In this document: one piece after another, positions 1 to 64,000 of the stretch
How the letters are laid out: the number at the start of each line of letters is the position of its first letter
Numbering within the stretch: position 1 is the stretch's first letter
Origin: Terriglobales bacterium
GTDB lineage: Bacteria; Acidobacteriota; Terriglobia; Terriglobales; Acidobacteriaceae
Length of the DNA stretch: 64,000 nucleotides
Assembly: GCA_035651655.1 (NCBI GenBank)
Contig: DASRFG010000024.1
Span: forward strand, 1 to 64,000
Direction: 5' to 3'
The notes under the pieces: model-generated
Databases searched by the model: none
The model's input: the letters and a program-made list of their open reading frames with translations, nothing else
Told to the model about the DNA's origin: nothing
Program-made: the position numbers and the translations under genes

Positions 1-2
1 CC

Positions 3-857
3 AGCGGGATTTCAGAATTGGCGATCCGGATTCTGTTCTTTTTCTTCGCCGCGCTTCTGGTGAACCGCTTTGTGATGGAGAACCGCAAACAGGTTGAGCG
101 CTATCAGGCGCTCTCCGCCATCCTTACGGAAGCCAATCGGCAGCTCCAGCAAGCCCAGGCTGATGCCCGGCGGGCGGAGAGGCTGGCCGCTCTCGGCCAG
201 CTTTCTGCCGGACTGGCGCACGAAATCCGCAATCCGCTCGGGGTTATCAAGGGCTCCGCTGAAATGCTGACCAAAAAACTGCAGGTCTCACAGCCCCTTG
301 AAAGCGAGCTCGCGGGTTACATTTCTTCAGAAGTCAATCGGCTGAACGCGCTCGTCGCCCGCTTTCTGGATTTTGCGCGCCCCTCACAACTTGATCTGCG
401 CCCGGTTGAAGTTCGTACGCTGGTGGAGCACGCCCTTGAGTCCGTTCATGCGCAGTTTCCTGACTCGAAAATCTCCGTCGAACGCCACTACGCGGATGCC
501 CTGCCCCAGGTACAGGCCGACGAGCAGCTATGTGAGCAGGTTTTCGTGAACCTTATCTGCAATTCGTACGAGGCGATGAACTGTGCTGGAGGAAAAATTA
601 AAGTCTCAATTGCGCCCGACGAGACCAATAGCCAGGCCGGGGTGACCGTGGAGATCGAGGACTCTGGCCCCGGCATTCCCACGGAACTGCGCGAACAAAT
701 TTTCAATCCCTTTGTCACTTCGAAGAAGAGTGGCGTTGGTCTTGGTCTTTCCATCGTCGCTAAAATTGTGGACGACCATCGCGGCTCCATTCAGCTCAAG
801 AGTGGACCCGGGGAAGGAGCTAAGTTCCGCGTGTTTCTGCCCAAGGCGGCGAGTTGA
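3..857 (+). CDS. Sensor histidine kinase, 5' end outside the window
   Basis: This is the C-terminal part of a membrane sensor kinase; the frame is open to the left edge, so the true start is not in the window. A hydrophobic segment (IRILFFFFAALLV) near the left edge is probably the last transmembrane helix, followed by a helical linker. The dimerisation/phosphotransfer motif HEIRNP carries the phospho-His. The ATPase domain shows an N box (NLICNSYEA), G1 (DSGPGIP), F box (FNPF) and G2 (GVGLGLSIV), so the kinase looks catalytically complete. It ends 5 bp before an NtrC-type regulator and almost certainly phosphorylates it. The sensed signal cannot be told because the sensor domain is missing. 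Confidence 0.93.
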   Translation, partial: SGISELAIRILFFFFAALLVNRFVMENRKQVERYQALSAILTEANRQLQQAQADARRAERLAALGQLSAGLAHEIRNPLGVIKGSAEMLTKKLQVSQPLESELAGYISSEVNRLNALVARFLDFARPSQLDLRPVEVRTLVEHALESVHAQFPDSKISVERHYADALPQVQADEQLCEQVFVNLICNSYEAMNCAGGKIKVSIAPDETNSQAGVTVEIEDSGPGIPTELREQIFNPFVTSKKSGVGLGLSIVAKIVDDHRGSIQLKSGPGEGAKFRVFLPKAAS

Positions 858-862
858 TATCC

Positions 863-2224
863 ATGGCATCAATACTGATCGTTGAAGACGAAGCCAAGAT
901 GCGGCGGCTGCTTGAGCTGAATCTCGGCCAGGAAGGCTTCACCACCCACGTCGCGGCGGACGCCGAGACCGGACTGAAGCTCTTGAACAGCGAAAAAATT
1001 GACCTGGTCGTCACCGACTTTCGGCTTCCCGGCATGAGCGGTCTCGAATTCCTGCAGCAAGTGAAGCGGGTGAACGCCGCGCTCCCGGTTGTGGTGATGA
1101 CCGCCTATGGCTCCGTGGAGTCTGCAGTTGAGGCCATGAAGATTGGCGCCAGCGACTACGTTCTTAAGCCTTTCTCGCTGGATGAAATGGTTCTGGTCAT
1201 TCGCAAGGAATTGGATTCCCACAAACTGCGCGAAGAAAACCGTTCCCTGCGGGAGGCGCTCGGCCGCCGCTACGAGTACAAAAATATCATCGCGCAGAGT
1301 GACCGGATGCAGGCGGTTCTCGGGTTAGTGGAGAGGGTTGCTCCCACCACCACCACGGTCCTGGTGGGCGGCGAAAGCGGGGTTGGCAAGGACCTGATTG
1401 CGCGTGCTATTCACGAGCACTCGCATCGCAGCGCCGGACCCTTCATCAAGATCAACAGCACTGCCATTCCGGAAAATCTGCTCGAGAGCGAACTTTTCGG
1501 ATACGAGAAAGGCGCGTTCTCCGGCGCGACCACGAGCAAGCCCGGAAAATTCGAACTGGCCGACAAGGGAACTCTTTTCCTCGACGAAATCGGCGACGTT
1601 CCACCCGCCATACAGGTAAAGCTGTTACGGGTTCTTCAGGAGCGTGAGTTCGAGCGTTTGGGCGGAACTAAAACTCTAAAGGTGGATGTCCGCCTGGTGG
1701 CAGCTACCAACCGTGACCTGCGCGCCGCACTCGAGGAAGGTACTTTCCGCGAAGATCTTTACTATCGCCTGAATGTTGTTGCCATTGATATTCCGCCGCT
1801 GCGCGAACACAAAGAAGACATCCCGGCACTGATAAATAGCTTCCTGCAACGTTTCGCCCGAGACGCGAAGGCGCCGGTGAAAACCGTCACTCCCGCCGCT
1901 GTGAAGATGCTGATGGATTTCCATTGGCCCGGTAACATTCGGGAGTTGGAAAATGTAATTCAACGCGCCGTCACCCTGGCGACAGGCCCAATCCTCGACA
2001 GCGACGACATTCATCTTGATTTGCCCGTGTCGAAGGTAGGGGCCGCACCGACCCTCCCCGAAGGGGTGACCCTCGAGCAATGGGAGCAGGAGATCATCCG
2101 CGAAGCTCTTCGCCGCGCCAATGGCAACAAGAGCCAGGCGGCACGCGTGCTAGGGCTCTCGCGTAATGCTCTACGCTATCGCTTGTCGCAAATGGGCGTT
2201 TCCGATCCCCCAGAAAAAGATTAG
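863..2224 (+). CDS. Sigma-54-dependent response regulator, NtrC/AtoC type
   Basis: 453 aa in the classical three-domain order. Residues 1-120 are a receiver with acidic residues near position 9, phospho-acceptor D52 (VVTDF) and the conserved Lys in LKPF. Residues about 140-375 are the AAA+ sigma-54 activation domain with Walker A GGESGVGK, Walker B TLFLDEIGDV and the sigma-54 contact loop as GAFSGA (Ser instead of the usual Thr). The C-terminus is a Fis-type HTH (NKSQAARVLGLSRNALRYRL). ATG 863 is preferred over the TTG at 854, which overlaps the kinase stop. It forms a two-component pair with the kinase upstream. The sigma-54-like promoter just downstream makes the FecR-domain gene its likely target. 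Confidence 0.95.
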   Translation: MASILIVEDEAKMRRLLELNLGQEGFTTHVAADAETGLKLLNSEKIDLVVTDFRLPGMSGLEFLQQVKRVNAALPVVVMTAYGSVESAVEAMKIGASDYVLKPFSLDEMVLVIRKELDSHKLREENRSLREALGRRYEYKNIIAQSDRMQAVLGLVERVAPTTTTVLVGGESGVGKDLIARAIHEHSHRSAGPFIKINSTAIPENLLESELFGYEKGAFSGATTSKPGKFELADKGTLFLDEIGDVPPAIQVKLLRVLQEREFERLGGTKTLKVDVRLVAATNRDLRAALEEGTFREDLYYRLNVVAIDIPPLREHKEDIPALINSFLQRFARDAKAPVKTVTPAAVKMLMDFHWPGNIRELENVIQRAVTLATGPILDSDDIHLDLPVSKVGAAPTLPEGVTLEQWEQEIIREALRRANGNKSQAARVLGLSRNALRYRLSQMGVSDPPEKD

Positions 2225-2235
2225 GGTCGAACCCC

Positions 2236-2255
2236 GGTGGTTGAAATCCACCACC
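2236..2255 (+). promoter_or_regulatory. Inverted repeat, candidate enhancer site for the NtrC-type regulator
   Basis: GGTGGT and ACCACC are separated by 8 bp, forming a perfect inverted repeat about 80 bp upstream of the -24 element of the sigma-54-like promoter at 2335-2351. A further ACCACC half site lies near 2268-2273. Position and symmetry fit an upstream activating sequence for a dimeric enhancer-binding protein. The assignment is inference. Confidence 0.4.
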
Positions 2256-2334
2256 GCCGCTTGAAAACCACCACTCCGGCCAGCGGCCTAGATTTTCATC
2301 TCGCTAAAAACACGGCACTTACAACTTCGTCTAT

Positions 2335-2351
2335 TTGGCACATCCGGTGCA
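2335..2351 (+). promoter_or_regulatory. Sigma-54 (-24/-12) promoter candidate
   Basis: TTGGCAC-N5-GTGCA matches the sigma-54 consensus TTGGCAC-N5-TTGCA with one mismatch. GG (2337-2338) and GC (2349-2350) have exactly 10 bp between them. The predicted transcription start is near 2362, about 45 nt before the GTG start at 2407. It sits directly behind a sigma-54 activator gene, which strengthens the call. Confidence 0.65.
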
Positions 2352-2406
2352 TTACTGAGGGCGGATTATGGCATCTCGACTGGACCAATTCAGCGGGAGG
2401 TGGGCC

Positions 2407-4977
2407 GTGAAAAGCTACTTGGGAATACTGGCAGGCATTTTGTTAGTGATAACGGGAACTGCCTTTGCGGGTGATCCGGTGCGCCTGCAACCGGGTGTTG
2501 CTCGGGTGAGCCTGATTCATGGGGACGTCACCTTGCAGCGCGGTGATTCCAAGGATTGGGTAGCTGCCACGCTGAACACGCCGGTAGTTGCCGGCGACCA
2601 GATCGCAACCGGCGTCCGCTCCCGCGCTGAGATCCAGCTCGATTACGCGAATGTGGTCCGGCTCGGCGAAAACTCCACCGTCAAAATCGCCGACCTCACC
2701 CGCACGCGCATTCAAGTGCAAGTAGGGATGGGCCTGGCTAATTACAGCGTGCTGCGGGGCAGCGAGGCCGACGCCGAGGTGGACACTCCGAACATCGCCG
2801 TGCACCCGGTGCGTGATGGTAGATATCGCATTGAGGTTAATTCCGAAACCGAAACGGAAGTCATTGTCCGCGACGGCGAAGCAGAGATCACAACTCCTCA
2901 GGGCAGCACTCGCGTACCCAGTGGGCAAATGATCACTGTACAGGGCACTACCAATCCTCAGTATCAGACGGTTGATGCCCCTCGCAAAGACGACTTTGAT
3001 AGCTGGAACAGTGACCGCGATCACCTTATCGCGCGCGCTGAGAGCTGGCGCCACACCGATCGCTATTACACCGGTTCCGAAGACCTGGACGTCTACGGGC
3101 ACTGGCAGAGCGTTCCTGACTATGGCAGTGTCTGGATTCCGGCTCAGGGCCCCGATTGGGCTCCATATCGCGATGGTCGTTGGGTTTGGGAACCTTATTA
3201 TGGATGGACATGGGTTTCCTACGAGCCGTGGGGTTGGGCGCCGTACCACTATGGCCGGTGGTTTCTCTATAGCGGCTCATGGTGCTGGTGGCCGGGCCCG
3301 GTACGGCTGTACCCGGCCTACTATCCGCTGTGGGCGCCGGCTTACGTATCGTTCTTCGGCTTCCACCACGGTGGCTTCGGATTCGGCTTTGGCTTCGGCC
3401 ACATCGGCTGGTTGCCTATTGGGCCTGGGGATGGCTTCTACCCCTGGTATGGCCGCCACGTAAACGTCGTCAACGTCACCAACATTACCAACATTACGAA
3501 CATCACCAACGTTCGCAATGTGAACGGAGTTCAGCCGCTCTTCCGCGGCGCACGCGGAATCTCCAACCTTCATACGGCCATGAATAATCCGCGCCTGTTG
3601 CGCGGAGTCTCGACGATGCCGACTGAGCACTTTGGAAGAGGAGCAGTTCCTCGCGGTCAGCAGGGAATTGACTCGGGCGAGTTCCGTCAGGGAGGCGTTC
3701 TTACTGGTCGCGTCCCCATAGTGCCAACCCGCGCGAGTCTGCGACCTGTAGATCGGAACGTGAATCCTCCGGCCAATGCAGTACGCGGCGGGAACCAGCG
3801 CTTCTTCGGAACACGGCAACCGACAACTAGCTCGCGTCCTTTCAACCAGCAGGCAGCGCAGGTGCAGAAGATGATCGCGCAGTCACCTCGCACTCAGCCG
3901 ATGCCATCGGGACGGCATCCCAACGTGTCTGCGGGTCGTTCACCTGCCACTGATCGAGGTTCGCCTCCAGAGGGAACGCGGTCCGGTGGGTTCAGGCCGA
4001 TGGGTCCATCTGGCTCTCGCAATGGCGTGGACAAACCACTGGGACCGTCAAGCCCTCAGCGGGGCGCGCCCGGAACAATGGATCGCTCTCCCGCGTCGAG
4101 AACTTCTCAAGGCCAAGGCCCCACTCAGTCTGAAGCGCGGCCCGGCTGGCGCAGCTTCGGTGAGGGCAGCGGCGGAAGTATGGGCAGGGGAGCCGCTCCA
4201 CAAATCAATCGTCCGCTAAACAACGGAGCCGTTCCTCGCGGTTCTAGTAACAACCAACCCTCCGAAGCTTCGGGATCTCGCGGCCCGGCATGGCACAGCT
4301 TCTCGCGCCCTAACGGCTCAACCGCCGGTCAATCCGGGGAGTCGGCCGCGCCTTCCACCATGAGGCCCTCGGGCAGCGGGGCTTGGAACCGGACCGGTGA
4401 TCGCGTTGAAAGTGCACCTGCGGCGCGCGGAATCGGCCAGACATCCGGCGGAAACAGCAATGGGTGGCATCGCTTCACGCCTTCATCTCAGTCAGCATCT
4501 GGCGGCGAGTCGCGCGGCGCCCAGCCACAGGAGTTTGGCAACCGCGGTTCAGGTTCTCGCGTGGCCCAACCTCCGAGGAGCGCGCCGTCGGAAGGATCCG
4601 GCTGGCAGCGTTTCACGCCGCGATCAGAGTCAGGAGGATCGTCTTCGCCTTCCAACAATAATTCCTGGCGATCACCTTCCTCGAACGGCGGCGGGCGTCC
4701 GCCACTCGACCTCCGACAGCCGGTGGTGACGCCGCGCTCATCCTCGGGACAAGGTGACTACGGGCGGGGAGGATATGGCCGGGGTAGCTACTCGGGCAGC
4801 TCAAGTGGCGGTTATAGCCGGCCGCAAGGCGGCTATTCTTCGGGAGGCGGATACCAGGGCGGTGGCGGTCCCTCAGGTGGACACAGCAGCGGTGGCGGCG
4901 GTGGTGGTGGACGCCAGTCGGGGGGAGGGCACCCTTCAGGAGGCGGAGCTTCACACTCTTCCGGTAACCATCATTAA
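2407..4977 (+). CDS. Secreted FecR-domain protein with Trp/Tyr-rich repeats and Gly/Ser-rich tail
   Basis: 856 aa, exported. GTG 2407 is chosen because GGGAGG lies 6 bp upstream and it begins a clean signal peptide (VKSYLGILAGILLVITGTAFA). ATG 2368 would lie only about 6 nt from the predicted sigma-54 start point. Residues about 30-180 form a FecR-like domain (GDVTLQRGDS, AGDQIATG, VRLGENSTVKI). A Trp/Tyr-rich segment with repeated W.P and YGRW motifs follows (DUF6600-like by recollection). The last 450 residues are low-complexity Ser/Gly/Pro/Arg ending in a Gly/His-rich tail, suggesting a cell-surface or matrix role. Acidobacterial FecR proteins of this shape lack an assigned function, and no FecA or ECF sigma gene is nearby, so a classical FecR signalling role is unlikely. 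Confidence 0.82.
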   Translation: MKSYLGILAGILLVITGTAFAGDPVRLQPGVARVSLIHGDVTLQRGDSKDWVAATLNTPVVAGDQIATGVRSRAEIQLDYANVVRLGENSTVKIADLTRTRIQVQVGMGLANYSVLRGSEADAEVDTPNIAVHPVRDGRYRIEVNSETETEVIVRDGEAEITTPQGSTRVPSGQMITVQGTTNPQYQTVDAPRKDDFDSWNSDRDHLIARAESWRHTDRYYTGSEDLDVYGHWQSVPDYGSVWIPAQGPDWAPYRDGRWVWEPYYGWTWVSYEPWGWAPYHYGRWFLYSGSWCWWPGPVRLYPAYYPLWAPAYVSFFGFHHGGFGFGFGFGHIGWLPIGPGDGFYPWYGRHVNVVNVTNITNITNITNVRNVNGVQPLFRGARGISNLHTAMNNPRLLRGVSTMPTEHFGRGAVPRGQQGIDSGEFRQGGVLTGRVPIVPTRASLRPVDRNVNPPANAVRGGNQRFFGTRQPTTSSRPFNQQAAQVQKMIAQSPRTQPMPSGRHPNVSAGRSPATDRGSPPEGTRSGGFRPMGPSGSRNGVDKPLGPSSPQRGAPGTMDRSPASRTSQGQGPTQSEARPGWRSFGEGSGGSMGRGAAPQINRPLNNGAVPRGSSNNQPSEASGSRGPAWHSFSRPNGSTAGQSGESAAPSTMRPSGSGAWNRTGDRVESAPAARGIGQTSGGNSNGWHRFTPSSQSASGGESRGAQPQEFGNRGSGSRVAQPPRSAPSEGSGWQRFTPRSESGGSSSPSNNNSWRSPSSNGGGRPPLDLRQPVVTPRSSSGQGDYGRGGYGRGSYSGSSSGGYSRPQGGYSSGGGYQGGGGPSGGHSSGGGGGGGRQSGGGHPSGGGASHSSGNHH

Positions 4978-4987
4978 TGAAATGTCC

Positions 4988-5024
4988 GGCCCGCGCTTCC
5001 CAAAAGCGCGGGCCATTTCTTTTT
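4988..5024 (+). terminator. Intrinsic terminator after the FecR-domain gene
   Basis: An 11-bp perfect GC-rich stem (4988-4998 with 5004-5014) and a 5-nt loop are followed by a T-rich run, 10 bp after the stop codon. Confidence 0.85.
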
Positions 5025-5089
5025 CCGTAATTTCGTGACGACTCATCGAACCGGCGTAATGCTAGTCTGACCGGTATGATCTCCCGCAG

Positions 5090-5593
5090 ATGGTAAGGCC
5101 GAAAACTTATTCCCTTACGATAGCCGCCGCGCTCTTGTTGGCAGCATTTCTTGCGTCGCCTCTCAATATAGCGGCGCAAGAGCAAACTGCTTCCGTGACG
5201 CCTGCAGCGTTTTCGCGGGAAACTCCGCCGCAATTACGAGTTAACGCACAAACGCCGGTCAAGCGGCCCGGCACGCACAAAGAATTTTGGGACGAAACGA
5301 ATATTTTGCTGGTCTCCGGAGTCGCGGCAGCCCGTGGTTTGGACTACGCTTCCACCTTGCAATTTCGCACGCGCGGCCGGAAAGAGCTTCTACTCAATAA
5401 CTCGATCGTGGACAATAAACCACTCTTTCTCAGCATCGAGGTGGCAGCCGCCGCAGCTTCGGTTGGGGTTTCCTACTGCCTGCATCGCAGCGGACATCAT
5501 CGCCTGGAACGCCTGATATCCATCGCGCACATCGCAGCAGGAATCGGGGGCGCCATCCACAATTATGAGCTTGCGGCCCCAGTTCGACACTGA
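5090..5593 (+). CDS. Exported hypothetical protein, GHHRLER family (paralogue of 36509-36961)
   Basis: 167 aa of unknown function. The N-terminus (SLTIAAALLLAAFLASPLNIAAQ) is a signal peptide. The mature part has a short linker and two or three hydrophobic segments, so it is probably a small membrane-associated protein. The sequence aligns over about 90 residues with the protein at 36509-36961. Shared features are N-I-x-L-x-x-G near the start, D-x-x-S-T, V-D-N-x-P, and the near-identical block GHHRLER followed by I-x-H-I. The paired copies in one window suggest a lineage-specific family. No catalytic motif was recognised; the conserved His pair could bind metal, but that is speculation. Confidence 0.7.
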   Translation: MVRPKTYSLTIAAALLLAAFLASPLNIAAQEQTASVTPAAFSRETPPQLRVNAQTPVKRPGTHKEFWDETNILLVSGVAAARGLDYASTLQFRTRGRKELLLNNSIVDNKPLFLSIEVAAAAASVGVSYCLHRSGHHRLERLISIAHIAAGIGGAIHNYELAAPVRH

Positions 5594-5757
5594 AGTTCCA
5601 ATTTGGCGGGAACCATGCAGCTCCTTGAAACGATTCAAGTTGTGCGCTCGCGACCGAGGAATCCCGCTCCCGGCAAGCCTTTCAAGGGACATGTCCCTCT
5701 GGCCACCACACCTCGGTGATGTTTGCTGGTAACCGCACAGGTTTATAGTCGTACTCA

Positions 5758-6471
5758 ATGAAGCACTTACATGCCCTTATCCATTCCCGGGATTCACAAG
5801 CCTTCCAGGCCCTCAGGCCAGTGCTCGAGTTCCTGGGTGTAACCGCGGAAACCTGTACCGAGGAGGAGCGGGCCGTGCAAGTTGCCATGAGCCGGCACTT
5901 CGATGGCTTCCTGGTTGACTTCGCAAGTGGAGTCGCGGCCAAGGCCGTGGTCAGTGGAATTCGCGCGTCGCGATCAAATGCTGTGACGCCCATCATTGCT
6001 CTGGTGGACAGTTCAGCCAGCGAGCGGTGGGCGCAGGAGATGGGAGTCAGTATCCTGTTCAACAAACCTATTTCAGTCAGTTATCTTCGGGCCTCGCTGA
6101 GAATTGCTTCTCTATCCATGGCCCGGGAGCACCTGCGTTATTTCCGCCATCATATTTGCACTCCAGCCTTCATCAGTTGCGCCGACCGCCGTGTACTTGA
6201 AGCCGACACTACGAATGTCAGCAAAGAGGGGTTGGGAGTACGCTTGGGACACCCCACGCCCCTCAGTTCAACTGTGCGCGTGCGCTTTCAGCTCCCGGGA
6301 AGCGAGCGCGTCATCGTTGATGCTCAAGGGGAGACCGCATGGACGGATGGCGCCGGCCGTGCCGGAATTCGCTTCAAACACATGCCTGAAATCTCGCGGG
6401 AAAACTTTCAGCGCGGACTTGCCGAATTGAACAGTCGCGCCACCGCCGACCTGGCGCTACACTGCTTCTAA
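5758..6471 (+). CDS. Degenerate receiver fused to PilZ domain
   Basis: 237 aa. Residues 1-115 have receiver topology with an Asp at the acceptor position (D54 in FLVDF) and the conserved Lys (K103 in LFNKPIS). The acidic pair at the end of strand 1 is replaced (LIHSRD), so Mg-dependent phosphorylation is doubtful. Residues about 120-225 resemble PilZ: an Arg-rich segment (REHLRYFRHH) precedes T-N-V-S-K-E-G-L-G, matching the D/NxSxxG motif, and the family ends in a hydrophobic-GIRF strand. PilZ domains commonly bind cyclic di-GMP. The protein may therefore be a cyclic-di-GMP adaptor with a non-canonical receiver. It appears monocistronic, and no effector can be named. Confidence 0.72.
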   Translation: MKHLHALIHSRDSQAFQALRPVLEFLGVTAETCTEEERAVQVAMSRHFDGFLVDFASGVAAKAVVSGIRASRSNAVTPIIALVDSSASERWAQEMGVSILFNKPISVSYLRASLRIASLSMAREHLRYFRHHICTPAFISCADRRVLEADTTNVSKEGLGVRLGHPTPLSSTVRVRFQLPGSERVIVDAQGETAWTDGAGRAGIRFKHMPEISRENFQRGLAELNSRATADLALHCF

Positions 6472-6482
6472 AGCCGTGGAGA

Positions 6483-6500
6483 GCGGACATTCTTGTCCGC
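6483..6500. repeat. Short perfect hairpin between convergent genes
   Basis: GCGGACA-TTCT-TGTCCGC lies between the stops of two convergent genes. It has no T-run, so it is not a typical terminator; it may be an interspersed palindromic element or a symmetrical RNA end. Confidence 0.5.
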
Positions 6501-6507
6501 CCTGCTC

Positions 6508-7146
6508 TTAGCTGACTTTCTCTTCGTTACCTCTTCTGAGAAGACGCGCCAGTAAACCGCGTCTTGGCCGGTCAATCGCTTTTTCGGAGGGCGTTCGTGG
6601 AGACTCTACCGCACATTGCGAACCCAGCTTGCTCCGCAGAGTGGACACTTCGTGAATTCGGGTCTCTTGTTGTCTTCGTTCCAACCGCTGTTGTTGCCGC
6701 TCATGCAGCCGGACCTTAATTGCGAGTTCTAACAACTCATCCACCCACGGGCCTTCGATGAAGCTCTCAATGCTGCGGGGTGACCACCTCCGCCCGCCGC
6801 TTGCCAAACGGCTGCAGGAGGCGCCAATTTTAAACACCAGCGTGTTATTGCAGCGCACTTCAAGTTGGCCGGTTTCAATGGCTTCATTGATCTCATCTAT
6901 GATCGTGGACCGCTGCGTGAAGCTGAAAATGTACTCGGCGGATTTGGTCTTGACTCGCGTCGCGTTGTAGCTGATCTCGACCGCTTGCAAAACATCCGGA
7001 TGCAGGTAGGGCTGGCACAATTTTTTCCAGCTCGGATAATTGCGCAAGCTGCTCACGTATAGACGCAGCACGCGATGCGGGACTTTGCGCTCCCACGGAG
7101 ATGAGGCGGGCTTGTGGAAGTCTAGATTCGGTTCTGGGCTGGACAT
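6508..7146 (-). CDS. Hypothetical protein, basic
   Basis: 212 aa, no recognised family. ATG 7146 has TAGGGA about 8 bp upstream. There is no signal peptide or membrane segment, so it is probably cytosolic. Residues 20-125 look globular (WERKVPHRVLRLY, RSTIIDEINEAIETGQLEV, EGPWVDELLELAI). The last 75 residues are strongly charged with Arg/Gln-rich helices (HERQQQRLERRQQ), possibly a coiled coil or nucleic-acid-binding tail. It is convergent with the receiver/PilZ gene and divergent from the TadE cluster. No function is proposed. Confidence 0.6.
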   Translation of the reverse strand: MSSPEPNLDFHKPASSPWERKVPHRVLRLYVSSLRNYPSWKKLCQPYLHPDVLQAVEISYNATRVKTKSAEYIFSFTQRSTIIDEINEAIETGQLEVRCNNTLVFKIGASCSRLASGGRRWSPRSIESFIEGPWVDELLELAIKVRLHERQQQRLERRQQETRIHEVSTLRSKLGSQCAVESPRTPSEKAIDRPRRGLLARLLRRGNEEKVS

Positions 7147-7496
7147 ACGACCGATCCCTACGGCAAAACCACTCGAGTTTCGCCATTATATGCCGTTTGG
7201 TGTATACCGGCTCCGTCTTCGGAATTTATCTGTTGGAAAGCCCCTCTGCCGCCCAATCTCGCGGTAATGGTCACTCATGTTGATGATGCAATGATTTGCG
7301 GAAGCTGCGATCAAGCTCGGGGCCCATATCTCGCAATTCAGGGACAAATTATTGTCTGGAAACAACTTGCATCAGATGTGCAAAATCATGCTCGGTCGCG
7401 CCGTTCGCGCCCAAACCCGCGCTGGCCGCACTTTTCGCTTCCCCATTCCTCGCTGGTTGGGTAGAATTTCAGACTCGAGAGTTGCTGGTAGGTGCA
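7147..7496. other. Intergenic region before the Tad-like cluster
   Basis: 350 bp between divergent genes; it should carry promoters for both. No convincing -35/-10 pair was seen. A GG-N9-GC element at 7358-7370 resembles a sigma-54 promoter but has the wrong spacing. No gene is supported here. Confidence 0.4.
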
Positions 7497-8030
7497 ATGG
7501 TCTCCCCTCTACGTAAGGCCCGCAGCAACGAGGCGGGCGCCGAGTTACTGGAATTTGCTTTCGTTCTCCCGCTGTTTGTCGGGTTGATCCTGGCGATCAT
7601 CTGGTTCGGACAAGCGTTCAACGCTTACGAAACCATTACTCGCGCTGCGCGCGAAGGCGCGCGTACGGCATTGGCGCCCACGTGTGGCTCGTGTGGGAAC
7701 GCCTCGGATCCGTCAAAAGTTGTGGATGCGGTCACCACTGCTTTGCAAGCTTCTCACATTGATTTGGACGCACTACAGGTTTACGCGCCCAGTGCTATCT
7801 CTTGCAGCGCAACCTTGGACTGCAGCATGTTGGACCATAACATCAGATTGTGTCGCAACATAAAGCTCAACTCTTCGTCTCCCAGTTCAGATCCGCAACA
7901 ATGCGGGGTGTTGGTGAGCTTCGGTTATGCGACGCCATTTTCATTTTCCATGAATACCAATGTCAGCTCGGTATTGAACCTGCCGGCGGTCACACTGAAG
8001 ACCAGCGTGCAGATGGCACAGGAACAATAA
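7497..8030 (+). CDS. TadE-like pseudopilin
   Basis: 177 aa. ATG 7497 places the TadE-like N-terminus correctly: a short basic leader, then AGAELLEFAFVLPLFVGLILAIIWFGQAF, a hydrophobic helix preceded by Glu as in type IVb minor pilins. The predicted protein is anchored in the inner membrane with a periplasmic C-terminal domain containing several Cys (CGSC, CSATLDC) that could form disulfides. It is followed without a gap by a second TadE-like gene and then a TadG-like gene, so the three form one operon. TadE and TadG are accessory pseudopilins of Flp/Tad pili. The motor, secretin and Flp pilin genes are not in the window. Confidence 0.85.
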   Translation: MVSPLRKARSNEAGAELLEFAFVLPLFVGLILAIIWFGQAFNAYETITRAAREGARTALAPTCGSCGNASDPSKVVDAVTTALQASHIDLDALQVYAPSAISCSATLDCSMLDHNIRLCRNIKLNSSSPSSDPQQCGVLVSFGYATPFSFSMNTNVSSVLNLPAVTLKTSVQMAQEQ

Positions 8031-8633
8031 GTGAAAGAACAACAATCCACGAAAACCACCCTCAGGCGCAGCGGCGATACTCATCCACCGAAGCTGCGTT
8101 CAGCCCGCAGCAAAGAGCGCGGATCACAGATCGTGGAATTCGCCATGGTATTGCCGGTGTTTTTGGTTTTCACGGTGGCAGCTTTCGATCTGGGCGGGGC
8201 TTTCACATTGCGCGACAAGCTCGCCAATGCCGCGCGCGACGGAGCGCGTCTCGCCGTCCGTCAAAGCACGTTGGATTTGTCATCAGCGGCGCCACCTTCG
8301 GTTAACGCCGTGGCTAATGCGGTCCTGAATTACCTGAAGCAGGCCAAGGTCATAGACAGCGCCTGCACTCTCAGCGAAACTCATCCCGGATTTTGGACCT
8401 GGACCTTCACCGGGAGTTGTCCCGACAATTTGGTCATCACCATAGAAAGGGCTTATCGGGGAAGTCCCGCGGTATCCGCCAATGGCGCCGCTGTCATCAT
8501 GAGCCGTGTCACAATCTCTTTTCCGGCCCGGTTTTACATGATCCATAAGGCCATCCAATTGATTGCTCCCGGAGCGAACTTACCCGGTCTGTTTACACTC
8601 ACCACGCATTCGGTAATGAACAACCAAGTGTAG
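8031..8633 (+). CDS. TadE/TadG-like pseudopilin
   Basis: 200 aa. GTG 8031 directly follows the previous stop. The basic N-terminus of about 28 residues precedes RGSQIVEFAMVLPVFLVFTVAAFDLGGAF, again the TadE-type helix with an upstream Glu. The periplasmic part has two Cys (C.L and C.D) and no recognisable catalytic site. It is the middle gene of the three-gene cluster. Its stop codon lies inside a 12-bp tandem duplication (8629-8652). Confidence 0.83.
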   Translation: MKEQQSTKTTLRRSGDTHPPKLRSARSKERGSQIVEFAMVLPVFLVFTVAAFDLGGAFTLRDKLANAARDGARLAVRQSTLDLSSAAPPSVNAVANAVLNYLKQAKVIDSACTLSETHPGFWTWTFTGSCPDNLVITIERAYRGSPAVSANGAAVIMSRVTISFPARFYMIHKAIQLIAPGANLPGLFTLTTHSVMNNQV

Positions 8634-8652
8634 AGAGACGTGTAGAGAGACG
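8629..8652 (+). repeat. Perfect 12-bp tandem duplication at a gene junction
   Basis: TGTAGAGAGACG occurs twice in direct succession. Each copy holds a TAG and a GAGAG that could act as a ribosome-binding site. The first TAG ends the second TadE-like gene and the second copy lies just before the ATG at 8655. Confidence 0.9.
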
Positions 8653-8654
8653 AA

Positions 8655-9833
8655 ATGAAACCTTACAGATTTCCGCAAGCGCCATCCAAAGAACGTGGAT
8701 CAACCCTCCTCCTGGCAGCATTTGCCCTGGTCATACTATTGGGGATGGGCGCTCTGGCCATCGATGTGGCTACTCTGTATGTGGCTCGCACCGAAGCACA
8801 ACGCGCTGCCGATGCTGCGGCTCTTGCTGGCGCCAAGGTCTTCGTTGACGCTGGTTGCAGCAATGACGCCACCTGTGACGGCTTTAAACCGCAAGCCAGG
8901 ACGCAGGCGAAAGCTGTGGGTGATGCCAACGAAGTGTTTGGTCAGCTCGCGAATATTGCGGATACGGATGTGGTTATTACCGACGACACTAGAAATCCCC
9001 AAGTTCAAGTGACCATCCGCCGTGCCGTACCGACTTTTCTTGCCGGTGCCTTGCAACGCTTCTTAGGGAGCTCTGGCTCTTCCAGCAATATCGTCGCCAA
9101 GGCTACAGCCGAGGCATTCAATCCCTCAGGTTCCTCGGCCCAATTTTCCTCTGCCTGCCTGAAGCCTTGGATCTTTCCAAACAGCACCCCCGATGGCAAA
9201 CCTATCCTTACGGCCGGCGGGACAATCGCCGATGCAGCCCTCATCGGAACAAGCTTTACCTGGTACGCAGGTGGCGATGCATCAAATTATAGAAAGATCA
9301 AATTGGCGCCGGCTGAAGACCCAGCGCAATATCAGCCCAACATTGAAACCTGCAACCCTGCTCAGCACCAGTCCGGCGACCAGATGAGCAAGCTGCCGGA
9401 CAACGCTCGCGGCACGCAAGCCGGGCTCAATGATCTCATCAACTCTCCCGGGCAGGATGACATCAATGGACCTCCATTTTTAGTCACTCCTGGTAGCTCC
9501 AATCCGCTCGTCCAGGCTGGTGTCATCACCACCACCAACCGGGTTACTACCAGTTCATCTATAGTTTCAGTCCCGCTCTACAGCTCTTGCCTCGGTGGCC
9601 AGTGCACTATCCTAGGGTTCATGCAGCTTTTCATCCAAAGCTACGCCGGGGATGAAGGTGAAGGCGGGGGCGGTGGGAGCGAAGGCGGCGGCGGAGGACA
9701 TGGTGGCGGCGGGGGTGTTGATGGAATTAAAGCCACCATACTTAACATAGCCGGTTCGAGTGCGGTCGGCGCGACTCCTGTTGTTGGTGGCGGCGCCAGC
9801 CTTCTGCCCGTGCGTTTGATTCAGAACCAGTAA
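8655..9833 (+). CDS. TadG-like protein with Gly-rich C-terminal insert
   Basis: 392 aa. The N-terminus (RGSTLLLAAFALVILLGMGALAIDVATLYV) followed by RTEAQRAADAAALAGA is the typical TadG N-terminal signature. The remainder is a periplasmic domain with paired Cys (CSNDATC, CLGGQC). A poly-Gly/Glu/His segment near residues 332-355 is probably a flexible linker before a C-terminal strand-rich piece. It lacks an obvious von Willebrand A metal motif, which full TadG proteins often have, so it is a short relative. It is the third and last gene of the pilus-type operon. Confidence 0.82.
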   Translation: MKPYRFPQAPSKERGSTLLLAAFALVILLGMGALAIDVATLYVARTEAQRAADAAALAGAKVFVDAGCSNDATCDGFKPQARTQAKAVGDANEVFGQLANIADTDVVITDDTRNPQVQVTIRRAVPTFLAGALQRFLGSSGSSSNIVAKATAEAFNPSGSSAQFSSACLKPWIFPNSTPDGKPILTAGGTIADAALIGTSFTWYAGGDASNYRKIKLAPAEDPAQYQPNIETCNPAQHQSGDQMSKLPDNARGTQAGLNDLINSPGQDDINGPPFLVTPGSSNPLVQAGVITTTNRVTTSSSIVSVPLYSSCLGGQCTILGFMQLFIQSYAGDEGEGGGGGSEGGGGGHGGGGGVDGIKATILNIAGSSAVGATPVVGGGASLLPVRLIQNQ

Positions 9834-9955
9834 CTCCCATCCAAGGCAAGCTCACCATGAGTGGCTGGCCACTTAAATGGCTTGTGCTCAGTGATCGCTT
9901 ATGTGCACATACCACCCCGCTGTGTTCTAATTTCTCGCCGTTCTTAGGAGGCAAA

Positions 9956-10987
9956 ATGCGCAAGCAATTTTTTGCTGCACTGTTCACGTGTGCTCTCTTC
10001 GTCAGTCCACTCTTCGCCGCCGATTCCGGCAGCGGCTACCACCTGCTGAAGAAAGTCACCATTGGAGGAGAAGGCGGGTGGGATTACCTCACTGCAGATG
10101 CCGATGCCCGACGCATTTACATTTCCCACGGAACTCACGTGCAGGTGGTGGATGCCGACAATTACTCCGTAGTCGGCGACATTCCGGATACCCCCGGCGT
10201 GCACGGTATTGCTGTCGTGCCGTCATTGGGTCGCGGCTTCACCAGCAACGGACGCGAAAACACAGTCAGCATCTTCGATCTCAAGACTCTCAAGCTCATC
10301 CAGAAAGTCAGCGTCGGTCAGAACCCGGACGCCATCATCTTCGATCCCGCTTCTGGGCACGTTTTCAGTTTCAACGGCAGGAGCAAGGATGCCACGGTGG
10401 TTGATCCTTCGAAGGGCACAGTTATTGCAACCATCCCCCTGGGCGCAAAGCCGGAATTCGCCGCGGCCGACGGCAAAGGTAACATTTTCGTAAATCTCGA
10501 AGATACGAGCGCGCTCGCTAAAATTGATTCGCGCCAAAACAAGGTCCAGGCGACTTACAACCTGAAGCCCTGCCAGGAACCTTCCGGGCTGGCCATGGAT
10601 CGCGAGCACCGGCGCATTTTTTCTGGCTGCGATAACAAGATGATGGCGGTCACCAATGCTGATACCGGCAAGGTAATCACGACTCTGCCCATTGGGGAAG
10701 GGGTGGATGCAAACGGCTTCGATCCCGCCACTGCTCTCGTGTTCAGCTCCAACGGCGAGGATGCCACACTCACCGTCATTCATGAGGACTCGCCGGACCA
10801 ATACAAAGTGCTGGATAACGTTAAGACCGAAAAAGGCGCTCGCACCATGGCGCTGGATGAGAAGACCCACAACGTATTTCTGGTGACTGCAAAGCGCGGC
10901 CCCGCAGCCCCCGCCACTGCAGATAATCCGCATCCTCGTCCCAGCGTCATTCCCGGAAGCTTCGTGCTACTGGTATACGGAAAGTAG
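9956..10987 (+). CDS. Secreted YncE/YVTN-type beta-propeller protein
   Basis: 343 aa. ATG 9956 is chosen for its perfect AGGAGG 4 bp upstream and a clean signal peptide (MRKQFFAALFTCALFVSPLFA). The mature protein consists of repeated blades of the form NTVSIFD..TLK.I..V.VG..P..I.FDP, the YVTN/YncE beta-propeller pattern, so it is periplasmic or surface-exposed. YncE-family proteins are structural propellers with binding rather than well-established catalytic roles. The C-terminus has a Pro-rich loop (RGPAAPATADNPHPRP) before a final strand. It stands alone between the Tad-like cluster and the marR gene; its ligand cannot be told. Confidence 0.85.
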   Translation: MRKQFFAALFTCALFVSPLFAADSGSGYHLLKKVTIGGEGGWDYLTADADARRIYISHGTHVQVVDADNYSVVGDIPDTPGVHGIAVVPSLGRGFTSNGRENTVSIFDLKTLKLIQKVSVGQNPDAIIFDPASGHVFSFNGRSKDATVVDPSKGTVIATIPLGAKPEFAAADGKGNIFVNLEDTSALAKIDSRQNKVQATYNLKPCQEPSGLAMDREHRRIFSGCDNKMMAVTNADTGKVITTLPIGEGVDANGFDPATALVFSSNGEDATLTVIHEDSPDQYKVLDNVKTEKGARTMALDEKTHNVFLVTAKRGPAAPATADNPHPRPSVIPGSFVLLVYGK

Positions 10988-11043
10988 CCGATTTATTCGG
11001 GGACTGGCATCAGGTCATCGCGACGCTTTAATATTGAAGCATC

Positions 11044-11562
11044 ATGAGCAGTCGCGTGAAGAAGGGTACGAGGACCTCGGCAGAATCGAGGGCGCTCGAC
11101 ACCTACGTGAAATTGCTGCGCGCCAGCGAGAGCGTGCATGCCGCGGCAGTGCGCACCCTGGCCGGCCACAATTTAACGCCCAGCCAGTTCGCCGTTCTCG
11201 AAGCGCTCTACCACGTGGGGCCGTTGTGCCTTTCGGATTTGGCCCGCAAGATCCTGAAAACCGGCGGCAACCTTACCATGGTGGTGCGCAATCTGGAAAA
11301 ACGCGGTCTGGTCATCAGAGAACGGGGCGCTCAGGATCGCCGCTATGTCAGCGTGGCCATTTCCGACAAGGGCAAGCGCATCATGGATCGTGCCTTTCCA
11401 CAACACGCCCGGCGGATTGTCCAACTGCTCGGCCACCTCAGCGCTCAAGAGCAAGAGAGACTGGGCGAGCTCTGCCGCAAGCTCGGATTGGCAGTCACCG
11501 GAGCCACGTGGGCACAGGCGCCCTCGCCTGTGCGGCCGAGCGCCAGCTCGGCAGTAAGGTAA
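11044..11562 (+). CDS. MarR-family transcriptional regulator
   Basis: 172 aa. The MarR winged helix is clear: LTPSQFAVLEALYHVGPLCLSDLARKILKTGGNLTMVVRNLEKRGLVIRE (helix-turn-helix), then the wing D-R-R-Y-V-S-V-A-I-S-D-K-G. MarR dimers usually repress a neighbouring gene and release DNA on binding a small ligand or on oxidation. The last 17 residues are not family-like: they are encoded by a hairpin repeat (11509-11555) whose relative lies after gyrB. A 12-bp palindrome at 11600-11611 between this gene and the downstream pirin gene is a candidate operator, suggesting that it controls the pirin. Confidence 0.9.
   Translation: MSSRVKKGTRTSAESRALDTYVKLLRASESVHAAAVRTLAGHNLTPSQFAVLEALYHVGPLCLSDLARKILKTGGNLTMVVRNLEKRGLVIRERGAQDRRYVSVAISDKGKRIMDRAFPQHARRIVQLLGHLSAQEQERLGELCRKLGLAVTGATWAQAPSPVRPSASSAVR
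11509..11555. repeat. Double-hairpin interspersed repeat, copy 1 (inside marR 3' end)
   Basis: Two adjacent perfect hairpins: GCACAGGCG-CCCT-CGCCTGTGC and GCCGAGC-GCCA-GCTCGGC. The 47-bp unit matches 58155-58200 with a few substitutions and a one-base length difference. In this copy it is translated as the end of the MarR protein. Confidence 0.75.
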
Positions 11563-11599
11563 GCGGCTGGCCCTAGGCATCATACCCGCTTGAAACTAT

Positions 11600-11611
11600 T
11601 TTAACGTTAAA
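11600..11611. promoter_or_regulatory. Perfect palindrome, candidate MarR operator
   Basis: TTTAACGTTAAA, a 12-bp perfect palindrome, lies 28 bp upstream of the pirin start and 37 bp after marR. AT-rich palindromes of this size are typical for MarR dimers. Binding is inferred only from position and symmetry. Confidence 0.4.
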
Positions 11612-11639
11612 GCATCTAAAGCAGTGAAGGAGAGCGCCT

Positions 11640-12341
11640 ATGACCACCATCCGTCCTGCCGACGAACGCGGCCACGCCAATCATGGCTGGCTGGATTCAC
11701 ATTTCACCTTTTCATTTGCTGATTATCATGACCGCAAGCACATGGGTTTCCGCAGCCTGCGCGTGATTAATGAAGATTGGGTCTCACCGGGCAAAGGCTT
11801 TGGCATGCACCCACATCGTGACATGGAAATCATCACCTATGTGCTGCAGGGCGAGCTTGCCCACAAGGACACCATGGGTACAGGTTCCAGCATTCGACCT
11901 GGCGAAGTGCAGCGTATGAGCGCCGGCAGCGGCGTCCTGCACAGCGAGTTCAACCACTCTCGCACAGAACCGGTTCACCTACTCCAGATCTGGATCCTGC
12001 CGGAGGAGAACGGAATAGAGCCCAGTTATGAACAGAAAACATTTCCGGCAGAAGAAAAGCGCAACACCTTGCGCCTGATCGCTTCGCCTGAAGGGCGGGA
12101 TGGGTCCGTAACCATTCACCAGGATGCGGAACTCTATGCCAGCTTGCTGCAGAAAGGAAACACCGTACGCCACCCGCTTGAGAAATCCCGGGGTGCGTGG
12201 ATCCAGGTGGTTGAGGGCGAGATCACGCTCAACGGCACGACCCTAAAAGCCGGCGACGGGGCTTCAATTGAGGGCGAACCCAACGTCGAGGTCAGGGGTG
12301 AAGCTGATACTTCTGAGTTCCTGCTTTTCGACTTGGCGTAG
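11640..12341 (+). CDS. Pirin-family bicupin (YhaK/quercetinase-like)
   Basis: 233 aa. ATG 11640 has AAGGAGA about 6 bp upstream. The pirin N-terminal cupin is clear: [19 protein letters not shown], and the metal-binding pattern [25 protein letters not shown], with His residues and Glu as in Yha[14 protein letters not shown] carries the fourth ligand region, and the C-terminal cupin follows ([12 protein letters not shown]). Bacterial pirins of this type bind Fe or Ni, and some have quercetin 2,3-dioxygenase activity; the physiological substrate is generally unknown. The gene lies directly behind marR and is probably induced through it. Confidence 0.92.
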
Positions 12342-12433
12342 CGCCAGCAGGGGGCTCCGACGGGCGCCGGGACGCGGGGAATCCGCCCTCGTGCCCGTTC
12401 TCAAACCTTATTGGGCGGCAGCCATCAAATAGG

Positions 12434-14053
12434 TCACCGGCTCGCCGACGACTTCGCCAAAATAATGGCTGTTCCCGTGGGAATGGAATCGTAGTAGGTC
12501 ACAAACCGTCGAGTTTCCATAGCTTGATAGGGCGCGAGGTTGTGGGCCCAGCGAAAACCTATTGGCTGATACCACAGCTCCGCATCCACATGAAACGGTC
12601 CTGGCGCATCGCCGACTGATACGGAATACCGCACCAGATCTCCCGCTTCGGTAAAGTTAGGATCCTCCGCAGCATCTCCCACCACAGCGATGTCTTGGTC
12701 GGCGGTCTGCTTCTGGAAACCGAACGGCAGCAGACGGTTATCCTTTATATATCCCACTGCGTTAACCAGTCCCGTGGTCACATGCCCATCTTGGTCTTTA
12801 AGAATGGGTTCGTAAATTTGTACTTCGTCAGTACTCTTGATTTCTCTGTAGTGTGGTTCAAAACGCAGCGGATCGTTATCGTTGTCATTGCCTTGTATGG
12901 AGCCGTCGGGATTCAAAGCTCCAGATTCAAACACCTTACGTCCGTTGTGGTCCTGAACCACCAAATGGAGCCAGGCGCGACGCGACGGATAGGCAGTAGG
13001 GAGTTTGTGGCCGGTCAAATTTTGTACGAATACGTCCACTTGCAGACGATCGGCACTTTGCTCAATGTTGCGAATCGTCACCTTGGCAGATTGCGATTGC
13101 AAAAACGCAGTCGTCCTGTCCACTGCCGCAGCTAACTCCACGGGAAGCGCATCCACGCTGAGGTCATTTCGATAGAGGTTCAGCACCTTCAGCATGAAGA
13201 AGTTTGCCCCCACGAATGTGTGCTCCCGAACATTAGGCCGAAGCTCGCCCAACACAGCTGAGATGGGCGCGACTCCGTGGACTTCAGGCATGTGGCACGA
13301 CTGGCAGCTGTTCTTGCGAGGATAGTCGCTGTGCAACCACTCCAGGTACGGCATCTGTTCCGGGAACAATGCGATCTGTTTGCCGCCCGGTGCCAAAGAT
13401 TTCGTGTAAAGCGTGTGGCAAGTGGCGCAAAGCGCCGAATCCTGAATATGGGCATCGTTAGTCGGGCGAAAGCCTCCGGTGGAGGTTTGCATGATGTGCG
13501 CCTGCCCATTTTGAATCACGTAAGGCCCGTACTCCGGATGGTTATCTTTAGAGATGGGACCATCAATCACGAATCCCCCATTGAAACTTTCTCTTGTGCC
13601 TAGTTTTTCCTTTCCGATCTGGTGGCAAAGCGAACAGGTAACGCCGTCTTTGGCCGCAGCGTTCTTCTCGGGATCACTATTAAAAGGCAGGTGCGCGAAC
13701 ACTTCACCCAAACGACCTTGCAATTTTGCCTGATACCGGGCGATTGGCATGTGGCAGTCCGCGCAACCATCCTCGATTGCAGCTTTTGATTCTGGGTGGT
13801 CGATGTCTTCGCGTCGAACACTCGCTTGCCAATAAGGATCACGCGCGGAATTCGCCATGATACTGGCCCGCCAATCGAACCCAATTGAGACGTCTTTGCC
13901 TGACGGAGTTGTCAGGCCGTTATGACAGGCCAGGCAGCGATCCGAGGTGTGAAACTCTGGCTTCAACTCTTTCTGTTGTCCCCAGCTCGTCGAGACCAAA
14001 GGCGAGCTGAGCAGTCCCAGAGCGAGAATCAAACGCCAGGCGTGTGGTCGCAT
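12434..14053 (-). CDS. Pentahaem c-type cytochrome
   Basis: 539 aa, secreted to the periplasm or outer surface. ATG 14053 has GAAGGA 5 bp upstream and overlaps the stop of the preceding gene as TAATG, showing translational coupling. A signal peptide (LILALGLLSSPLVSTSWG) is followed by five CxxCH haem-binding motifs at about residues 40, 97, 140, 209 and 250. The C-terminal half (about 300-539) has no haem motif and looks beta-rich, with NLTGHKLPTAYPSRRAWL, a motif I recall from cytochrome c554/c-prime-like multihaem proteins. The partner gene encodes a cytochrome/beta-barrel fusion, so the pair may transfer electrons across the cell envelope. The donor or acceptor is unknown. Confidence 0.88.
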   Translation of the reverse strand: MRPHAWRLILALGLLSSPLVSTSWGQQKELKPEFHTSDRCLACHNGLTTPSGKDVSIGFDWRASIMANSARDPYWQASVRREDIDHPESKAAIEDGCADCHMPIARYQAKLQGRLGEVFAHLPFNSDPEKNAAAKDGVTCSLCHQIGKEKLGTRESFNGGFVIDGPISKDNHPEYGPYVIQNGQAHIMQTSTGGFRPTNDAHIQDSALCATCHTLYTKSLAPGGKQIALFPEQMPYLEWLHSDYPRKNSCQSCHMPEVHGVAPISAVLGELRPNVREHTFVGANFFMLKVLNLYRNDLSVDALPVELAAAVDRTTAFLQSQSAKVTIRNIEQSADRLQVDVFVQNLTGHKLPTAYPSRRAWLHLVVQDHNGRKVFESGALNPDGSIQGNDNDNDPLRFEPHYREIKSTDEVQIYEPILKDQDGHVTTGLVNAVGYIKDNRLLPFGFQKQTADQDIAVVGDAAEDPNFTEAGDLVRYSVSVGDAPGPFHVDAELWYQPIGFRWAHNLAPYQAMETRRFVTYYDSIPTGTAIILAKSSASR

Positions 14054-15198
14054 TACCATCCTTCGTTCAGCCTTCCGTCCTGCCAATCCCACAAAATGTA
14101 GAACATGACTTGGGTCGATCGTCCGGCGGTGTTGTTCACGGGCACTCGAAGGCCAAGATCGGCCTTAATATGCTGTCTCTTACTGATGGTGACTTGCAGT
14201 TGAGGAACCGTATCCCAATCCGTCTTTGCCTTGTCCACAAGATCTCGGGCGGCGACGAACTCCACCATGGGCGACCATAATCGACCCAACCCGTGATCGG
14301 CTGCGAAGCTCTGGCCCAATGCGCTGTTGAAAAATACGGATTGAGGTGCGATTTGAGTGTGACGCGGCAACTCAGCGCCGAATTGCGTTTGTATGAAAGT
14401 ATTCGTGCTAAAAAGGTGGTCGAAAGCGGCGAAGGTCTCGAAAGTCGTGGTTCCCGTTCCGAAGCCTCGTGCTCTGCTGCCGGTCGGCACCAGCACCCCG
14501 CCAAATAAACTTAAAATCGATCCCGTGGTCGAAAACATGACCCGCTTCAGACCGATAGTGGTATCGCCGACCCCGCCGTACCAGGTGTGGTTCTGGTCTT
14601 CAAAAGTGATCGGAACATCAACCTCAAGCTGATTCTTGATCCCAAAGCGCTGCTCATGGACGATGTGGGTCATCACGCCGGGAGCGCCATGCGCATTGAC
14701 CGCGGTTGAGATCACCTCTTCTTTCTCTGGAAAGGCCTTCTCTGTCACCAAGGCTCGCGGGAGATTCAATTCGCCTCGCGGCCAATGAGGATTGCGGCAG
14801 AAAGCGCGCAGGTACTTAATTACATCGTCCATCTGCTCAGAGGTCAGAGCTTCGCCGAAAGATGGCATGATCTGTGAAAACCCGCGGGTAGGCCCACCGT
14901 GAGTTATCACCGCCTTCCAGGCGGTGTCCGGTTCCGGAGTGGTCTGGTCGCATTGGGTGAAATCGGGGAAGGTGCGCGGCGGTTCAAATCCGGCAATGGC
15001 CTTGGCCATCCCTGTGCCGTCCGGACCATGACATGCAACGCACCCGGACTTGAAAATCTTCTCTCCCGATCGCAAGTCAGCCGTGGAACTGGTCGTAGTT
15101 TGTCCGAGCAGCACGCCGGCGGTCGCGACAACAAAGAGCGCATTCAGTGCGAGAACAACCGCGGAGAGACCAGTACAGCGGCAGTTTTGCTTTCTCAT
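14053..15198 (-). CDS. Monohaem cytochrome c fused to an outer-membrane beta-barrel-like domain
   Basis: 381 aa. ATG 15198 gives a signal peptide (LSAVVLALNALFVVATAGVLLG); the frame extends further upstream without a credible leader. Residues 40-135 are a class I cytochrome c with CVACH at 53-57, a likely axial Met in IMPSFGEAL (M111) and the C-terminal helix MDDVIKYLRAF. Residues about 150-381 contain no haem motif but alternate in amphipathic strands (LEVDVPITFED, TTIGLKRVMF, FIQTQFGAELP, MVEFVAARDL, IKADLGLRVPV), ending in an aromatic strand, as in outer-membrane barrels. This is the general architecture of Cyc2-type porin-cytochromes, although the cytochrome domain here is larger and the barrel smaller. 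The gene is coupled to a pentahaem cytochrome downstream. Confidence 0.78.
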   Translation of the reverse strand: MRKQNCRCTGLSAVVLALNALFVVATAGVLLGQTTTSSTADLRSGEKIFKSGCVACHGPDGTGMAKAIAGFEPPRTFPDFTQCDQTTPEPDTAWKAVITHGGPTRGFSQIMPSFGEALTSEQMDDVIKYLRAFCRNPHWPRGELNLPRALVTEKAFPEKEEVISTAVNAHGAPGVMTHIVHEQRFGIKNQLEVDVPITFEDQNHTWYGGVGDTTIGLKRVMFSTTGSILSLFGGVLVPTGSRARGFGTGTTTFETFAAFDHLFSTNTFIQTQFGAELPRHTQIAPQSVFFNSALGQSFAADHGLGRLWSPMVEFVAARDLVDKAKTDWDTVPQLQVTISKRQHIKADLGLRVPVNNTAGRSTQVMFYILWDWQDGRLNEGW

Positions 15199-15365
15199 AC
15201 AGGTGATTTCATAAACTGCGGTTGCTGTTGTGCTTTGTGCTTCGCCAGTACGGAATGCCGACGACCAGATGAATGTTGAAATTGCGGCAGCTGTTCGTAC
15301 CGCCGTAATTGTCCAGCCATTATACGGAATGAGTTTTGAATTTTCGCCAGGAGCGGTCTTTAGTC

Positions 15366-16184
15366 TTATTTGCTGCCGGTGAGAAAACGGTAATCCAATA
15401 GCAGGATCAGCGCCCATGTGATGCAGGCTGTCTCGCGCACCCACGTCGCCAAGCCTAGGTCTTGCCTACGGCCCTCGGTGGAATTCAGGGCGTAGGCAGG
15501 TAACTGGATTTGGTCCATCGGCGGCGTCATATTTCCCGTCAGGAAATCGAACAGCGGGAAAAATACGTTGTAACGTCCGTCAGGAATATCGTGGTGCGCC
15601 AGATGATAAATGCGCGCTTCGCGCAGGCCCAAAGGAAGCCACCCGCCCAGATGAAAACGCCAGTGAATTTCCTCTACTGCGATCATGTAAATAGCCCAGC
15701 CGAGGAAGAGTCCCGGCACAAGTCCGGTATGCAGAAAGTATTCACCGAGGACCGCCGGCACACCGTTCACCACGAAGAGCGCCATTACGTACACCGGCGA
15801 CTCACCAAAGGTCGCATGTTCAGCTTCTTCCGGAGTTCCAACGCTGCTGTGATGTAAGAGATGTCCTTTGCCAAACAAGGTCGTGGGACAGTGAAGCAGC
15901 CAGCGGTGATAGACGTACTCAAAGGCGTTCGACCAAAGCAATCCGACAATCACCCCGATAACACATCTTTGCCAGCTGGTGGGAAAGTAGTGGGCGAGAA
16001 CGATCGCCGGCAAAATGCCAGAGAGCATCGCCGACATAGCGTTGTTACGTTTTTTGATTGATCCGTACGCGAGGGCGTGAGCCGTCACTTCGTTGGCGCT
16101 CAGCTTGCGAACTTCCGTGGGCCTGAACTCCGTGGCCGAAACATCCGTTGCTGACATATGGGTCCCGGGGACCGCCGAAACCAT
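15366..16184 (-). CDS. Membrane fatty acid hydroxylase/sterol desaturase-like protein
   Basis: 272 aa integral membrane protein with clustered His motifs typical of di-iron membrane hydroxylases: HRWLLH, GKGHLLHHSS, FHLGGWLP and YHLAHHD. Four to five hydrophobic segments separate them. Such enzymes use two irons and O2 to hydroxylate or desaturate lipid chains; the substrate is not predictable. ATG 16184 and an internal ATG at 16157 are both possible, neither with a strong ribosome-binding site. The first 40 residues are Thr/Ser/Glu-rich and cytosolic. It is followed on its right by the start region of the esterase gene's convergent end and appears to be transcribed alone. Confidence 0.8.
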   Translation of the reverse strand: MVSAVPGTHMSATDVSATEFRPTEVRKLSANEVTAHALAYGSIKKRNNAMSAMLSGILPAIVLAHYFPTSWQRCVIGVIVGLLWSNAFEYVYHRWLLHCPTTLFGKGHLLHHSSVGTPEEAEHATFGESPVYVMALFVVNGVPAVLGEYFLHTGLVPGLFLGWAIYMIAVEEIHWRFHLGGWLPLGLREARIYHLAHHDIPDGRYNVFFPLFDFLTGNMTPPMDQIQLPAYALNSTEGRRQDLGLATWVRETACITWALILLLDYRFLTGSK

Positions 16185-16271
16185 CTACAAACGTTAGACA
16201 CCGAACAACACGGCTGAGTTGCTAACCCGCGCCAGTGGCTGCAGAAGAAGGACCCTTCGAGGTTACCGAGG

Positions 16272-17183
16272 TCACGGTTTGGCGGGCATCCCGGAAAGGG
16301 GGTGCCTCCGACCCGACCTTTGGATTAGCTGGAGGGTGGTTTCCTGCACCTGCTTCCATGCATTGGATTCCGGGTCAATAAGGTCAAAGTGCCCTGCGTG
16401 CTCAATTTGCAGCAGGTTCGCCTGCTCGCCGCGCTTGCGCTTCACTTCCACGTAATGCCGGCTCATGACGGGCGGAACGGTGTCATCATCTGCGCCATGA
16501 ATCAACCATTGAGGCGTCTGGCCCAGTGGGAGCTGGATCGGAGATGCCTCTTCGTAGCGTTTTGGGACCCGCTGCGGGGAACCGCCCAAAAATTCGGCGA
16601 CGGCATCGTGGCTCAAATGCAAATCCCACGCCTGCTGGAGATCGACGACACCGGCCAATGAGATGACAGCGACCGCCAAGCGCTGGTGCGCCGCCAAACA
16701 GAGCGCCAGTTGCCCGCCTGCGGAGTGTCCCGCAATTAACGAGCGGTTCATATCCAACGAGTATCGCGCAGCCAATTGGGACAAGAAACGGTAGCCCTGG
16801 AGGATGTCCTCAAAGGTTCCCGGCCAGCCACCCCCAAAATTGCCCACTCGACGGTATTCCAGGTTCCAGGTGGCAATGCCGGATTTGGCAAGTGCTGCGC
16901 AAAGATGGCCAGCGTGCTTCAGGTCATACTTGGCGCGCCAGAAGCCACCATGAATAAAGGTGAGTACAGGATGTCGCCCCTTGCCGCCAGGCAGCCGCAT
17001 CTCTCCGAACTGATATGGGTCAGTTCCGTATGCCAGCTTGGCATCCGCAGGGGGCGGGGACTTCGTCAAGATGCTTTCGCTATCCATGGCAGCGGTGAGC
17101 GCCAAAAATATACAAAAGACGATATAACCCGGAACGGCAGTCACTTTGGTAACGTTTGAGTTAGATCGCACGTCATGGTTCAA
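16272..17183 (-). CDS. Exported alpha/beta hydrolase (BD-FAE/kynurenine-formamidase-like)
   Basis: Up to 303 aa. The esterase fold is clear: oxyanion motif FIHGGFWRAKYD, nucleophile elbow GHSAGG, acid residue region HGADDDTVPP and catalytic His in HAGHFDLID. The HGGFW motif and spacing resemble the BD-FAE/hormone-sensitive-lipase-like group that includes kynurenine formamidases and carbohydrate esterases; no tryptophan genes are nearby, so formamidase activity is not assumed. A hydrophobic stretch (GYIVFCIFLALTAA) before residue 33 looks like a signal peptide. The upstream start is unclear: TTG 17183, GTG 17171 and GTG 17144 are options without a good ribosome-binding site. It diverges from, and may overlap, the PilZ gene. 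Confidence 0.82.
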   Translation of the reverse strand: MNHDVRSNSNVTKVTAVPGYIVFCIFLALTAAMDSESILTKSPPPADAKLAYGTDPYQFGEMRLPGGKGRHPVLTFIHGGFWRAKYDLKHAGHLCAALAKSGIATWNLEYRRVGNFGGGWPGTFEDILQGYRFLSQLAARYSLDMNRSLIAGHSAGGQLALCLAAHQRLAVAVISLAGVVDLQQAWDLHLSHDAVAEFLGGSPQRVPKRYEEASPIQLPLGQTPQWLIHGADDDTVPPVMSRHYVEVKRKRGEQANLLQIEHAGHFDLIDPESNAWKQVQETTLQLIQRSGRRHPLSGMPAKP

Positions 17184-17510
17184 TTCATCAGAATGGATCG
17201 TCGGCCTCTACCTCGCTTTGTCTTTCGGTGCGAAGTCGAGTTGTCCCAAAATGGTAGCGGCGCTCCTTTGCGAGGGGTGATCAGCGACATAAGTGTAAGT
17301 GGATGCTATGTCGAGACTATCACCCCCGAACCCGCCGGCACGCGCCTGGAGTTGCGATTCCAGGTTAATGGGCAGCCCATGCGCTTCCCCGGATTGGTGC
17401 GAGTTGTCCACCCGACCATGGGAATGGGGATTGAATTTATCGACCTGGGCCCCGAAAACAAAGCCCGCTTGCAAGAGCTGGTTCAGGCACAGTCCGGAAA
17501 TCCTCTGTAG
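17175..17510 (+). CDS. Single-domain PilZ protein
   Basis: 111 aa. The PilZ pattern is complete: Arg-rich start RRPLPRFVFR, then ISDISVSGCYVE (DxSxxG motif), a central strand LRFQVNG and the closing MGMGIEFIDL. Such proteins typically bind cyclic di-GMP and regulate motility, polysaccharide or surface attachment. Starts at ATG 17175 or 17193 are both possible; the first overlaps the putative start of the divergent esterase gene. It is the second PilZ protein of the window (see 5758-6471). Confidence 0.85.
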   Translation: MVQFIRMDRRPLPRFVFRCEVELSQNGSGAPLRGVISDISVSGCYVETITPEPAGTRLELRFQVNGQPMRFPGLVRVVHPTMGMGIEFIDLGPENKARLQELVQAQSGNPL

Positions 17511-17532
17511 ATCACAGTCAGCCTCTTAACCT

Positions 17533-18147
17533 CTACTTGTCCCGAACCGTTTTCAAATATTTACCGGGAATCATATTTCCTTTACGCTCGGAGTCCCACA
17601 GAATGCTCAACACCCACCAGCGAGTGCCATCGTTGACCAACTGAAAACTGTTGATGCCGCGCTCGAAAGGCTTTCCATCTTTGGTGTGCCGCGAGGCGTA
17701 AGTGCTCCACACGTGCGTCACCGCGCCATAGGCTTCGCTGCGACGCCCGATCTCGTTCTCGAAAAAACCTTCCTTGTCGAAGTAGGGCTGAGCAAGCTTG
17801 ATGTAACCATCGGGGCTGACTACCATTAATTCCGGCGCTGCCCCGGGCTTGGCTTCGACCGTGGCGAGCGTTGCCTGGGGTAGGAAAAGAGTGTGGAATC
17901 GGTCCCAGTTGCGCGGGCCGGGCGGCCCGGAGATTACGTCATAAACCGCCGCCATAATACCGTCAACGGTTTTCACGTCGCTGGAATTGGCAGCCGTGCT
18001 TGAATTTTTTGCCTGCGCTTCCGCGCTGTTATTGGAACTCGCGGCTTTCTCCTGGTCAGTAGCAGTTGTTTGATAACTCGCGGCGCGGGCCCAACCCGCA
18101 CTGCTCACCAGAATAGCTAACCCCACTACCATGACTCTTGGCTTCAT
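17533..18147 (-). CDS. Exported NTF2-like (SnoaL-type) protein
   Basis: 204 aa. ATG 18147 has GGAGGGG just upstream. Signal peptide PRVMVVGLAILVSSAGWARAA, then a 35-residue Ser/Ala/Asn linker, then an NTF2-like cone fold (GIMAAVYDVISGPPGPRNWDRFHTLFLP ... YFENEIGRRSEAYGAVTHVWSTYASRH ... GTRWWVLSILWD). Catalytic residues are not evident, so it is probably a binding or stabilising protein. It follows the selenoprotein-like AhpD gene by 28 bp on the same strand and is probably cotranscribed. Confidence 0.78.
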   Translation of the reverse strand: MKPRVMVVGLAILVSSAGWARAASYQTTATDQEKAASSNNSAEAQAKNSSTAANSSDVKTVDGIMAAVYDVISGPPGPRNWDRFHTLFLPQATLATVEAKPGAAPELMVVSPDGYIKLAQPYFDKEGFFENEIGRRSEAYGAVTHVWSTYASRHTKDGKPFERGINSFQLVNDGTRWWVLSILWDSERKGNMIPGKYLKTVRDK

Positions 18148-18175
18148 TTCCCCTCCACCCTTCTTACTGTTTGAT

Positions 18176-18805
18176 TTATTTTTTCGGTCCGCTCGCTTGC
18201 CTGGCAGGCGCCTGAGCTCCAGCCCCCTGAAGCGCGGGTTCCCGGCCGACTCCTAACGCATCTGCAACGCGGTTGATGTAATTGAACCAGGACGCGATCA
18301 ATGTAATCTGCAGGATAGCCTTGTCATCAAACCCAGCTTTTCTCAGTTTCGCATGGTCATCGGGGCTAACCCGCGTCGCATCCTTCGTGAGCTTGACCAC
18401 GTAATCCAGCATGGCCAATTCTTGAGTTGTAATGGGGGCGGTGGTGTAGTCCGACTCAAGCGCCCGCACCAGCGATTCATCCAACGTGACCCGACGCAGA
18501 AACTCTGCGTGAGACTCAATTCAATAAACGCACCGGTTCGTAACTGACACCACGGTAGTGATCATCTCGTGCTGCCGTCGAGTCAGAGGAAGATCGGGCG
18601 ACATCAGCACCCCGAAGGTGGCAAAGGCGTGGTACAGGGCCTGCGGCAATAAGGTGTGGGAAGCTACGATTTCGGCAGGGCCTCCTTCCACACTGGGATG
18701 GACCGGAACGAGGTACTCGGCCGGATAAAGCTCGTGGGCCTTCTTCATAGCATCCAGCAAATCCTGGCTGGCTTCGCTGATGGGAATGGTTTTGATCCAA
18801 GCCAT
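18176..18805 (-). CDS. AhpD-like (carboxymuconolactone decarboxylase family) selenoprotein, TGA read as selenocysteine
   Basis: 209 aa if the in-frame TGA at 18521-18523 is decoded. ATG 18805 has AGGAGGGA upstream. The family signature is E-x11-C-x2-C-x3-H; here it reads E80 ... C92-V-Y-U95-I-E-S-H99, so the stop falls exactly on the second redox cysteine. The 114 codons after it stay in frame and match the family ([54 protein letters not shown]). A 7-bp hairpin with a G-starting 3-nt loop begins 10 nt after TGA, as in bacterial SECIS elements. AhpD-like enzymes reduce peroxides through a CxxC pair; a CxxU site would raise reactivity. The alternative is a simple nonsense mutation. Confidence 0.8.
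18494..18523 (-). promoter_or_regulatory. Bacterial SECIS-like hairpin with its UGA
   Basis: Reading on the minus strand: TGA at 18523-18521, 10 nt, then ACGCAGA-GTT-TCTGCGT (18510-18494). The stem is perfect, the loop is 3 nt and begins with G, and the UGA-to-loop distance is about 20 nt. These fit the bacterial SECIS rules bound by SelB (short apical loop with an early G, 16-37 nt from UGA). Confidence 0.72.
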
Positions 18806-19009
18806 CTTCCCTCCTGTCTGGTTAAAGTACACGGAGCGGTGCCTGTTGCCAAGCACGTCAGGAATATTGGACAAGGCTGTTAAGCAGTCGCGATTGTATA
18901 CTTGACACACCCAAGATTCTCACGCTGGTGGCTCTTTGGTTTGGTCGCCACTCGCTCAGTGACAACCCCGTTAAAGAGGATCACGAGGACGCATCACAGA
19001 CGGGAGCCT

Positions 19010-19309
19010 ATGGCGTACGTGGTAGTCACAATCAAGAAAATCCTCGATCATAAAAGTTTTGATGAATATGCGGAGAAGGTACGTCCGATGCTGCAAAAGC
19101 ACGGCGGATACTGGGTGGCAATTGAACCGGAGCATGCCACCAAGGCGGGCACATGGCCGTATGTGCGCACGGTGATCGTGCAATTTCCCTCTATCGAACA
19201 GGCGCAGCAGTGGTATGACTCGCCAGAGTACCGTGAAATCATCCCCCTGCGAGAACGCGCGATTGACGCAAACATTGTCATGGTTCGGAGCCTGCGCGAG
19301 AAGGCCTGA
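19010..19309 (+). CDS. DUF1330-type small protein
   Basis: 99 aa. ATG 19010 begins the conserved N-terminus MAYVVVTIKKILDHKSFDEYAEKV. The fold is a ferredoxin-like dimeric alpha+beta barrel as in DUF1330/EthD relatives, with the segment VIVQFPSIEQAQQWYDSPEYREIIPLRERA that defines DUF1330. Cytosolic; no function is established for the family, though dimeric barrels often bind or oxidise small aromatics. The frame extends upstream to 18902, but that part is not family-like. It diverges from the AhpD-like selenoprotein gene. Confidence 0.85.
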   Translation: MAYVVVTIKKILDHKSFDEYAEKVRPMLQKHGGYWVAIEPEHATKAGTWPYVRTVIVQFPSIEQAQQWYDSPEYREIIPLRERAIDANIVMVRSLREKA

Positions 19310-19483
19310 TCCCGAGTTTTGCCCGAGCCGCTCAAGCCGTGTTCCCGAGTCGAATAAATTAGCCCCAGTGCTTGGCCTGTTCTGCCCCGAGTAGCCCCAC
19401 ATCCCACCAGACCCTTCTGCGAAGGCCACTCTGCGAGAATCTCGTTCATCAAAAAGCAGTATCGAGTTGCTCGGGAGGTACCC

Positions 19484-20575
19484 GTGGGTTGGAAAGCGGT
19501 CTTGGGTCTCGGCGCTCTGGGGGTGGCGGGATCAACCATCCTTGCCGGTGCGGGCCTTGGCTTCGCGGGCTACGGACTCTACCGGCGCTTGCGCATGGGT
19601 GAGTCCTTGCACGACAAGACCGTCCTCATCACCGGCGGTTCCCGGGGCTTGGGCCTGGTACTCGCACACGAGTTCGCGCGGCAGGGTGTCCGGCTGGTGA
19701 TCTGCGCGCGTGACCGGGCTGAGCTGCAGCGTGCCGAGTCAAGTCTCGTTTCTCAGGGAGCGCAGGTCTTCGCGATAACCTGTGACGTCACCGTTCAGGA
19801 AGAAGTCCAATCAATGGTGGCTCAGGCGACCGCTCGTTTCGGGTCCATAGACATTCTCGTAAACAATGCGGGTGTGATTACGGTGGGCCCGCTGGAATCC
19901 CAGACCATCACCGATTTTCAGGAAGCTATGGATGTGATGTTCTGGGGAACGGTGTACCCGACCTTGGCGGTGCTGCCGCAGATGAAACGACGAGGACAAG
20001 GGCGCATTGCGAATATCACCTCGATTGGCGGAAAGGTAAGCATTCCGCACTTGCTGCCTTATTGCAGTGCGAAATTTGCTGCCGTCGGCTTTTCAGAGGG
20101 ATTGCGCGCCGAGCTGGCGAAATCAGCAGTGAAAGTGACTACAGTTGTGCCTGGCCTGATGCGCACCGGTTCGCACATAAACGCCTATTTCAAAGGGAAC
20201 AACCAACAGGAGTACACCTGGTTCAGTATGGGAGCGACGTTGCCTCTGGTTTCGATGGATGCGCGCCGAGCTGCGCGCAGGATCGTGGCCGCGGTACGGC
20301 GGGGGCAAGCCGAAGTGATTCTTACGCCGCAGGCCAAGGCGCTCGCATTAGCCCATGGTGTAGCTCCAGGTTTAACCGCAGATCTCCTGGGATTAGTCAA
20401 TCGCGTGTTGCCGGAACCGGGCGATGCTTCGACCCGTCACTTGGGAAAGAATAGCGAAACCGCGCTGACCAGGTCCTTTTTGACAAAGCTAGGGCAGGAT
20501 GCGGCTCAAGAGTTCAACCAGCAGTCGCCAAGTGGCGGAGCAGGAGATCCAGGCGCCGCGGCGGCGTTGGCGTAA
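19484..20575 (+). CDS. Membrane-anchored short-chain dehydrogenase
   Basis: 363 aa. GTG 19484 has GGGAGGT 4-5 bp upstream. An N-terminal hydrophobic Gly/Ala-rich segment (ALGVAGSTILAGAGLGFAGYGLY) probably anchors the enzyme. Then comes a classical SDR: TGGSRGLG (NAD(P)-binding), CDVT, NNAG, catalytic Ser in NITSIGGK and Y-x3-K as YCSAK. The segment after 220 (VPGLMRTGSHINAYFKG) is typical of DltE-like SDRs, and the C-terminus is low complexity. Substrate unknown. A second SDR follows after 47 bp, so the two are probably an operon. Confidence 0.88.
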   Translation: MGWKAVLGLGALGVAGSTILAGAGLGFAGYGLYRRLRMGESLHDKTVLITGGSRGLGLVLAHEFARQGVRLVICARDRAELQRAESSLVSQGAQVFAITCDVTVQEEVQSMVAQATARFGSIDILVNNAGVITVGPLESQTITDFQEAMDVMFWGTVYPTLAVLPQMKRRGQGRIANITSIGGKVSIPHLLPYCSAKFAAVGFSEGLRAELAKSAVKVTTVVPGLMRTGSHINAYFKGNNQQEYTWFSMGATLPLVSMDARRAARRIVAAVRRGQAEVILTPQAKALALAHGVAPGLTADLLGLVNRVLPEPGDASTRHLGKNSETALTRSFLTKLGQDAAQEFNQQSPSGGAGDPGAAAALA

Positions 20576-20622
20576 TCAAGGTAGCGAAGACACCGAATTT
20601 GATTTTCTATCAGGAGCACGAC

Positions 20623-21597
20623 ATGGCAAGCAAGTCATCTTCTTCCCGGGTAAAGCGACAATCGACTGAGAAGAGTCAGGGCGCGAAGGCAAAGGTACAC
20701 CAATTTCCCGCAGCAGAGTCTCGTGCGCGCCACAAGGAAGAACCACACCCACCATTTCCGAAGCAGCACCAGCAACGGCCGGGGATTGAGTCGAAAATGA
20801 AACCTCGCCCCGAGTACAAAGCACCTTTGTATAAAGCCGCCGATAAGCTCAAGGACAAAGTTGCACTTATCACCGGCGGTGATTCTGGAATTGGACGCGG
20901 CGTGGCTGTGCTCTACGCCCGGGAGGGAGCGGATGTCGGCATTGTTTATCTGCCTCAAGAACAGCCAGACGCGGAGGAGACGCAGCGCGCCGTTGAAGGT
21001 GAGGGTAGGCGCGCACTATTGATACCGGGTGATGTCACCGATCCGGAGTTCTGTCGCCAAGCCGTCGAAAACGTAGTCGAGGAATTCGGGAAGCTCGACA
21101 TTCTGGTGAACAACGCTGCGTTTCAGACACACCAGGAGGACCTCGAGGAGATTACCGAAGAGCAATGGGACAAAACGTTCCGCACTAACATTTATGGCTA
21201 TTTCTACATGGCGAAGGCTGCCCTTAAGCATTTAAAATCCGGCAGCGTAATTGTGAACTGCGGATCCATTGCGGGTTTGCAAGGTAACAAGCAATTACTT
21301 GACTACGCGTCTACCAAGGGTGCGATACACGCCTTTACCAAATCATTGGCGCAGAATTTGGTGGACCGCGGAATCCGCGTCAACTGTGTGGCTCCGGGCC
21401 CGGTTTGGACACCGTTAAACGTTGCCGACAAGCCAGCGGAACAGGTAGCGGAGCACGGGAAGAAAACACCCATGGAGAGGCCAGCACAGCCCGAGGAGAT
21501 TGCGCCGGCCTTTGTTTTCTTTGCTTCGGAGGCCGATTCCAGCTACATAACTGGAGAAGTGCTGGCACTCACCGGCGGCGAGACCATGGCGGCATAG
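20623..21597 (+). CDS. SDR oxidoreductase, YghA/glucose-1-dehydrogenase-like
   Basis: 324 aa. ATG 20623 has AGGAG 7 bp upstream. The first 45 residues are basic and Ser/Lys-rich (SSSSRVKRQSTEKSQGAKAK), then GIESKMKPRP and the SDR fold: TGGDSGIGRG, GDVTDPEFCR, NNAAFQTHQEDLEEI, catalytic Ser in NCGSIAG and Y-x3-K as YASTK, with the family ending SSYITGEVLALTGGE. The N-terminal tail and PEYK motif are characteristic of the YghA-like group, often stress-linked NADP aldehyde or sugar dehydrogenases. Substrate unknown. Confidence 0.9.
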   Translation: MASKSSSSRVKRQSTEKSQGAKAKVHQFPAAESRARHKEEPHPPFPKQHQQRPGIESKMKPRPEYKAPLYKAADKLKDKVALITGGDSGIGRGVAVLYAREGADVGIVYLPQEQPDAEETQRAVEGEGRRALLIPGDVTDPEFCRQAVENVVEEFGKLDILVNNAAFQTHQEDLEEITEEQWDKTFRTNIYGYFYMAKAALKHLKSGSVIVNCGSIAGLQGNKQLLDYASTKGAIHAFTKSLAQNLVDRGIRVNCVAPGPVWTPLNVADKPAEQVAEHGKKTPMERPAQPEEIAPAFVFFASEADSSYITGEVLALTGGETMAA

Positions 21598-21794
21598 AAA
21601 TGAGTTATCTGCAACGCAGCCAATGGGTGATCGGCTCAATTTAGAGTCGCGACCGGGGGACGATCCCGTTCACATCATTCTCAGGCGGAAAGTAGCTTGA
21701 ACTCAATCGATAACGCGCGCTAGCGTCGGGGGAGCACTCGCCTTCTTCCTCCTATGCTAGTATCCATAGCCGAATTGCTGGAGCGTTTTACTAA
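21598..21794. other. Intergenic region before the small membrane protein
   Basis: 197 bp without a recognised gene. No convincing promoter or terminator was seen. Confidence 0.4.
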
Positions 21795-22100
21795 GTGCGA
21801 AAGTACATCATCCAATACGGCGCTGCGCTGGTTCTGGCAATTTCTCTCGCCGGTCACGTTTCAGAGATTTTCGACCATTGGGACAATACGGTCCAGACTG
21901 GTGGAGATGTGGATTATGGCGCAGTTATGGTGGCAGTACTCGCAGGCGCCGTTCTTACATTGCCTCATGTTGTGCGGTTGATAATCTGCGCTTTGTCCGT
22001 CAAAACGTACTTATCATTCTCGCCATCAGGTGCTATCCGTAGGGCGCCGATTCTCATCTTCGCAGTGGAGCAGCCCCCTCCCCCAATTCTCCGCATCTGA
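21795..22100 (+). CDS. Small membrane protein, hypothetical
   Basis: 101 aa from GTG 21795. Two hydrophobic helices: YIIQYGAALVLAISLAGH and AVMVAVLAGAVLTLPHVVRLIICAL, joined by an acidic loop with the pattern EIFDHWDNTVQTGGDVDY. The loop and helix composition look like a genuine coding region, but no family was identified and the last 25 residues are unremarkable. It ends 32 bp before the preferred start of the TonB-dependent receptor gene and may be cotranscribed with it. Confidence 0.55.
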   Translation: MRKYIIQYGAALVLAISLAGHVSEIFDHWDNTVQTGGDVDYGAVMVAVLAGAVLTLPHVVRLIICALSVKTYLSFSPSGAIRRAPILIFAVEQPPPPILRI

Positions 22101-22131
22101 TCGCACCCCTTCACGCCAGAGCTTCACGGTA

Positions 22132-25056
22132 TTGATCAACTCTGTCTTCCAGGGGTGTCCCTTGCCTTGTTCCAGAAGTAGGTGGCTTTTTGCAACAGGC
22201 TCGTGCGTGGTGATTTGTCTGGTAGTGGGTTCATGCTGTGCCCTCGCTCAGACCTCCCGCGTATCGGGTGCTATCCAAGGAGTTGTGGTTGATCAGAGCG
22301 GAGGTGCGATTCCAGATGCGAAGATCAACCTTCGCAACCAAGAAACCGGGCAGACTCGCGGACTCTACTCCGGGGCCGAAGGCTCATTTCGCGCTTTCGA
22401 ACTTCCGGTCGGTACGTATGAGCTTCGCGTGGAATTTACCGGTTTTTCTCCTTACGTGAATAGCGGGATTGTGGTCTCCGTCGGCAACATAGTTCCAGTA
22501 ACAGTGCAGCTTGCCCCGGCGACCGTACAGCAGCAGGTGACGGTTTCGGAAGCACCCTCGCCCATTGATCCGACCGAGACCGCGGTCACGACAAGCATTG
22601 GTTCTGCGAGGATCGAGGAATCGCCTGTAATGACTCGGAATTATCTTGATTTCGTTTTGTTGGCTCCTCAACTAAGTCCATCAAACACTCAGGCCGGGTT
22701 AGGAGGGAAGACTTCGCTTGCCGACAGCGGCTTTACCTTCGCAGGTCTTCGCTCGCGCAGCAACAGCCTTTACATTGATGGTGTTGAAAACAACGATGAG
22801 TTTGCAGGTTCCGCTCGCACCGAATTGTCGCCTGAGACAGTCCGCGAATTTCAGGTGGTACATAACGGTATTTCCGCCGAATCAGGAGGCGGCGCGGGCG
22901 GCTCAATAAACGTGGTCACCAAAAGCGGCGTGAACACCCTTCATGGAGATGCGTTTCTTTTTATTCAAAATGGTGCGCTCAATGCTGGAGAGCCATTGAC
23001 CAATGAACCGCAAGCTCCCGATCTGAAGCGATTCCGCGCAGGGCTCTCCGCCGGTGGCCCCATCGTCCCAAGCCGCACGTTTTATTATGTCGCGGGCGAG
23101 CAGGAAGGTTCTCGCGGTGACGACAGCTCGTTCATCTCGCCCGCGGTCGCAAACACTATCAACCAAGCACTCGCGGCTGCGTCATTTCGCAGGATTGCGA
23201 CCCGCGCAATCAATCCCGCGACTTTTGGTGTGGAACGCGCAGAAACAGAAGCCTCCGGTCGGTTGGACCACCAGATCGGGACCAAGCACTCACTATTTCT
23301 GAAATATGCACTCACCAACAACCGTCAAGTGGGAGACGCATTCAATACGGGGGGGCTGGTTGATCCCAGCGGCAGGGGCAGCACCTTCATTGAGGACCAT
23401 GGAGCGACTGGCTCTCTCAGTTCCGTGCTCACTAATACGGCGCTGAACAGTGTCCGATTTCAGGTGGGCACCCGAAGAGCCGTGCTGAGAACTGCCGACC
23501 AAATCGGGCCTGAAATCAGCATTGCGGGTCTCATCGATTTTGGCCGCGCATACAACGGAAACAACTGGCGGCGCGAAAACCACTACGAGCTGCTTGATGT
23601 TGCGTCGGTGCAGAAACATCGCCACCTGATCACTTTCGGGGCAGACGCAGATTGGATCCATGAACATGTTTCCGCTTACGACGGGGCGCTCTACATCTTC
23701 CCCACGCTAGATTCATTCATGAGCGGCCAGCCCAATGAGTACCGTCAAGCTTTTGGAAATCCGACTACTCACTTCACCACGCCCAAGTTCGCAGGATTTT
23801 TTGAAGATCATTGGACATCAGGAGACCATTTCACCGTTGACGCAGGCTTGCGCTACGACTACGAGCCCCTGCCGAGACCATTTAATCGCGATAGGAATAA
23901 CTTTGCACCCCGCATTGGCCTGGCATATAGCCCATCGCCCAATTGGGTGCTTCGCTCAGGATTCGGAATTTTCTATGACCGTTATCTTTTAGTTGCTGTG
24001 GGCCACGTGCTTGAAAAGAGTGGCGCCCAGGGGTTCGAGCAGGTGGCGGATGGGCCGGCAGCAGTCCAGATTTTTCAGTCGCAACTTGGAGGCAGCGCGA
24101 GTGCGCCACTCGCCTCTATTCTTCCATCCATCTTTACCGCAGACCCGAATTTGCGGACTTCCTATAGCGAAATCGCCACTTTGGGAGCGGAGCGTTTGTT
24201 GACCAAGAATCTCACACTGAGCACAACGTTTCTCTTTGCGCATGGCGTAAAACTCTCCCGCACCCGCAACGTTAATCTTCTGCCGCCTGTCTTGCTCACC
24301 GCCAGCAATGCCTCTTCCCTGGGAATCACAACCCCTTTTCCCCAACAGCTTGGAACGCCTGTATTCCCTCTCACACGGCTATCGCCTGCATTCGACAGCA
24401 TTTATCAGTGGGAGAACCGCGCAACTTCGTCTTACCGCGGCTTGTCTCTGTCTCTGAACCGGCGCCTTGCCAACGAGCTCGAATTTTCTGCCAGCTATAC
24501 CTTGTCTAAAGCCACTGATGACGCTTCAGACTTTGATGAGCAGCCGCAGAATCCATACTCAATCCGCACCGAGCGCGCGCTCTCCGCAAATGACCAAAGA
24601 CATCGCTTTGTATTCAGTGGCACCTTTGACCTTCCTATCGGAGATGAAGAGGACGGCAAAAAATCATCCGGCTTAATCGGGAAAATCTTCGGCAACATTG
24701 AAGCCGCTCCCATCTTTTCCCTAGGCAGTGGCAGGCCCATAAACCCGCTGACCGGCTTCGATGCCAATCGCGGCGAGGCGTTCCCATTATCTTCGCGGCC
24801 TCTCGGTTTCGGCAGGAACTCTCTGGCTAGTTCGACTCAGGTGCAATTCGACATGCGCATTCTAAAATTCTTTAAAGTAGGTGAACGTGGCAAGCTGGAC
24901 CTGGTTGCGGAGTCATTCAACCTGCTGAACCACACAAACGTCACCGCAATCAACCCGTTCTTTGGCCCCAATGGCTCGCCGCTGGCAACTTTCAACACAC
25001 CCAACAAGGCAGGCATTCCGCGAGAATTACAATTCTCGATAGATTTTGAGTTTTGA
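22132..25056 (+). CDS. TonB-dependent receptor with carboxypeptidase regulatory-like domain (Oar-like)
   Basis: About 974 aa from TTG 22132; the frame is open to GTG 22030, which would overlap the small upstream gene, so the start is uncertain. A signal peptide (LFATGSCVVICLVVGSCCALAQ) is followed by a carboxypeptidase regulatory-like Ig domain (VSGAIQGVVVDQSGGAIPDAKINL ... VGTYELRVEFTGF). The plug domain carries SLYIDGVENNDEF and SAESGGGAGGSINVVTKSG, and the rest is a beta-barrel ending in the aromatic strand FSIDFEF. Acidobacteria carry many Oar/SusC-like proteins of this class; substrates are probably polymers or metal chelates but cannot be named. No TonB-box or SusD-like partner was recognised nearby. 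Confidence 0.85.
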   Translation: MINSVFQGCPLPCSRSRWLFATGSCVVICLVVGSCCALAQTSRVSGAIQGVVVDQSGGAIPDAKINLRNQETGQTRGLYSGAEGSFRAFELPVGTYELRVEFTGFSPYVNSGIVVSVGNIVPVTVQLAPATVQQQVTVSEAPSPIDPTETAVTTSIGSARIEESPVMTRNYLDFVLLAPQLSPSNTQAGLGGKTSLADSGFTFAGLRSRSNSLYIDGVENNDEFAGSARTELSPETVREFQVVHNGISAESGGGAGGSINVVTKSGVNTLHGDAFLFIQNGALNAGEPLTNEPQAPDLKRFRAGLSAGGPIVPSRTFYYVAGEQEGSRGDDSSFISPAVANTINQALAAASFRRIATRAINPATFGVERAETEASGRLDHQIGTKHSLFLKYALTNNRQVGDAFNTGGLVDPSGRGSTFIEDHGATGSLSSVLTNTALNSVRFQVGTRRAVLRTADQIGPEISIAGLIDFGRAYNGNNWRRENHYELLDVASVQKHRHLITFGADADWIHEHVSAYDGALYIFPTLDSFMSGQPNEYRQAFGNPTTHFTTPKFAGFFEDHWTSGDHFTVDAGLRYDYEPLPRPFNRDRNNFAPRIGLAYSPSPNWVLRSGFGIFYDRYLLVAVGHVLEKSGAQGFEQVADGPAAVQIFQSQLGGSASAPLASILPSIFTADPNLRTSYSEIATLGAERLLTKNLTLSTTFLFAHGVKLSRTRNVNLLPPVLLTASNASSLGITTPFPQQLGTPVFPLTRLSPAFDSIYQWENRATSSYRGLSLSLNRRLANELEFSASYTLSKATDDASDFDEQPQNPYSIRTERALSANDQRHRFVFSGTFDLPIGDEEDGKKSSGLIGKIFGNIEAAPIFSLGSGRPINPLTGFDANRGEAFPLSSRPLGFGRNSLASSTQVQFDMRILKFFKVGERGKLDLVAESFNLLNHTNVTAINPFFGPNGSPLATFNTPNKAGIPRELQFSIDFEF

Positions 25057-25070
25057 ATTCGGCGGCTGGA

Positions 25071-27062
25071 TTATTTCTTGTTCTTGTGGTCGGCGGAGAG
25101 GCCGCGGGTAATTTCGGCAACCAGTTTCGGCTTCAACTGCTCGAAGACCCGATTGACCATGTCTTCGATGGCGCCGGTGCCGACCGCGGGCGGGAGGTCG
25201 CTGTCTTTGATTGATGCCCCGCGCAGTTCGTTCTCCGAGGCTTGCACCGCGTCGTCGGTGGCCTTACGAACTTTTTCAGCCGCGGACTCCATCATCGAGA
25301 TGGGTGACGGCAACTCTGCCTCAACACTGAAGTCCCGCTTGCCGATGGCGTCATCTTCATGCGCGGACTTGGACGCTTTGTCTTCGTGAGAAGCCGCGTG
25401 CGGGTCTGCATGAGATGTTCCCCACGGCCATGCGGAAAATGGCGAACTGTTAGAAGAGGACGGGCCTTGGTCAGCCGCGTCTCCGCTGCCCAATTCGCGC
25501 GACGCGTCGAGCTTCTGCGGCGAGCCGACGGGCCCGGTTTCCGATGCCGGGTTTGCCCACGGGTCAGTGATCCCGCTCGGCTCGGCCGTGTCTTCGGAGG
25601 CAGAACTGGAAACAGAACCGGAAACAGAAAATGGCGTGTGCAGGGATTGCGGAATGGAAGACGTTTCGTCCTCTGCGGTCGCGCGCCCCGCTTCCTGGTG
25701 GGAGGCTGGCTTCTGCTGCATCTCCTGGACAAGTGAAATCTTGGCTTCGTCAGCGGCTACTTCGACGTCTTCTGCCGTCCAGGAATCCGCGTCTTCGGCA
25801 GGAGCAATTTCCCGGCTTTTATTCGCACCGGCGGCGTTTTTGGCTGCGGACTCTTTCGCGGCAAACTCTTCGACGAAGCGCTCGGCTACCGAGCCTAAAG
25901 AACCCGACTCCAATTGCGGCTGCTCGTTTTCCCGCTCACGGCTGTTCGAAGCGGCACTGTCTTCGTCCTGGGACTTGGTCTCTGAATGGTTCGGCGAAGG
26001 CAGGTCAATGAAGCGCGTGGCATACTCGCTGGCCCAGCGCGTCCGATCCGGATCAAATGCGGGATCAACCGCCGGCGGCGCGGAACTCGAGTCGGCGTCA
26101 GCCCGGTCATCAATAATCGCAACCTCCGGAGTTTCGGCGCGCCACGGTTCTAGCGGCGCTGGTTCCGGCTCTCGCTCCGACAACGATGACTTAGGTGCCG
26201 CTTCATCTTCAAATTCTGACGAATCGCCTACAGAAAATGAAGGCAACGGGCTGGCCTCTTGTGTGTGACCTTCGACCGATGCCGACATGCTGGGATGCGA
26301 CGGCGACTCGGTTTCCGGATCACCATAGCCTCCGTAGTCAGCTTCAAAACCCGCCCCAGCAGCGGCGGCAGCGGCTTTGGGCGGAGCGCTATCCGCTATT
26401 GAGCTCGCGCTCTTCGCGCTTTCGGTTACCGCGTCGTTGGTTTCAGCTTCTTGGGCGACCGCGCTACTCACGGGTTCCGGAGTCGCTGTCTCGTCCTCAA
26501 AATTGGGTGTAGCCACAACCTCAAACTCGGAAACTGGCGGCCGGGGCTCGGCTTGTTTCCACATCTCCGATTTCAGGATGCCGGCCTGTTCCGCCGCTTC
26601 TTGTTCCGCGGCTTCCGCATCCCAATTGCGCTCCACTTTTGCGGGCTTCGCTTTTTCGGTCTTCTTGGGCTTGGGAGCGTGGACCGGCTCGCTTGGCGGC
26701 GCGTCTTTACTAATCTTCTCAATGGCGGCGGTCAGCTCGCTGGCTTCAAAGGGCTTGATAATGAGGGCTTCAGCACGGACCTTCTTGGCGTCTTCTTTGC
26801 GGAAAGGCTCCAGCTTGCCCACCGTCAATAGCACTGGGACATGAGCGAGGTCGCGCATTTCCTTCATGCGCTGGCACACTTCCAGGCCGCTGTAGCCGGG
26901 CATGTAGATGTCGAGAATGACGAGATCAGGGCGAATCTCTGTCACCTTTTTCAAGGCGGCAGCGCCGTTGCTGACCGCGATCACCTCGTGGCCCGCTTCG
27001 CTGAGGATCTTCTTGCCCATCTGCTGGGCAGTCACACTGTCGTCGGCCAGTAGTATCTTCAC
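25071..27062 (-). CDS. Receiver domain protein with very long disordered acidic tail
   Basis: 663 aa from GTG 27062. Residues 1-120 form a canonical receiver: acidic pair D7/D8 (LADDS), acceptor Asp in LVILDIYMPG, Thr in VLLTVGK and Lys in IIKPFE. It is followed by about 500 residues of Glu/Ala/Ser/Pro-rich, probably disordered sequence and a conserved C-terminal amphipathic helix (AIEDMVNRVFEQLKPKLVAEITRGL). No output domain was recognised, so it may act as a signalling scaffold whose C-terminal helix binds a partner. Phosphorylation chemistry looks intact; the cognate kinase is not in the window. Confidence 0.82.
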   Translation of the reverse strand: MKILLADDSVTAQQMGKKILSEAGHEVIAVSNGAAALKKVTEIRPDLVILDIYMPGYSGLEVCQRMKEMRDLAHVPVLLTVGKLEPFRKEDAKKVRAEALIIKPFEASELTAAIEKISKDAPPSEPVHAPKPKKTEKAKPAKVERNWDAEAAEQEAAEQAGILKSEMWKQAEPRPPVSEFEVVATPNFEDETATPEPVSSAVAQEAETNDAVTESAKSASSIADSAPPKAAAAAAGAGFEADYGGYGDPETESPSHPSMSASVEGHTQEASPLPSFSVGDSSEFEDEAAPKSSLSEREPEPAPLEPWRAETPEVAIIDDRADADSSSAPPAVDPAFDPDRTRWASEYATRFIDLPSPNHSETKSQDEDSAASNSRERENEQPQLESGSLGSVAERFVEEFAAKESAAKNAAGANKSREIAPAEDADSWTAEDVEVAADEAKISLVQEMQQKPASHQEAGRATAEDETSSIPQSLHTPFSVSGSVSSSASEDTAEPSGITDPWANPASETGPVGSPQKLDASRELGSGDAADQGPSSSNSSPFSAWPWGTSHADPHAASHEDKASKSAHEDDAIGKRDFSVEAELPSPISMMESAAEKVRKATDDAVQASENELRGASIKDSDLPPAVGTGAIEDMVNRVFEQLKPKLVAEITRGLSADHKNKK

Positions 27063-27242
27063 CGGCTGGTAGTTTCCTTTGGAATTTGGATCGGTTGCTC
27101 TGGTGAACTTACTGTGTTGAATTCCCTAAGTCAATGAAAACACGAAACCAAAGTAACACCGAAGGACAGGCACCCGAAGCGGTACCAAAATGGATTTCAG
27201 GCCTGGGAGGACGGCCTTACTCTCCCCGGCCCGGCCATCGCA

Positions 27243-28802
27243 TTAGAAAACCAGCAGTTTGTGCTTTTTCCTTTTCTTGCGGCTGGAAGAGACATTCTTG
27301 TCGTCTTGAGGCTGGTTCGAATTGCCAGCGGCGGACGCATTTCCTTCCGTCCCTGTGGACTGCGGCTGTGCTGCGTCGTTCACCTGGTTGGGGACGGCCG
27401 GGCTGGCGGCCGTGCCTTGGGGCGGATTCGTAACCGGTGCGGCCAGCTGAGGAGTTTCCTGGGGAGTGCTCTCTTGGGGGACATTGGGCGCCAGCTCCGG
27501 AATGGCGTTCGGATCAGCGGGGGCGGCAGCATTGGGTGCGGCATTCGGAGCTGAGGAGCCGGCTGCTGCACCAGCGCCATTTCCCGAGGCAGCGCCGGAA
27601 TTCGCGTCTGGCGTGCCGCCAACCGAGGTATTCGCCTCACCATTTCCCGGGTTGTCGCCGGAGTGCGGAATGGCCTGATTTTCCGCAGGCGACGCACCGT
27701 TTCCAATCTTCTCTATAGAGACGTTGTTGTTGCCTCCCGCTTGTGCCGGCGCGAGAGTCAGAGCGCGGGTAGCTTCCTGGGCAATTTCAGTGGCGCTGGT
27801 CGGTTTCGGGTCAACCAAAGCTGGGTCTCCCACCCTGGAGGCCAGCGAGGTATCTGGGTGGCGGCTGAAGTTCCCCCATACGCGACCTACCATCCCAGTT
27901 TCGCGACGACTGGCTTCTTCCGCCTTGTTGCGAGCGATGGCGTCGGGCGTGGGTTTGGGTACTGGCCGATGGAGTGCTTCCAGCCGTTTGCCGGCAGCAT
28001 CGGCTCGCTCCATAAGAGGATACCGGGTGATGATCTTGTCATAGGCCTGCGCGGCGTCATCAGAGAATTGCCGGATCAGCTTGCCTTTTACAGTTTCATT
28101 GAACTTGCCGGCGCGGATCATCTCGATCTCACCCTCGTAAGATTGACCGAGCATATACAGCGCTTCGTCAGCGCCGCTGTACAACGGATATCGGTCGCTG
28201 ACTCCCTTCAAACGCGCGATAGCAGCTGCCCATGAACCTCGGAGGTAGTAGAAGCGGCCAACGCGAAACTCACGTTCCGCCAACACCTCCTGCACTTCGC
28301 GCAGCTTTTCCTTGGCAACCGGGACCAACTTACTGTCGGGATACTGAAGAATGATCTGGCGGTATTCGTCTTCGGCGCGAACCGCATGGGTGAAATCGCG
28401 ATCGGGCTTCTCCATCTGCGAAAAATGGATGTTCGCAATCTTGAGCTGGGCTTCGGCGGCCTCCGGCATGTTGGGAAAGAAAGTAATGAAGTCGCGGTAC
28501 TCGGCTTCAGCCTGCGCCAATGATGCCGTGCCCCCTTCTGCGTACCAGGAATCACCGACCGCGAGTTTGGCGCGCGCCACATATTCCGAATCGGGATAGG
28601 CGTTGATCAGGGTCTGCAAGGTCAGGCGGGCGACATCGAACTTGTTGTGCTTCATGGCGTCCATGGAGCGGTCGAACAGGACCTTATCAGGCTGTTTAGA
28701 GCCGACATCTGCGAGCGGATTCTGAACCTTCTTGTTGCTGCAAGCGACCGTTACGAGCAGCAGAAGCATGAGTACCGAAATATTTAGTTTGCCAACCACC
28801 AT
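27243..28802 (-). CDS. bamD: BamD-type outer membrane assembly lipoprotein with extended C-terminal tail
   Basis: 519 aa. N-terminal lipoprotein signal with lipobox LLLLVTVAC, so lipidated and periplasm-facing. Residues 35-290 are tetratricopeptide repeats of the BamD/YfiO type (LFDRSMDAMKHNKFDVARLTLQTLINAYPDSEYVARAKLAVGDSWY, RQIILQYPDSK). BamD binds BamA and substrate C-termini during barrel insertion. The last ~200 residues are Ala/Pro/Asn/Gln-rich low complexity ending in a basic KKRKKHK motif, not present in proteobacterial BamD (about 245 aa). It is separated from the receiver-tail gene by 180 bp on the same strand and stands upstream of it. Confidence 0.88.
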   Translation of the reverse strand: MVVGKLNISVLMLLLLVTVACSNKKVQNPLADVGSKQPDKVLFDRSMDAMKHNKFDVARLTLQTLINAYPDSEYVARAKLAVGDSWYAEGGTASLAQAEAEYRDFITFFPNMPEAAEAQLKIANIHFSQMEKPDRDFTHAVRAEDEYRQIILQYPDSKLVPVAKEKLREVQEVLAEREFRVGRFYYLRGSWAAAIARLKGVSDRYPLYSGADEALYMLGQSYEGEIEMIRAGKFNETVKGKLIRQFSDDAAQAYDKIITRYPLMERADAAGKRLEALHRPVPKPTPDAIARNKAEEASRRETGMVGRVWGNFSRHPDTSLASRVGDPALVDPKPTSATEIAQEATRALTLAPAQAGGNNNVSIEKIGNGASPAENQAIPHSGDNPGNGEANTSVGGTPDANSGAASGNGAGAAAGSSAPNAAPNAAAPADPNAIPELAPNVPQESTPQETPQLAAPVTNPPQGTAASPAVPNQVNDAAQPQSTGTEGNASAAGNSNQPQDDKNVSSSRKKRKKHKLLVF

Positions 28803-28868
28803 GTACCGACCTCGGGGGATCCTTAAATTGGGCTTTTCGCCCGCTCAGACCTTAATTGTATGCGGCAA

Positions 28869-29639
28869 CTACACCTTCTGCAGGGTAGCTTCTACCGCTG
28901 TCTTCAATAGAGTTTGAACGTTATCTTTTGGACTGCCTTTTCCGAACACCGCGTTGCCAGCCACTAAGATTTCAGCACCGGCCCGCACCACGGAACCAAC
29001 CGTCTCAACGCCAATCCCGCCATCCACTTCGATCCGAAAGCCAAGCCCTCGCACACTGCGTAACTCAGCCAACTTGAATATCTTGCGCACCGCCCCCGGA
29101 ATGAACTTCTGGCCGCCAAAACCGGGGTTCACGGACATTACGAGCACGTAGTCCACAATGTCGAGCACTTCGCTCAGGGTGTCAACTGGAGTGGCAGGGT
29201 TGATCACCACCCCCGCCTGAGCGCCATGAGTGCGGATGAGAGTGAGCGTCCGATTGAGGTGGCGGCAGGCTTCCTGATGGACGGAGATCCAGTCTGCACC
29301 AGCATCAACGAAGTCGGGAATGTACTGGTCAGGATTCTCAATCATTAAGTGGACATCGAGTGGAACTTCGGTGACCTTACGCAACGAGGCCACCACTGGC
29401 GGACCGATGGTGATATTGGGCACAAAGTGGCCGTCCATGACGTCCACATGAAGAACCGCGCCGCCGCCTTCTATGGCAGCGTGAACCTGGTCGGCTAGAT
29501 GGGCAAAGTCCGCCGAAAGAATTGATGGAGCAACCTGGATCAAGGCGTTTTCCGGGGGTGAAATCCTGGGAAATTCTAACACGCGAGAGTGGCCGGAGGG
29601 GGCTGGAGTCTGCGCGATTGAGCTCCCGGCCCGGGCCAT
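28869..29639 (-). CDS. rpe: Ribulose-phosphate 3-epimerase
   Basis: 256 aa. ATG 29639 has AGGAAG 6 bp upstream and adds about 32 residues before the usual N-terminus (LIQVAPSILSADFAHL). TIM-barrel motifs are complete: metal-binding DVMDGHFVPNITIGPPVV, HLMIENP, and the phosphate-binding MSVNPGFGGQKF and VDGGIG. It interconverts ribulose-5-phosphate and xylulose-5-phosphate in the pentose phosphate pathway. The start is supported by its own ribosome-binding site, but TTG at the LIQVAP position is an alternative giving the family's normal length. It diverges from the RNase H gene. Confidence 0.94.
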   Translation of the reverse strand: MARAGSSIAQTPAPSGHSRVLEFPRISPPENALIQVAPSILSADFAHLADQVHAAIEGGGAVLHVDVMDGHFVPNITIGPPVVASLRKVTEVPLDVHLMIENPDQYIPDFVDAGADWISVHQEACRHLNRTLTLIRTHGAQAGVVINPATPVDTLSEVLDIVDYVLVMSVNPGFGGQKFIPGAVRKIFKLAELRSVRGLGFRIEVDGGIGVETVGSVVRAGAEILVAGNAVFGKGSPKDNVQTLLKTAVEATLQKV

Positions 29640-29686
29640 TCACAGCTTCCTATATGCCGATGCAACCTGACGTGTAAACTGCTGGC

Positions 29687-30199
29687 ATGCCGAGCCAGTC
29701 TGGCCCGCGGGGTAAGGGCGGCGCTGCATCTCACCCGCTCTTTCCTCCGGCCGCCGCTTCCACGCCCCAGAACTATCTGATAGCGCACATTGATGGTGGA
29801 GCGCGGGGGAATCCAGGGCCGGCGGGATATGGCGTTCTAATCGAGGACCAATCCGGAAAGCCGATTGCCGAGCTGAGCGAATATCTTGGCCACCAAACCA
29901 ATAACTATGCCGAGTACTCAGGGCTTATAGCTGCGCTTGAATACGCCCTCAGCGATGGCCACAAAGCTTTGAAGGTGATCAGCGATTCCGAACTGCTGGT
30001 CCGACAGATGCGCGGAATCTACAAGGTCAAGAATCCGACATTAAAGGAACTACACGCGCGCGCTCAGGACCTGGTACGCAAGCTCGAGTGGTTCCAAATC
30101 ACGCACGCATTGCGAGAACACAACCGGGAAGCCGATCGCCTGGCCAACGCAGCGATGGATGCGGGAACCGGGAAAAAACTCTGGAGAACTTCGGGATGA
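29687..30199 (+). CDS. Ribonuclease HI-like protein
   Basis: 170 aa. After an N-terminal tail of about 28 residues the RNase H fold follows with the catalytic acids in DGGARGNPG, NYAEYSGL, SDSELLV and NREADRLAN. Type 1 RNase H degrades RNA in RNA/DNA hybrids. The sequence pattern (NYAEYSGLIAALEYAL, HNREADRLANAAMD) resembles RNase H-like domain proteins related to the RnhA C-terminal domain of bifunctional enzymes. Its stop overlaps the start of the S9 peptidase (ATGA), indicating translational coupling to a functionally unrelated gene. Confidence 0.9.
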   Translation: MPSQSGPRGKGGAASHPLFPPAAASTPQNYLIAHIDGGARGNPGPAGYGVLIEDQSGKPIAELSEYLGHQTNNYAEYSGLIAALEYALSDGHKALKVISDSELLVRQMRGIYKVKNPTLKELHARAQDLVRKLEWFQITHALREHNREADRLANAAMDAGTGKKLWRTSG

Positions 30200-32223
30200 C
30201 GAAAAAATCAATTCTGTTCTTCTATGTGTTGGTGCTGCACACCACATTCCTGCTCGCGGCGCAGACGCAGCCGCGGCTGGAGTCCTCGATTGACGCGCTT
30301 TACGCCACCAACAATTTTCAGCAGGTGGCTATTTCTCCCGACGGCACGCATGTGGCTTGGGTGCTGAACCTGCATGACAAGTCGGGGGCCCCGAGTGCGA
30401 ACACCGCCGTCTATGTTGCAGACCTGCCAGTGTCATCCGCTGCTCCCCGGCGTATAACCGCAGCCACGGACGGCAAGGACTACCTGGAGCAGGATCTCAC
30501 GTGGTCACCAGACAGCAGGCAATTAGCTTTCCTGTCTGACGCGAATGGTGCTGGGCAGGCTCAGCTTTACGCAGCGGCGATTTCGGGTGGTTCCGCGCAT
30601 AAACTCACCAATTTGACGGGCTTTCTCGCCGATCCGCAATGGTCACGCGATGGCAAGCAGATCGCCTTCTTGTTCACAGAAAACGCGCCTCGCACTGCTG
30701 GTCCCTTGGCTGCCATGACGCCCGAGGTCGGGGTCCTGGGGAGCAAGGTTTACGAGCAGCGACTCACCACAGTTGATTTGGGATCGGGCAGCGTTCGCCA
30801 GCTCTCACCGGCAGACATGTACGTCTATGAATATGACTGGGCGCCCGATAACCAGTCCTTCGCGCTGACGGCAGCTCACGGCGAGGGAGACAACAACTGG
30901 TACATCGCGCAACTTTATACACTCGGTCTCTCGGGAGAGATGAAATCCATTTACAAGCCGCCTTTGCAGATCGCGGTACCGCGTTGGTCGCCTGACGGCA
31001 AATCGGTGGCGTTCATTGGGGGCTTGATGAGCGACGAAGGGGCAACCGGTGGCGACATCTTTTCTGTTCCTTCCACGGGTGGGGGCGAGGCCCGCAATTT
31101 GACGCCGGGAATCAAGGCATCTCCCAGTTGGCTAACGTGGCGCTCTGCGGGCGAAATCCTATTCACGGAAAATCTGGATGGATCCGCGGCGGTGGCAACG
31201 CTCGACCTGGGCAGCGGGAAGATCACCACTTTGTGGACTGCGCCGGAAGAAATCTCGACTGGCGCTTGGGGCGCGTTTGCTGTTTCTCTGGCCCGCGATG
31301 GTAAGAACTCGGCAATCATCCGACAATCTTTTTCGCGTCCTCCGGAAATTTGGGCTGGCCCGGTGGGAGGGTGGCAGCAGGTAACGCACTCCAATCAGCA
31401 GCTTCGCCCCAACTGGGGCGAGGCGCGGAACATTCATTGGACCAATGACGGTATGCAGGTGCAGGGATGGCTGCTCTATCCCGCCAATTACGATCCTAAC
31501 CAGCGCTATCCCATGGTCGTGACCGTGCACGGCGGACCTGCATTTGCGACATCTCCGGGCTGGCCACAAACGTTCTTTGAAACGTCAATTCTGGCAAGCC
31601 AGGGCTATTTCGTCTTCTTCCCTAATCCGCGCGGCAGCTACGGTCAGGGGGAAGCTTTCACACGCGGCAATGTGAAGGACTTCGGATATGGCGACTTCCG
31701 CGACGTTCTCACCGGAGTCGATGCGGTGTTGAAACAGGCGCCGGTGGATCCGGAGCGCCTTGGCATCACGGGTTGGAGTTACGGTGGCTACATGACTATG
31801 TGGTCGGTCACCCAGACGAACCGCTTTCGTGCCGCTGTTTCAGGAGCCGGACTGGCGAACTGGCTGAGCTACTACGGACAAAATGATATTGACGGCTGGA
31901 TGCCGGCATACTTTGGTGCCACGGTTTACGATGATCCGGCGGTCTATGCTCGCAGCGCGCCCATAACATTTATTAAGAAGGTGAAGACCCCGACGCTGAT
32001 TCTGGTGGGCGAACGCGACGGAGAGTGTCCGATGCCGCAGTCGCGCGAGTTCTGGAACGCACTCAGGATGTTCGGTGTACCGACCCAGATGGTGGTCTAT
32101 CCCAATGAAGGCCACTTTGTCGCCAGTCCCGAACATCAGCGCGACATCTCACGTCGCATGGTGGCGTGGTTCGATAAATACTTACAGCCCGCTACGGTCA
32201 GCGAAGGCAGCGATCATAAATAG
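30196..32223 (+). CDS. S9-family prolyl oligopeptidase-like peptidase
   Basis: 675 aa. ATG 30196 overlaps the RNase H stop (ATGA); a signal peptide (ILFFYVLVLHTTFLLAAQ) shows export. The first 400 residues are a WD40-like/TolB-type beta-propeller (ISPDGTHVAWVLN, WSPDSRQLAFLSD, WSRDGKQIAFLF, WSPDGKSVAFIG). The C-terminal alpha/beta hydrolase has the nucleophile elbow GWSYGG (Ser), the Asp region GERDGECPMP and His in NEGHF. Such enzymes cleave oligopeptides, often dipeptides or longer peptides released in the periplasm. Likely role: scavenging of peptides. Confidence 0.95.
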   Translation: MTKKSILFFYVLVLHTTFLLAAQTQPRLESSIDALYATNNFQQVAISPDGTHVAWVLNLHDKSGAPSANTAVYVADLPVSSAAPRRITAATDGKDYLEQDLTWSPDSRQLAFLSDANGAGQAQLYAAAISGGSAHKLTNLTGFLADPQWSRDGKQIAFLFTENAPRTAGPLAAMTPEVGVLGSKVYEQRLTTVDLGSGSVRQLSPADMYVYEYDWAPDNQSFALTAAHGEGDNNWYIAQLYTLGLSGEMKSIYKPPLQIAVPRWSPDGKSVAFIGGLMSDEGATGGDIFSVPSTGGGEARNLTPGIKASPSWLTWRSAGEILFTENLDGSAAVATLDLGSGKITTLWTAPEEISTGAWGAFAVSLARDGKNSAIIRQSFSRPPEIWAGPVGGWQQVTHSNQQLRPNWGEARNIHWTNDGMQVQGWLLYPANYDPNQRYPMVVTVHGGPAFATSPGWPQTFFETSILASQGYFVFFPNPRGSYGQGEAFTRGNVKDFGYGDFRDVLTGVDAVLKQAPVDPERLGITGWSYGGYMTMWSVTQTNRFRAAVSGAGLANWLSYYGQNDIDGWMPAYFGATVYDDPAVYARSAPITFIKKVKTPTLILVGERDGECPMPQSREFWNALRMFGVPTQMVVYPNEGHFVASPEHQRDISRRMVAWFDKYLQPATVSEGSDHK

Positions 32224-32247
32224 AGGACACCGAAAAACAACCATCCG

Positions 32248-32715
32248 CTATGGGGCTGCACAGGTGTGATCGTGAATGATCTGCCAGCCTTGGGAAAATT
32301 TGCGGAAAACAAGTGTGAACACCCCGTGGGGCTGCTTCCCGTCAGCCATCGTAAGTTGGAATTGGCCGCGCACCAGGGCCGCCTCCGGGCCGAGCGTCTG
32401 AACGTTTAGTTCCGAAAATTCAAGTTTGCCCATTTCCCGGCCTTCGGCTTGATATACATTGCGATAGCGCTCGAGCGTGGGCTGCCAGCCGCGAGTCGCT
32501 TTCGCCCCTGCCACAAACGTAAGCTCGGAGGATCTCCAATACCCCTGCATGAACGATTCGAGGTCGTGGCGGTTCCAGGCTGCAACCTGATTTTGGAGAA
32601 CTCGACGGATGGCAGCTTCTTCTCGATTACGGTTTGCAGCAGGATGGCCCGATGCGCCGAAAGCAAAGGAACACGCCAACGCGATTAGTAGACAAGTGAT
32701 CCAAATAATTCTCAT
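32248..32715 (-). CDS. Exported NTF2-like (SnoaL/DUF4440-type) protein
   Basis: 155 aa. A signal peptide (IIWITCLLIALACSFAFGASG) is followed by an NTF2-like cone domain: REEAAIRRVLQNQVAAWNRHDLESFMQGYW and RKFSQGWQIIHDHTC, the DUF4440 pattern. Members bind small ligands or act as enzymes such as isomerases, but this copy cannot be assigned. It is the second exported NTF2-like protein of the window, unrelated in sequence to that at 17533-18147 beyond the fold. Confidence 0.85.
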   Translation of the reverse strand: MRIIWITCLLIALACSFAFGASGHPAANRNREEAAIRRVLQNQVAAWNRHDLESFMQGYWRSSELTFVAGAKATRGWQPTLERYRNVYQAEGREMGKLEFSELNVQTLGPEAALVRGQFQLTMADGKQPHGVFTLVFRKFSQGWQIIHDHTCAAP

Positions 32716-32794
32716 GCTGCGTTCTTATCACAAGAGCCGAATCGAAAGAAGTCGGACGAACGCGAGCCCGTGTCTCCGCGCAACTCGAAAAGCG

Positions 32795-33967
32795 CTAGTA
32801 CTTCGGGACGGAGGGATCCACTTTGTCCGACCAGGCGAGAATTCCGCCGGCAAGATTTTTTACCTTGCGGAAACCGGCCTGGCGCAGAAAGTCTACGGCT
32901 TTGGCGCTGCGCACCCCGGAACGGCAGTGGGCAATGATCTCGCGGCTGGAATCCAGCTCATTCACCCGCTTGGGCAGGTCTCCTAGCGGAATCAAATATC
33001 CATTCAGGTTGCAGATCTGATATTCGTGGGGCTCGCGCACGTCGAGGACAAAGAGGTCCTCGCCCGCATCCAGGCGGGACTTTAACTCTTCAGGCTGGAT
33101 CTCAGGAACATTAGTGGTCACTGGGGCTTCTTCTCCACGAATTCCACAGAATTCGTTGTAGTCAATCAGCTTGGTAACAGTCGGGTGCGCGCCGCAGGCC
33201 GGGCACTCCGGATTCTTCCGCAATTTGAGTTCGCGGAAGCGCATGCCAAGCGCGTCCACTAACAACAGACGCCCGATCAGAGGCTCACCTTTGCCGAGGA
33301 TCAACTTGATCGCTTCGGTGGCCTGCATCACTCCCACGAGTCCGGGTAGAATTCCGAGCACTCCGCCTTCTGCGCACGAAGGCACCAGCCCAGGCGGAGG
33401 CGGCTCCGGATAAAGGCAGCGATAGCAAGGGCCCTCTTTGGTCGCAAAGACGCTGACCTGGCCCTCAAAGCGGAAAATCGAGCCGTAAACGTTGGGCTTG
33501 CCGGTGAGCACACACGCGTCATTCACCAGGTAACGAGTAGGAAAATTATCCGTGCCATCAACGATGATGTCGAAATCGCGAAATAGCTCAAGTGCGTTAT
33601 CGCTGCTGAGCCGGGTGTCAAAACGGCGCAGCTGGACGTAAGGGTTGATAGCTTTGATCTTGTCGGCGGCGGAATCCAGCTTCTTGCGACCGACGTCAGC
33701 CGTGGTGTGAATGATTTGGCGTTGCAGGTTGGTGTAGTCCACGACATCAAAATCCACGACGCCCATGGTGCCCACGCCCGCGGCTGCCAAGTAGAGAGCT
33801 AAAGGCGATCCCAGGCCACCCGCGCCAATGCACAGCACCTTGGCCGCTTTCAGCTTCTGCTGACCTTCCATGCCGACCTCGGGCATGATCAGGTGCCGCG
33901 AATAACGAAGCACTTCCTCGTTGGAGAGGGTGGCGGGTTCGACTTTGGGTTGCGTGATGGTGGCCAT
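32795..33967 (-). CDS. MoeB/ThiF/MoeZ-type adenylyltransferase with rhodanese domain
   Basis: 390 aa. ATG 33967 is 17 bp after the CysO-like gene; a longer frame upstream overlaps it. The E1-like domain has the nucleotide motif GAGGLGSPL, Arg/Asp adenylation residues, the Zn ligands CYRC and CPAC and the Cys in CAEGGVLG. The C-terminal rhodanese carries its active Cys in AHCRSGVRS. E1-rhodanese proteins (MoeZ, MoeBR) adenylate and thiocarboxylate ubiquitin-like sulfur carriers. The operon order CysM, JAMM protease, carrier and activator shows that this enzyme supplies the thiocarboxylated carrier for CysM. Confidence 0.93.
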   Translation of the reverse strand: MATITQPKVEPATLSNEEVLRYSRHLIMPEVGMEGQQKLKAAKVLCIGAGGLGSPLALYLAAAGVGTMGVVDFDVVDYTNLQRQIIHTTADVGRKKLDSAADKIKAINPYVQLRRFDTRLSSDNALELFRDFDIIVDGTDNFPTRYLVNDACVLTGKPNVYGSIFRFEGQVSVFATKEGPCYRCLYPEPPPPGLVPSCAEGGVLGILPGLVGVMQATEAIKLILGKGEPLIGRLLLVDALGMRFRELKLRKNPECPACGAHPTVTKLIDYNEFCGIRGEEAPVTTNVPEIQPEELKSRLDAGEDLFVLDVREPHEYQICNLNGYLIPLGDLPKRVNELDSSREIIAHCRSGVRSAKAVDFLRQAGFRKVKNLAGGILAWSDKVDPSVPKY

Positions 33968-33983
33968 AAGAATCTCGGTTGAA

Positions 33984-34262
33984 TTAGTGACTCCATCCTC
34001 CAGCAATTGAAGGCACGATCGAGAGGGTGTCAGTCTGTTGCACTTTCGTGTTCTCCTTCTGCAAGTAGCGGATGTCCTCATCATTGAGATAAAGATTCAC
34101 AAACGCACGCAGCTTGCCTTCGTCGGTATACAAATGCCGGCGCAGGTCAGGGTGCTTGGCCGTAAGGCCCGACAACGCCTCGGCGACGGTGCCGGCTTCA
34201 ACCTCTATTGTGTCCTTCTTGTCCGCATATTGCCGAAGCGGAGTGGGAATGTGTATCTTCAT
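33984..34262 (-). CDS. cysO: ThiS/MoaD/CysO-like sulfur carrier with C-terminal GGWSH
   Basis: 92 aa beta-grasp protein (IHIPTPLRQYADKK start, LPEGTVAEAL-like region GTVAEALSGLTAKHPDL, RAFVNLYLNDEDIR). The end is LSIVPSIAGGWSH: the Gly-Gly needed for thiocarboxylation is masked by three extra residues. The adjacent gene encodes a JAMM metalloprotease able to trim such tails, as is known for QbsE/QbsD. The carrier's other neighbours are CysM-like synthase and MoeZ-like activator, which fits the actinobacterial CysO-CysM-Mec cysteine pathway. The gene name is by context and similarity. Confidence 0.88.
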   Translation of the reverse strand: MKIHIPTPLRQYADKKDTIEVEAGTVAEALSGLTAKHPDLRRHLYTDEGKLRAFVNLYLNDEDIRYLQKENTKVQQTDTLSIVPSIAGGWSH

Positions 34263-34288
34263 TATGTAGCTCTCCTGTGTACAGATGA

Positions 34289-34762
34289 CTAAGAGCGCGC
34301 CTGGGTTTCAGCCAGCTCACCTGCCTGGGCCGCGCTTACCTCGATCTGCTCGTCCACAAATTGTTTTTGGAGCTCGTCATCCCCCAGCAAAGCAAACGAA
34401 TTCGTGATCTTGGCTTGGCCGTGATCTACGCCGGTAATCACATAGGAGCAGCCCAGCCAGTGCGCCTCCGCAAGATCGGTCGCCGACCAGCGCGCCGGGT
34501 GATCAGGATGAGAGTGGTAGAAGCCCACAATGTCTTCGCCGCGCTCACGACCCTGACGCTGAATACGAATTAGCTCTCGCGGATCAATATGATAGCGGTT
34601 TTGCGGCGAATCGGTACGGGTGTTACCAGCGCGGACGATAGAGGTAACAATGCGCTCGTCACCCTCGGCCCGGCCTAGCAGCACCCCACAGCACTCGTGA
34701 GGGTAGGTTTCTTCGCCGTGAGCGCGCAAAGCGTCATAGTTAGATTTGTCAATTTTCAGCAT
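34289..34762 (-). CDS. JAMM/Mov34 metalloprotease (Mec+/QbsD-like)
   Basis: 157 aa. The JAMM motif is complete: Glu in GEETYPHECCG, then GFYHSHPDHPARWSATD with the HxH...S..D zinc ligands. Bacterial JAMM proteins next to CysO release cysteine from the CysO-cysteine adduct (Mec+) or trim carrier tails (QbsD). In this operon both may be needed because the carrier ends in GGWSH. The gene lies between the CysM-like gene and the carrier with 15 bp and 26 bp spacings. Confidence 0.9.
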   Translation of the reverse strand: MLKIDKSNYDALRAHGEETYPHECCGVLLGRAEGDERIVTSIVRAGNTRTDSPQNRYHIDPRELIRIQRQGRERGEDIVGFYHSHPDHPARWSATDLAEAHWLGCSYVITGVDHGQAKITNSFALLGDDELQKQFVDEQIEVSAAQAGELAETQARS

Positions 34763-34777
34763 GTATTTTTCGACTGA

Positions 34778-35746
34778 TTATTCGTCCCAGAATCTCTCGC
34801 TGAGGTACTTGTCGCCGGAATCCGGAAATATCGTGACTATGACCGCCGCCTGCTTACTGTGGGCTGCGCGGTGGGCCACCTGCATACAGCCTACCACCGC
34901 CGCACCTGACGAGATGCCAACCAGCAAGCCTTCTTCGCGCGCCATACGCCGCACCATTTCGTAGGCGGCCTCTGTAGAAATACCCATCTCCTCATCGGCG
35001 AGATTGGGATCGTAAATCCTGGGCACCATGGCGCTGGCCATGTGTTTGGCGCCCTCAATTCCGTGGAAAGCTGAGTCTGGTTGGAGAGAGATGCACTGAA
35101 TCCCGGGGTTCAGCTCTTTCAAGCGGCGCGCCGTGCCGACAAAAGTCCCACTTGTGCCCAGCATGGCGACGAAGTGAGTTAGCTGGCCGTCGGTTTGTTG
35201 CCAGATCTCATTGGCGGTCCCGTCATAATGGGCTCGCCAGTTCGCATCATTGGAATACTGGTCGGCATAGAAGAAACGCCCAGGATCGGCGGCAAACAGT
35301 TCCCGTGCTTTGCGAATGGCGCCATCGGAACCCTCCCCGGCGTCGGTGTAGATGACGTTGGCTCCATAGGCATGCAGGATTCGCTTGCGCTCCAGGGAAA
35401 CATTTGACGGCATGCAGAGAGTGACGCCGAATCCTTCAGCTGCGCCGATCATCGCGTACGCAATGCCGGTGTTGCCGCTGGTGGAGTCCAGAAGTTCTTT
35501 CTCTCTCGTGAACTTGCCGCTGCTGCGACCTTCAGCAACAATGCGCGCGGCAGCACGGTCCTTGACCGATCCTCCGGGATTGAACCATTCGGCTTTACCT
35601 AGAACTTCGATTCCTGGGGACCCGCTTTGCAGGTCCGCAGTAATACGCTCGATCCGGAGCAGGGGTGTATTGCCAATCCGCTGCAAAGTATTTTTTCCAA
35701 ACTTCGGTGGCGCCGTTTGGAGGGTTCCTGTGGCTCTATCTCTCAC
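34778..35746 (-). CDS. cysM: Cysteine synthase, CysM-type PLP enzyme
   Basis: 322 aa from GTG 35746. PLP fold type II: the catalytic Lys in NPGGSVKDRAA, substrate loop STSGNTGIAYA, the phosphate loop GTSGTFVGTARRL and the end VTIFPDSGDKYLSE. As the first gene of the cysM-mec-cysO-moeZ operon it is likely the O-phosphoserine or O-acetylserine sulfhydrylase using CysO-thiocarboxylate as sulfur donor. Sequence alone does not decide between the acceptor substrates. No upstream regulator binding site was recognised. Confidence 0.93.
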   Translation of the reverse strand: MRDRATGTLQTAPPKFGKNTLQRIGNTPLLRIERITADLQSGSPGIEVLGKAEWFNPGGSVKDRAAARIVAEGRSSGKFTREKELLDSTSGNTGIAYAMIGAAEGFGVTLCMPSNVSLERKRILHAYGANVIYTDAGEGSDGAIRKARELFAADPGRFFYADQYSNDANWRAHYDGTANEIWQQTDGQLTHFVAMLGTSGTFVGTARRLKELNPGIQCISLQPDSAFHGIEGAKHMASAMVPRIYDPNLADEEMGISTEAAYEMVRRMAREEGLLVGISSGAAVVGCMQVAHRAAHSKQAAVIVTIFPDSGDKYLSERFWDE

Positions 35747-35960
35747 AATCGCGTACCCTTGTGCGCTCCTGGTGGTGTTGCTCGTAAGCCTTCTGCGCTC
35801 GTGCTACGACTGTAGTAACGTGCTAATTGGATGATGTTAAGCATCTAATGGTCGATATAGTTTACGGATTGACTTCGCTGCCCGGCAACCGAGTCAAAAA
35901 ACGCGGCGCCGAGTAGCCAGCAACCGCATCACATTAAGGGTAGGAACGAAACGGGAACCA

Positions 35961-36434
35961 ATGGCCAAGAAGTCGGAAACGCGTAGCTATGACGAAGCAG
36001 TCAACTGGCTGCGAGAGCACCAGTTCGACATCCTGGAAGCGCCGGGCACAACGAATCGTGTATTTCTGAAGAAATACAATTGCTCGGCGGCGATCCAGAA
36101 GACAGATGATGACGGCGTGAAAGTCTTCGCCTATCCCGGCTATCAGATTGGAAATGAGATCTCCAAACTGATTAATCGCGGATATCAACAATTTCTGAAA
36201 ACCACAAAAACGGAAGTGCCGGCGACCGCAGACCACCTCAAGGCACTGCATAATTTCGCCGAAGAGTTCAAAGAAGCGTTAGGAGCTCCAAGTCTGTACA
36301 ACGAGTCTTTGGGCACGGTCAGTGACGCATACGTTTACGATCGAGTGGAAGAACGCGACAAATCCGAGACCGCCCGTCCCAAGCGTCCCTGGGAGCTAGT
36401 AGGCGCTAATCGCGGAAACGGCAAGGTCAGCTAA
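35961..36434 (+). CDS. Hypothetical protein
   Basis: 157 aa, no signal peptide or membrane segment. The first 95 residues look globular, with SYDEAVNWLREHQFDILEAPGTTNRVFLKKYNCSAAIQ and GYQIGNEISKLINRGYQQFLK. The C-terminal third is charged and Pro/Lys/Arg-rich. No family was recognised. It diverges from the cysM operon and precedes the GHHRLER-family gene by 74 bp. Confidence 0.65.
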   Translation: MAKKSETRSYDEAVNWLREHQFDILEAPGTTNRVFLKKYNCSAAIQKTDDDGVKVFAYPGYQIGNEISKLINRGYQQFLKTTKTEVPATADHLKALHNFAEEFKEALGAPSLYNESLGTVSDAYVYDRVEERDKSETARPKRPWELVGANRGNGKVS

Positions 36435-36508
36435 CCCCCCTACGCTATTTCAGAAAATTTCAAGGCCTGCCACTTCGTCGGTGCAGGCCAGGAAAAAGGG
36501 GCACGGCT

Positions 36509-36961
36509 ATGCGCCTTGGAACAGTTCTGGCCATACTTCTGGTAAGCGGAACCAGCCTCCTGGGCCAGGAACTAAGCTCTGAAGGTGAACCCAAACTGCA
36601 ACACAAATTCTTTGACCGCACCAACATCGCACTGATTGCCGGGATGACACTCGCTGAAACCCTCGACATCACCTCCACATTTCACTTTCGCGACGCGCAC
36701 CCGACGACGGCGCATGAGGCCATTCTGGGCGACTTCGTGGACAACCGGCCGGCATTTGTCGCCTACAGCTATGCCACGGTTGTACTGAACGTTGGAGCTG
36801 CCTGGATGCTTCATCGAGCCGGCCATCACCGCCTGGAGCGCGCATCCAGCATCGTGCACATTGGGCTCACCGCACCGTTAGCAATCAACAATTACGCCTG
36901 GGTCGGACATACAAGCTCCCAAGCCGCGGCGCAACCGCAATTGTCCAGTCGTCCGCGTTGA
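36509..36961 (+). CDS. Exported hypothetical protein, GHHRLER family (paralogue of 5090-5593)
   Basis: 150 aa. Signal peptide LGTVLAILLVSGTSLLGQ, then a short linker and a domain with two or three hydrophobic segments. The pattern N-I-A-L-I-A-G, D-I-T-S-T, V-D-N-R-P and GHHRLERASSIVHI aligns with the protein at 5090-5593 over nearly its full mature length. Function unknown. A strong terminator follows directly. Confidence 0.72.
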   Translation: MRLGTVLAILLVSGTSLLGQELSSEGEPKLQHKFFDRTNIALIAGMTLAETLDITSTFHFRDAHPTTAHEAILGDFVDNRPAFVAYSYATVVLNVGAAWMLHRAGHHRLERASSIVHIGLTAPLAINNYAWVGHTSSQAAAQPQLSSRPR

Positions 36962-36991
36962 AACTAGATCGCTGTTAGTAGCTTATAAAGG

Positions 36992-37021
36992 AAACGGGGA
37001 GCTCCCATGCTCCCCGTTTTT
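36992..37021. terminator. Bidirectional intrinsic terminator
   Basis: An 11-bp perfect stem (36992-37002 with 37009-37019), 6-nt loop and flanking A and T runs lie between two convergent genes, so it can serve both. Confidence 0.9.
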
Positions 37022-37040
37022 AACCGCTGGCGGCGAGTTG

Positions 37041-37460
37041 CTACTCTTTTGTACTGTCGCCGCCACCGCTGGTTTTCATTGATTTGTCAGCTTCAGTGCT
37101 CTCCTGACCGAAGACTAACTTATATTTCTTTCCACCAAAGCGCGCTTCCAGAAGGCTGCGTGCTCCTTGCCCATCGGACTGTGTGACCGCTGATGTGTTG
37201 TCGAACTTGGAGTCAACATCGACTAACTTCGCGGGGGCGGTGGCCAGAACTCTGTTGCCCTGGGTGAATTGCACATGAACATCCGGTCCGCTTCCCTCCC
37301 ATTTCAGGCGATAGGAACCCGGAGCCAGATGATTGCCACTGATTTGAACTGAGTTGCTGAGGTCGAAACTTGCGCTGTTTCCTTTAGTCCCCGCGAATGC
37401 GCTTACCGCCAGCATCAGCGCGAGCGTTAATGTCACGCCACCTTTTACTGCAGTTCTCAT
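37041..37460 (-). CDS. Exported hypothetical protein
   Basis: 139 aa. Signal peptide GGVTLTLALMLAVSAFAGTK, then a small beta-rich domain (SFDLSNSVQISGNHLAPGSYRLKWEGSG ... GGKKYKLVFGQ) with a Ser/Gly/Lys-rich tail. Similar proteins are, by recollection, common in Terriglobia. No function is proposed. It ends at the shared terminator at 36992-37021. Confidence 0.75.
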   Translation of the reverse strand: MRTAVKGGVTLTLALMLAVSAFAGTKGNSASFDLSNSVQISGNHLAPGSYRLKWEGSGPDVHVQFTQGNRVLATAPAKLVDVDSKFDNTSAVTQSDGQGARSLLEARFGGKKYKLVFGQESTEADKSMKTSGGGDSTKE

Positions 37461-38021
37461 AACTAATCCTCTCTTCCCTGCCGGGAACTCTGATGGCGGC
37501 CACTGGATCCCAACCTGACGCCAATCCCCTGCGGCGCTGCTGCTGGTGCGCCGGCGGGGCTGGCAATGCCTGCCAGGGTGGATTAGAATGCTCGCGCGGG
37601 GTTAAACAAAAAAGGATCGCCCGCAAGGACTTTCCTCCACAGAGACTGTTTTCGCCCGGGCCGCCAAACCGTGGGTGAGACAATCTGTTTAACCCCTCAA
37701 AACTTTTTCGGTCGTTCCTTTCAACCGAGTTTCAATTTTGTATACGTTGTAACTTCTGTCGAAGTTCCGTTGCCGCTAAAGATGCTCATCAATCCTTGAG
37801 CGATTCAGTTATTCGAAATTCGACTGGCATTTCTGTGAATTCGAACTGTTGGACGTGCTCGTCTAGCGTCGGTTAGCGGAGAATCTCACCGGGTTACCTG
37901 ATGAGGTTCAGCACAGTTTGTAGGTGTATTGTTGTCTTGCAACCAGATAATGACCGCTCGTCACAAAAATGGCGCGGAACATCCCTGGTTGCTAGTTTCG
38001 TTCCGGTGGAAAACAGCATCC
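37461..38021. other. Intergenic region, no gene recognised
   Basis: 561 bp between two minus-strand genes. It is more AT-rich than its surroundings around 37690-37850 and has no credible ORF. A small inverted repeat (ATTCGAAATTCGA near 37812 and GAATTCGAAC near 37838) is visible. It may hold promoters for the 139-aa protein gene or an unrecognised small RNA. Confidence 0.4.
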
Positions 38022-38981
38022 TCAAATCTTCAGTACTATTTTTCCGAAATTCTTTCTTTCCAGCATCAACCGGAATGCCTCTGCGGCACGAGCTAGTGGC
38101 AGCACAGTCCCTATGACTGGGCGGATGTTACCTTCCGCAATCCACTTGGAGAGGCGCTCCCATGCTGACCGCATGATCTCCGGCTTCAATGCCAAACGAC
38201 TGAGCCACAAACCATGCACGCTAGAACTTTTGGCGTACATTGACGCGGTGTCGAACTTGGGCTGTTGCCCAGTGGCGGTGCCGTACAAAATTACTCGGCC
38301 GAAGTCGCGTAAACATCGCAAGCCCTTGGCAGTGTGTTCGCCACCAAGCATTTCAAAGACGGCGTCCACCCCTTCACCATTGGTTAATTCTTTAATGGCC
38401 TGTTCATAATCTGTTTGCTTGTAATTGATTCCGTGCTGCAGGCCGAGTTCTTTTACCTTGGCCAATTTTTCTTCCGATGATGAAGTGCCATACATCTCCA
38501 GGTTCAGGATTTTCCCGATCTCAACCGCTGCCGTCCCTACCCCTCCAGCGGCGGCATGAATCAGGACCCGCGGACGCAGGTCTGCAGTGGCCTCATCTAA
38601 GAGGCTGGCCTTCCAGTAAGCGAGATAGGCCGTGAAGTAGTTCACCGGAAAGGCTGCGGCCTCTTCAGGGCTCCACCCCATTGGCTGCGGCCACAGGAGC
38701 TCGCGCCGGGTGGCAATGAACTCCGCGAAGGCGCCCCATTGCGCGTAGCCCATGACCCGCTCGCCACTGCCTGCGATGGTTCCTGCAAACTCCCTACCTG
38801 CAACCAGCGGGGCCGGAGGAGTACCGGGATAGCTTCGTTGCGCGGTCATGATGTCCGCAAAATTCACACCTGCTGCTTGAACCTGAACCAGCACCTCGCC
38901 GGCGCCGGGAACGGGCTGAGGAACATCTTTCACTTCGAGAACCTCGGGACCTCCAAATCGCGTAATCACAATGGCTTTCAT
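38022..38981 (-). CDS. Zinc-independent quinone oxidoreductase (QOR/MDR family)
   Basis: 319 aa. ATG 38981 begins MKAIVITRFGGPEVLEVKDV, the usual MDR start. The GroES-like domain (GAGEVLVQVQAAGVNFADIMTAQ, AGREFAGTI) lacks Zn-binding Cys. The Rossmann domain has HAAAGGVGTAAVEIG and substrate loop DAVFEMLGGEHTAKGL. It is typical of zeta-crystallin-like NADPH quinone reductases, which detoxify quinones or reactive carbonyls. It runs opposite to the downstream PIN/TRAM-isp gene group. Confidence 0.9.
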   Translation of the reverse strand: MKAIVITRFGGPEVLEVKDVPQPVPGAGEVLVQVQAAGVNFADIMTAQRSYPGTPPAPLVAGREFAGTIAGSGERVMGYAQWGAFAEFIATRRELLWPQPMGWSPEEAAAFPVNYFTAYLAYWKASLLDEATADLRPRVLIHAAAGGVGTAAVEIGKILNLEMYGTSSSEEKLAKVKELGLQHGINYKQTDYEQAIKELTNGEGVDAVFEMLGGEHTAKGLRCLRDFGRVILYGTATGQQPKFDTASMYAKSSSVHGLWLSRLALKPEIMRSAWERLSKWIAEGNIRPVIGTVLPLARAAEAFRLMLERKNFGKIVLKI

Positions 38982-39306
38982 AGTTGTCGGCACATAATCG
39001 CACTCCACACTAACTCACAAGTAGCAGAGGGGTGGAGTCCTTAAATTTTAAGAGGCGCTTTTCCGAGTGCTGTACCACGCCTCTCTGGTATATACTGCGC
39101 GGCGATAAAGGTGATAGCGACCGCATACGGTCGCGCGCGAAGCCCGTTCATACGAGTTCATACGCTTCGCCATATGATTGGGTTCCAGTCGAAGTATCAG
39201 TGGCTGGAATTTAGCTGTGCGGGACGGCTTTTGGGCCGGGCTGATTACGGTTGGATTAGGTACATCGGCAAGGTTTTAATGGAGCGCGTCCCGGGGAGGT
39301 ATTCCC
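38982..39306. other. Intergenic region before the PIN/TRAM gene
   Basis: 325 bp. A possible promoter for the plus-strand gene is TGG-TATATA around 39086-39094 (extended -10 form). No -35 was identified. No gene was recognised. Confidence 0.35.
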
Positions 39307-40389
39307 TTGGACCTTATTTTGGTTCGGCTTATTTTTATTCTGGTCGTGGCGGGTTCCTGTTACCTTCTTCAGCCGTTCGGATTAAGAGCTCCCATTGCTG
39401 CAGCGGTCGGCGGTCTGATCGGGTTGAGCGTCATTCTGTTCGAAGTACGCCTGCACAAAGTCAGCCTCAAACGCTTGATCGGAGCCGCGATTGGCAGCGT
39501 GCTCGGAATTTTAGGCGCGTACCTCTTCAGTCTGGTCATAAAAGACAGCATCGCTCCCGGTCACACCCAAAGTTTCCTACAGCTCATGGTCATGCTGCTG
39601 ATGGCCTACATCGGCCTGATCGTGGGTGCTAATAAAGGTGACCTGCTGAACCTGGCTGCGTTGGGGGGTGTCTTCGGAGGGGAAAAGCAGGGTCGCAAGG
39701 CGCACAAGATCCTCGACACCAGCGTGATCATCGACGGCAGAATCGCAGACATTGCCGAAACCGGTTTTTTGGATGGCATCATCGTAACTCCTCAATTTGT
39801 TTTGCGGGAGTTGCAACTGGTAGCCGATTCTGCCGACTCTTTGAAGCGCAACCGAGGCCGTCGCGGGCTGGATATTCTCCAACGTCTGCAGAAAGTGGCT
39901 TCCCTAAATATTCAGATTGTGGAAGACGACTTTCCCACCATCCGAGAAGTGGACTTGAAGCTCATCGAGTTGGCGAAATTGTACGAGGGAAAGATCATTA
40001 CTAACGATTTCAACCTTAATAAGGTCGCTCAGCTTCAAGGAGTAGAGGTCCTTAATATTAACGAACTGGCGAACTCGCTCAAGCCGATCGTGCTGCCCGG
40101 CGAGATTATGAAGGTTTTCATTCTTAAGGAAGGCAAGGAATATAACCAGGGCGTAGCTTATCTCGACGATGGCACCATGGTGGTAGTAGACAATGCCCGC
40201 AAAATGATTGGGAAGAACATAGATATCTCGGTCACATCAGTGCTCCAGACCACGGCAGGCAAGATGATTTTCGGAAAGTTTGACGAACGCAACATGCGCC
40301 CAGAGGTACCCAAAGCAGCGCCGATGGCCGAGCCTCTACAGGAGTCGCGTAAGCCCCACCCGATCATGGCCGAACGGCCGCTGGAGTAG
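39307..40389 (+). CDS. Membrane PIN/TRAM-domain protein, YacL family
   Basis: 360 aa. TTG 39307 has GGGGAGGT 7 bp upstream. Four hydrophobic segments at 1-125 precede a PIN nuclease domain: ILDTSVIIDGRIADI (first Asp), VLRELQ (Glu), and late acids in DVLKL-like IREVDLKLIELAKLYEGKIITNDFN. A C-terminal TRAM-like RNA-binding segment (PGEIMKVFILKEGKEYNQGVAYLDDGTMVVVDNAR) closes it. YacL-family proteins are thought to act on RNA at the membrane; substrate unknown. It precedes ispD by 83 bp, and in Bacillus yacL likewise precedes ispD and ispF, so the gene order is conserved. Confidence 0.9.
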   Translation: MDLILVRLIFILVVAGSCYLLQPFGLRAPIAAAVGGLIGLSVILFEVRLHKVSLKRLIGAAIGSVLGILGAYLFSLVIKDSIAPGHTQSFLQLMVMLLMAYIGLIVGANKGDLLNLAALGGVFGGEKQGRKAHKILDTSVIIDGRIADIAETGFLDGIIVTPQFVLRELQLVADSADSLKRNRGRRGLDILQRLQKVASLNIQIVEDDFPTIREVDLKLIELAKLYEGKIITNDFNLNKVAQLQGVEVLNINELANSLKPIVLPGEIMKVFILKEGKEYNQGVAYLDDGTMVVVDNARKMIGKNIDISVTSVLQTTAGKMIFGKFDERNMRPEVPKAAPMAEPLQESRKPHPIMAERPLE

Positions 40390-40472
40390 TAATCCATTTT
40401 TGGCTGGCGGTCCAGTCGGAAGAAACTTCGAGATTTGAACTGCGGCAGACCCGCTCGTATACTGGCGGCCCA

Positions 40473-41219
40473 GTGAAGGTCGTCGCCATCATTCCCGCTG
40501 CGGGTTTGGGCACGCGCATGGCAGCCGCCGAAAATGCGCCGCGCGCCGTAATCGGCAAGACACCTTCCAAGCAATTCACTGAATTGCTAGGGACGCCCAT
40601 CCTGATACATACCCTTCGCAGATTTGTGAGCAGTCCGTATGTACAGGAAATCTACGTTGCATTACGACAAGCTGAAGCGGAAAACTTTCGTCCGCGGCTG
40701 GAGAAGGAACACTTCAGCAAGAAGATTTTCCTGGTTGAGGGGGGTGAGCACCGCCAGCAATCGGTAGCCAACGCTCTGGCGCAGGTGAAAGCTGAGCCGA
40801 GCGACGTGATTCTTGTGCACGATGCGGTACGCCCCCTGGTGGAGGAAGAAGTCATTGCCAATGTGGTTGACGCCGCAAAGAAATATGGAGCCGCCATTGC
40901 CGGCTTACCTGCCGTGGACACGGTGAAGCAGGTGGAACGCACAGCCGAAGGTGCGATCATCAGCTCTACTTTGCCGAGAGAACGCATAGTGCTGGCGCAG
41001 ACGCCGCAGGGCTTCCACTTCAGTGTTCTGAAAAAAGCTTTTGAGGATGCGGCCGAGGCCGGCTTTGTGGGCACTGATGAGGCCTCGCTGGTAGAGCGTT
41101 TCGGACATGAAGTCGCGGTGGTGATGGGCTCGCCGCGGAATCTGAAGATCACAACCCCGGCCGATCTGGAACTGGCCGAGTTCTACATGTCACAGCCCGC
41201 CCGAAGGGCCGCGGGTTAG
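40473..41219 (+). CDS. ispD: 2-C-methyl-D-erythritol 4-phosphate cytidylyltransferase
   Basis: 248 aa from GTG 40473. CTP-binding start IIPAAGLGTRM, then K in GKTPSKQF, D in HDAVRPLV, and LAQTPQGFH and DEASLVE near the end. It attaches CMP to methylerythritol phosphate in the non-mevalonate isoprenoid pathway. About 15 residues (AENAPRAVIGKTPSK) extend the first loop slightly. ispF follows 13 bp downstream. Confidence 0.95.
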   Translation: MKVVAIIPAAGLGTRMAAAENAPRAVIGKTPSKQFTELLGTPILIHTLRRFVSSPYVQEIYVALRQAEAENFRPRLEKEHFSKKIFLVEGGEHRQQSVANALAQVKAEPSDVILVHDAVRPLVEEEVIANVVDAAKKYGAAIAGLPAVDTVKQVERTAEGAIISSTLPRERIVLAQTPQGFHFSVLKKAFEDAAEAGFVGTDEASLVERFGHEVAVVMGSPRNLKITTPADLELAEFYMSQPARRAAG

Positions 41220-41232
41220 TTTTCGTCCACCC

Positions 41233-41838
41233 ATGAGAATTGGCTACGGCTGGGATTCGCACGAGTTCAAAAAGGGCATTCCGCTCAAAATCGGCGGGGT
41301 TGTAATCCCGCATGGGCGGGGTCTCGCCGGGCACTCTGATGGCGACGTTTTGCTGCATGCTTTGACCGACGCCCTGCTGGGCGCAGTGGCAGCCGGCGAC
41401 ATCGGAACGCATTTCCCTGCCTCTGATCCTAAGTGGAAGGGCGCTGATTCCGTAACTTTCCTGCGCGAAGCTCTGCGCAGGGTCATGCAAGCCGGATATA
41501 CGGTAGCCAATGTGGACTCCACCCTGATTGTGGCCGAACCGAAGATCAGCCCCCATGCGGCGAAGATTCAGGCGCGGGTGGCGGAACTGCTCGGCGTACC
41601 GGGGTCGTGTGTTGGTATCAAAGCCAAAACACCGGAAGGGATGGGGACCGACAATGCGGCCATCGCGCATGTGGTTGTGTTGCTGATTAAAAAGCCGGGC
41701 GATGATCGGAGGCAAAAGGCGGCGATGGAAGCCATTCCACAGCCGGAAATTGACAAGGTTGTTGATGAAGTCTTACGGGATGTTCCTACTCCGGCTATAG
41801 ACAAATCGCGCAAACCTGCTACCAAACTCAAGAAATAA
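41233..41838 (+). CDS. ispF: 2-C-methyl-D-erythritol 2,4-cyclodiphosphate synthase with C-terminal extension
   Basis: 201 aa. ATG 41233 starts MRIGYGWDSHEF, including the zinc ligands D8 and H10; the third ligand is in AGHSDGDVLLHALTDALLGA. KGADS and KAKTPEGMGTDNAAIAH complete the family. The usual length is about 155-160 residues, so roughly 40 charged C-terminal residues (after LIKKPGDDRRQKA) are extra. It catalyses the cyclisation step after IspD and IspE; IspE is not in the window. Confidence 0.95.
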   Translation: MRIGYGWDSHEFKKGIPLKIGGVVIPHGRGLAGHSDGDVLLHALTDALLGAVAAGDIGTHFPASDPKWKGADSVTFLREALRRVMQAGYTVANVDSTLIVAEPKISPHAAKIQARVAELLGVPGSCVGIKAKTPEGMGTDNAAIAHVVVLLIKKPGDDRRQKAAMEAIPQPEIDKVVDEVLRDVPTPAIDKSRKPATKLKK

Positions 41839-41872
41839 TCAGCAGCTTCCTTTGGGAAACACAGCGGACTGT

Positions 41873-42610
41873 TTATTTGTTTTGCCGCTGGCGCGCAGCT
41901 TCTACCAATGCGCCGAAGATCGCCTGTGAAGCGTGCTCGTGGGGTGAGCGCTCTGGGTGCCATTGCACAGCAAGAACGAAGTGATCAGGAGAGGTGCCTT
42001 CCAGAGCTTCTATAACGCCGTCGGGCTGGCTGTGCGCCACCGCCCGCAAACCTTCACCGACCGTTTCGGCCGCCTGGTGGTGACTGGAATTCACGCCGAT
42101 TTCGGGGGCGTTGCCTTTGCCCGGTGCGGTGCTCAGAATTTTCGCAAAGTGTGATTGCGGTTCGATCAGCACTCTGTGTGCTTCCTTCTTTTCTTTGTCC
42201 GTGTGGTCAATGCCAGTTTCGAGGTGCTGCACCAATGTTCCCCGGCAAAAGACATTCAGTGCCTGTAGCCCGTAGCAGATTCCCAGGATCGGTTTGCGAT
42301 TCTTGAAGGCTTCTTTCAGCAGGAGCGTATCTTTCTCATCGCGGCGGGGGTCAGGCGCATGCGTTTTAGGATGTCTTTGAGCCTGGTATTGCTCGGGATC
42401 AATATCCGCACGACTGCCCGGCAACAAGACAGCATCACATTCGCGGAGAAGCTTCGCAGCTTGGTCGAGTTCGCTTTCAAGTGGGATGCGGACCGGTTCT
42501 CCGCCTGCTTGTTCCACCGCTCGTTCATAATGTGGCAAGGTGCGCTGAGCATACTCGGTGTCGGAGTGGGGCACCGGTATAGCAATTCGCGGCTTCCTTC
42601 TGCTTTCCAT
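41873..42610 (-). CDS. Class I glutamine amidotransferase, gamma-glutamyl-GABA hydrolase-like
   Basis: 245 aa. ATG 42610 overlaps the stop of the upstream small membrane gene (ATGA). The class I amidotransferase triad is clear: Cys in LGICYGLQAL, His in VQWHPERSP and the Glu two residues after that His. The region LLPGSRADIDPEQY and the spacing match the PuuD/peptidase C26 family, which hydrolyses gamma-glutamyl-GABA in putrescine breakdown. No other putrescine genes are nearby, so the substrate is uncertain. Confidence 0.88.
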   Translation of the reverse strand: MESRRKPRIAIPVPHSDTEYAQRTLPHYERAVEQAGGEPVRIPLESELDQAAKLLRECDAVLLPGSRADIDPEQYQAQRHPKTHAPDPRRDEKDTLLLKEAFKNRKPILGICYGLQALNVFCRGTLVQHLETGIDHTDKEKKEAHRVLIEPQSHFAKILSTAPGKGNAPEIGVNSSHHQAAETVGEGLRAVAHSQPDGVIEALEGTSPDHFVLAVQWHPERSPHEHASQAIFGALVEAARQRQNK

Positions 42611-42906
42611 CAGAACCCCCGCCACGCTGTCAGGCGTTGCCGGTAGCGGCGAAACTCGTTGACCAATGCCGCTACGAACACTACTCCGGCTACGGCAGCG
42701 GCTACCGGGAGTGCCACATGGCGGTAAGCATTGGCCATGTCCGAATGCTGCCCGCCGATCGCGCCTGCTACGGCCGTTCCGAGAATCCCTAACAGCAGGC
42801 TGACGGCGAAGCTGAGCAGCGTCAGCAGCAAGGTGATGAATAGCGCGCGAAATAGCACACCCGCCAGGCGGGGTTTGCGAGTCACCAGCTCGTCGGAGGC
42901 GGGCAT
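42610..42906 (-). CDS. Small membrane protein
   Basis: 98 aa from ATG 42906 (a TTG at 42924 is also possible). Two hydrophobic segments: LFRALFITLLLTLLSFAVSLLLGILGTAVAGAIGG and VALPVAAAVAGVVFVAALV, with a basic C-terminus (NEFRRYRQRLTAW). No family was recognised. It is translationally coupled to the amidotransferase gene. Confidence 0.7.
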   Translation of the reverse strand: MPASDELVTRKPRLAGVLFRALFITLLLTLLSFAVSLLLGILGTAVAGAIGGQHSDMANAYRHVALPVAAAVAGVVFVAALVNEFRRYRQRLTAWRGF

Positions 42907-43003
42907 CCAGTGCCCAGCATACAACGGTTAGGCACCTGTCCACACCTGAGGCCAGAAGCAACAAAAACCTTGCTGTTCTAATCGCTGCGCTAGAATAAAG
43001 GCG

Positions 43004-43741
43004 ATGCCACAAGCGGTAAACGTGATTACGCGCAGCCCCTCGGAGGTGGTCCAGCAAACCCCCGTGGCGCAGGCAGCCAACGGGATCTGCTTTGCTTCCA
43101 GCGGCGAGGTCACTCTTGCAACCAGCGACTTGGAACGCATGGTTGCCGCGGTGCCACGCTCTGCCGCAGCCGCGCTCCGGGACAAAGCGTATTACTTTGT
43201 TCCGCTGACGGTCAGCCAAGGAGACGAGACGATAATCGCTGATCGCTACGATGTCACTTTGAGCGACAACGCGGTTTGCCACCGCAACCTGACTCTGGGC
43301 GATTCGCAATGCGTTTTTATTTCGACGCGATTGATGGATGACAAATTCTCCGTCGCATTCGAGTTTTATATAAACGTGGCGCACGCGATAGTAGAGAGGG
43401 CGGGTGTATCCGGCGCATTCTCCGATCTGTCTTGGAAGCAGGTACAAGAAGGGGTACGCGGCGAAGGCAGCTTGGACGCGTTTGAGCTACGCAAGCTGGC
43501 TACAACTCCAGGACCGGAGACGGAAAAACACACCAACGACTACTTTGCGGCGGCCTTTTCCGATGCTATTGCGGTTTACCTGCTCTCGCTTTACATAGAC
43601 GTTGACTATCATGACCTGCGGGAGCGCGATTACCCGCTGCTCGCTCCCACTGCACTGGCGGAGCGCCTCCGGAAGGTTGCAGAACTATTTCCCCCCAACC
43701 CAGGCTTCGAATTCGCGATCTACTACAAGCGGCGGACATAG
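43004..43741 (+). CDS. Hypothetical protein
   Basis: 245 aa from ATG 43004. No signal peptide or membrane segment. The globular region after residue 40 shows TSDLERMVAAVPRSAAAALRDKAYYFVPLT, CVFISTRLMDDKFSVAFEFYINVAHAIVE and DAIAVYLLSLYIDVDYHDLRERDYPLL. No family or catalytic motif was recognised. It directly precedes ruvA by 56 bp and may share its transcript. Confidence 0.7.
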   Translation: MPQAVNVITRSPSEVVQQTPVAQAANGICFASSGEVTLATSDLERMVAAVPRSAAAALRDKAYYFVPLTVSQGDETIIADRYDVTLSDNAVCHRNLTLGDSQCVFISTRLMDDKFSVAFEFYINVAHAIVERAGVSGAFSDLSWKQVQEGVRGEGSLDAFELRKLATTPGPETEKHTNDYFAAAFSDAIAVYLLSLYIDVDYHDLRERDYPLLAPTALAERLRKVAELFPPNPGFEFAIYYKRRT

Positions 43742-43797
43742 GTGCCCGGCGGTTTTCCTTTAGGATTGAATCACTTCATGACTAAAATGAGCTTGCC

Positions 43798-44400
43798 ATG
43801 ATTGCGCACCTGCGCGGACGACTGCTCTCCAAACATCCTAACCAGGCTGTTATTGAGACCGCGGGCGTTGGTTATGACGTAACCATTAGCGTGCCGACGT
43901 TTTCCGGGCTCCCGGCATTAGGCAGCGAAGTTGCGCTGCACGTTCACACCCACGTGCGCGAAGACTCGATTGCGCTGTACGGGTTCCTACGGTCCAGTGA
44001 CAAACAACTCTTTGAGCGGTTGATCTCAGTCAGCGGAATTGGACCGAAGCTGGGGATCACAATTCTGAGTGGTATGTCCGGCGAAGAGATGGTTGCCGCT
44101 ATTCGCGGAAACGATGTCGCTCGGCTTACGCGCATACCCGGGATCGGCAAGAAGACGGCCGAACGTATGGTGTTGGAACTGCGGGACAAGCTCGAAGATT
44201 TTGGGGCTGCACCGCCGGTGGCTGCCGCTACTCCGGTAGAGGAAGATGTGCTCTCGGCGTTGGTCAACCTGGGGTATCAGCGAATTGCAGCCGAGCGGGC
44301 GCTCTCCAAGGTGACGGGCGGATCGGGAAATGGTGTTCGCGGAAGAGAGGCCCCCTTTGAGGGGCTATTCCGGGAAACCCTGGCGCTCTTATCTAAATAG
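43798..44400 (+). CDS. ruvA: Holliday junction DNA helicase subunit RuvA
   Basis: 200 aa. ATG 43798 begins MIAHLRGRLLSKHPNQAVIE, the family start. The OB-fold continues (TVREDSIALYGF-like ALHVHTHVREDSIALYGFL), then two helix-hairpin-helix motifs: ISVSGIGPKLGITILSG and LTRIPGIGKKTAERMVLELRDKL. The C-terminal domain III (SALVNLGYQRIAAERAL) binds RuvB. RuvA tetramers recognise Holliday junctions and load RuvB. RuvB and RuvC are not in the window. Confidence 0.97.
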   Translation: MIAHLRGRLLSKHPNQAVIETAGVGYDVTISVPTFSGLPALGSEVALHVHTHVREDSIALYGFLRSSDKQLFERLISVSGIGPKLGITILSGMSGEEMVAAIRGNDVARLTRIPGIGKKTAERMVLELRDKLEDFGAAPPVAAATPVEEDVLSALVNLGYQRIAAERALSKVTGGSGNGVRGREAPFEGLFRETLALLSK

Positions 44401-44412
44401 GCCGCGCAGCCG

Positions 44413-44706
44413 TTAATTGCCGACAAACTTCAAACGTAGGTCGCGGTCTTTCTGGCACATTTCCGCCATTTCTTTTACTTTTCGCCAGGCCTCGGCTTGT
44501 GAATCGTCGTGCGCACGGTCGCGTACCCGCTCCCATTCTTCAATAAGGGGTGCCATCTGCAAGTGATTGAAAATGGTATGGCCGTAAGGGTCAATACACC
44601 GCAACATGGGAAACGCGGCTTCTTCATAGGTGGGAACAATTCCGTGCAGCATCACCCATTCGCTACGTTCCCCGAGCTCATCTTCCAGTTTTACTACCCA
44701 AGACAT
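44413..44706 (-). CDS. Hypothetical protein, cytosolic
   Basis: 97 aa. No signal or membrane segment; acidic, with SWVVKLEDELGERSEWVMLHGIVPTYEEAAFPMLRCIDPYGHTIFN and a helical charged C-terminus (EEWERVRDRAHDDSQAEAWRKVKEMAEMCQKD). No family was recognised. It lies between the ruvA and mnmE genes, on the same strand as mnmE. Confidence 0.7.
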   Translation of the reverse strand: MSWVVKLEDELGERSEWVMLHGIVPTYEEAAFPMLRCIDPYGHTIFNHLQMAPLIEEWERVRDRAHDDSQAEAWRKVKEMAEMCQKDRDLRLKFVGN

Positions 44707-44763
44707 TGATCCAGGTCCTTCGATAGCGTAGGGCTTAAATTCTAGGACGGCGCAGGTAATTTA

Positions 44764-46128
44764 TCATTTCCCGATGCAAAACGTGCTGAAGATCAGGTTG
44801 AGGATGTCGTCGGCGGTCGTGGCACCGGTGATTTCATCGAGGGAGCGCAAGGCGTTGTAAAGGTCGAGCAGCAGCATTTCGTGCGGCACTTTGATATGCA
44901 CCGCGTCGGCAGCTTTCTTGAGCGCACGCAAAGAACTATCAACCAGCGCCCCGTGACGCGCATTGGTGAGGAACCCGCTCTCGCGTTGTACCCCATCGCC
45001 ACCGACTTGCCGCAGGATTTCCCTCCGCAGTTCTGGAATTCCTTGGCCTGTAATGGCCGAGGTGCGGACCTTGGGAAGCGTGGAATTCGATATTCCCAAA
45101 CTTGAAGAGGCAATGTCAGACTTGTTCTCGACGATAATCCCTTGGCTCTGCTGCACTTGCTGCAGAAGCCGCTGATCTTCGCCGGTTGTGGGCTGCGACG
45201 CGTCCACTACCATCAGCACCAGGTCTGCATCGGCGAGCGCCTCTATGGATTTCTTGATCCCGATGCTCTCCACCTCATCCAGCGCGTGCCGGATGCCAGC
45301 AGTGTCCACCAGCTTTACGGGGATACCTTCCAGCGAAACGGTTTCGCTGACCAAGTCGCGCGTGGTGCCCGGTGAGGCGGTAACGATGGCGCGCTCCCGT
45401 TCGACCAGGCAATTGAAGAGGCTGGACTTGCCCACATTCGGGCGGCCTACGATCGCCAAGGTCAATCCTTCATGAACGATTTTTCCGTAGGATAAAGACC
45501 CCGCAAGGTCCTGTAACGGGCGCTGCACTGCTGCAATACTGCTGAGGACCTGCTCCGCAGGAAGCACCGAGACGTCATCCTCCGCGAAATCTATTCCCGC
45601 TTCCAGGAGGGCGATCAACTCAACCAGTTTCTGCTTGATGGGCTGTAGGCGCTTCGCGAGTGCGCCTCCGAGTTGCTGGGCAGCAATCTTGGCCTGATAG
45701 AGGGTTTGCGACTCGATCAGGTCGCGGACCGCCTCGGCTTGCGCCAGATCAAGCCGCCCATTTAAGAAGGCTCGCATGGTGAATTCGCCCGGTTCGGCGA
45801 GGCGCGCACCATTGGCCAGTGCCGTCGCCACGATGTGTTGCAGCACCACCGGTGAACCGTGCGCAGATATCTCCACTACATCGTCGGTGGTATAGGAATG
45901 TGGCTTGGCAAAGAACGTGACTACTACTTCGTCGATCTTGCTGACATCGGCATTCACGCCGGGTTCTACCAACTCAGTGAAGGTCGCCTTCCCGGGTTCA
46001 AGTTCGTGACGCAGCCGCAGCATGGCAGCAGCGATGGTGCGCGCTTCTGGCCCGCTGAGGCGAACGACTCCTATCCCTCCCCGTCCTGGTGGGGTGGAAA
46101 TGGCGACGATGGTGTCATCCAGATGCAT
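44764..46128 (-). CDS. mnmE: tRNA uridine modification GTPase MnmE
   Basis: 454 aa, full length. N-terminal domain DDTIVAISTPPGRGGIGVVRLSG, G domain with G1 GRPNVGKSSL, G3 DTAGIR, G4 ENKSD and the C-terminal CIGK that ends the protein. It works with MnmG to add carboxymethylaminomethyl groups to wobble uridines of certain tRNAs. It lies in the typical region near the chromosome origin, with an esterase gene between it and jag. Confidence 0.97.
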   Translation of the reverse strand: MHLDDTIVAISTPPGRGGIGVVRLSGPEARTIAAAMLRLRHELEPGKATFTELVEPGVNADVSKIDEVVVTFFAKPHSYTTDDVVEISAHGSPVVLQHIVATALANGARLAEPGEFTMRAFLNGRLDLAQAEAVRDLIESQTLYQAKIAAQQLGGALAKRLQPIKQKLVELIALLEAGIDFAEDDVSVLPAEQVLSSIAAVQRPLQDLAGSLSYGKIVHEGLTLAIVGRPNVGKSSLFNCLVERERAIVTASPGTTRDLVSETVSLEGIPVKLVDTAGIRHALDEVESIGIKKSIEALADADLVLMVVDASQPTTGEDQRLLQQVQQSQGIIVENKSDIASSSLGISNSTLPKVRTSAITGQGIPELRREILRQVGGDGVQRESGFLTNARHGALVDSSLRALKKAADAVHIKVPHEMLLLDLYNALRSLDEITGATTADDILNLIFSTFCIGK

Positions 46129-46218
46129 AACGCTTTTTTGATTCTAGCGGGTGAGCAGGATGGTAGGAGGACGACCGTGATTGGACTACCTGCCCGCAAA
46201 GGGAGCGAACGCAGAACT

Positions 46219-47217
46219 CTATTCCGCGCCGCGGCGAACAACCCGTGCCGGAGTCGCCCTCATGCCCAAACGCTCCAGGATTTGCGGCGCCACGGGCTTT
46301 AGCCTGAGCTGCTGACGAAGAAATTCATCCCGATCCATTAAGGCGGCAGGATCGTTGAACTCATGGCTGCAGTAATACCATTTCTGGATCTTGGGCTGAC
46401 TAGCCGCGTCCCAGTATTCCTTCGCCAGCTTCGGAGTGATGTAGCGATCCTGGTGGGCAAATTGGAAAAATAGGGTTGAAGGCGCGGCGTGCCCCGCGAA
46501 GCGCTCCGGCTCTATAGGTGCGAGCGTCGCAATATACTTCTCGATCTGTTGCTGATTGTAATTCTTGTGCACCCATTCACCAATGAAAGTGCCGGCGGAA
46601 AAGTCCGCCAAGGTTGGCAACCCGCCCATCACGACGTGGGCTTTGATCCGTTTCTCCACGGCTGCCAAGACTCCCGCCCAGGTCGCACCGTAACTGTGGC
46701 CAACATACGCGATGCGCTTGGCGTCCACCTCAGGACGAGATTGCAAAAGGTCAACTCCGCGGCGTATATCGGTCACCAGCTGGATATAGCCGGCTCGCTC
46801 TTTTTCGGGCACTGCGAAGTCATCCCCCTGGCCATTCGGCCGATTGAAGACGCCTTCAATGAGCAGCGATTCGGCTCCCGCTCTGGCTAGCATCAGCGAC
46901 TCCGCCAGAAATTCGCTGCGGTCTCCCTGTCCCCAGTGCACGAAGATGATCGCGGGAAAAGGTCCCTTGCCGCTGGGAATTACCAGGTACGCCGGGACGC
47001 TGCCGCCCTTCGGGCTGGCATAAGAAACATCGTGAACTTTGACCCCGCGTACTTCTTCGACGGACTTCTCCTGAAACGCAAGCGGCGCCTTGGCATCATA
47101 GTCAAACAGGTGGGCAGCTTCTTCATAGGTCATCTCTTTGGGTAAGGACTGCTGAAAGGCTAAAACACTGGCCGCCAGTAGGATGACCACCAAAATCGAA
47201 AGCCATGCAGGTTTCAT
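46219..47217 (-). CDS. Exported alpha/beta hydrolase (dienelactone hydrolase/acetyl xylan esterase-like)
   Basis: 332 aa. Signal peptide WLSILVVILLAASVLAF, then an alpha/beta hydrolase with GHSYGA nucleophile, Asp in FAHQDRYIT and His in SHEF. The oxyanion/strand region IIFVHWGQGDRSEF resembles the dienelactone-hydrolase and cephalosporin/xylan acetylesterase groups. Substrate unknown. It interrupts the usual mnmE-jag-yidC neighbourhood. Confidence 0.85.
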   Translation of the reverse strand: MKPAWLSILVVILLAASVLAFQQSLPKEMTYEEAAHLFDYDAKAPLAFQEKSVEEVRGVKVHDVSYASPKGGSVPAYLVIPSGKGPFPAIIFVHWGQGDRSEFLAESLMLARAGAESLLIEGVFNRPNGQGDDFAVPEKERAGYIQLVTDIRRGVDLLQSRPEVDAKRIAYVGHSYGATWAGVLAAVEKRIKAHVVMGGLPTLADFSAGTFIGEWVHKNYNQQQIEKYIATLAPIEPERFAGHAAPSTLFFQFAHQDRYITPKLAKEYWDAASQPKIQKWYYCSHEFNDPAALMDRDEFLRQQLRLKPVAPQILERLGMRATPARVVRRGAE

Positions 47218-47238
47218 GAGCGATGCTGCAGGATCAAT

Positions 47239-47763
47239 TTATCGCCGAGAGGGCGTCTTTGGCTTGTATTCCTTTGGATAAACCACAACCGATCGCCGGC
47301 CAGCTTCGCCGGCGCTCTCGGTTCTTAAGTCAGCTTCCTCGTGCAACGCCAGGTGCAGAATTCGCCGCTCGCGAGACGACATTGGACTGAACGTGTAAGG
47401 GCTGCCGGTCTTGCGCACCCGCTCAGCGGCGACAGTTGCCGCCAACTTCAGCTCTTCTAATCGCATGCTGCGGTAATTCATGCAATCGAAAGCGACCTTG
47501 TCGTGCTCCGCAGAGTGCAGCCGCAGAGCCTCCTGGGCAATGTGCTCGAGTGCGCGTAAAAGTTCGGCGCCACGCTCCAAGAGCAGACTGGCGTCAGGTC
47601 CGGAGAACTCCACCAAAATAGCTGGCCGCTCCCAGTCACGATCTTCGGGCAAGGGCGGGTCCACGGTGATGCGGTATTTGAGCTTGAAATTGCCCGCGGC
47701 GATGAAGGCGCGCAGCAATTCGTCAATCTTTCTTGCTGCTGCCGCTTTGTCCTGAATGGCCAT
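47239..47763 (-). CDS. jag: Jag-type R3H single-strand nucleic acid-binding protein
   Basis: 174 aa. A KH-like fold in the middle (RPAILVEFSGPDASLLLERGAELLRALEHIAQEALRLHS) is followed by the R3H motif within MNYRSMRLEELKLAATVAAERVRKTGSPYTFSPMSSRERRILHLAL. The N-terminal Jag domain is missing or reduced, making the protein shorter than Bacillus Jag (208 aa). It precedes yidC's downstream end, in the conserved rpmH-rnpA-yidD-yidC-jag order. Confidence 0.88.
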   Translation of the reverse strand: MAIQDKAAAARKIDELLRAFIAAGNFKLKYRITVDPPLPEDRDWERPAILVEFSGPDASLLLERGAELLRALEHIAQEALRLHSAEHDKVAFDCMNYRSMRLEELKLAATVAAERVRKTGSPYTFSPMSSRERRILHLALHEEADLRTESAGEAGRRSVVVYPKEYKPKTPSRR

Positions 47764-47797
47764 GCAGGCTTATCTTAGACGACCAAAGAAATACCGA

Positions 47798-49579
47798 CTA
47801 CTTCCCTTTGCTCTTACGCGCGCGCTTTTCCAATTCGGCGCGCATCTCGCGTCCCAATTCGGTGCGGTTCATCACAACCTGCTGCACGATTGCGATCAAG
47901 TTGCTAAACGCCCAATACAAACACAATCCGGCCGCCAGATTCCAACTGATCACGCCGAGCATAAGCGGCATCATCAGGTTCATCATTTTCTGTTGCGCTG
48001 GATCCATCCCCGCGGCAGGGGTCATGCGCTGGACCAGCAAGGTCCCCAGGATCACAAGAATTGGCAGGATATGCCACGGATCGGGCGACGAAAGGTCGCG
48101 GACCCATAGCCAATGCGCGTGTCGCAACTCAATCGCCGCGCCGAGCATGGCGTAGTAGGCGATCAAAAAAGGCATTTGGAGCACAAGCGGCAGGCACCCG
48201 CCCACCGGGTTCACACCCTCTTTTTTGTAAAGCGCCGCGACTTCCTGGTTCATTTGCGCGCGCCGCGGGTCGCGCATGCTGTACTTCTTATATTTTTCCT
48301 GAATGGCCTTGATCTGTGGCGCCGCCTTCTGCATCTTGAGCGACGACTTCATGCCGGAAATGCGAAGAGGCAGCAAAACCAGAGTGATGATGACGGTCTG
48401 GATGATGATGGCCCAGCCCCAATTGCCAACATACTTGTAGGTCCAGCGCAGCCAGATGAAGAGCGGCCGCGCGATGATCCCGAAAGTGCCGAAGTTCACC
48501 AGTCCACGCAGATCGCTGGGGGCTTGCTGTCCCGCCATTGCTGCCGCGTGAACGGACTCCACAACGTCCAGTTCCTTAGGGCCGACGAAAACTCTCTCCG
48601 TCGTAGGTCCTTTAAGGTCACCGACGGCTGTGCCGATGACCTCCTCCCTCACCACCTCCTGTGGGTTGGGCTTCTCGGGATTCTTGGGAAGCTCAATGAC
48701 ATTGCGCATTGTTACTAGGGCCGCCGTTTCCGGCTGGTCAGGAAGGAATACAGCAGCAAAGTATTGATCTTCAGCCCCGGCCCATAGCAATGGCCCGTTA
48801 ATGGTGGCGCCGCTGCTGACCTTCTTTATGGGAATTTGCTGGACCGCCTGGCCCCCATGCCAATTGGTCCCCCCAGAGTACGAGACGATACGTCCCGCGG
48901 CATAGGCACTGGGAGTGGTCTGGTCACCGAACCCAGCGGGCCATGCCAGAAATGCCGATTGCAGGTTTCCGTTATGTGTGACCGTAGTCTCGGCGCGCAC
49001 TACGTAGCTGTGATCGAAGCCAAAGCTTTTGCGTACGGTGGTATCGCCATCGGAATACTCAAACGTAACCTGTGCCGGCGTGCGTTGCGTGCCGGTGGCA
49101 CTGGACACATACATCGCCGAGTTCAGCTTGTTGCGGAGAGTTTCATCGTAGGTCCAGAGTGAGAGTGGGAAACCATATTTGGAAGCGGCTGGCGAATTCA
49201 CCAGCTCGAGTGGACGCCCGAAATCGTCATCGAATTTCTTCAGCACCCACGACTTGACCTGCGCGCCACGGTTGGTGAACGTGATCCGGTAAAGGTCGTT
49301 CTCGATCACAACCTCGGATTCCGCGGTCGCCTGCTTCGTGGGAACCGGCGTGGAGGCTGTACTGCGGGACGATTTCGGAGCGGACGGCGGGCTTAGAGGC
49401 GCTGGCGGCGTGGGTGTGGCCGCTTGCTGCTGTACCGGCTTGGGTTCTTCCGGGGCGGCGGGCGCAAAGCGCTTCAGGATCGGCTGCACTGCCAGGATGA
49501 TTAAAAACGTCAGCGCAAACACCAGCAGCAGCCGGCGCTCGAGGCCGGGATCTTGTTGGGGATTTTTAAATTCGCTCAA
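47798..49579 (-). CDS. yidC: Membrane protein insertase YidC
   Basis: 593 aa from TTG 49579. N-terminal transmembrane segment (LLLVFALTFLIILAVQPILKRF), a Pro/Ala linker, a periplasmic beta domain about 85-330 and the Oxa1-type conserved core (GLVNFGTFGIIARPLFIWLRWTYKYVGNWGWAIIIQTV, CLPLVLQMPFLIAYYAML, MPLMLGVISWNLAAGLCLYWAFSNLI). The C-terminal basic tail can contact ribosomes. It inserts inner-membrane proteins alone or with SecYEG. Confidence 0.97.
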   Translation of the reverse strand: MSEFKNPQQDPGLERRLLLVFALTFLIILAVQPILKRFAPAAPEEPKPVQQQAATPTPPAPLSPPSAPKSSRSTASTPVPTKQATAESEVVIENDLYRITFTNRGAQVKSWVLKKFDDDFGRPLELVNSPAASKYGFPLSLWTYDETLRNKLNSAMYVSSATGTQRTPAQVTFEYSDGDTTVRKSFGFDHSYVVRAETTVTHNGNLQSAFLAWPAGFGDQTTPSAYAAGRIVSYSGGTNWHGGQAVQQIPIKKVSSGATINGPLLWAGAEDQYFAAVFLPDQPETAALVTMRNVIELPKNPEKPNPQEVVREEVIGTAVGDLKGPTTERVFVGPKELDVVESVHAAAMAGQQAPSDLRGLVNFGTFGIIARPLFIWLRWTYKYVGNWGWAIIIQTVIITLVLLPLRISGMKSSLKMQKAAPQIKAIQEKYKKYSMRDPRRAQMNQEVAALYKKEGVNPVGGCLPLVLQMPFLIAYYAMLGAAIELRHAHWLWVRDLSSPDPWHILPILVILGTLLVQRMTPAAGMDPAQQKMMNLMMPLMLGVISWNLAAGLCLYWAFSNLIAIVQQVVMNRTELGREMRAELEKRARKSKGK

Positions 49580-49621
49580 ACGGTCTCTGTATCAAACAAA
49601 TTATTTAGAAATCGCATTGAC

Positions 49622-49867
49622 TCAATTCACCCTGTTTTCCGCGGAAGTCAGCCGGTTACGGACCACTGGGTCATAGCCACCCCTGGAAAAGGGATGGCAC
49701 CTCAGAAGCCGCCACCCCGCTTTAATTCCTCCCTGGAGGGCGCCGAATCGCTCCACCGCCTCCATGGCATATTCGGAGCAGGTTGGAACAAAGCGACAGG
49801 AGGCCGGCAGCATAGGCGAGAGAAGCCATTTATATCCACGTAACAGCAGGAGAAGTGCTCGCTTCAT
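49622..49867 (-). CDS. yidD: Membrane protein insertion efficiency factor YidD
   Basis: 81 aa with the family core [35 protein letters not shown] and its conserved Cys residues. The product assists YidC-dependent insertion. It begins 3 bp after the rnpA stop and precedes yidC. Confidence 0.95.
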
Positions 49868-49870
49868 GGC

Positions 49871-50296
49871 TTACATTCTTGCCAGTTTGCCGCTGACCAC
49901 CTGGAAGCAGCCCGCAACTTCCTTTTCTAGCTCAGTAAAGTCTGCCTTGAGAGCGCTCTTCTTAGGGTTAAAAACCACATCAGCGCTCACTGACAGTTGG
50001 TCCCGTTGCAGACGCACCGCTTCGCGCATTCGCCGCTTGATGCGATTTCGTTCTACCGCACCGCCCAGCGCGCGGCTTACCGTAAATCCCACACGTGAGC
50101 CGCTGCTCTCGCGGCCAAGGTAGAAAGCGGTCAGGTGCGGAGCAAAGTGCCTTCGGCCAAGCTCATACACTCGCTGAAAATCTGCATGCTTCAGCAATCG
50201 GCCGCTGCGGGGAGACTCTCGCACTGGCTTCTCACTTCGCGTATCAGGAAGTTGCCCTGGCGGATTGCCGATCACAACTTTGTTTCGGTTCGACAA
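49871..50296 (-). CDS. rnpA: Ribonuclease P protein component
   Basis: Up to 141 aa. The RnpA motif VGFTVSRALGGAVERNRIKRRMREAVR is clear and LLKHADFQRVYELGRR is the usual N-terminal region. TTG 50296 is the first start after the rpmH stop; the family usually begins near residue 30, so an internal start cannot be excluded. It binds the RNA subunit and helps cleave tRNA 5' leaders. Confidence 0.93.
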   Translation of the reverse strand: MSNRNKVVIGNPPGQLPDTRSEKPVRESPRSGRLLKHADFQRVYELGRRHFAPHLTAFYLGRESSGSRVGFTVSRALGGAVERNRIKRRMREAVRLQRDQLSVSADVVFNPKKSALKADFTELEKEVAGCFQVVSGKLARM

Positions 50297-50323
50297 GTGC
50301 GGATACCGGCCCCGAATGAAACG

Positions 50324-50479
50324 CTACTCGCGGAAGCCTGGCTTCACCGAGACTCGCTTGCGCCCCTTGGAACGACGCCGCGAAAGCACCGCGCGTCCAC
50401 TCTTGGTTTTCATTCTCTGCCGGAATCCGTGCGTCTTGGAGCGGTGGCGACGGTTAGGCTGGAACGTGCGTTTAGGCAT
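50324..50479 (-). CDS. rpmH: Ribosomal protein bL34
   Basis: 51 aa: [20 protein letters not shown] followed by [20 protein letters not shown] and a [11 protein letters not shown] end, the complete bL34 signature. ATG 50479; stop 28 bp before the rnpA TTG. It is a small basic part of the large ribosomal subunit and marks the left side of the origin region. Confidence 0.97.
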
Positions 50480-50526
50480 GAATGCTGGTTGCTCCTGCTG
50501 AAACGAGTAGTGCTACGTAAACGAAA

Positions 50527-50555
50527 AGTATATCTGAGGTAGCTCACTGCGGCAA
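50527..50555 (-). promoter_or_regulatory. Sigma-70-type promoter candidate for rpmH-rnpA
   Basis: Minus strand: TTGCCG (-35), 17-bp spacer, TATACT (-10). The predicted start near 50520 gives a 40-nt leader before rpmH. Confidence 0.5.
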
Positions 50556-50666
50556 ACCACTGCCAGGCAAGCAGATTTGTCTGCAGGCGCGGAATTCCTG
50601 CACAGAGAGTTGTGCTTGCGCTGCTTCAATGACTGCACAACTCTTGCGTCTTTACCAATTAACTAC

Positions 50667-50694
50667 TTGACAGAATTTTCGAGAAGCGTACAAA
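50667..50694 (+). promoter_or_regulatory. Sigma-70-type promoter candidate for dnaA
   Basis: TTGACA, 16-bp spacer, TACAAA. The predicted start near 50701 leaves a leader of about 180 nt that includes the DnaA-box-like site at 50720-50733, so autoregulation by DnaA is possible. Confidence 0.5.
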
Positions 50695-50719
50695 TCGCGC
50701 CACACAGAAAAAATTTCTT

Positions 50720-50733
50720 GGGAAGATTTCCAC
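50720..50733 (+). repeat. 14-bp DnaA-box-like repeat, copy upstream of dnaA
   Basis: GGGAAGATTTCCAC, identical to 52459-52472 beyond dnaA. Its right half extends to ATTTCCACA here, a 7/9 match to TTATCCACA. Confidence 0.65.
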
Positions 50734-50881
50734 ACATGAAATTTTATTCGTGCTAGTATGCCGGGCAGTCACTTCGAATGTCATTGCACCTGCTGTTAGG
50801 CAAACATTTCCCGCTCGTGAATAACGAGTAATCAGTCCCTGGTAGAAAAGGCCGATAATACCGGCCGCTATGGTTCGCTAA

Positions 50882-52264
50882 ATGTCTGTTACAAGTGCAG
50901 CAATCTCCCCCAATCCTTGGGTCCGCATCCTCGACGCGCTTGAGAAAAAAATCAATCGCCACTCGTACGACACGTGGCTGAAGCCCACACGTTACAGCCA
51001 CGCCAGTGGCACGGTCATTTATGTCCGCGTGCCGACTCCGGAGTTCCGCCACATCAGCGAGAAGTACGCCGACCTGATTCAGGAAGCTCTGGACAACCTT
51101 GGCCTCGAATTTGAGGACGTAAAGTTCGTCACCCCGGAAGACGACCCTGCTGCGACGCCGGTCCGTCACGACGGCGGACTCTCTGCAGCAGCAGCTGTCA
51201 CAACTGCATTGGTGGGCGGACAGTCACGGTTCGATTGGGACGGCGCAGCGCAGTTGAACCCGCGCTACACCTTCGACGGCTTCGTGATCGGCGCGGGAAA
51301 TCAATTCGCGCATGCGGCGTCGTTGGCAGTTGCTGAGCGGCCCTCGAAGGCCTACAACCCGCTCTTCCTCTACGGCGGGGTCGGCATGGGTAAGACCCAC
51401 TTGATGCAGGCCATCGGCCACGAAATCAAGAAGCGGGCGCCGCAGGTAGCCATCTGCTATCTCTCGAGCGAGAAGTTCACGAATGAAATGATTAACTCGC
51501 TGCGCTACGACAAGATGAGCAGCTTCCGCGACAAGTTTCGCAACGTGGATGTGCTGCTGGTGGACGATATTCAGTTCCTGGCCCAGAAGGAACGCACCCA
51601 GGAAGAATTCTTCCATACCTTCAACGCGCTTCACGAGTCCATGAAGCAGATCGTGATCGCCAGCGATCGCCCACCCAAGGAGTTGGCCGAGATTGAAGAT
51701 CGTCTGCGTAGCCGCTTTGAGTGGGGCTTGATTGCCGACATTCAGCCGCCCGACCTGGAAACCAAGGTCGCCATCCTGCAGAAGAAAGCGGAGCAGGAGC
51801 ACGTCACCCTGCCCACCGACGTGGCGCTGTATATCGCGTCCAATATACGTTCCAATGTTCGCGAGCTCGAGGGAGCCCTGATTCGCTTGATCGCTCACTC
51901 TTCGCTGATTGGGGCTGAGATCACCCTGCCCTACACCCAGCAGGTGCTGAAGAATTTTATTGATTCCCAGGCGCGCAAGGTGACGATCGAAGCCATCCAA
52001 AAGGCAGTCGCCGAACAGTTTGGGCTACGACTGGTGGAGATCAAAGCCAAGAACAACTCACGGGCGATCGTCTATCCGCGCCAGATTGCAATGTACCTTG
52101 CCAAACATCTGACCGAGGCTTCCCTGCCGGAGATTGGTCGTCAGTTTGGGGGCAAGCACCACACCACCGTGCTGCACTCGGTGGAGAAGATTGATGACGT
52201 CCGCAAGAACGATAAGGATTTAAACAGGCTCCTGAATAAACTAACGGAGACTTTAGGCGGATGA
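50882..52264 (+). CDS. dnaA: Chromosomal replication initiator DnaA
   Basis: 460 aa. Domain I (WVRILDALEKKINRHSYDTWL), linker, AAA+ domain with Walker A GGVGMGKTH (about 165-173), Walker B LLVDDIQF, and domain IV with GGKHHTTVLHSVEKI, the DnaA-box-binding signature. ATG 50882. It opens the origin and loads DnaB, and commonly represses its own gene. It faces away from rpmH, the usual layout at bacterial origins. Confidence 0.98.
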   Translation: MSVTSAAISPNPWVRILDALEKKINRHSYDTWLKPTRYSHASGTVIYVRVPTPEFRHISEKYADLIQEALDNLGLEFEDVKFVTPEDDPAATPVRHDGGLSAAAAVTTALVGGQSRFDWDGAAQLNPRYTFDGFVIGAGNQFAHAASLAVAERPSKAYNPLFLYGGVGMGKTHLMQAIGHEIKKRAPQVAICYLSSEKFTNEMINSLRYDKMSSFRDKFRNVDVLLVDDIQFLAQKERTQEEFFHTFNALHESMKQIVIASDRPPKELAEIEDRLRSRFEWGLIADIQPPDLETKVAILQKKAEQEHVTLPTDVALYIASNIRSNVRELEGALIRLIAHSSLIGAEITLPYTQQVLKNFIDSQARKVTIEAIQKAVAEQFGLRLVEIKAKNNSRAIVYPRQIAMYLAKHLTEASLPEIGRQFGGKHHTTVLHSVEKIDDVRKNDKDLNRLLNKLTETLGG

Positions 52265-52560
52265 ATCGCCTCTCTGGACACGTTTTCCACTTTCCGCGTC
52301 CTTCTTCCTCGCGTGCGTCTGTGAACGGTATGTGGAAGCTGTGTAACCAGGGACGTAATTCGGAGATGCCGCACTGGTACTCCACCCAGAGCGCCGACAT
52401 TCAGGAGAGTTATATACAGGCGCAGTTATGGGGTGAGGGCGCTCTGCTGGCGGAAATCGGGAAGATTTCCACTTTTCAGAGCCGCCTACTGCTACTGCTA
52501 GTTGTATTAGGTTTTATTTTGATATAAGAGGATTAATAATAGCGGGGTTCACTCCCCGGG
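52265..52560. other. Candidate chromosomal origin (oriC), dnaA-dnaN intergenic region
   Basis: The 296 bp holds TTTTCCACT (52282-52290), TGTGGAAGC (52331-52339) and ATTTCCACT (52465-52473), each a degenerate match to the DnaA box TTATCCACA. An AT-rich stretch at 52495-52545 could be the unwinding element. Gene orientation switches at this site, with minus-strand genes to the left and plus-strand genes to the right. Confidence 0.6.
52459..52472 (+). repeat. 14-bp DnaA-box-like repeat, copy downstream of dnaA
   Basis: GGGAAGATTTCCAC, exact second copy of 50720-50733. It precedes the AT-rich stretch by about 25 bp. Confidence 0.65.
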
Positions 52561-53721
52561 GTGCCACTTATGCCGGCAGAAGCCACTCTTACCGCAGCAG
52601 GAACCTCCACACTGGAAATTGCCGTAAGCCGATCAGAACTCCTCCGGGAGTTGACGGCTACGCAGGGTGTGGTTGAGCGCAAGACCACCATTCCTATCCT
52701 TTCCAACTTTTTGTTTGAGGCCGCAGGAGACCGGCTCTCCATTACCGCCACGGACCTCGACCTCAGCTTGCGGACCTCCTGCCCGGCCAAGGTCAAGAAG
52801 GAAGGTGCATGCACGATCCCGGCACGTAAGCTCTACGATTACGTGAAGCTGCTGCCGGATACCGACATCTCTCTGAGGCTGCTGGAGAACCACTGGGTTA
52901 ACATCCGCGCCGGACGGTCCAACACAAAAATGGTCGGGATGGCGAAGTCAAACTTCCCCAGCCTACCGGCGTTTCCCAATGCGGGAATTGTGAAGGTCCC
53001 GGTTTCCGTGCTGCGTACCTTGATCAGCAAAACCATTTTTGCCATCTCGAATGAAGAATCGCGCTACACCCTGAATGGCGCGCTCATGGTGTTGAAGCCG
53101 GAGTCCATCACCATGGTGGCCACCGATGGCCATCGCCTGGCACACATCGAGACCGCGGAAAAGTTCCCCAATGTTGGCGAGATGAAGACCCTGGTGCCCA
53201 AGAAGGCGATGGCTGAACTGCATCTGCTACTCCAGAATTCCGATGAAGACGTGCTGGAGTTCGCCAAGGACGAGTCCACCCTGTTCTTCCGCATCGGGCA
53301 CCGATTGCTTACCTCGCGTCAGCTCACCGGGCAGTTTCCCAATTACGAAGCCGTACTGCCGAAGGACAACTCCAGAGTCGTCACCGTGCGCTGTGACGAT
53401 CTGAATGCAGCCATCCAGCGCGTAGCACAGTTTGCTGATGAGCGCTCGGGTGCGATCCGGCTACGCTTGGAGAAGAATGAGCTGAAGATCTCATCTTCCT
53501 CCACTGAGGCCGGTGAGTCGGAAGATGCTATTGATACCGCCTACACCGCCGAACCATTGACGATTGGGTTTAATTCCGCCTACCTGCTGGATTTCCTCAA
53601 AGCTGCCGATTCGCAGGAGGTCCGCCTCGAGCTTAAGGACTCACAATCCGCCGGCCAGCTCCGCCCCGAGGACAACGAGCAGTACAAGTACCGTTATATT
53701 GTTATGCCGATGAGGATCTGA
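52561..53721 (+). CDS. dnaN: DNA polymerase III beta sliding clamp
   Basis: 386 aa. GTG 52561 or ATG 52570 are both possible. The three clamp domains are visible: SRSELLRELTATQGVVERKTTIPILSN, MVATDGHRLAH and ...NEQYKYRYIVMPMRI. The ring clamp tethers polymerase III. The following terminator ends the dnaA-dnaN region. Confidence 0.98.
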   Translation: MPLMPAEATLTAAGTSTLEIAVSRSELLRELTATQGVVERKTTIPILSNFLFEAAGDRLSITATDLDLSLRTSCPAKVKKEGACTIPARKLYDYVKLLPDTDISLRLLENHWVNIRAGRSNTKMVGMAKSNFPSLPAFPNAGIVKVPVSVLRTLISKTIFAISNEESRYTLNGALMVLKPESITMVATDGHRLAHIETAEKFPNVGEMKTLVPKKAMAELHLLLQNSDEDVLEFAKDESTLFFRIGHRLLTSRQLTGQFPNYEAVLPKDNSRVVTVRCDDLNAAIQRVAQFADERSGAIRLRLEKNELKISSSSTEAGESEDAIDTAYTAEPLTIGFNSAYLLDFLKAADSQEVRLELKDSQSAGQLRPEDNEQYKYRYIVMPMRI

Positions 53722-53760
53722 GCTTGGCCCTCGGAGCCGAGGATTACGCCGGTTCCATGG

Positions 53761-53790
53761 GAGACGCAGGAAACTGCGTCTCTTTTTTTT
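53761..53790 (+). terminator. Intrinsic terminator after dnaN
   Basis: GAGACGCAG-GAAA-CTGCGTCTC followed by eight T, a perfect 9-bp stem with a GNRA-type loop. Confidence 0.95.
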
Positions 53791-53802
53791 GGGCGCGCGA
53801 TC

Positions 53803-54744
53803 CTATGCCGTCCGTCGCCGGTAGGTCGTCCAGCCAAACCACAAGCCATAGAAGAACGCCAGCAGCGCTGCCGAGAGGCCTATGCTCAAAGGTACCGAAC
53901 CGGTTACTTTGCGGCACACCACGTAGAAGTCGCCGCTGCTTCCTAACCCAATAAAGAACATTGAAACCAGCATGATGCGCCCGGCAAACTGGTGAAAGTC
54001 TTCGCTATCTTCACCCGCGAGCACGATGCGGTGGTAGGCGGCGGGGGTAATCAGCAGTATGGTGCAGATTGCACTGGCGGCGAGGCTGGCAAAATGGATG
54101 TATTGGGATGACACTGGCAGTTCGTTGAATCCGTCCATCAGGATGATGATGAATTGAAAGCCCAGCAACGCCTGAGCCCCTGGCAGAACCATGCGGGCTT
54201 CGATCAACACTTCTTTGATCTTCTCAGTAAGACTGGGTTGCTGAACTTCTCCGGGCTGATTCGGCATTGTTCCTGAGGGACAGACCGTAGCTGAAACCCG
54301 GCCCCGCCCTTCCTCCCTGAGCCGCTTGAACAACTCTAATCCGTACCAACTGGACAAGGCCGCGGTCAGGGTCAGCAGGCCTGTGACGATAGCCAGCCTT
54401 GTGTTACCCAATCTTTCGCCGGCCACATACATGCCCGCACCCAGAGCAAACGCGAACGGCAGCAGTCCAATGTCGAGCACCACGGTCAAAAATCGATGAA
54501 AGCGTTCGCTGATTTGGCCAGCTTCGACAATACGGTGGTAGGAAGCGGGCGAGAGTGCCAAGCCCAAACCAACCAGCATCAGTCCCAAACTCACGGTCAG
54601 CAGCGTACGCGAGAACGATGTCAACCCCCGGAATCCCGGTTCGAAGACGGCCCGGTAGCTGAATCCGATCAGCACCTGACCGCCAAGAATCAATATGCGC
54701 GCCTCGTTCAGCGCGTTCTCGATCTTGTCTTTTAACTGGGCCAC
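53803..54744 (-). CDS. Duplicated DUF6328-like membrane protein
   Basis: 313 aa with at least eight hydrophobic segments. The protein is an internal tandem duplication: LKDKIENALNEARILILGGQVLIGF and LTEKIKEVLIEARMVLPGAQALLGF, then SPASYHRIVEAGQISERFHRF and TPAAYHRIVLAGEDSEDFHQF. The repeated core motif YHRIV.AG..SE.FH is probably functional. DUF6328-like proteins are of unknown function. It is convergent with dnaN and not part of an obvious operon. Confidence 0.8.
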   Translation of the reverse strand: MAQLKDKIENALNEARILILGGQVLIGFSYRAVFEPGFRGLTSFSRTLLTVSLGLMLVGLGLALSPASYHRIVEAGQISERFHRFLTVVLDIGLLPFAFALGAGMYVAGERLGNTRLAIVTGLLTLTAALSSWYGLELFKRLREEGRGRVSATVCPSGTMPNQPGEVQQPSLTEKIKEVLIEARMVLPGAQALLGFQFIIILMDGFNELPVSSQYIHFASLAASAICTILLITPAAYHRIVLAGEDSEDFHQFAGRIMLVSMFFIGLGSSGDFYVVCRKVTGSVPLSIGLSAALLAFFYGLWFGWTTYRRRTA

Positions 54745-54852
54745 GACAAGATAAGTTGCTGCAACTCTGATGAGAGTTGCACAGGAGCGGCACCCAATTG
54801 ACTCGTCTATCTCCCGGGACTAAGCTGACGCACTGCAGTTTGGGGGCGCGCC

Positions 54853-55278
54853 ATGCTGAAAGGCTTCAAGCAGTTTCTGTTGCGGGGTAATGTGATTGAC
54901 CTGGCTGTTGCCGTGGTGATCGGCGCCGCGTTCGGCGCGGTGGTAACGGCATTTGTCAAAGACCTGCTGACACCGCTCATCGCGGCTCTCGTAGGGAAGC
55001 CAGATTTCTCAGCCTTCAAATTCACGGTTCGCGGCAGCACATTTTTGTACGGCGAATTTGTGAACGCCGTGGTTTCTTTTCTGTTGATCGCGGTGGCGGT
55101 TTATTTCTTCGTCGTCACACCCATAAATGCGCTCATTTCACGCTCGCGCAAGGAGCCGCCTCCCGATCCGACAACCAAGAAATGTCCTGAGTGCCTGAGC
55201 GAAATTCCCATTGATGCGCGGCGCTGTGCTTTCTGCACATCGGCGATTCCCCCGGGTGCGGTCAAAGCGGTTTCGTAG
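54853..55278 (+). CDS. mscL: Large-conductance mechanosensitive channel with C-terminal zinc ribbon
   Basis: 141 aa. Two MscL helices: FLLRGNVIDLAVAVVIGAAFGAVV and EFVNAVVSFLLIAVAVYFFVV, with the pore segment and a periplasmic loop between. The C-terminus replaces the usual short helix by a zinc ribbon C111-PE-C114 ... C125-AF-C128. MscL releases solutes on hypo-osmotic shock. The added zinc-ribbon may regulate or stabilise the pentamer. ATG 54853. Confidence 0.95.
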   Translation: MLKGFKQFLLRGNVIDLAVAVVIGAAFGAVVTAFVKDLLTPLIAALVGKPDFSAFKFTVRGSTFLYGEFVNAVVSFLLIAVAVYFFVVTPINALISRSRKEPPPDPTTKKCPECLSEIPIDARRCAFCTSAIPPGAVKAVS

Positions 55279-55367
55279 GCTTGCTAAACTACTGAATTCT
55301 GGCCTGTTGTGGGAACAGATACCTGCCTTTTTTCCGCCTCAAAAGGGCCCCAAAACGACCTTCGATG

Positions 55368-55376
55368 TGGTACAAT
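55368..55376 (+). promoter_or_regulatory. Extended -10 promoter candidate upstream of gyrB
   Basis: TGG-TACAAT has the TGn extended -10 form. A second -10-like TATAAT lies at 55407-55412. Neither has a good -35 element; both precede gyrB (55493). Confidence 0.35.
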
Positions 55377-55492
55377 AAACACTGGGTCGAAAGCCCACTA
55401 AGTGGGTATAATTTCAATAACTTAATCAAAAGTCCAGCCGACAGAAAAGCGCCCTGTCGCAAGCCCGACCCGCGCGTTTTGAACGGAGCTGA

Positions 55493-58147
<2,655 letters not shown>

Positions 58148-58154
58148 ACTCACC

Positions 58155-58200
58155 TGGGCACAGGCGCCCTCACTGTGCGGCCAAGCGCTGGCTCGGCAGT
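58155..58200. repeat. Double-hairpin interspersed repeat, copy 2 (after gyrB)
   Basis: Matches 11509-11555 with a few substitutions and one length change. Here it is intergenic and the stems contain mismatches. It is followed by two more hairpins: GCTGAGC-TTC-GCTCAGC (58214-58230) and GCCCAGCCG-AGGG-CGGCTGGGC (58232-58253). Confidence 0.7.
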
Positions 58201-58253
58201 CAGCGTATTTCGTGCTGAGCTTCGCTCAGCTGCCCAGCCGAGGGCGGCTGGGC

Positions 58254-59261
58254 CTACGCAAGAATCTCCGGCGGCGAAATTGCGGGGGCGCGCACCGCGT
58301 CAACGGGATACTTCACTTCTCTGTACAGCGCGTTAAACACCACAAACAGAAGCGCAATCAGGACAAATACCAACACACTGCCTTCGGGGCCTACGGACCC
58401 GCCAGTGAGCCAACGGGGGCCGTGGAACGTGGAACTCAACAGGTGCCCGGGAGTGACGAATCCGCTATTGGGCACGGAATAGAGAAACGTCTCACCCCAA
58501 TCAAACGAGAGATGGAAGCCGATCGCCCACCACAGGCTGCCGGTTCGGCGCAGGGTAAGGCAGAAAAAGAGTCCGATCAGACCGGCGCTCAGCCCCCCTA
58601 CCCATTCTTCGCCCGGATTTCCCAGGTGTACACCGCCGAAGGCAGCCGAAAGTAATACCGCTGCCGGCCAGAAACCAATCCCGGTGTAAAGCGTGAAAAG
58701 TGTGTAACCACGAAAAGAGAATTCTTCGAACAAACCGACCAGCAGGAAGAACACTCCCCAATAGAGCGCCCATTTAATAATGCGCGCACCATGCAGCACC
58801 AGGTGCCCATAGTCGAAGGCGTGTCCTCCGTGTAGTGCATAGATAAGCGCGCTGATTGCCACAAGGCCCCAGAGATTGCCCACCCAAAAGCTTTTGCCGA
58901 ACGCGCCTCGTGCAGGCAAGCCGTACGCGGCCAGCGAGCGCTTCTCGATTGCGCCCATGATTACCGCCGGGATGAAGGCGGAGAGAAAAAGAAGCGACTC
59001 ACCGGCGAAGACCACTCCGGGCTGGAACCCACGTCCAGGACGGAGCAGCGCCCTCGCCAACAGCGCCAGGAGAAAGTAGCAGCTGCCGGCAAAAGCAAAA
59101 TAGATAAGCAGCCGCCATCCGGCACGCAATCCGTACGGACCGAAAAAAATGGTTTGCAGTAGAGAAGGCGCGGGTGGCGGAGGCGGCGGCAATTGCTGCC
59201 CGGAAATGCTGTCCCCTGGTAGTGGGGAGCCCAGAGACAACGGATCCTGCGAGTCGTGCAT
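58254..59261 (-). CDS. CPBP-family intramembrane metalloprotease
   Basis: 335 aa. ATG 59261 is the chosen start; the frame extends further upstream without family features. A Pro-rich N-terminal tail, then about eight hydrophobic segments. The CPBP motifs are present: EEFSFRG (EExxxR), FGGVHLGN and GFHLSFDW carrying the catalytic His. Such Rce1-related proteases cleave prenylated or other membrane-bound substrates; the target is unknown. Confidence 0.88.
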   Translation of the reverse strand: MHDSQDPLSLGSPLPGDSISGQQLPPPPPPAPSLLQTIFFGPYGLRAGWRLLIYFAFAGSCYFLLALLARALLRPGRGFQPGVVFAGESLLFLSAFIPAVIMGAIEKRSLAAYGLPARGAFGKSFWVGNLWGLVAISALIYALHGGHAFDYGHLVLHGARIIKWALYWGVFFLLVGLFEEFSFRGYTLFTLYTGIGFWPAAVLLSAAFGGVHLGNPGEEWVGGLSAGLIGLFFCLTLRRTGSLWWAIGFHLSFDWGETFLYSVPNSGFVTPGHLLSSTFHGPRWLTGGSVGPEGSVLVFVLIALLFVVFNALYREVKYPVDAVRAPAISPPEILA

Positions 59262-59315
59262 GAATAACTTTCTCCTACGCAGCCGGTGACATGGTAAAAC
59301 ACTCGGCTCAGTTAA

Positions 59316-60458
59316 ATGGCGAAATTCTTCACCCGCGAAAGATTCGGAACACCGCAGTTCGCGGCCGGATTTCTGCTGCTCATCTTCCTGGCCCAGTGCC
59401 TGTGGCTGGTGTACATCAACCCAATATCTGGAAGTGAGATCGCGCGTATCCAGCGCGGGCTCGACCAGTGGCGGAATGGACAGATCAATATCGAAGATCC
59501 GTATCGCTCGCCGCTGTATTACCTGGTGGGCAGCTTTGCTCTTTTTAGCTGGCACGGTCCTGTGGATACTCAAAGCCTTCAGCCCTGGCGTTGGCTGGTA
59601 CGCGCGCCCTGGATTTGTTTCGGAGTGCTGCTGGGAGCTTCGCTGTGGTATGTGGCGCGGCGGCTGTACGGCAACGCCGGCGGATACATCGCGCTTCTAC
59701 TGTACTGTTTTTCTCCAGTCATCATCGCGCAGAGCGCCAGCTATGGAGTGCAGCCGGAGATCGGCGCGGCCTGGGGAACATTTGGCGCGGTCTTCACTTC
59801 GATTGCGGTGGCACACACACTCTATGCGCCGCGGCGCGTACTTTGGAACTGGCGGCGAATCGCGCTGCTCGGACTTTCTCTGGCGCTTGCCGTCGGCTCG
59901 CAATTTTCCCTGTGGGTCGTCCTGCTGATCGCGCTCGGCTTTTTGCTCTATCTGGCGCCAGGACGCCGGGGCGCTGCCCTGGCCATCTTCGCCGCGAGCT
60001 GCGCAGCGGCATTGGTGGTCCTGTGGGCAGGATACTCGTTGAGCGCGGCTGCATTCCTGGAAAGCATTCGCCACGCGCGCCTGTTGGATTTCACTCCCCG
60101 GGCATTACTGATGGCGGCGAATTACCGGCGGCTTGGGCAAGTGATCGTCCGGGCCAGCCCCGCGCTGATAGTGCTTGTGCCCCTGGCGTTGGTTACTTTT
60201 TCGGTTTGGCGACGTGCCCGGTACTTTGGCAATAGCGCGCCCGTGATTGTGTCAGGACTTCTCCTGTTTCTGGGGCTGCTGAATCCGCATCAGCCTGGAC
60301 TTGGATTTGTGCTGATGACGATTCCAATCCTGTTTGTGTTCATTTCCGGTGTGTTGGCTGACCTGCTCGAAACTGGCGCGCGAAATCAAGTCTTTGCGCT
60401 TGCGTCTGGATTGCTCGCCGCCAATACTTTGTGGAGTCTGGTGCACCTTCCCAGATAG
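59316..60458 (+). CDS. Polytopic membrane protein, glycosyltransferase-39-like topology
   Basis: 380 aa with about ten hydrophobic segments. The first loop pattern GSEIARIQRGLDQWRNGQINIEDPYRSPLYYLVGSF resembles the N-terminal loop of ArnT/PMT (GT39/GT83) lipid-linked sugar transferases, but the large C-terminal periplasmic part is absent, so it may be a short relative rather than an active enzyme. No partner genes are nearby. Confidence 0.65.
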   Translation: MAKFFTRERFGTPQFAAGFLLLIFLAQCLWLVYINPISGSEIARIQRGLDQWRNGQINIEDPYRSPLYYLVGSFALFSWHGPVDTQSLQPWRWLVRAPWICFGVLLGASLWYVARRLYGNAGGYIALLLYCFSPVIIAQSASYGVQPEIGAAWGTFGAVFTSIAVAHTLYAPRRVLWNWRRIALLGLSLALAVGSQFSLWVVLLIALGFLLYLAPGRRGAALAIFAASCAAALVVLWAGYSLSAAAFLESIRHARLLDFTPRALLMAANYRRLGQVIVRASPALIVLVPLALVTFSVWRRARYFGNSAPVIVSGLLLFLGLLNPHQPGLGFVLMTIPILFVFISGVLADLLETGARNQVFALASGLLAANTLWSLVHLPR

Positions 60459-60655
60459 GCTGCGGCGGCCGCTAACCATGAATCTTATGTAGCCTCAGGT
60501 TGGCGGACGCATCAAATGGGCAGGCGTGAGTTCCAACCGGGGAAGACAGTTGTCCGGCCGAAACCCCGGCTTGTGACTCCCCGCCCGGCACGACTTCTGT
60601 TTCGGGCCGGGGTTGGAATTAGGTGAAGATGCAAGGTTTGCGCGGAGGCCGCGCC

Positions 60656-61465
60656 ATGTTGTCATTAGTGAGTTATGATTCGCTTGTGAAACGGTTATCG
60701 CTTCTTGCTACCGGACTTGTCCTTGCTGCGCTGGTTGTACCTTCGCTTTCCGCGCAAATTAACGGAATTCCACCGCTGGTTACGTCTTTAAGTAACGGCC
60801 GCACGTCTTTGCCGCCGGTGAACATTGGTCCGAGCGTAACCTCGCTGGGACCGCGCGGATTCAGGGGCGGCGGTGTTTTCTTCGGAGCTACAACCCGTGG
60901 CTTTACCAGGCCGGCTTTTGAACATAACCCCCACATGCATTTTCGTGTGCGCACTCCGTTTGTAGGTGTAGTCCCTGTTGCTGTCCCCATTGCCGTGCCA
61001 GTCGCGGTGCCGGTGTGGTTCGATTCGGGAATGGGTTACGCGTCTTACGAGACGGACCCATCTGAAAACGACGACTCTGAAGTACCCGGGCAAACCGTCT
61101 TTGAGCATCGCCGCACTTACGTTCCCAGGGTCGCAGCCTATGACCGCGAGTACGACGACTCGAGAGGCAATGGCGCGTCCGAGCGGCAGGCCAGCAAGGA
61201 ATCGGACGCACAGGTAGCCGAGTCGGTCCAGATGCCTGCTCCGCCGCCCGCTCCCGAGGCTCCACAGCCAACCAGCATTCTGGTATTTCTTGACGGCCAT
61301 AAAATTGAAGTCACGAATTACGCCATCCTCGGTGACACGCTCTACGATTTGACCCCTGGCCATCCCCGCAAGATTGCCCTGGCGATGCTCGACCTGAACG
61401 CGACTGAGAAGCTGAACAGCGACCGCGGCGTGGATTTCAATGTGCCCGCTGCAAAGGGCGAGTAG
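60656..61465 (+). CDS. Exported hypothetical protein A of a tandem paralogous pair
   Basis: 269 aa from ATG 60656, which has GGAGG 7 bp upstream; GTG 60686 is an alternative closer to the signal peptide (RLSLLATGLVLAALVVPSLSAQ). The middle is Gly/Pro/Val-rich with VPVAVPIAVPVAVPVWFD. The C-terminal domain SILVFLDGHKIEVTNYAILGDTLYDL ... RKIALAMLDLNAT ... RGVDFNVP is shared with the next gene. Function unknown; probably a periplasmic or surface protein. Confidence 0.75.
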   Translation: MLSLVSYDSLVKRLSLLATGLVLAALVVPSLSAQINGIPPLVTSLSNGRTSLPPVNIGPSVTSLGPRGFRGGGVFFGATTRGFTRPAFEHNPHMHFRVRTPFVGVVPVAVPIAVPVAVPVWFDSGMGYASYETDPSENDDSEVPGQTVFEHRRTYVPRVAAYDREYDDSRGNGASERQASKESDAQVAESVQMPAPPPAPEAPQPTSILVFLDGHKIEVTNYAILGDTLYDLTPGHPRKIALAMLDLNATEKLNSDRGVDFNVPAAKGE

Positions 61466-61488
61466 AGGCGGCACAAGAGGCGGCATAT

Positions 61489-62262
61489 ATGTGGCGGCCC
61501 CCAATCCCAAATGTAACGGCGTTGCTGCTATTGGCAGTGGCGCCGGCGCTCGGGCAGATGCGCGGCGGATCGTTGAGCGGCGTTGTCGGGGGCCGTGTCT
61601 CTGCCGGCGCCGGATTCACTCATTCGGCAGTAGCGGCACATTTGCCTGCTGCCGGCGTGGCTCCGCAAAGCGGTGGAACCAAGATCACCTTCGGAAGCGG
61701 ATTTCATCGGCATCATCATTTTCCGCGGTCCCGGTCCGCGCCCTTCTTCTTTGGAGATGGCCTGTTCTGGGGCGACCAGCCGATCGTCGAAGAAGAGCCG
61801 GTAGCGATGGAAAAAGGACAGGCTGCGGTTCCGGCCATCCACATCGCGGAACCGGTTAAGCCGGCAGAGCCGCTGATGATTGAACTGCAGGGCGGTCGTT
61901 TTGTTCGGCTCACCGATGCCCAAGTTAACGTGGCGCAAGTCAACGTAGCGCAAGTTAACCAGGCGCACGTTGATTCACCTCGGACGAACCGCACTCAACC
62001 GGTAGGTGATACGCGGAGGGCGGCTGCCGGGAATGCCCGGCCTGCGGTGCTGATCTTCCGTGATGGGCACCAGCACGAGGTCTCCAGCTATGCCATCATT
62101 GGCGCCGCGCTGTACGAATCTGCCGGATACTGGAGCGCCGGTTACTGGACCAGGAAGATTCTGCTGGCCGATCTGGACTTGCCGGCTACGATCACCGCGA
62201 ACCAGCAGCGCGGGGTCAATTTCATGCTGCCGTCGGCCCCCAACCAGGTTGTAATTTTCTAG
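61489..62262 (+). CDS. Exported hypothetical protein B of a tandem paralogous pair
   Basis: 257 aa from ATG 61489. Signal peptide NVTALLLLAVAPALGQ, a Gly/His-rich middle, a short VNVAQVNVAQVNQAHVD repeat and the same C-terminal domain AVLIFRDGHQHEVSSYAIIGAALYES ... RKILLADLDLPAT ... RGVNFMLPS as the preceding gene. The shared domain aligns over about 60 residues, so the two genes arose by tandem duplication. Function unknown. Confidence 0.75.
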   Translation: MWRPPIPNVTALLLLAVAPALGQMRGGSLSGVVGGRVSAGAGFTHSAVAAHLPAAGVAPQSGGTKITFGSGFHRHHHFPRSRSAPFFFGDGLFWGDQPIVEEEPVAMEKGQAAVPAIHIAEPVKPAEPLMIELQGGRFVRLTDAQVNVAQVNVAQVNQAHVDSPRTNRTQPVGDTRRAAAGNARPAVLIFRDGHQHEVSSYAIIGAALYESAGYWSAGYWTRKILLADLDLPATITANQQRGVNFMLPSAPNQVVIF

Positions 62263-62283
62263 CCAAACTCTCACCGCGAAGGA

Positions 62284-62537
62284 TTTTTAACCACAGAGGG
62301 CACAGAGCAAAACCAGACCTTTCACCACAAGCGACAGGAAGGGTCACGAAGTTTTGTATTTTTGAAACACGGAGAGCACAGGGATCACCAAATCGCGACC
62401 AAACAAGCGCACGGCGAAGTGGGCAAACAGCAAATTCTCAAGATTTCAAGCCTCTCAAAAGCCCCTTCGTGATCCCCTTTCTGGTAAGGATTCGATCTCA
62501 AAAACTCTGTGTTTCTCTGAGTCCTCTGTGGTTAAAA
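62284..62537. repeat. Long imperfect inverted repeat
   Basis: TTTTAACCACAGAGG at 62285-62299 faces CCTCTGTGGTTAAAA at 62523-62537, and inner segments (GGGTCACGAAG, CTTCGTGATCCCC) also pair. A related element may occur elsewhere in the genome. Likely an interspersed palindromic repeat. Confidence 0.6.
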
Positions 62538-62561
62538 GGGTGAAGATTTTGTCCCTGCTCG

Positions 62562-62570
62562 TGGTATAAT
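62562..62570 (+). promoter_or_regulatory. Extended -10 promoter for gyrA
   Basis: TGG-TATAAT is a perfect extended -10 motif; the expected start is near 62577, leaving a 168-nt leader. No clear -35 element. Confidence 0.55.
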
Positions 62571-62627
62571 TACATCAGGCTCGCAGACGCACTAACTTCC
62601 TATAAATGCAACCACTTACGGAAAGTT

Positions 62628-62666
62628 CGCGGTTCCACCAAAACCGCGGTTCAGGTGGTAATTTTT
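62628..62666 (+). promoter_or_regulatory. gyrA leader with overlapping hairpins and T-run
   Basis: CGCGGTT/AACCGCG (62628-62648) and CCACC/GGTGG (62635-62658) overlap and cannot form together. The second hairpin is followed by TAATTTTTGG, so it may act as a weak attenuator. Inference from sequence only. Confidence 0.3.
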
Positions 62667-62744
62667 GGCTGGACGGCAATGTCGCCCAGTGGCTAAGTGC
62701 GTCTCTGCTGAGCCGAGACTTAACGGTCAACGAAAGACGAAACT

Positions 62745-64000
62745 ATGGCTGACGAACAGGATCCTCAACTTCCATTAACGCCTCCATCCGGTGACGGTGG
62801 CCTGCCCCCGAACGTGCAGCCCATCAACATTGAAGAGGAGATGCGCCGGTCGTATCTCGACTATTCCATGTCGGTGATCATCGGCCGCGCCCTGCCCGAC
62901 GTAAAAGACGGCCTGAAGCCCGTGCATCGCCGCATTCTTTACGCCATGCACGATATGGGCTTGCTGCACAACCGCAAGCACCTCAAGTGCGCCAAGGTGG
63001 TCGGCGAATGCCTGGGTAAGTACCATCCGCATGGTGACGCTGCCCTGTACGATTCGCTGGTCCGCATGGCCCAGCCGTTCTCCATGCGCTACCCCTTGGT
63101 AGACGGCCAGGGAAACTTCGGCTCGGTGGATGGAGATCCCGCCGCGGCCTACCGATATACCGAGTGTCGCCTCACCGCGATCGCGGAAGAGATGCTGGCG
63201 GACATTGATAAGGACACGGTGGATTTTGTCGAGAATTTCGATAATACCGGCACCGAGCCGGTGGTCCTGCCGACGAAAATTCCCAACCTGCTGATCAATG
63301 GCGCCAATGGCATTGCCGTGGGCATGGCGACCAACATTCCGCCGCACAATTTGACTGAGATCGTGGATGCCACCATTACGCTGGTGAACAATCCGGCGAC
63401 GCCGTTACCGGAAATTTTGAAATTTGTTAAGGGACCGGACTTCCCGACCGCCGGCATTATCCACGGCCGCAGCGGCATTCTGGAGGCCTACAAGACCGGA
63501 CGCGGCCGCTTCATGATGCGTGCCCGCGCCGCCACTGAGAACATCACCAAAGAACGCCAGGCGATCATCGTTACGGAAATTCCGTATCAGGTGAACAAAG
63601 CGCGCTTGGTCGAACGTATCGCCGAGCTGGTGAACAACAAGACGGTTGACGACGTCTCCGACATTCGTGACGAGTCCGACCGCACCGGCATGCGCATCGT
63701 GATCGAGCTCAAGCGCGGCGCCGAGCCCCAGATCATCCTGAACCAGCTCTTCAAGCACACTCAGATGCAGGAGAGCTTCAGCATGATCTTCCTGGCCGTA
63801 GTGAATGGCCAGCCGCGGGAGCTGGGCCTCATCCCCGCCATTCAGCATTTTATTGATCATCGGGTGGACGTGGTCCGCCGCCGCACCGCATACCTGCTAT
63901 CCAAGGCCCGTGAGCGCGAGCACATTTTGGAAGGCTACATCACCGCGCTCGATCATCTTGACAACGTGATCGTAATCATCCGCGGCAGCGCCAATCGTAG
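62745..64000 (+). CDS. gyrA: DNA gyrase subunit A, 3' end outside the window
   Basis: At least 418 codons in frame from ATG 62745 to the right edge. The breakage-reunion domain is typical: [53 protein letters not shown], and the catalytic Tyr in AYRYTECRL. At the position equivalent to E. coli Ser83 this protein has Ala ([10 protein letters not shown]), while Asp87 is kept. GyrA cleaves and rejoins DNA during supercoiling. It is the fourth replication gene of this arm, after dnaA, dnaN and gyrB. Confidence 0.97.

Follow-up and report, generated by a model that had tools for sequence, protein, structure and literature searches.

An In-Frame TGA at the Active Site of an AhpD-Like Gene

The AhpD-like gene studied here lies in a 64,000-nt stretch of DNA from a Terriglobales bacterium (hereafter the window) and raises the question of whether a TGA codon within its reading frame ends translation or encodes selenocysteine (Sec, U). 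With TGA translated as U, the gene forms a single open frame of 209 residues, in which U stands at position 95 and is followed by 114 further residues (Table 1). A first-pass annotation of this DNA had described an in-frame UGA at the second redox cysteine and a frame running on for 114 codons, both of which were seen in this translation; its coordinates were right, and the strand, which it had left unstated, is the minus strand. The active-site motif reads E80-x11-C92-V-Y-U95-I-E-S-H99, so that the TGA occupies the second CxxC position. We conclude with very high confidence that the product is a full-length selenoprotein of the AhpD-like "peroxidase-related" type, with SelB-dependent, hairpin-directed Sec insertion at codon 95 and a likely function in peroxide or disulfide reduction.

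Table 1. Coordinates of the selenoprotein gene, its elements, and other loci mentioned in the text (window positions, or genome:contig:positions or locus:positions where so written).
Feature	Coordinates	Strand	Description	Basis
AhpD-like (TIGR01926) selenoprotein gene	18805-18176	minus	209 codons; ATG at 18805, TAA at 18178-18176	TGA=U translation; TIGR01926 and Pfam CMD matches
In-frame TGA (U95 codon)	18523-18521	minus	second CxxU position	TGA in 30/30 same-family orthologues and 108/110 further loci
SECIS hairpin	18510-18494	minus	ACGCAGA-GUU-UCUGCGU	fold, synonymous-site conservation, compensatory changes, rarity among window TGAs
Cys92 codon	18532-18530	minus	TGC, first CxxU residue	translation; invariant in 30 orthologues
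Shine-Dalgarno-like sequence	18825-18806	minus	AGGAGG before the ATG	sequence itself
AhpD-like paralogue L021	G000:C1:139899-140282	minus	adjoins selB, on the opposite strand to it; CxxU	hairpin CGCUUC-GUC-GAAGCG
AhpD-like paralogue L022	G000:C26:13189-13581		in-frame TGA, CxxU	hairpin CCGUCUU-GGC-AAGACGG
AhpD-like paralogue L023	G000:C23:315651-316040		in-frame TGA, CxxU	hairpin UCUGCUUC-GGC-GAAGCAGA
selD (L223)	G000:C24:84020-84976	minus	in-frame TGA at residue 17
tRNA called Ile(TAT) (L002)	G000:C25:154857-154942	minus		56.4 versus Rfam tRNA-Sec cut-off of 47
Cys form (L089)	L089:5001-5591		Latescibacterota, Lake Baikal	TGC replaces TGA
AMP-binding/acyltransferase fusion gene (example)	L072:5724-8483		downstream of the orthologue

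Conservation of the TGA and of the Frame Beyond It

A mechanical ORF caller cuts the gene into pieces of 129 and 102 aa, a result that would fit a nonsense mutation in a pseudogene or a true stop separating two short proteins, the second starting from a TTG at 18484. Comparison with relatives makes such an explanation barely credible. Among 150 sampled genomes of the same family as the window, 33 (the window's own included) carry a clear orthologue, with 64–79% identity to the window protein. The window gene and 29 other family orthologues were compared codon by codon, and TGA was found at the U95 column in every one of these 30 genes, which rules out a random mutation as the origin of this codon and bears out the earlier view that a chance nonsense mutation was unlikely. 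All 30 orthologues reach a similar C-terminus and are conserved on either side of the TGA. The residues after it are as conserved as those before it and the third codon positions vary, which indicates that the segment beyond the TGA is translated and subject to selection. The outcome that the first-pass annotation had named as fatal to a Sec reading, close relatives with TGC or TGT and a random loss of the downstream frame here, is therefore not what the alignment returned.

The same codon extends well beyond the family. A further 110 loci were drawn from a phylum-wide sample and from named contigs of Acidobacteriota, Gemmatimonadota, and Latescibacterota, with copies of genomes already counted among them, and 108 of these loci have TGA at the best-matching site. 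Homologues of the wider family at about 40% identity mostly carry TGA as well. Besides this sharing of the codon, the frame conserved on both sides, the constraint on the SECIS element, and the correlation with selB (both described below) speak against a pseudogene or a split gene. A second AhpD-like clade in the same bacterial family, with the motif CPYU-x-DSHAYFLRVQG (L193–L211), was also observed to contain TGA in all 19 members fetched.

A Conserved SECIS Hairpin Downstream of the TGA

A hairpin with a perfect 7-bp stem and a GUU loop starts 10 nt after the TGA, and its loop begins 18 nt after it. Bacterial SECIS elements have been modeled with a loop of 3–9 nt, a stem of 4–16 bp, a G at loop position 1 or 2, and a UGA-to-loop distance of 16–37 nt (PMC13188914), and the window hairpin fits this model with its 7-bp stem, GUU loop, and distance of 17 nt. 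Of the window's 2013 TGA trinucleotides, only six (0.3%) are followed by a comparable 7-bp G-loop hairpin at such a distance. Free-energy folding of the region gave a z of -1.96, which is only modestly unusual and weak evidence alone, and an Rfam covariance search of the region returned nothing useful.

Selection on the hairpin is visible at synonymous sites. Across the 30 orthologues, the mean third-position entropy is 0.27 in the hairpin region versus 1.14 for 104 other conserved codons. Codons 99–104 are almost frozen synonymously (GCA, GAG, TTT, and CTG in 30/30; CAC and CGT in 29/30), whereas neighboring codons vary freely. In divergent homologues, one stem pair changes from C-G to G-C and another from A-U to C-G or G-U. 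In a covariation test on 37 distinct sequences, which is diluted because the hairpin is shifted or altered in some divergent homologues, three of 500 shuffles equaled or exceeded the score, and three the percentage paired; the number of changed cells also exceeded the shuffles, but pair counts and pair-type counts did not. When the stem partners were slid against each other, pairing fell from 79.5% to 30–60% (at most 59.9%). The SECIS-like hairpin with a 3-nt, G-first loop proposed in the first-pass annotation thus holds up in its fold, its fit to the bacterial model, its synonymous conservation, and its compensatory stem changes.

Selenocysteine Machinery of the Source Genome

The source genome (4.07 Mb, 99.8% complete) encodes selA (558 bits), selB (358 bits), selD (361 bits), and a tRNA-Sec with anticodon TCA (66.8 bits). 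The lack of selB or selC, which had been put forward as a refutation of the Sec reading, was accordingly not found; all four genes are present. The selD gene itself, located approximately 20 kb past the window end on the same contig, contains an in-frame TGA, and SelD of this genome is likely a selenoprotein judging from its sequence; a script search identified no simple G-loop hairpin of at least 5 bp directly after that TGA.

The distribution of selB follows that of the TGA gene. All 22 phylum-sample genomes with a close TGA orthologue encode selB, compared with 174 of the remaining 275 (Fisher P 9e-5, shared ancestry ignored), and when divergent TGA homologues are included selB is found in 53 of 56 genomes (P 4e-8, shared ancestry ignored). 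In the family sample, 29 of the 33 orthologue-bearing genomes have selB (P 2e-5, shared ancestry ignored). The four with an orthologue and no detected selB are G036 (53% complete), G070 (84%), G076 (97%), and G091 (99%), the last with an orthologue match that falls in two separate frames. All four are draft genomes, and their draft state may explain these cases.

A conserved UGA could also be read as Cys, Trp, or Ser, either by a suppressor tRNA or under an altered genetic code. Such a decoding has some precedent, in that tRNA-Sec-like allo-tRNAs exist in Acidobacteria (PMC7609411), and a tRNA called Ile(TAT) in the source genome, which scores above the Rfam tRNA-Sec cut-off, resembles these allo-tRNAs. 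However, TGA remains a normal stop here, ending seven of the 28 window ORFs of at least 300 aa, and several orthologues terminate in TGA despite carrying an internal one. The full Sec set is present, and simple suppression needs no SECIS hairpin, yet the hairpin is strongly conserved. We therefore consider suppression or recoding highly improbable. From the computed frame, conservation, SECIS element, Sec machinery, and fold family we infer that Sec would actually be inserted at codon 95. In the proposed mechanism, a ribosome reaching UGA codon 95 would be met by SelB with Sec-tRNA(UCA) bound to the 7-bp hairpin downstream, and selenocysteine would be inserted instead of termination.

Cysteine Forms as Natural Controls

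Two genes with Cys in place of Sec serve as natural controls. The sole Cys orthologue in the phylum sample (L155), found with a profile, has Cys (TGC) at the U95 column and Thr at the first position (N-R-T-R-Y-C), and its hairpin is lost. Its genome is 99% complete and contains no selB over the cut-off, and its best tRNA-Sec match is a tRNA-Ser. In the Latescibacterota form from Lake Baikal (L089), TGC replaces TGA and the whole hairpin is kept, in a genome with selB and tRNA-Sec; the sequence suggests that this is likely a recent Sec-to-Cys change with a relic hairpin. A quick protein tree computed with the Sec column removed (34 Sec and two Cys forms; few columns and long branches) places both Cys forms inside the Sec clade, which suggests, but does not prove, that Sec is ancestral in this clade. 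With one Cys form in a genome that lacks the Sec machinery and another retaining the SECIS element, the loss of selenocysteine becomes directly testable.

Family, Fold, and Predicted Function

The window protein belongs to TIGR01926 "peroxidase-related enzyme" by score (112.9 bits versus a cut-off of 81.8) and matches Pfam CMD. It falls outside TIGR00777, the AhpD proper of the AhpC/AhpD system (18.7 versus 191.95 bits). An AlphaFold2 model built from the window protein together with its orthologues (mean pLDDT 70, with the N-terminal third poorly modeled) shows the all-helical CMD/AhpD fold, with 6k40 from D. radiodurans as the best match (Foldseek E 7.7e-11, TM 0.68/0.75). A profile search reaches the same group of structures, namely 2pfx, 3c1l, 2prr, 2oyo, and 6k40. 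These solved AhpD-like proteins and PA0269 (2o4d) share the all-helical fold and an E-x11-C-x-Y-C-x3-H type site with the window protein, whereas they have Cys where it has Sec. The proton relay of PA0269 consists of Glu36-Cys48-Tyr50-Cys51-His55 (PMC3141380), and the corresponding E80, C92, Y94, U95, and H99 of the window protein have identical spacing. AhpD of Mycobacterium tuberculosis (1knc, 1gu9) shares the helix-turn-helix active-site motif (PMC3141380), although its structural similarity to the model is weak (E about 0.03–0.1).

Selenoproteins of this type are not new. The earliest prediction of CxxU AhpD-like selenoproteins came from the Sargasso Sea (PMC1088965), AhpD-like 1 and 2 have been counted in ocean samples (PMC2398784), and TIGR01926 AhpD-like CxxU selenoproteins are listed in a 2026 catalogue (PMC13188914), in agreement with the earlier remark that the type had been predicted before. 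The window protein resembles the TIGR01926 CxxU form (PMC13188914; PMC1088965) in the curated score that it passes, the CxxU motif, and the fold; its own clade differs in being centered on soil Acidobacteriota, in carrying Sec in nearly every member, and in having a hairpin that is fixed. Among open-licence papers, we found none describing this acidobacterial clade. The model NF041238 AhpD_rel_CFYUT (Sargasso Sea hypothetical protein 1) shares the AhpD-type core and is Sec-aware at the CxxU position, but it is 357 positions long and the window protein scores as a non-member (60.5 bits versus a cut-off of 175). The score against NF053654, a YciW-related (seleno)protein model, is likewise below the cut-off (31.3 versus 310 bits), and the window protein stays below the cut-off of every Sec-aware NCBIfam model.

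Judging from family, fold, and active-site identity, a peroxide- or disulfide-reducing role may be predicted. The product would carry Glu80, Cys92, Tyr94, Sec95, and His99 in its active site, selenium occupying the second position of the CxxC motif, and would most likely reduce peroxides or disulfides via a Cys92-Sec95 selenenylsulfide cycle, the pair being regenerated by a cellular thiol donor. Another function, such as a thiol-disulfide adaptor, a dehalogenase-like enzyme, or some other redox enzyme, is compatible with Sec at codon 95 and is possible, if somewhat doubtful. The debrominase Bmp8 is among the structures recovered by the fold search (6ohj, E 1.5e-4), the family name was given by similarity only, and the peroxidase activity of PA0269 is only weak (PMC3141380). 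The best structural and profile matches, on the other hand, are all peroxidase-related AhpD-like proteins, and the residues of the proton relay are retained at exactly the same spacing.

Gene Neighborhood

The first-pass annotation had suggested that the operon was a novel aspect of this locus, a suggestion that did not survive comparison, as the genes beside it in the window are not a recurrent feature of 80 related loci. A search of these 80 loci for a conserved operon or partner returned only two weak or distant similarities, the downstream gene of the window is kept in one relative only, and no conserved neighborhood pointing to a substrate or redox partner was found among them. In 28 of the 80 loci, an AMP-binding/acyltransferase fusion gene lies downstream of the orthologue, on its strand in nearly every case; this gene is not always adjacent there and is absent beside the window gene.

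Paralogues and Implications for Acidobacteriota

Three further AhpD-like paralogues were identified in the source genome, each with CxxU and its own 6–8-bp G-loop hairpin. Their best match is NF053654 (79, 92.8, and 68.1 bits for L021, L022, and L023), and all remain below its cut-off. The hairpins of the three are unrelated, which indicates that a single genome meets the SECIS requirement by several sequence routes.

The window gene represents a branch of a known selenoprotein kind that is unusually well documented here and widespread. Whether Acidobacteriota as a whole carry an expanded AhpD-like selenoprotein set (at least four members, each with its own SECIS element, plus a Sec-containing SelD here), in which Sec is ancestral and Cys arose by loss, once together with the loss of selB, we regard as evenly balanced. 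If true, this would represent a little-described selenium-based redox system of soil bacteria. Standard gene callers break genes of this kind in two at the UGA, and many public genomes may therefore lack an enzyme conserved among abundant soil bacteria or list it only in truncated form.
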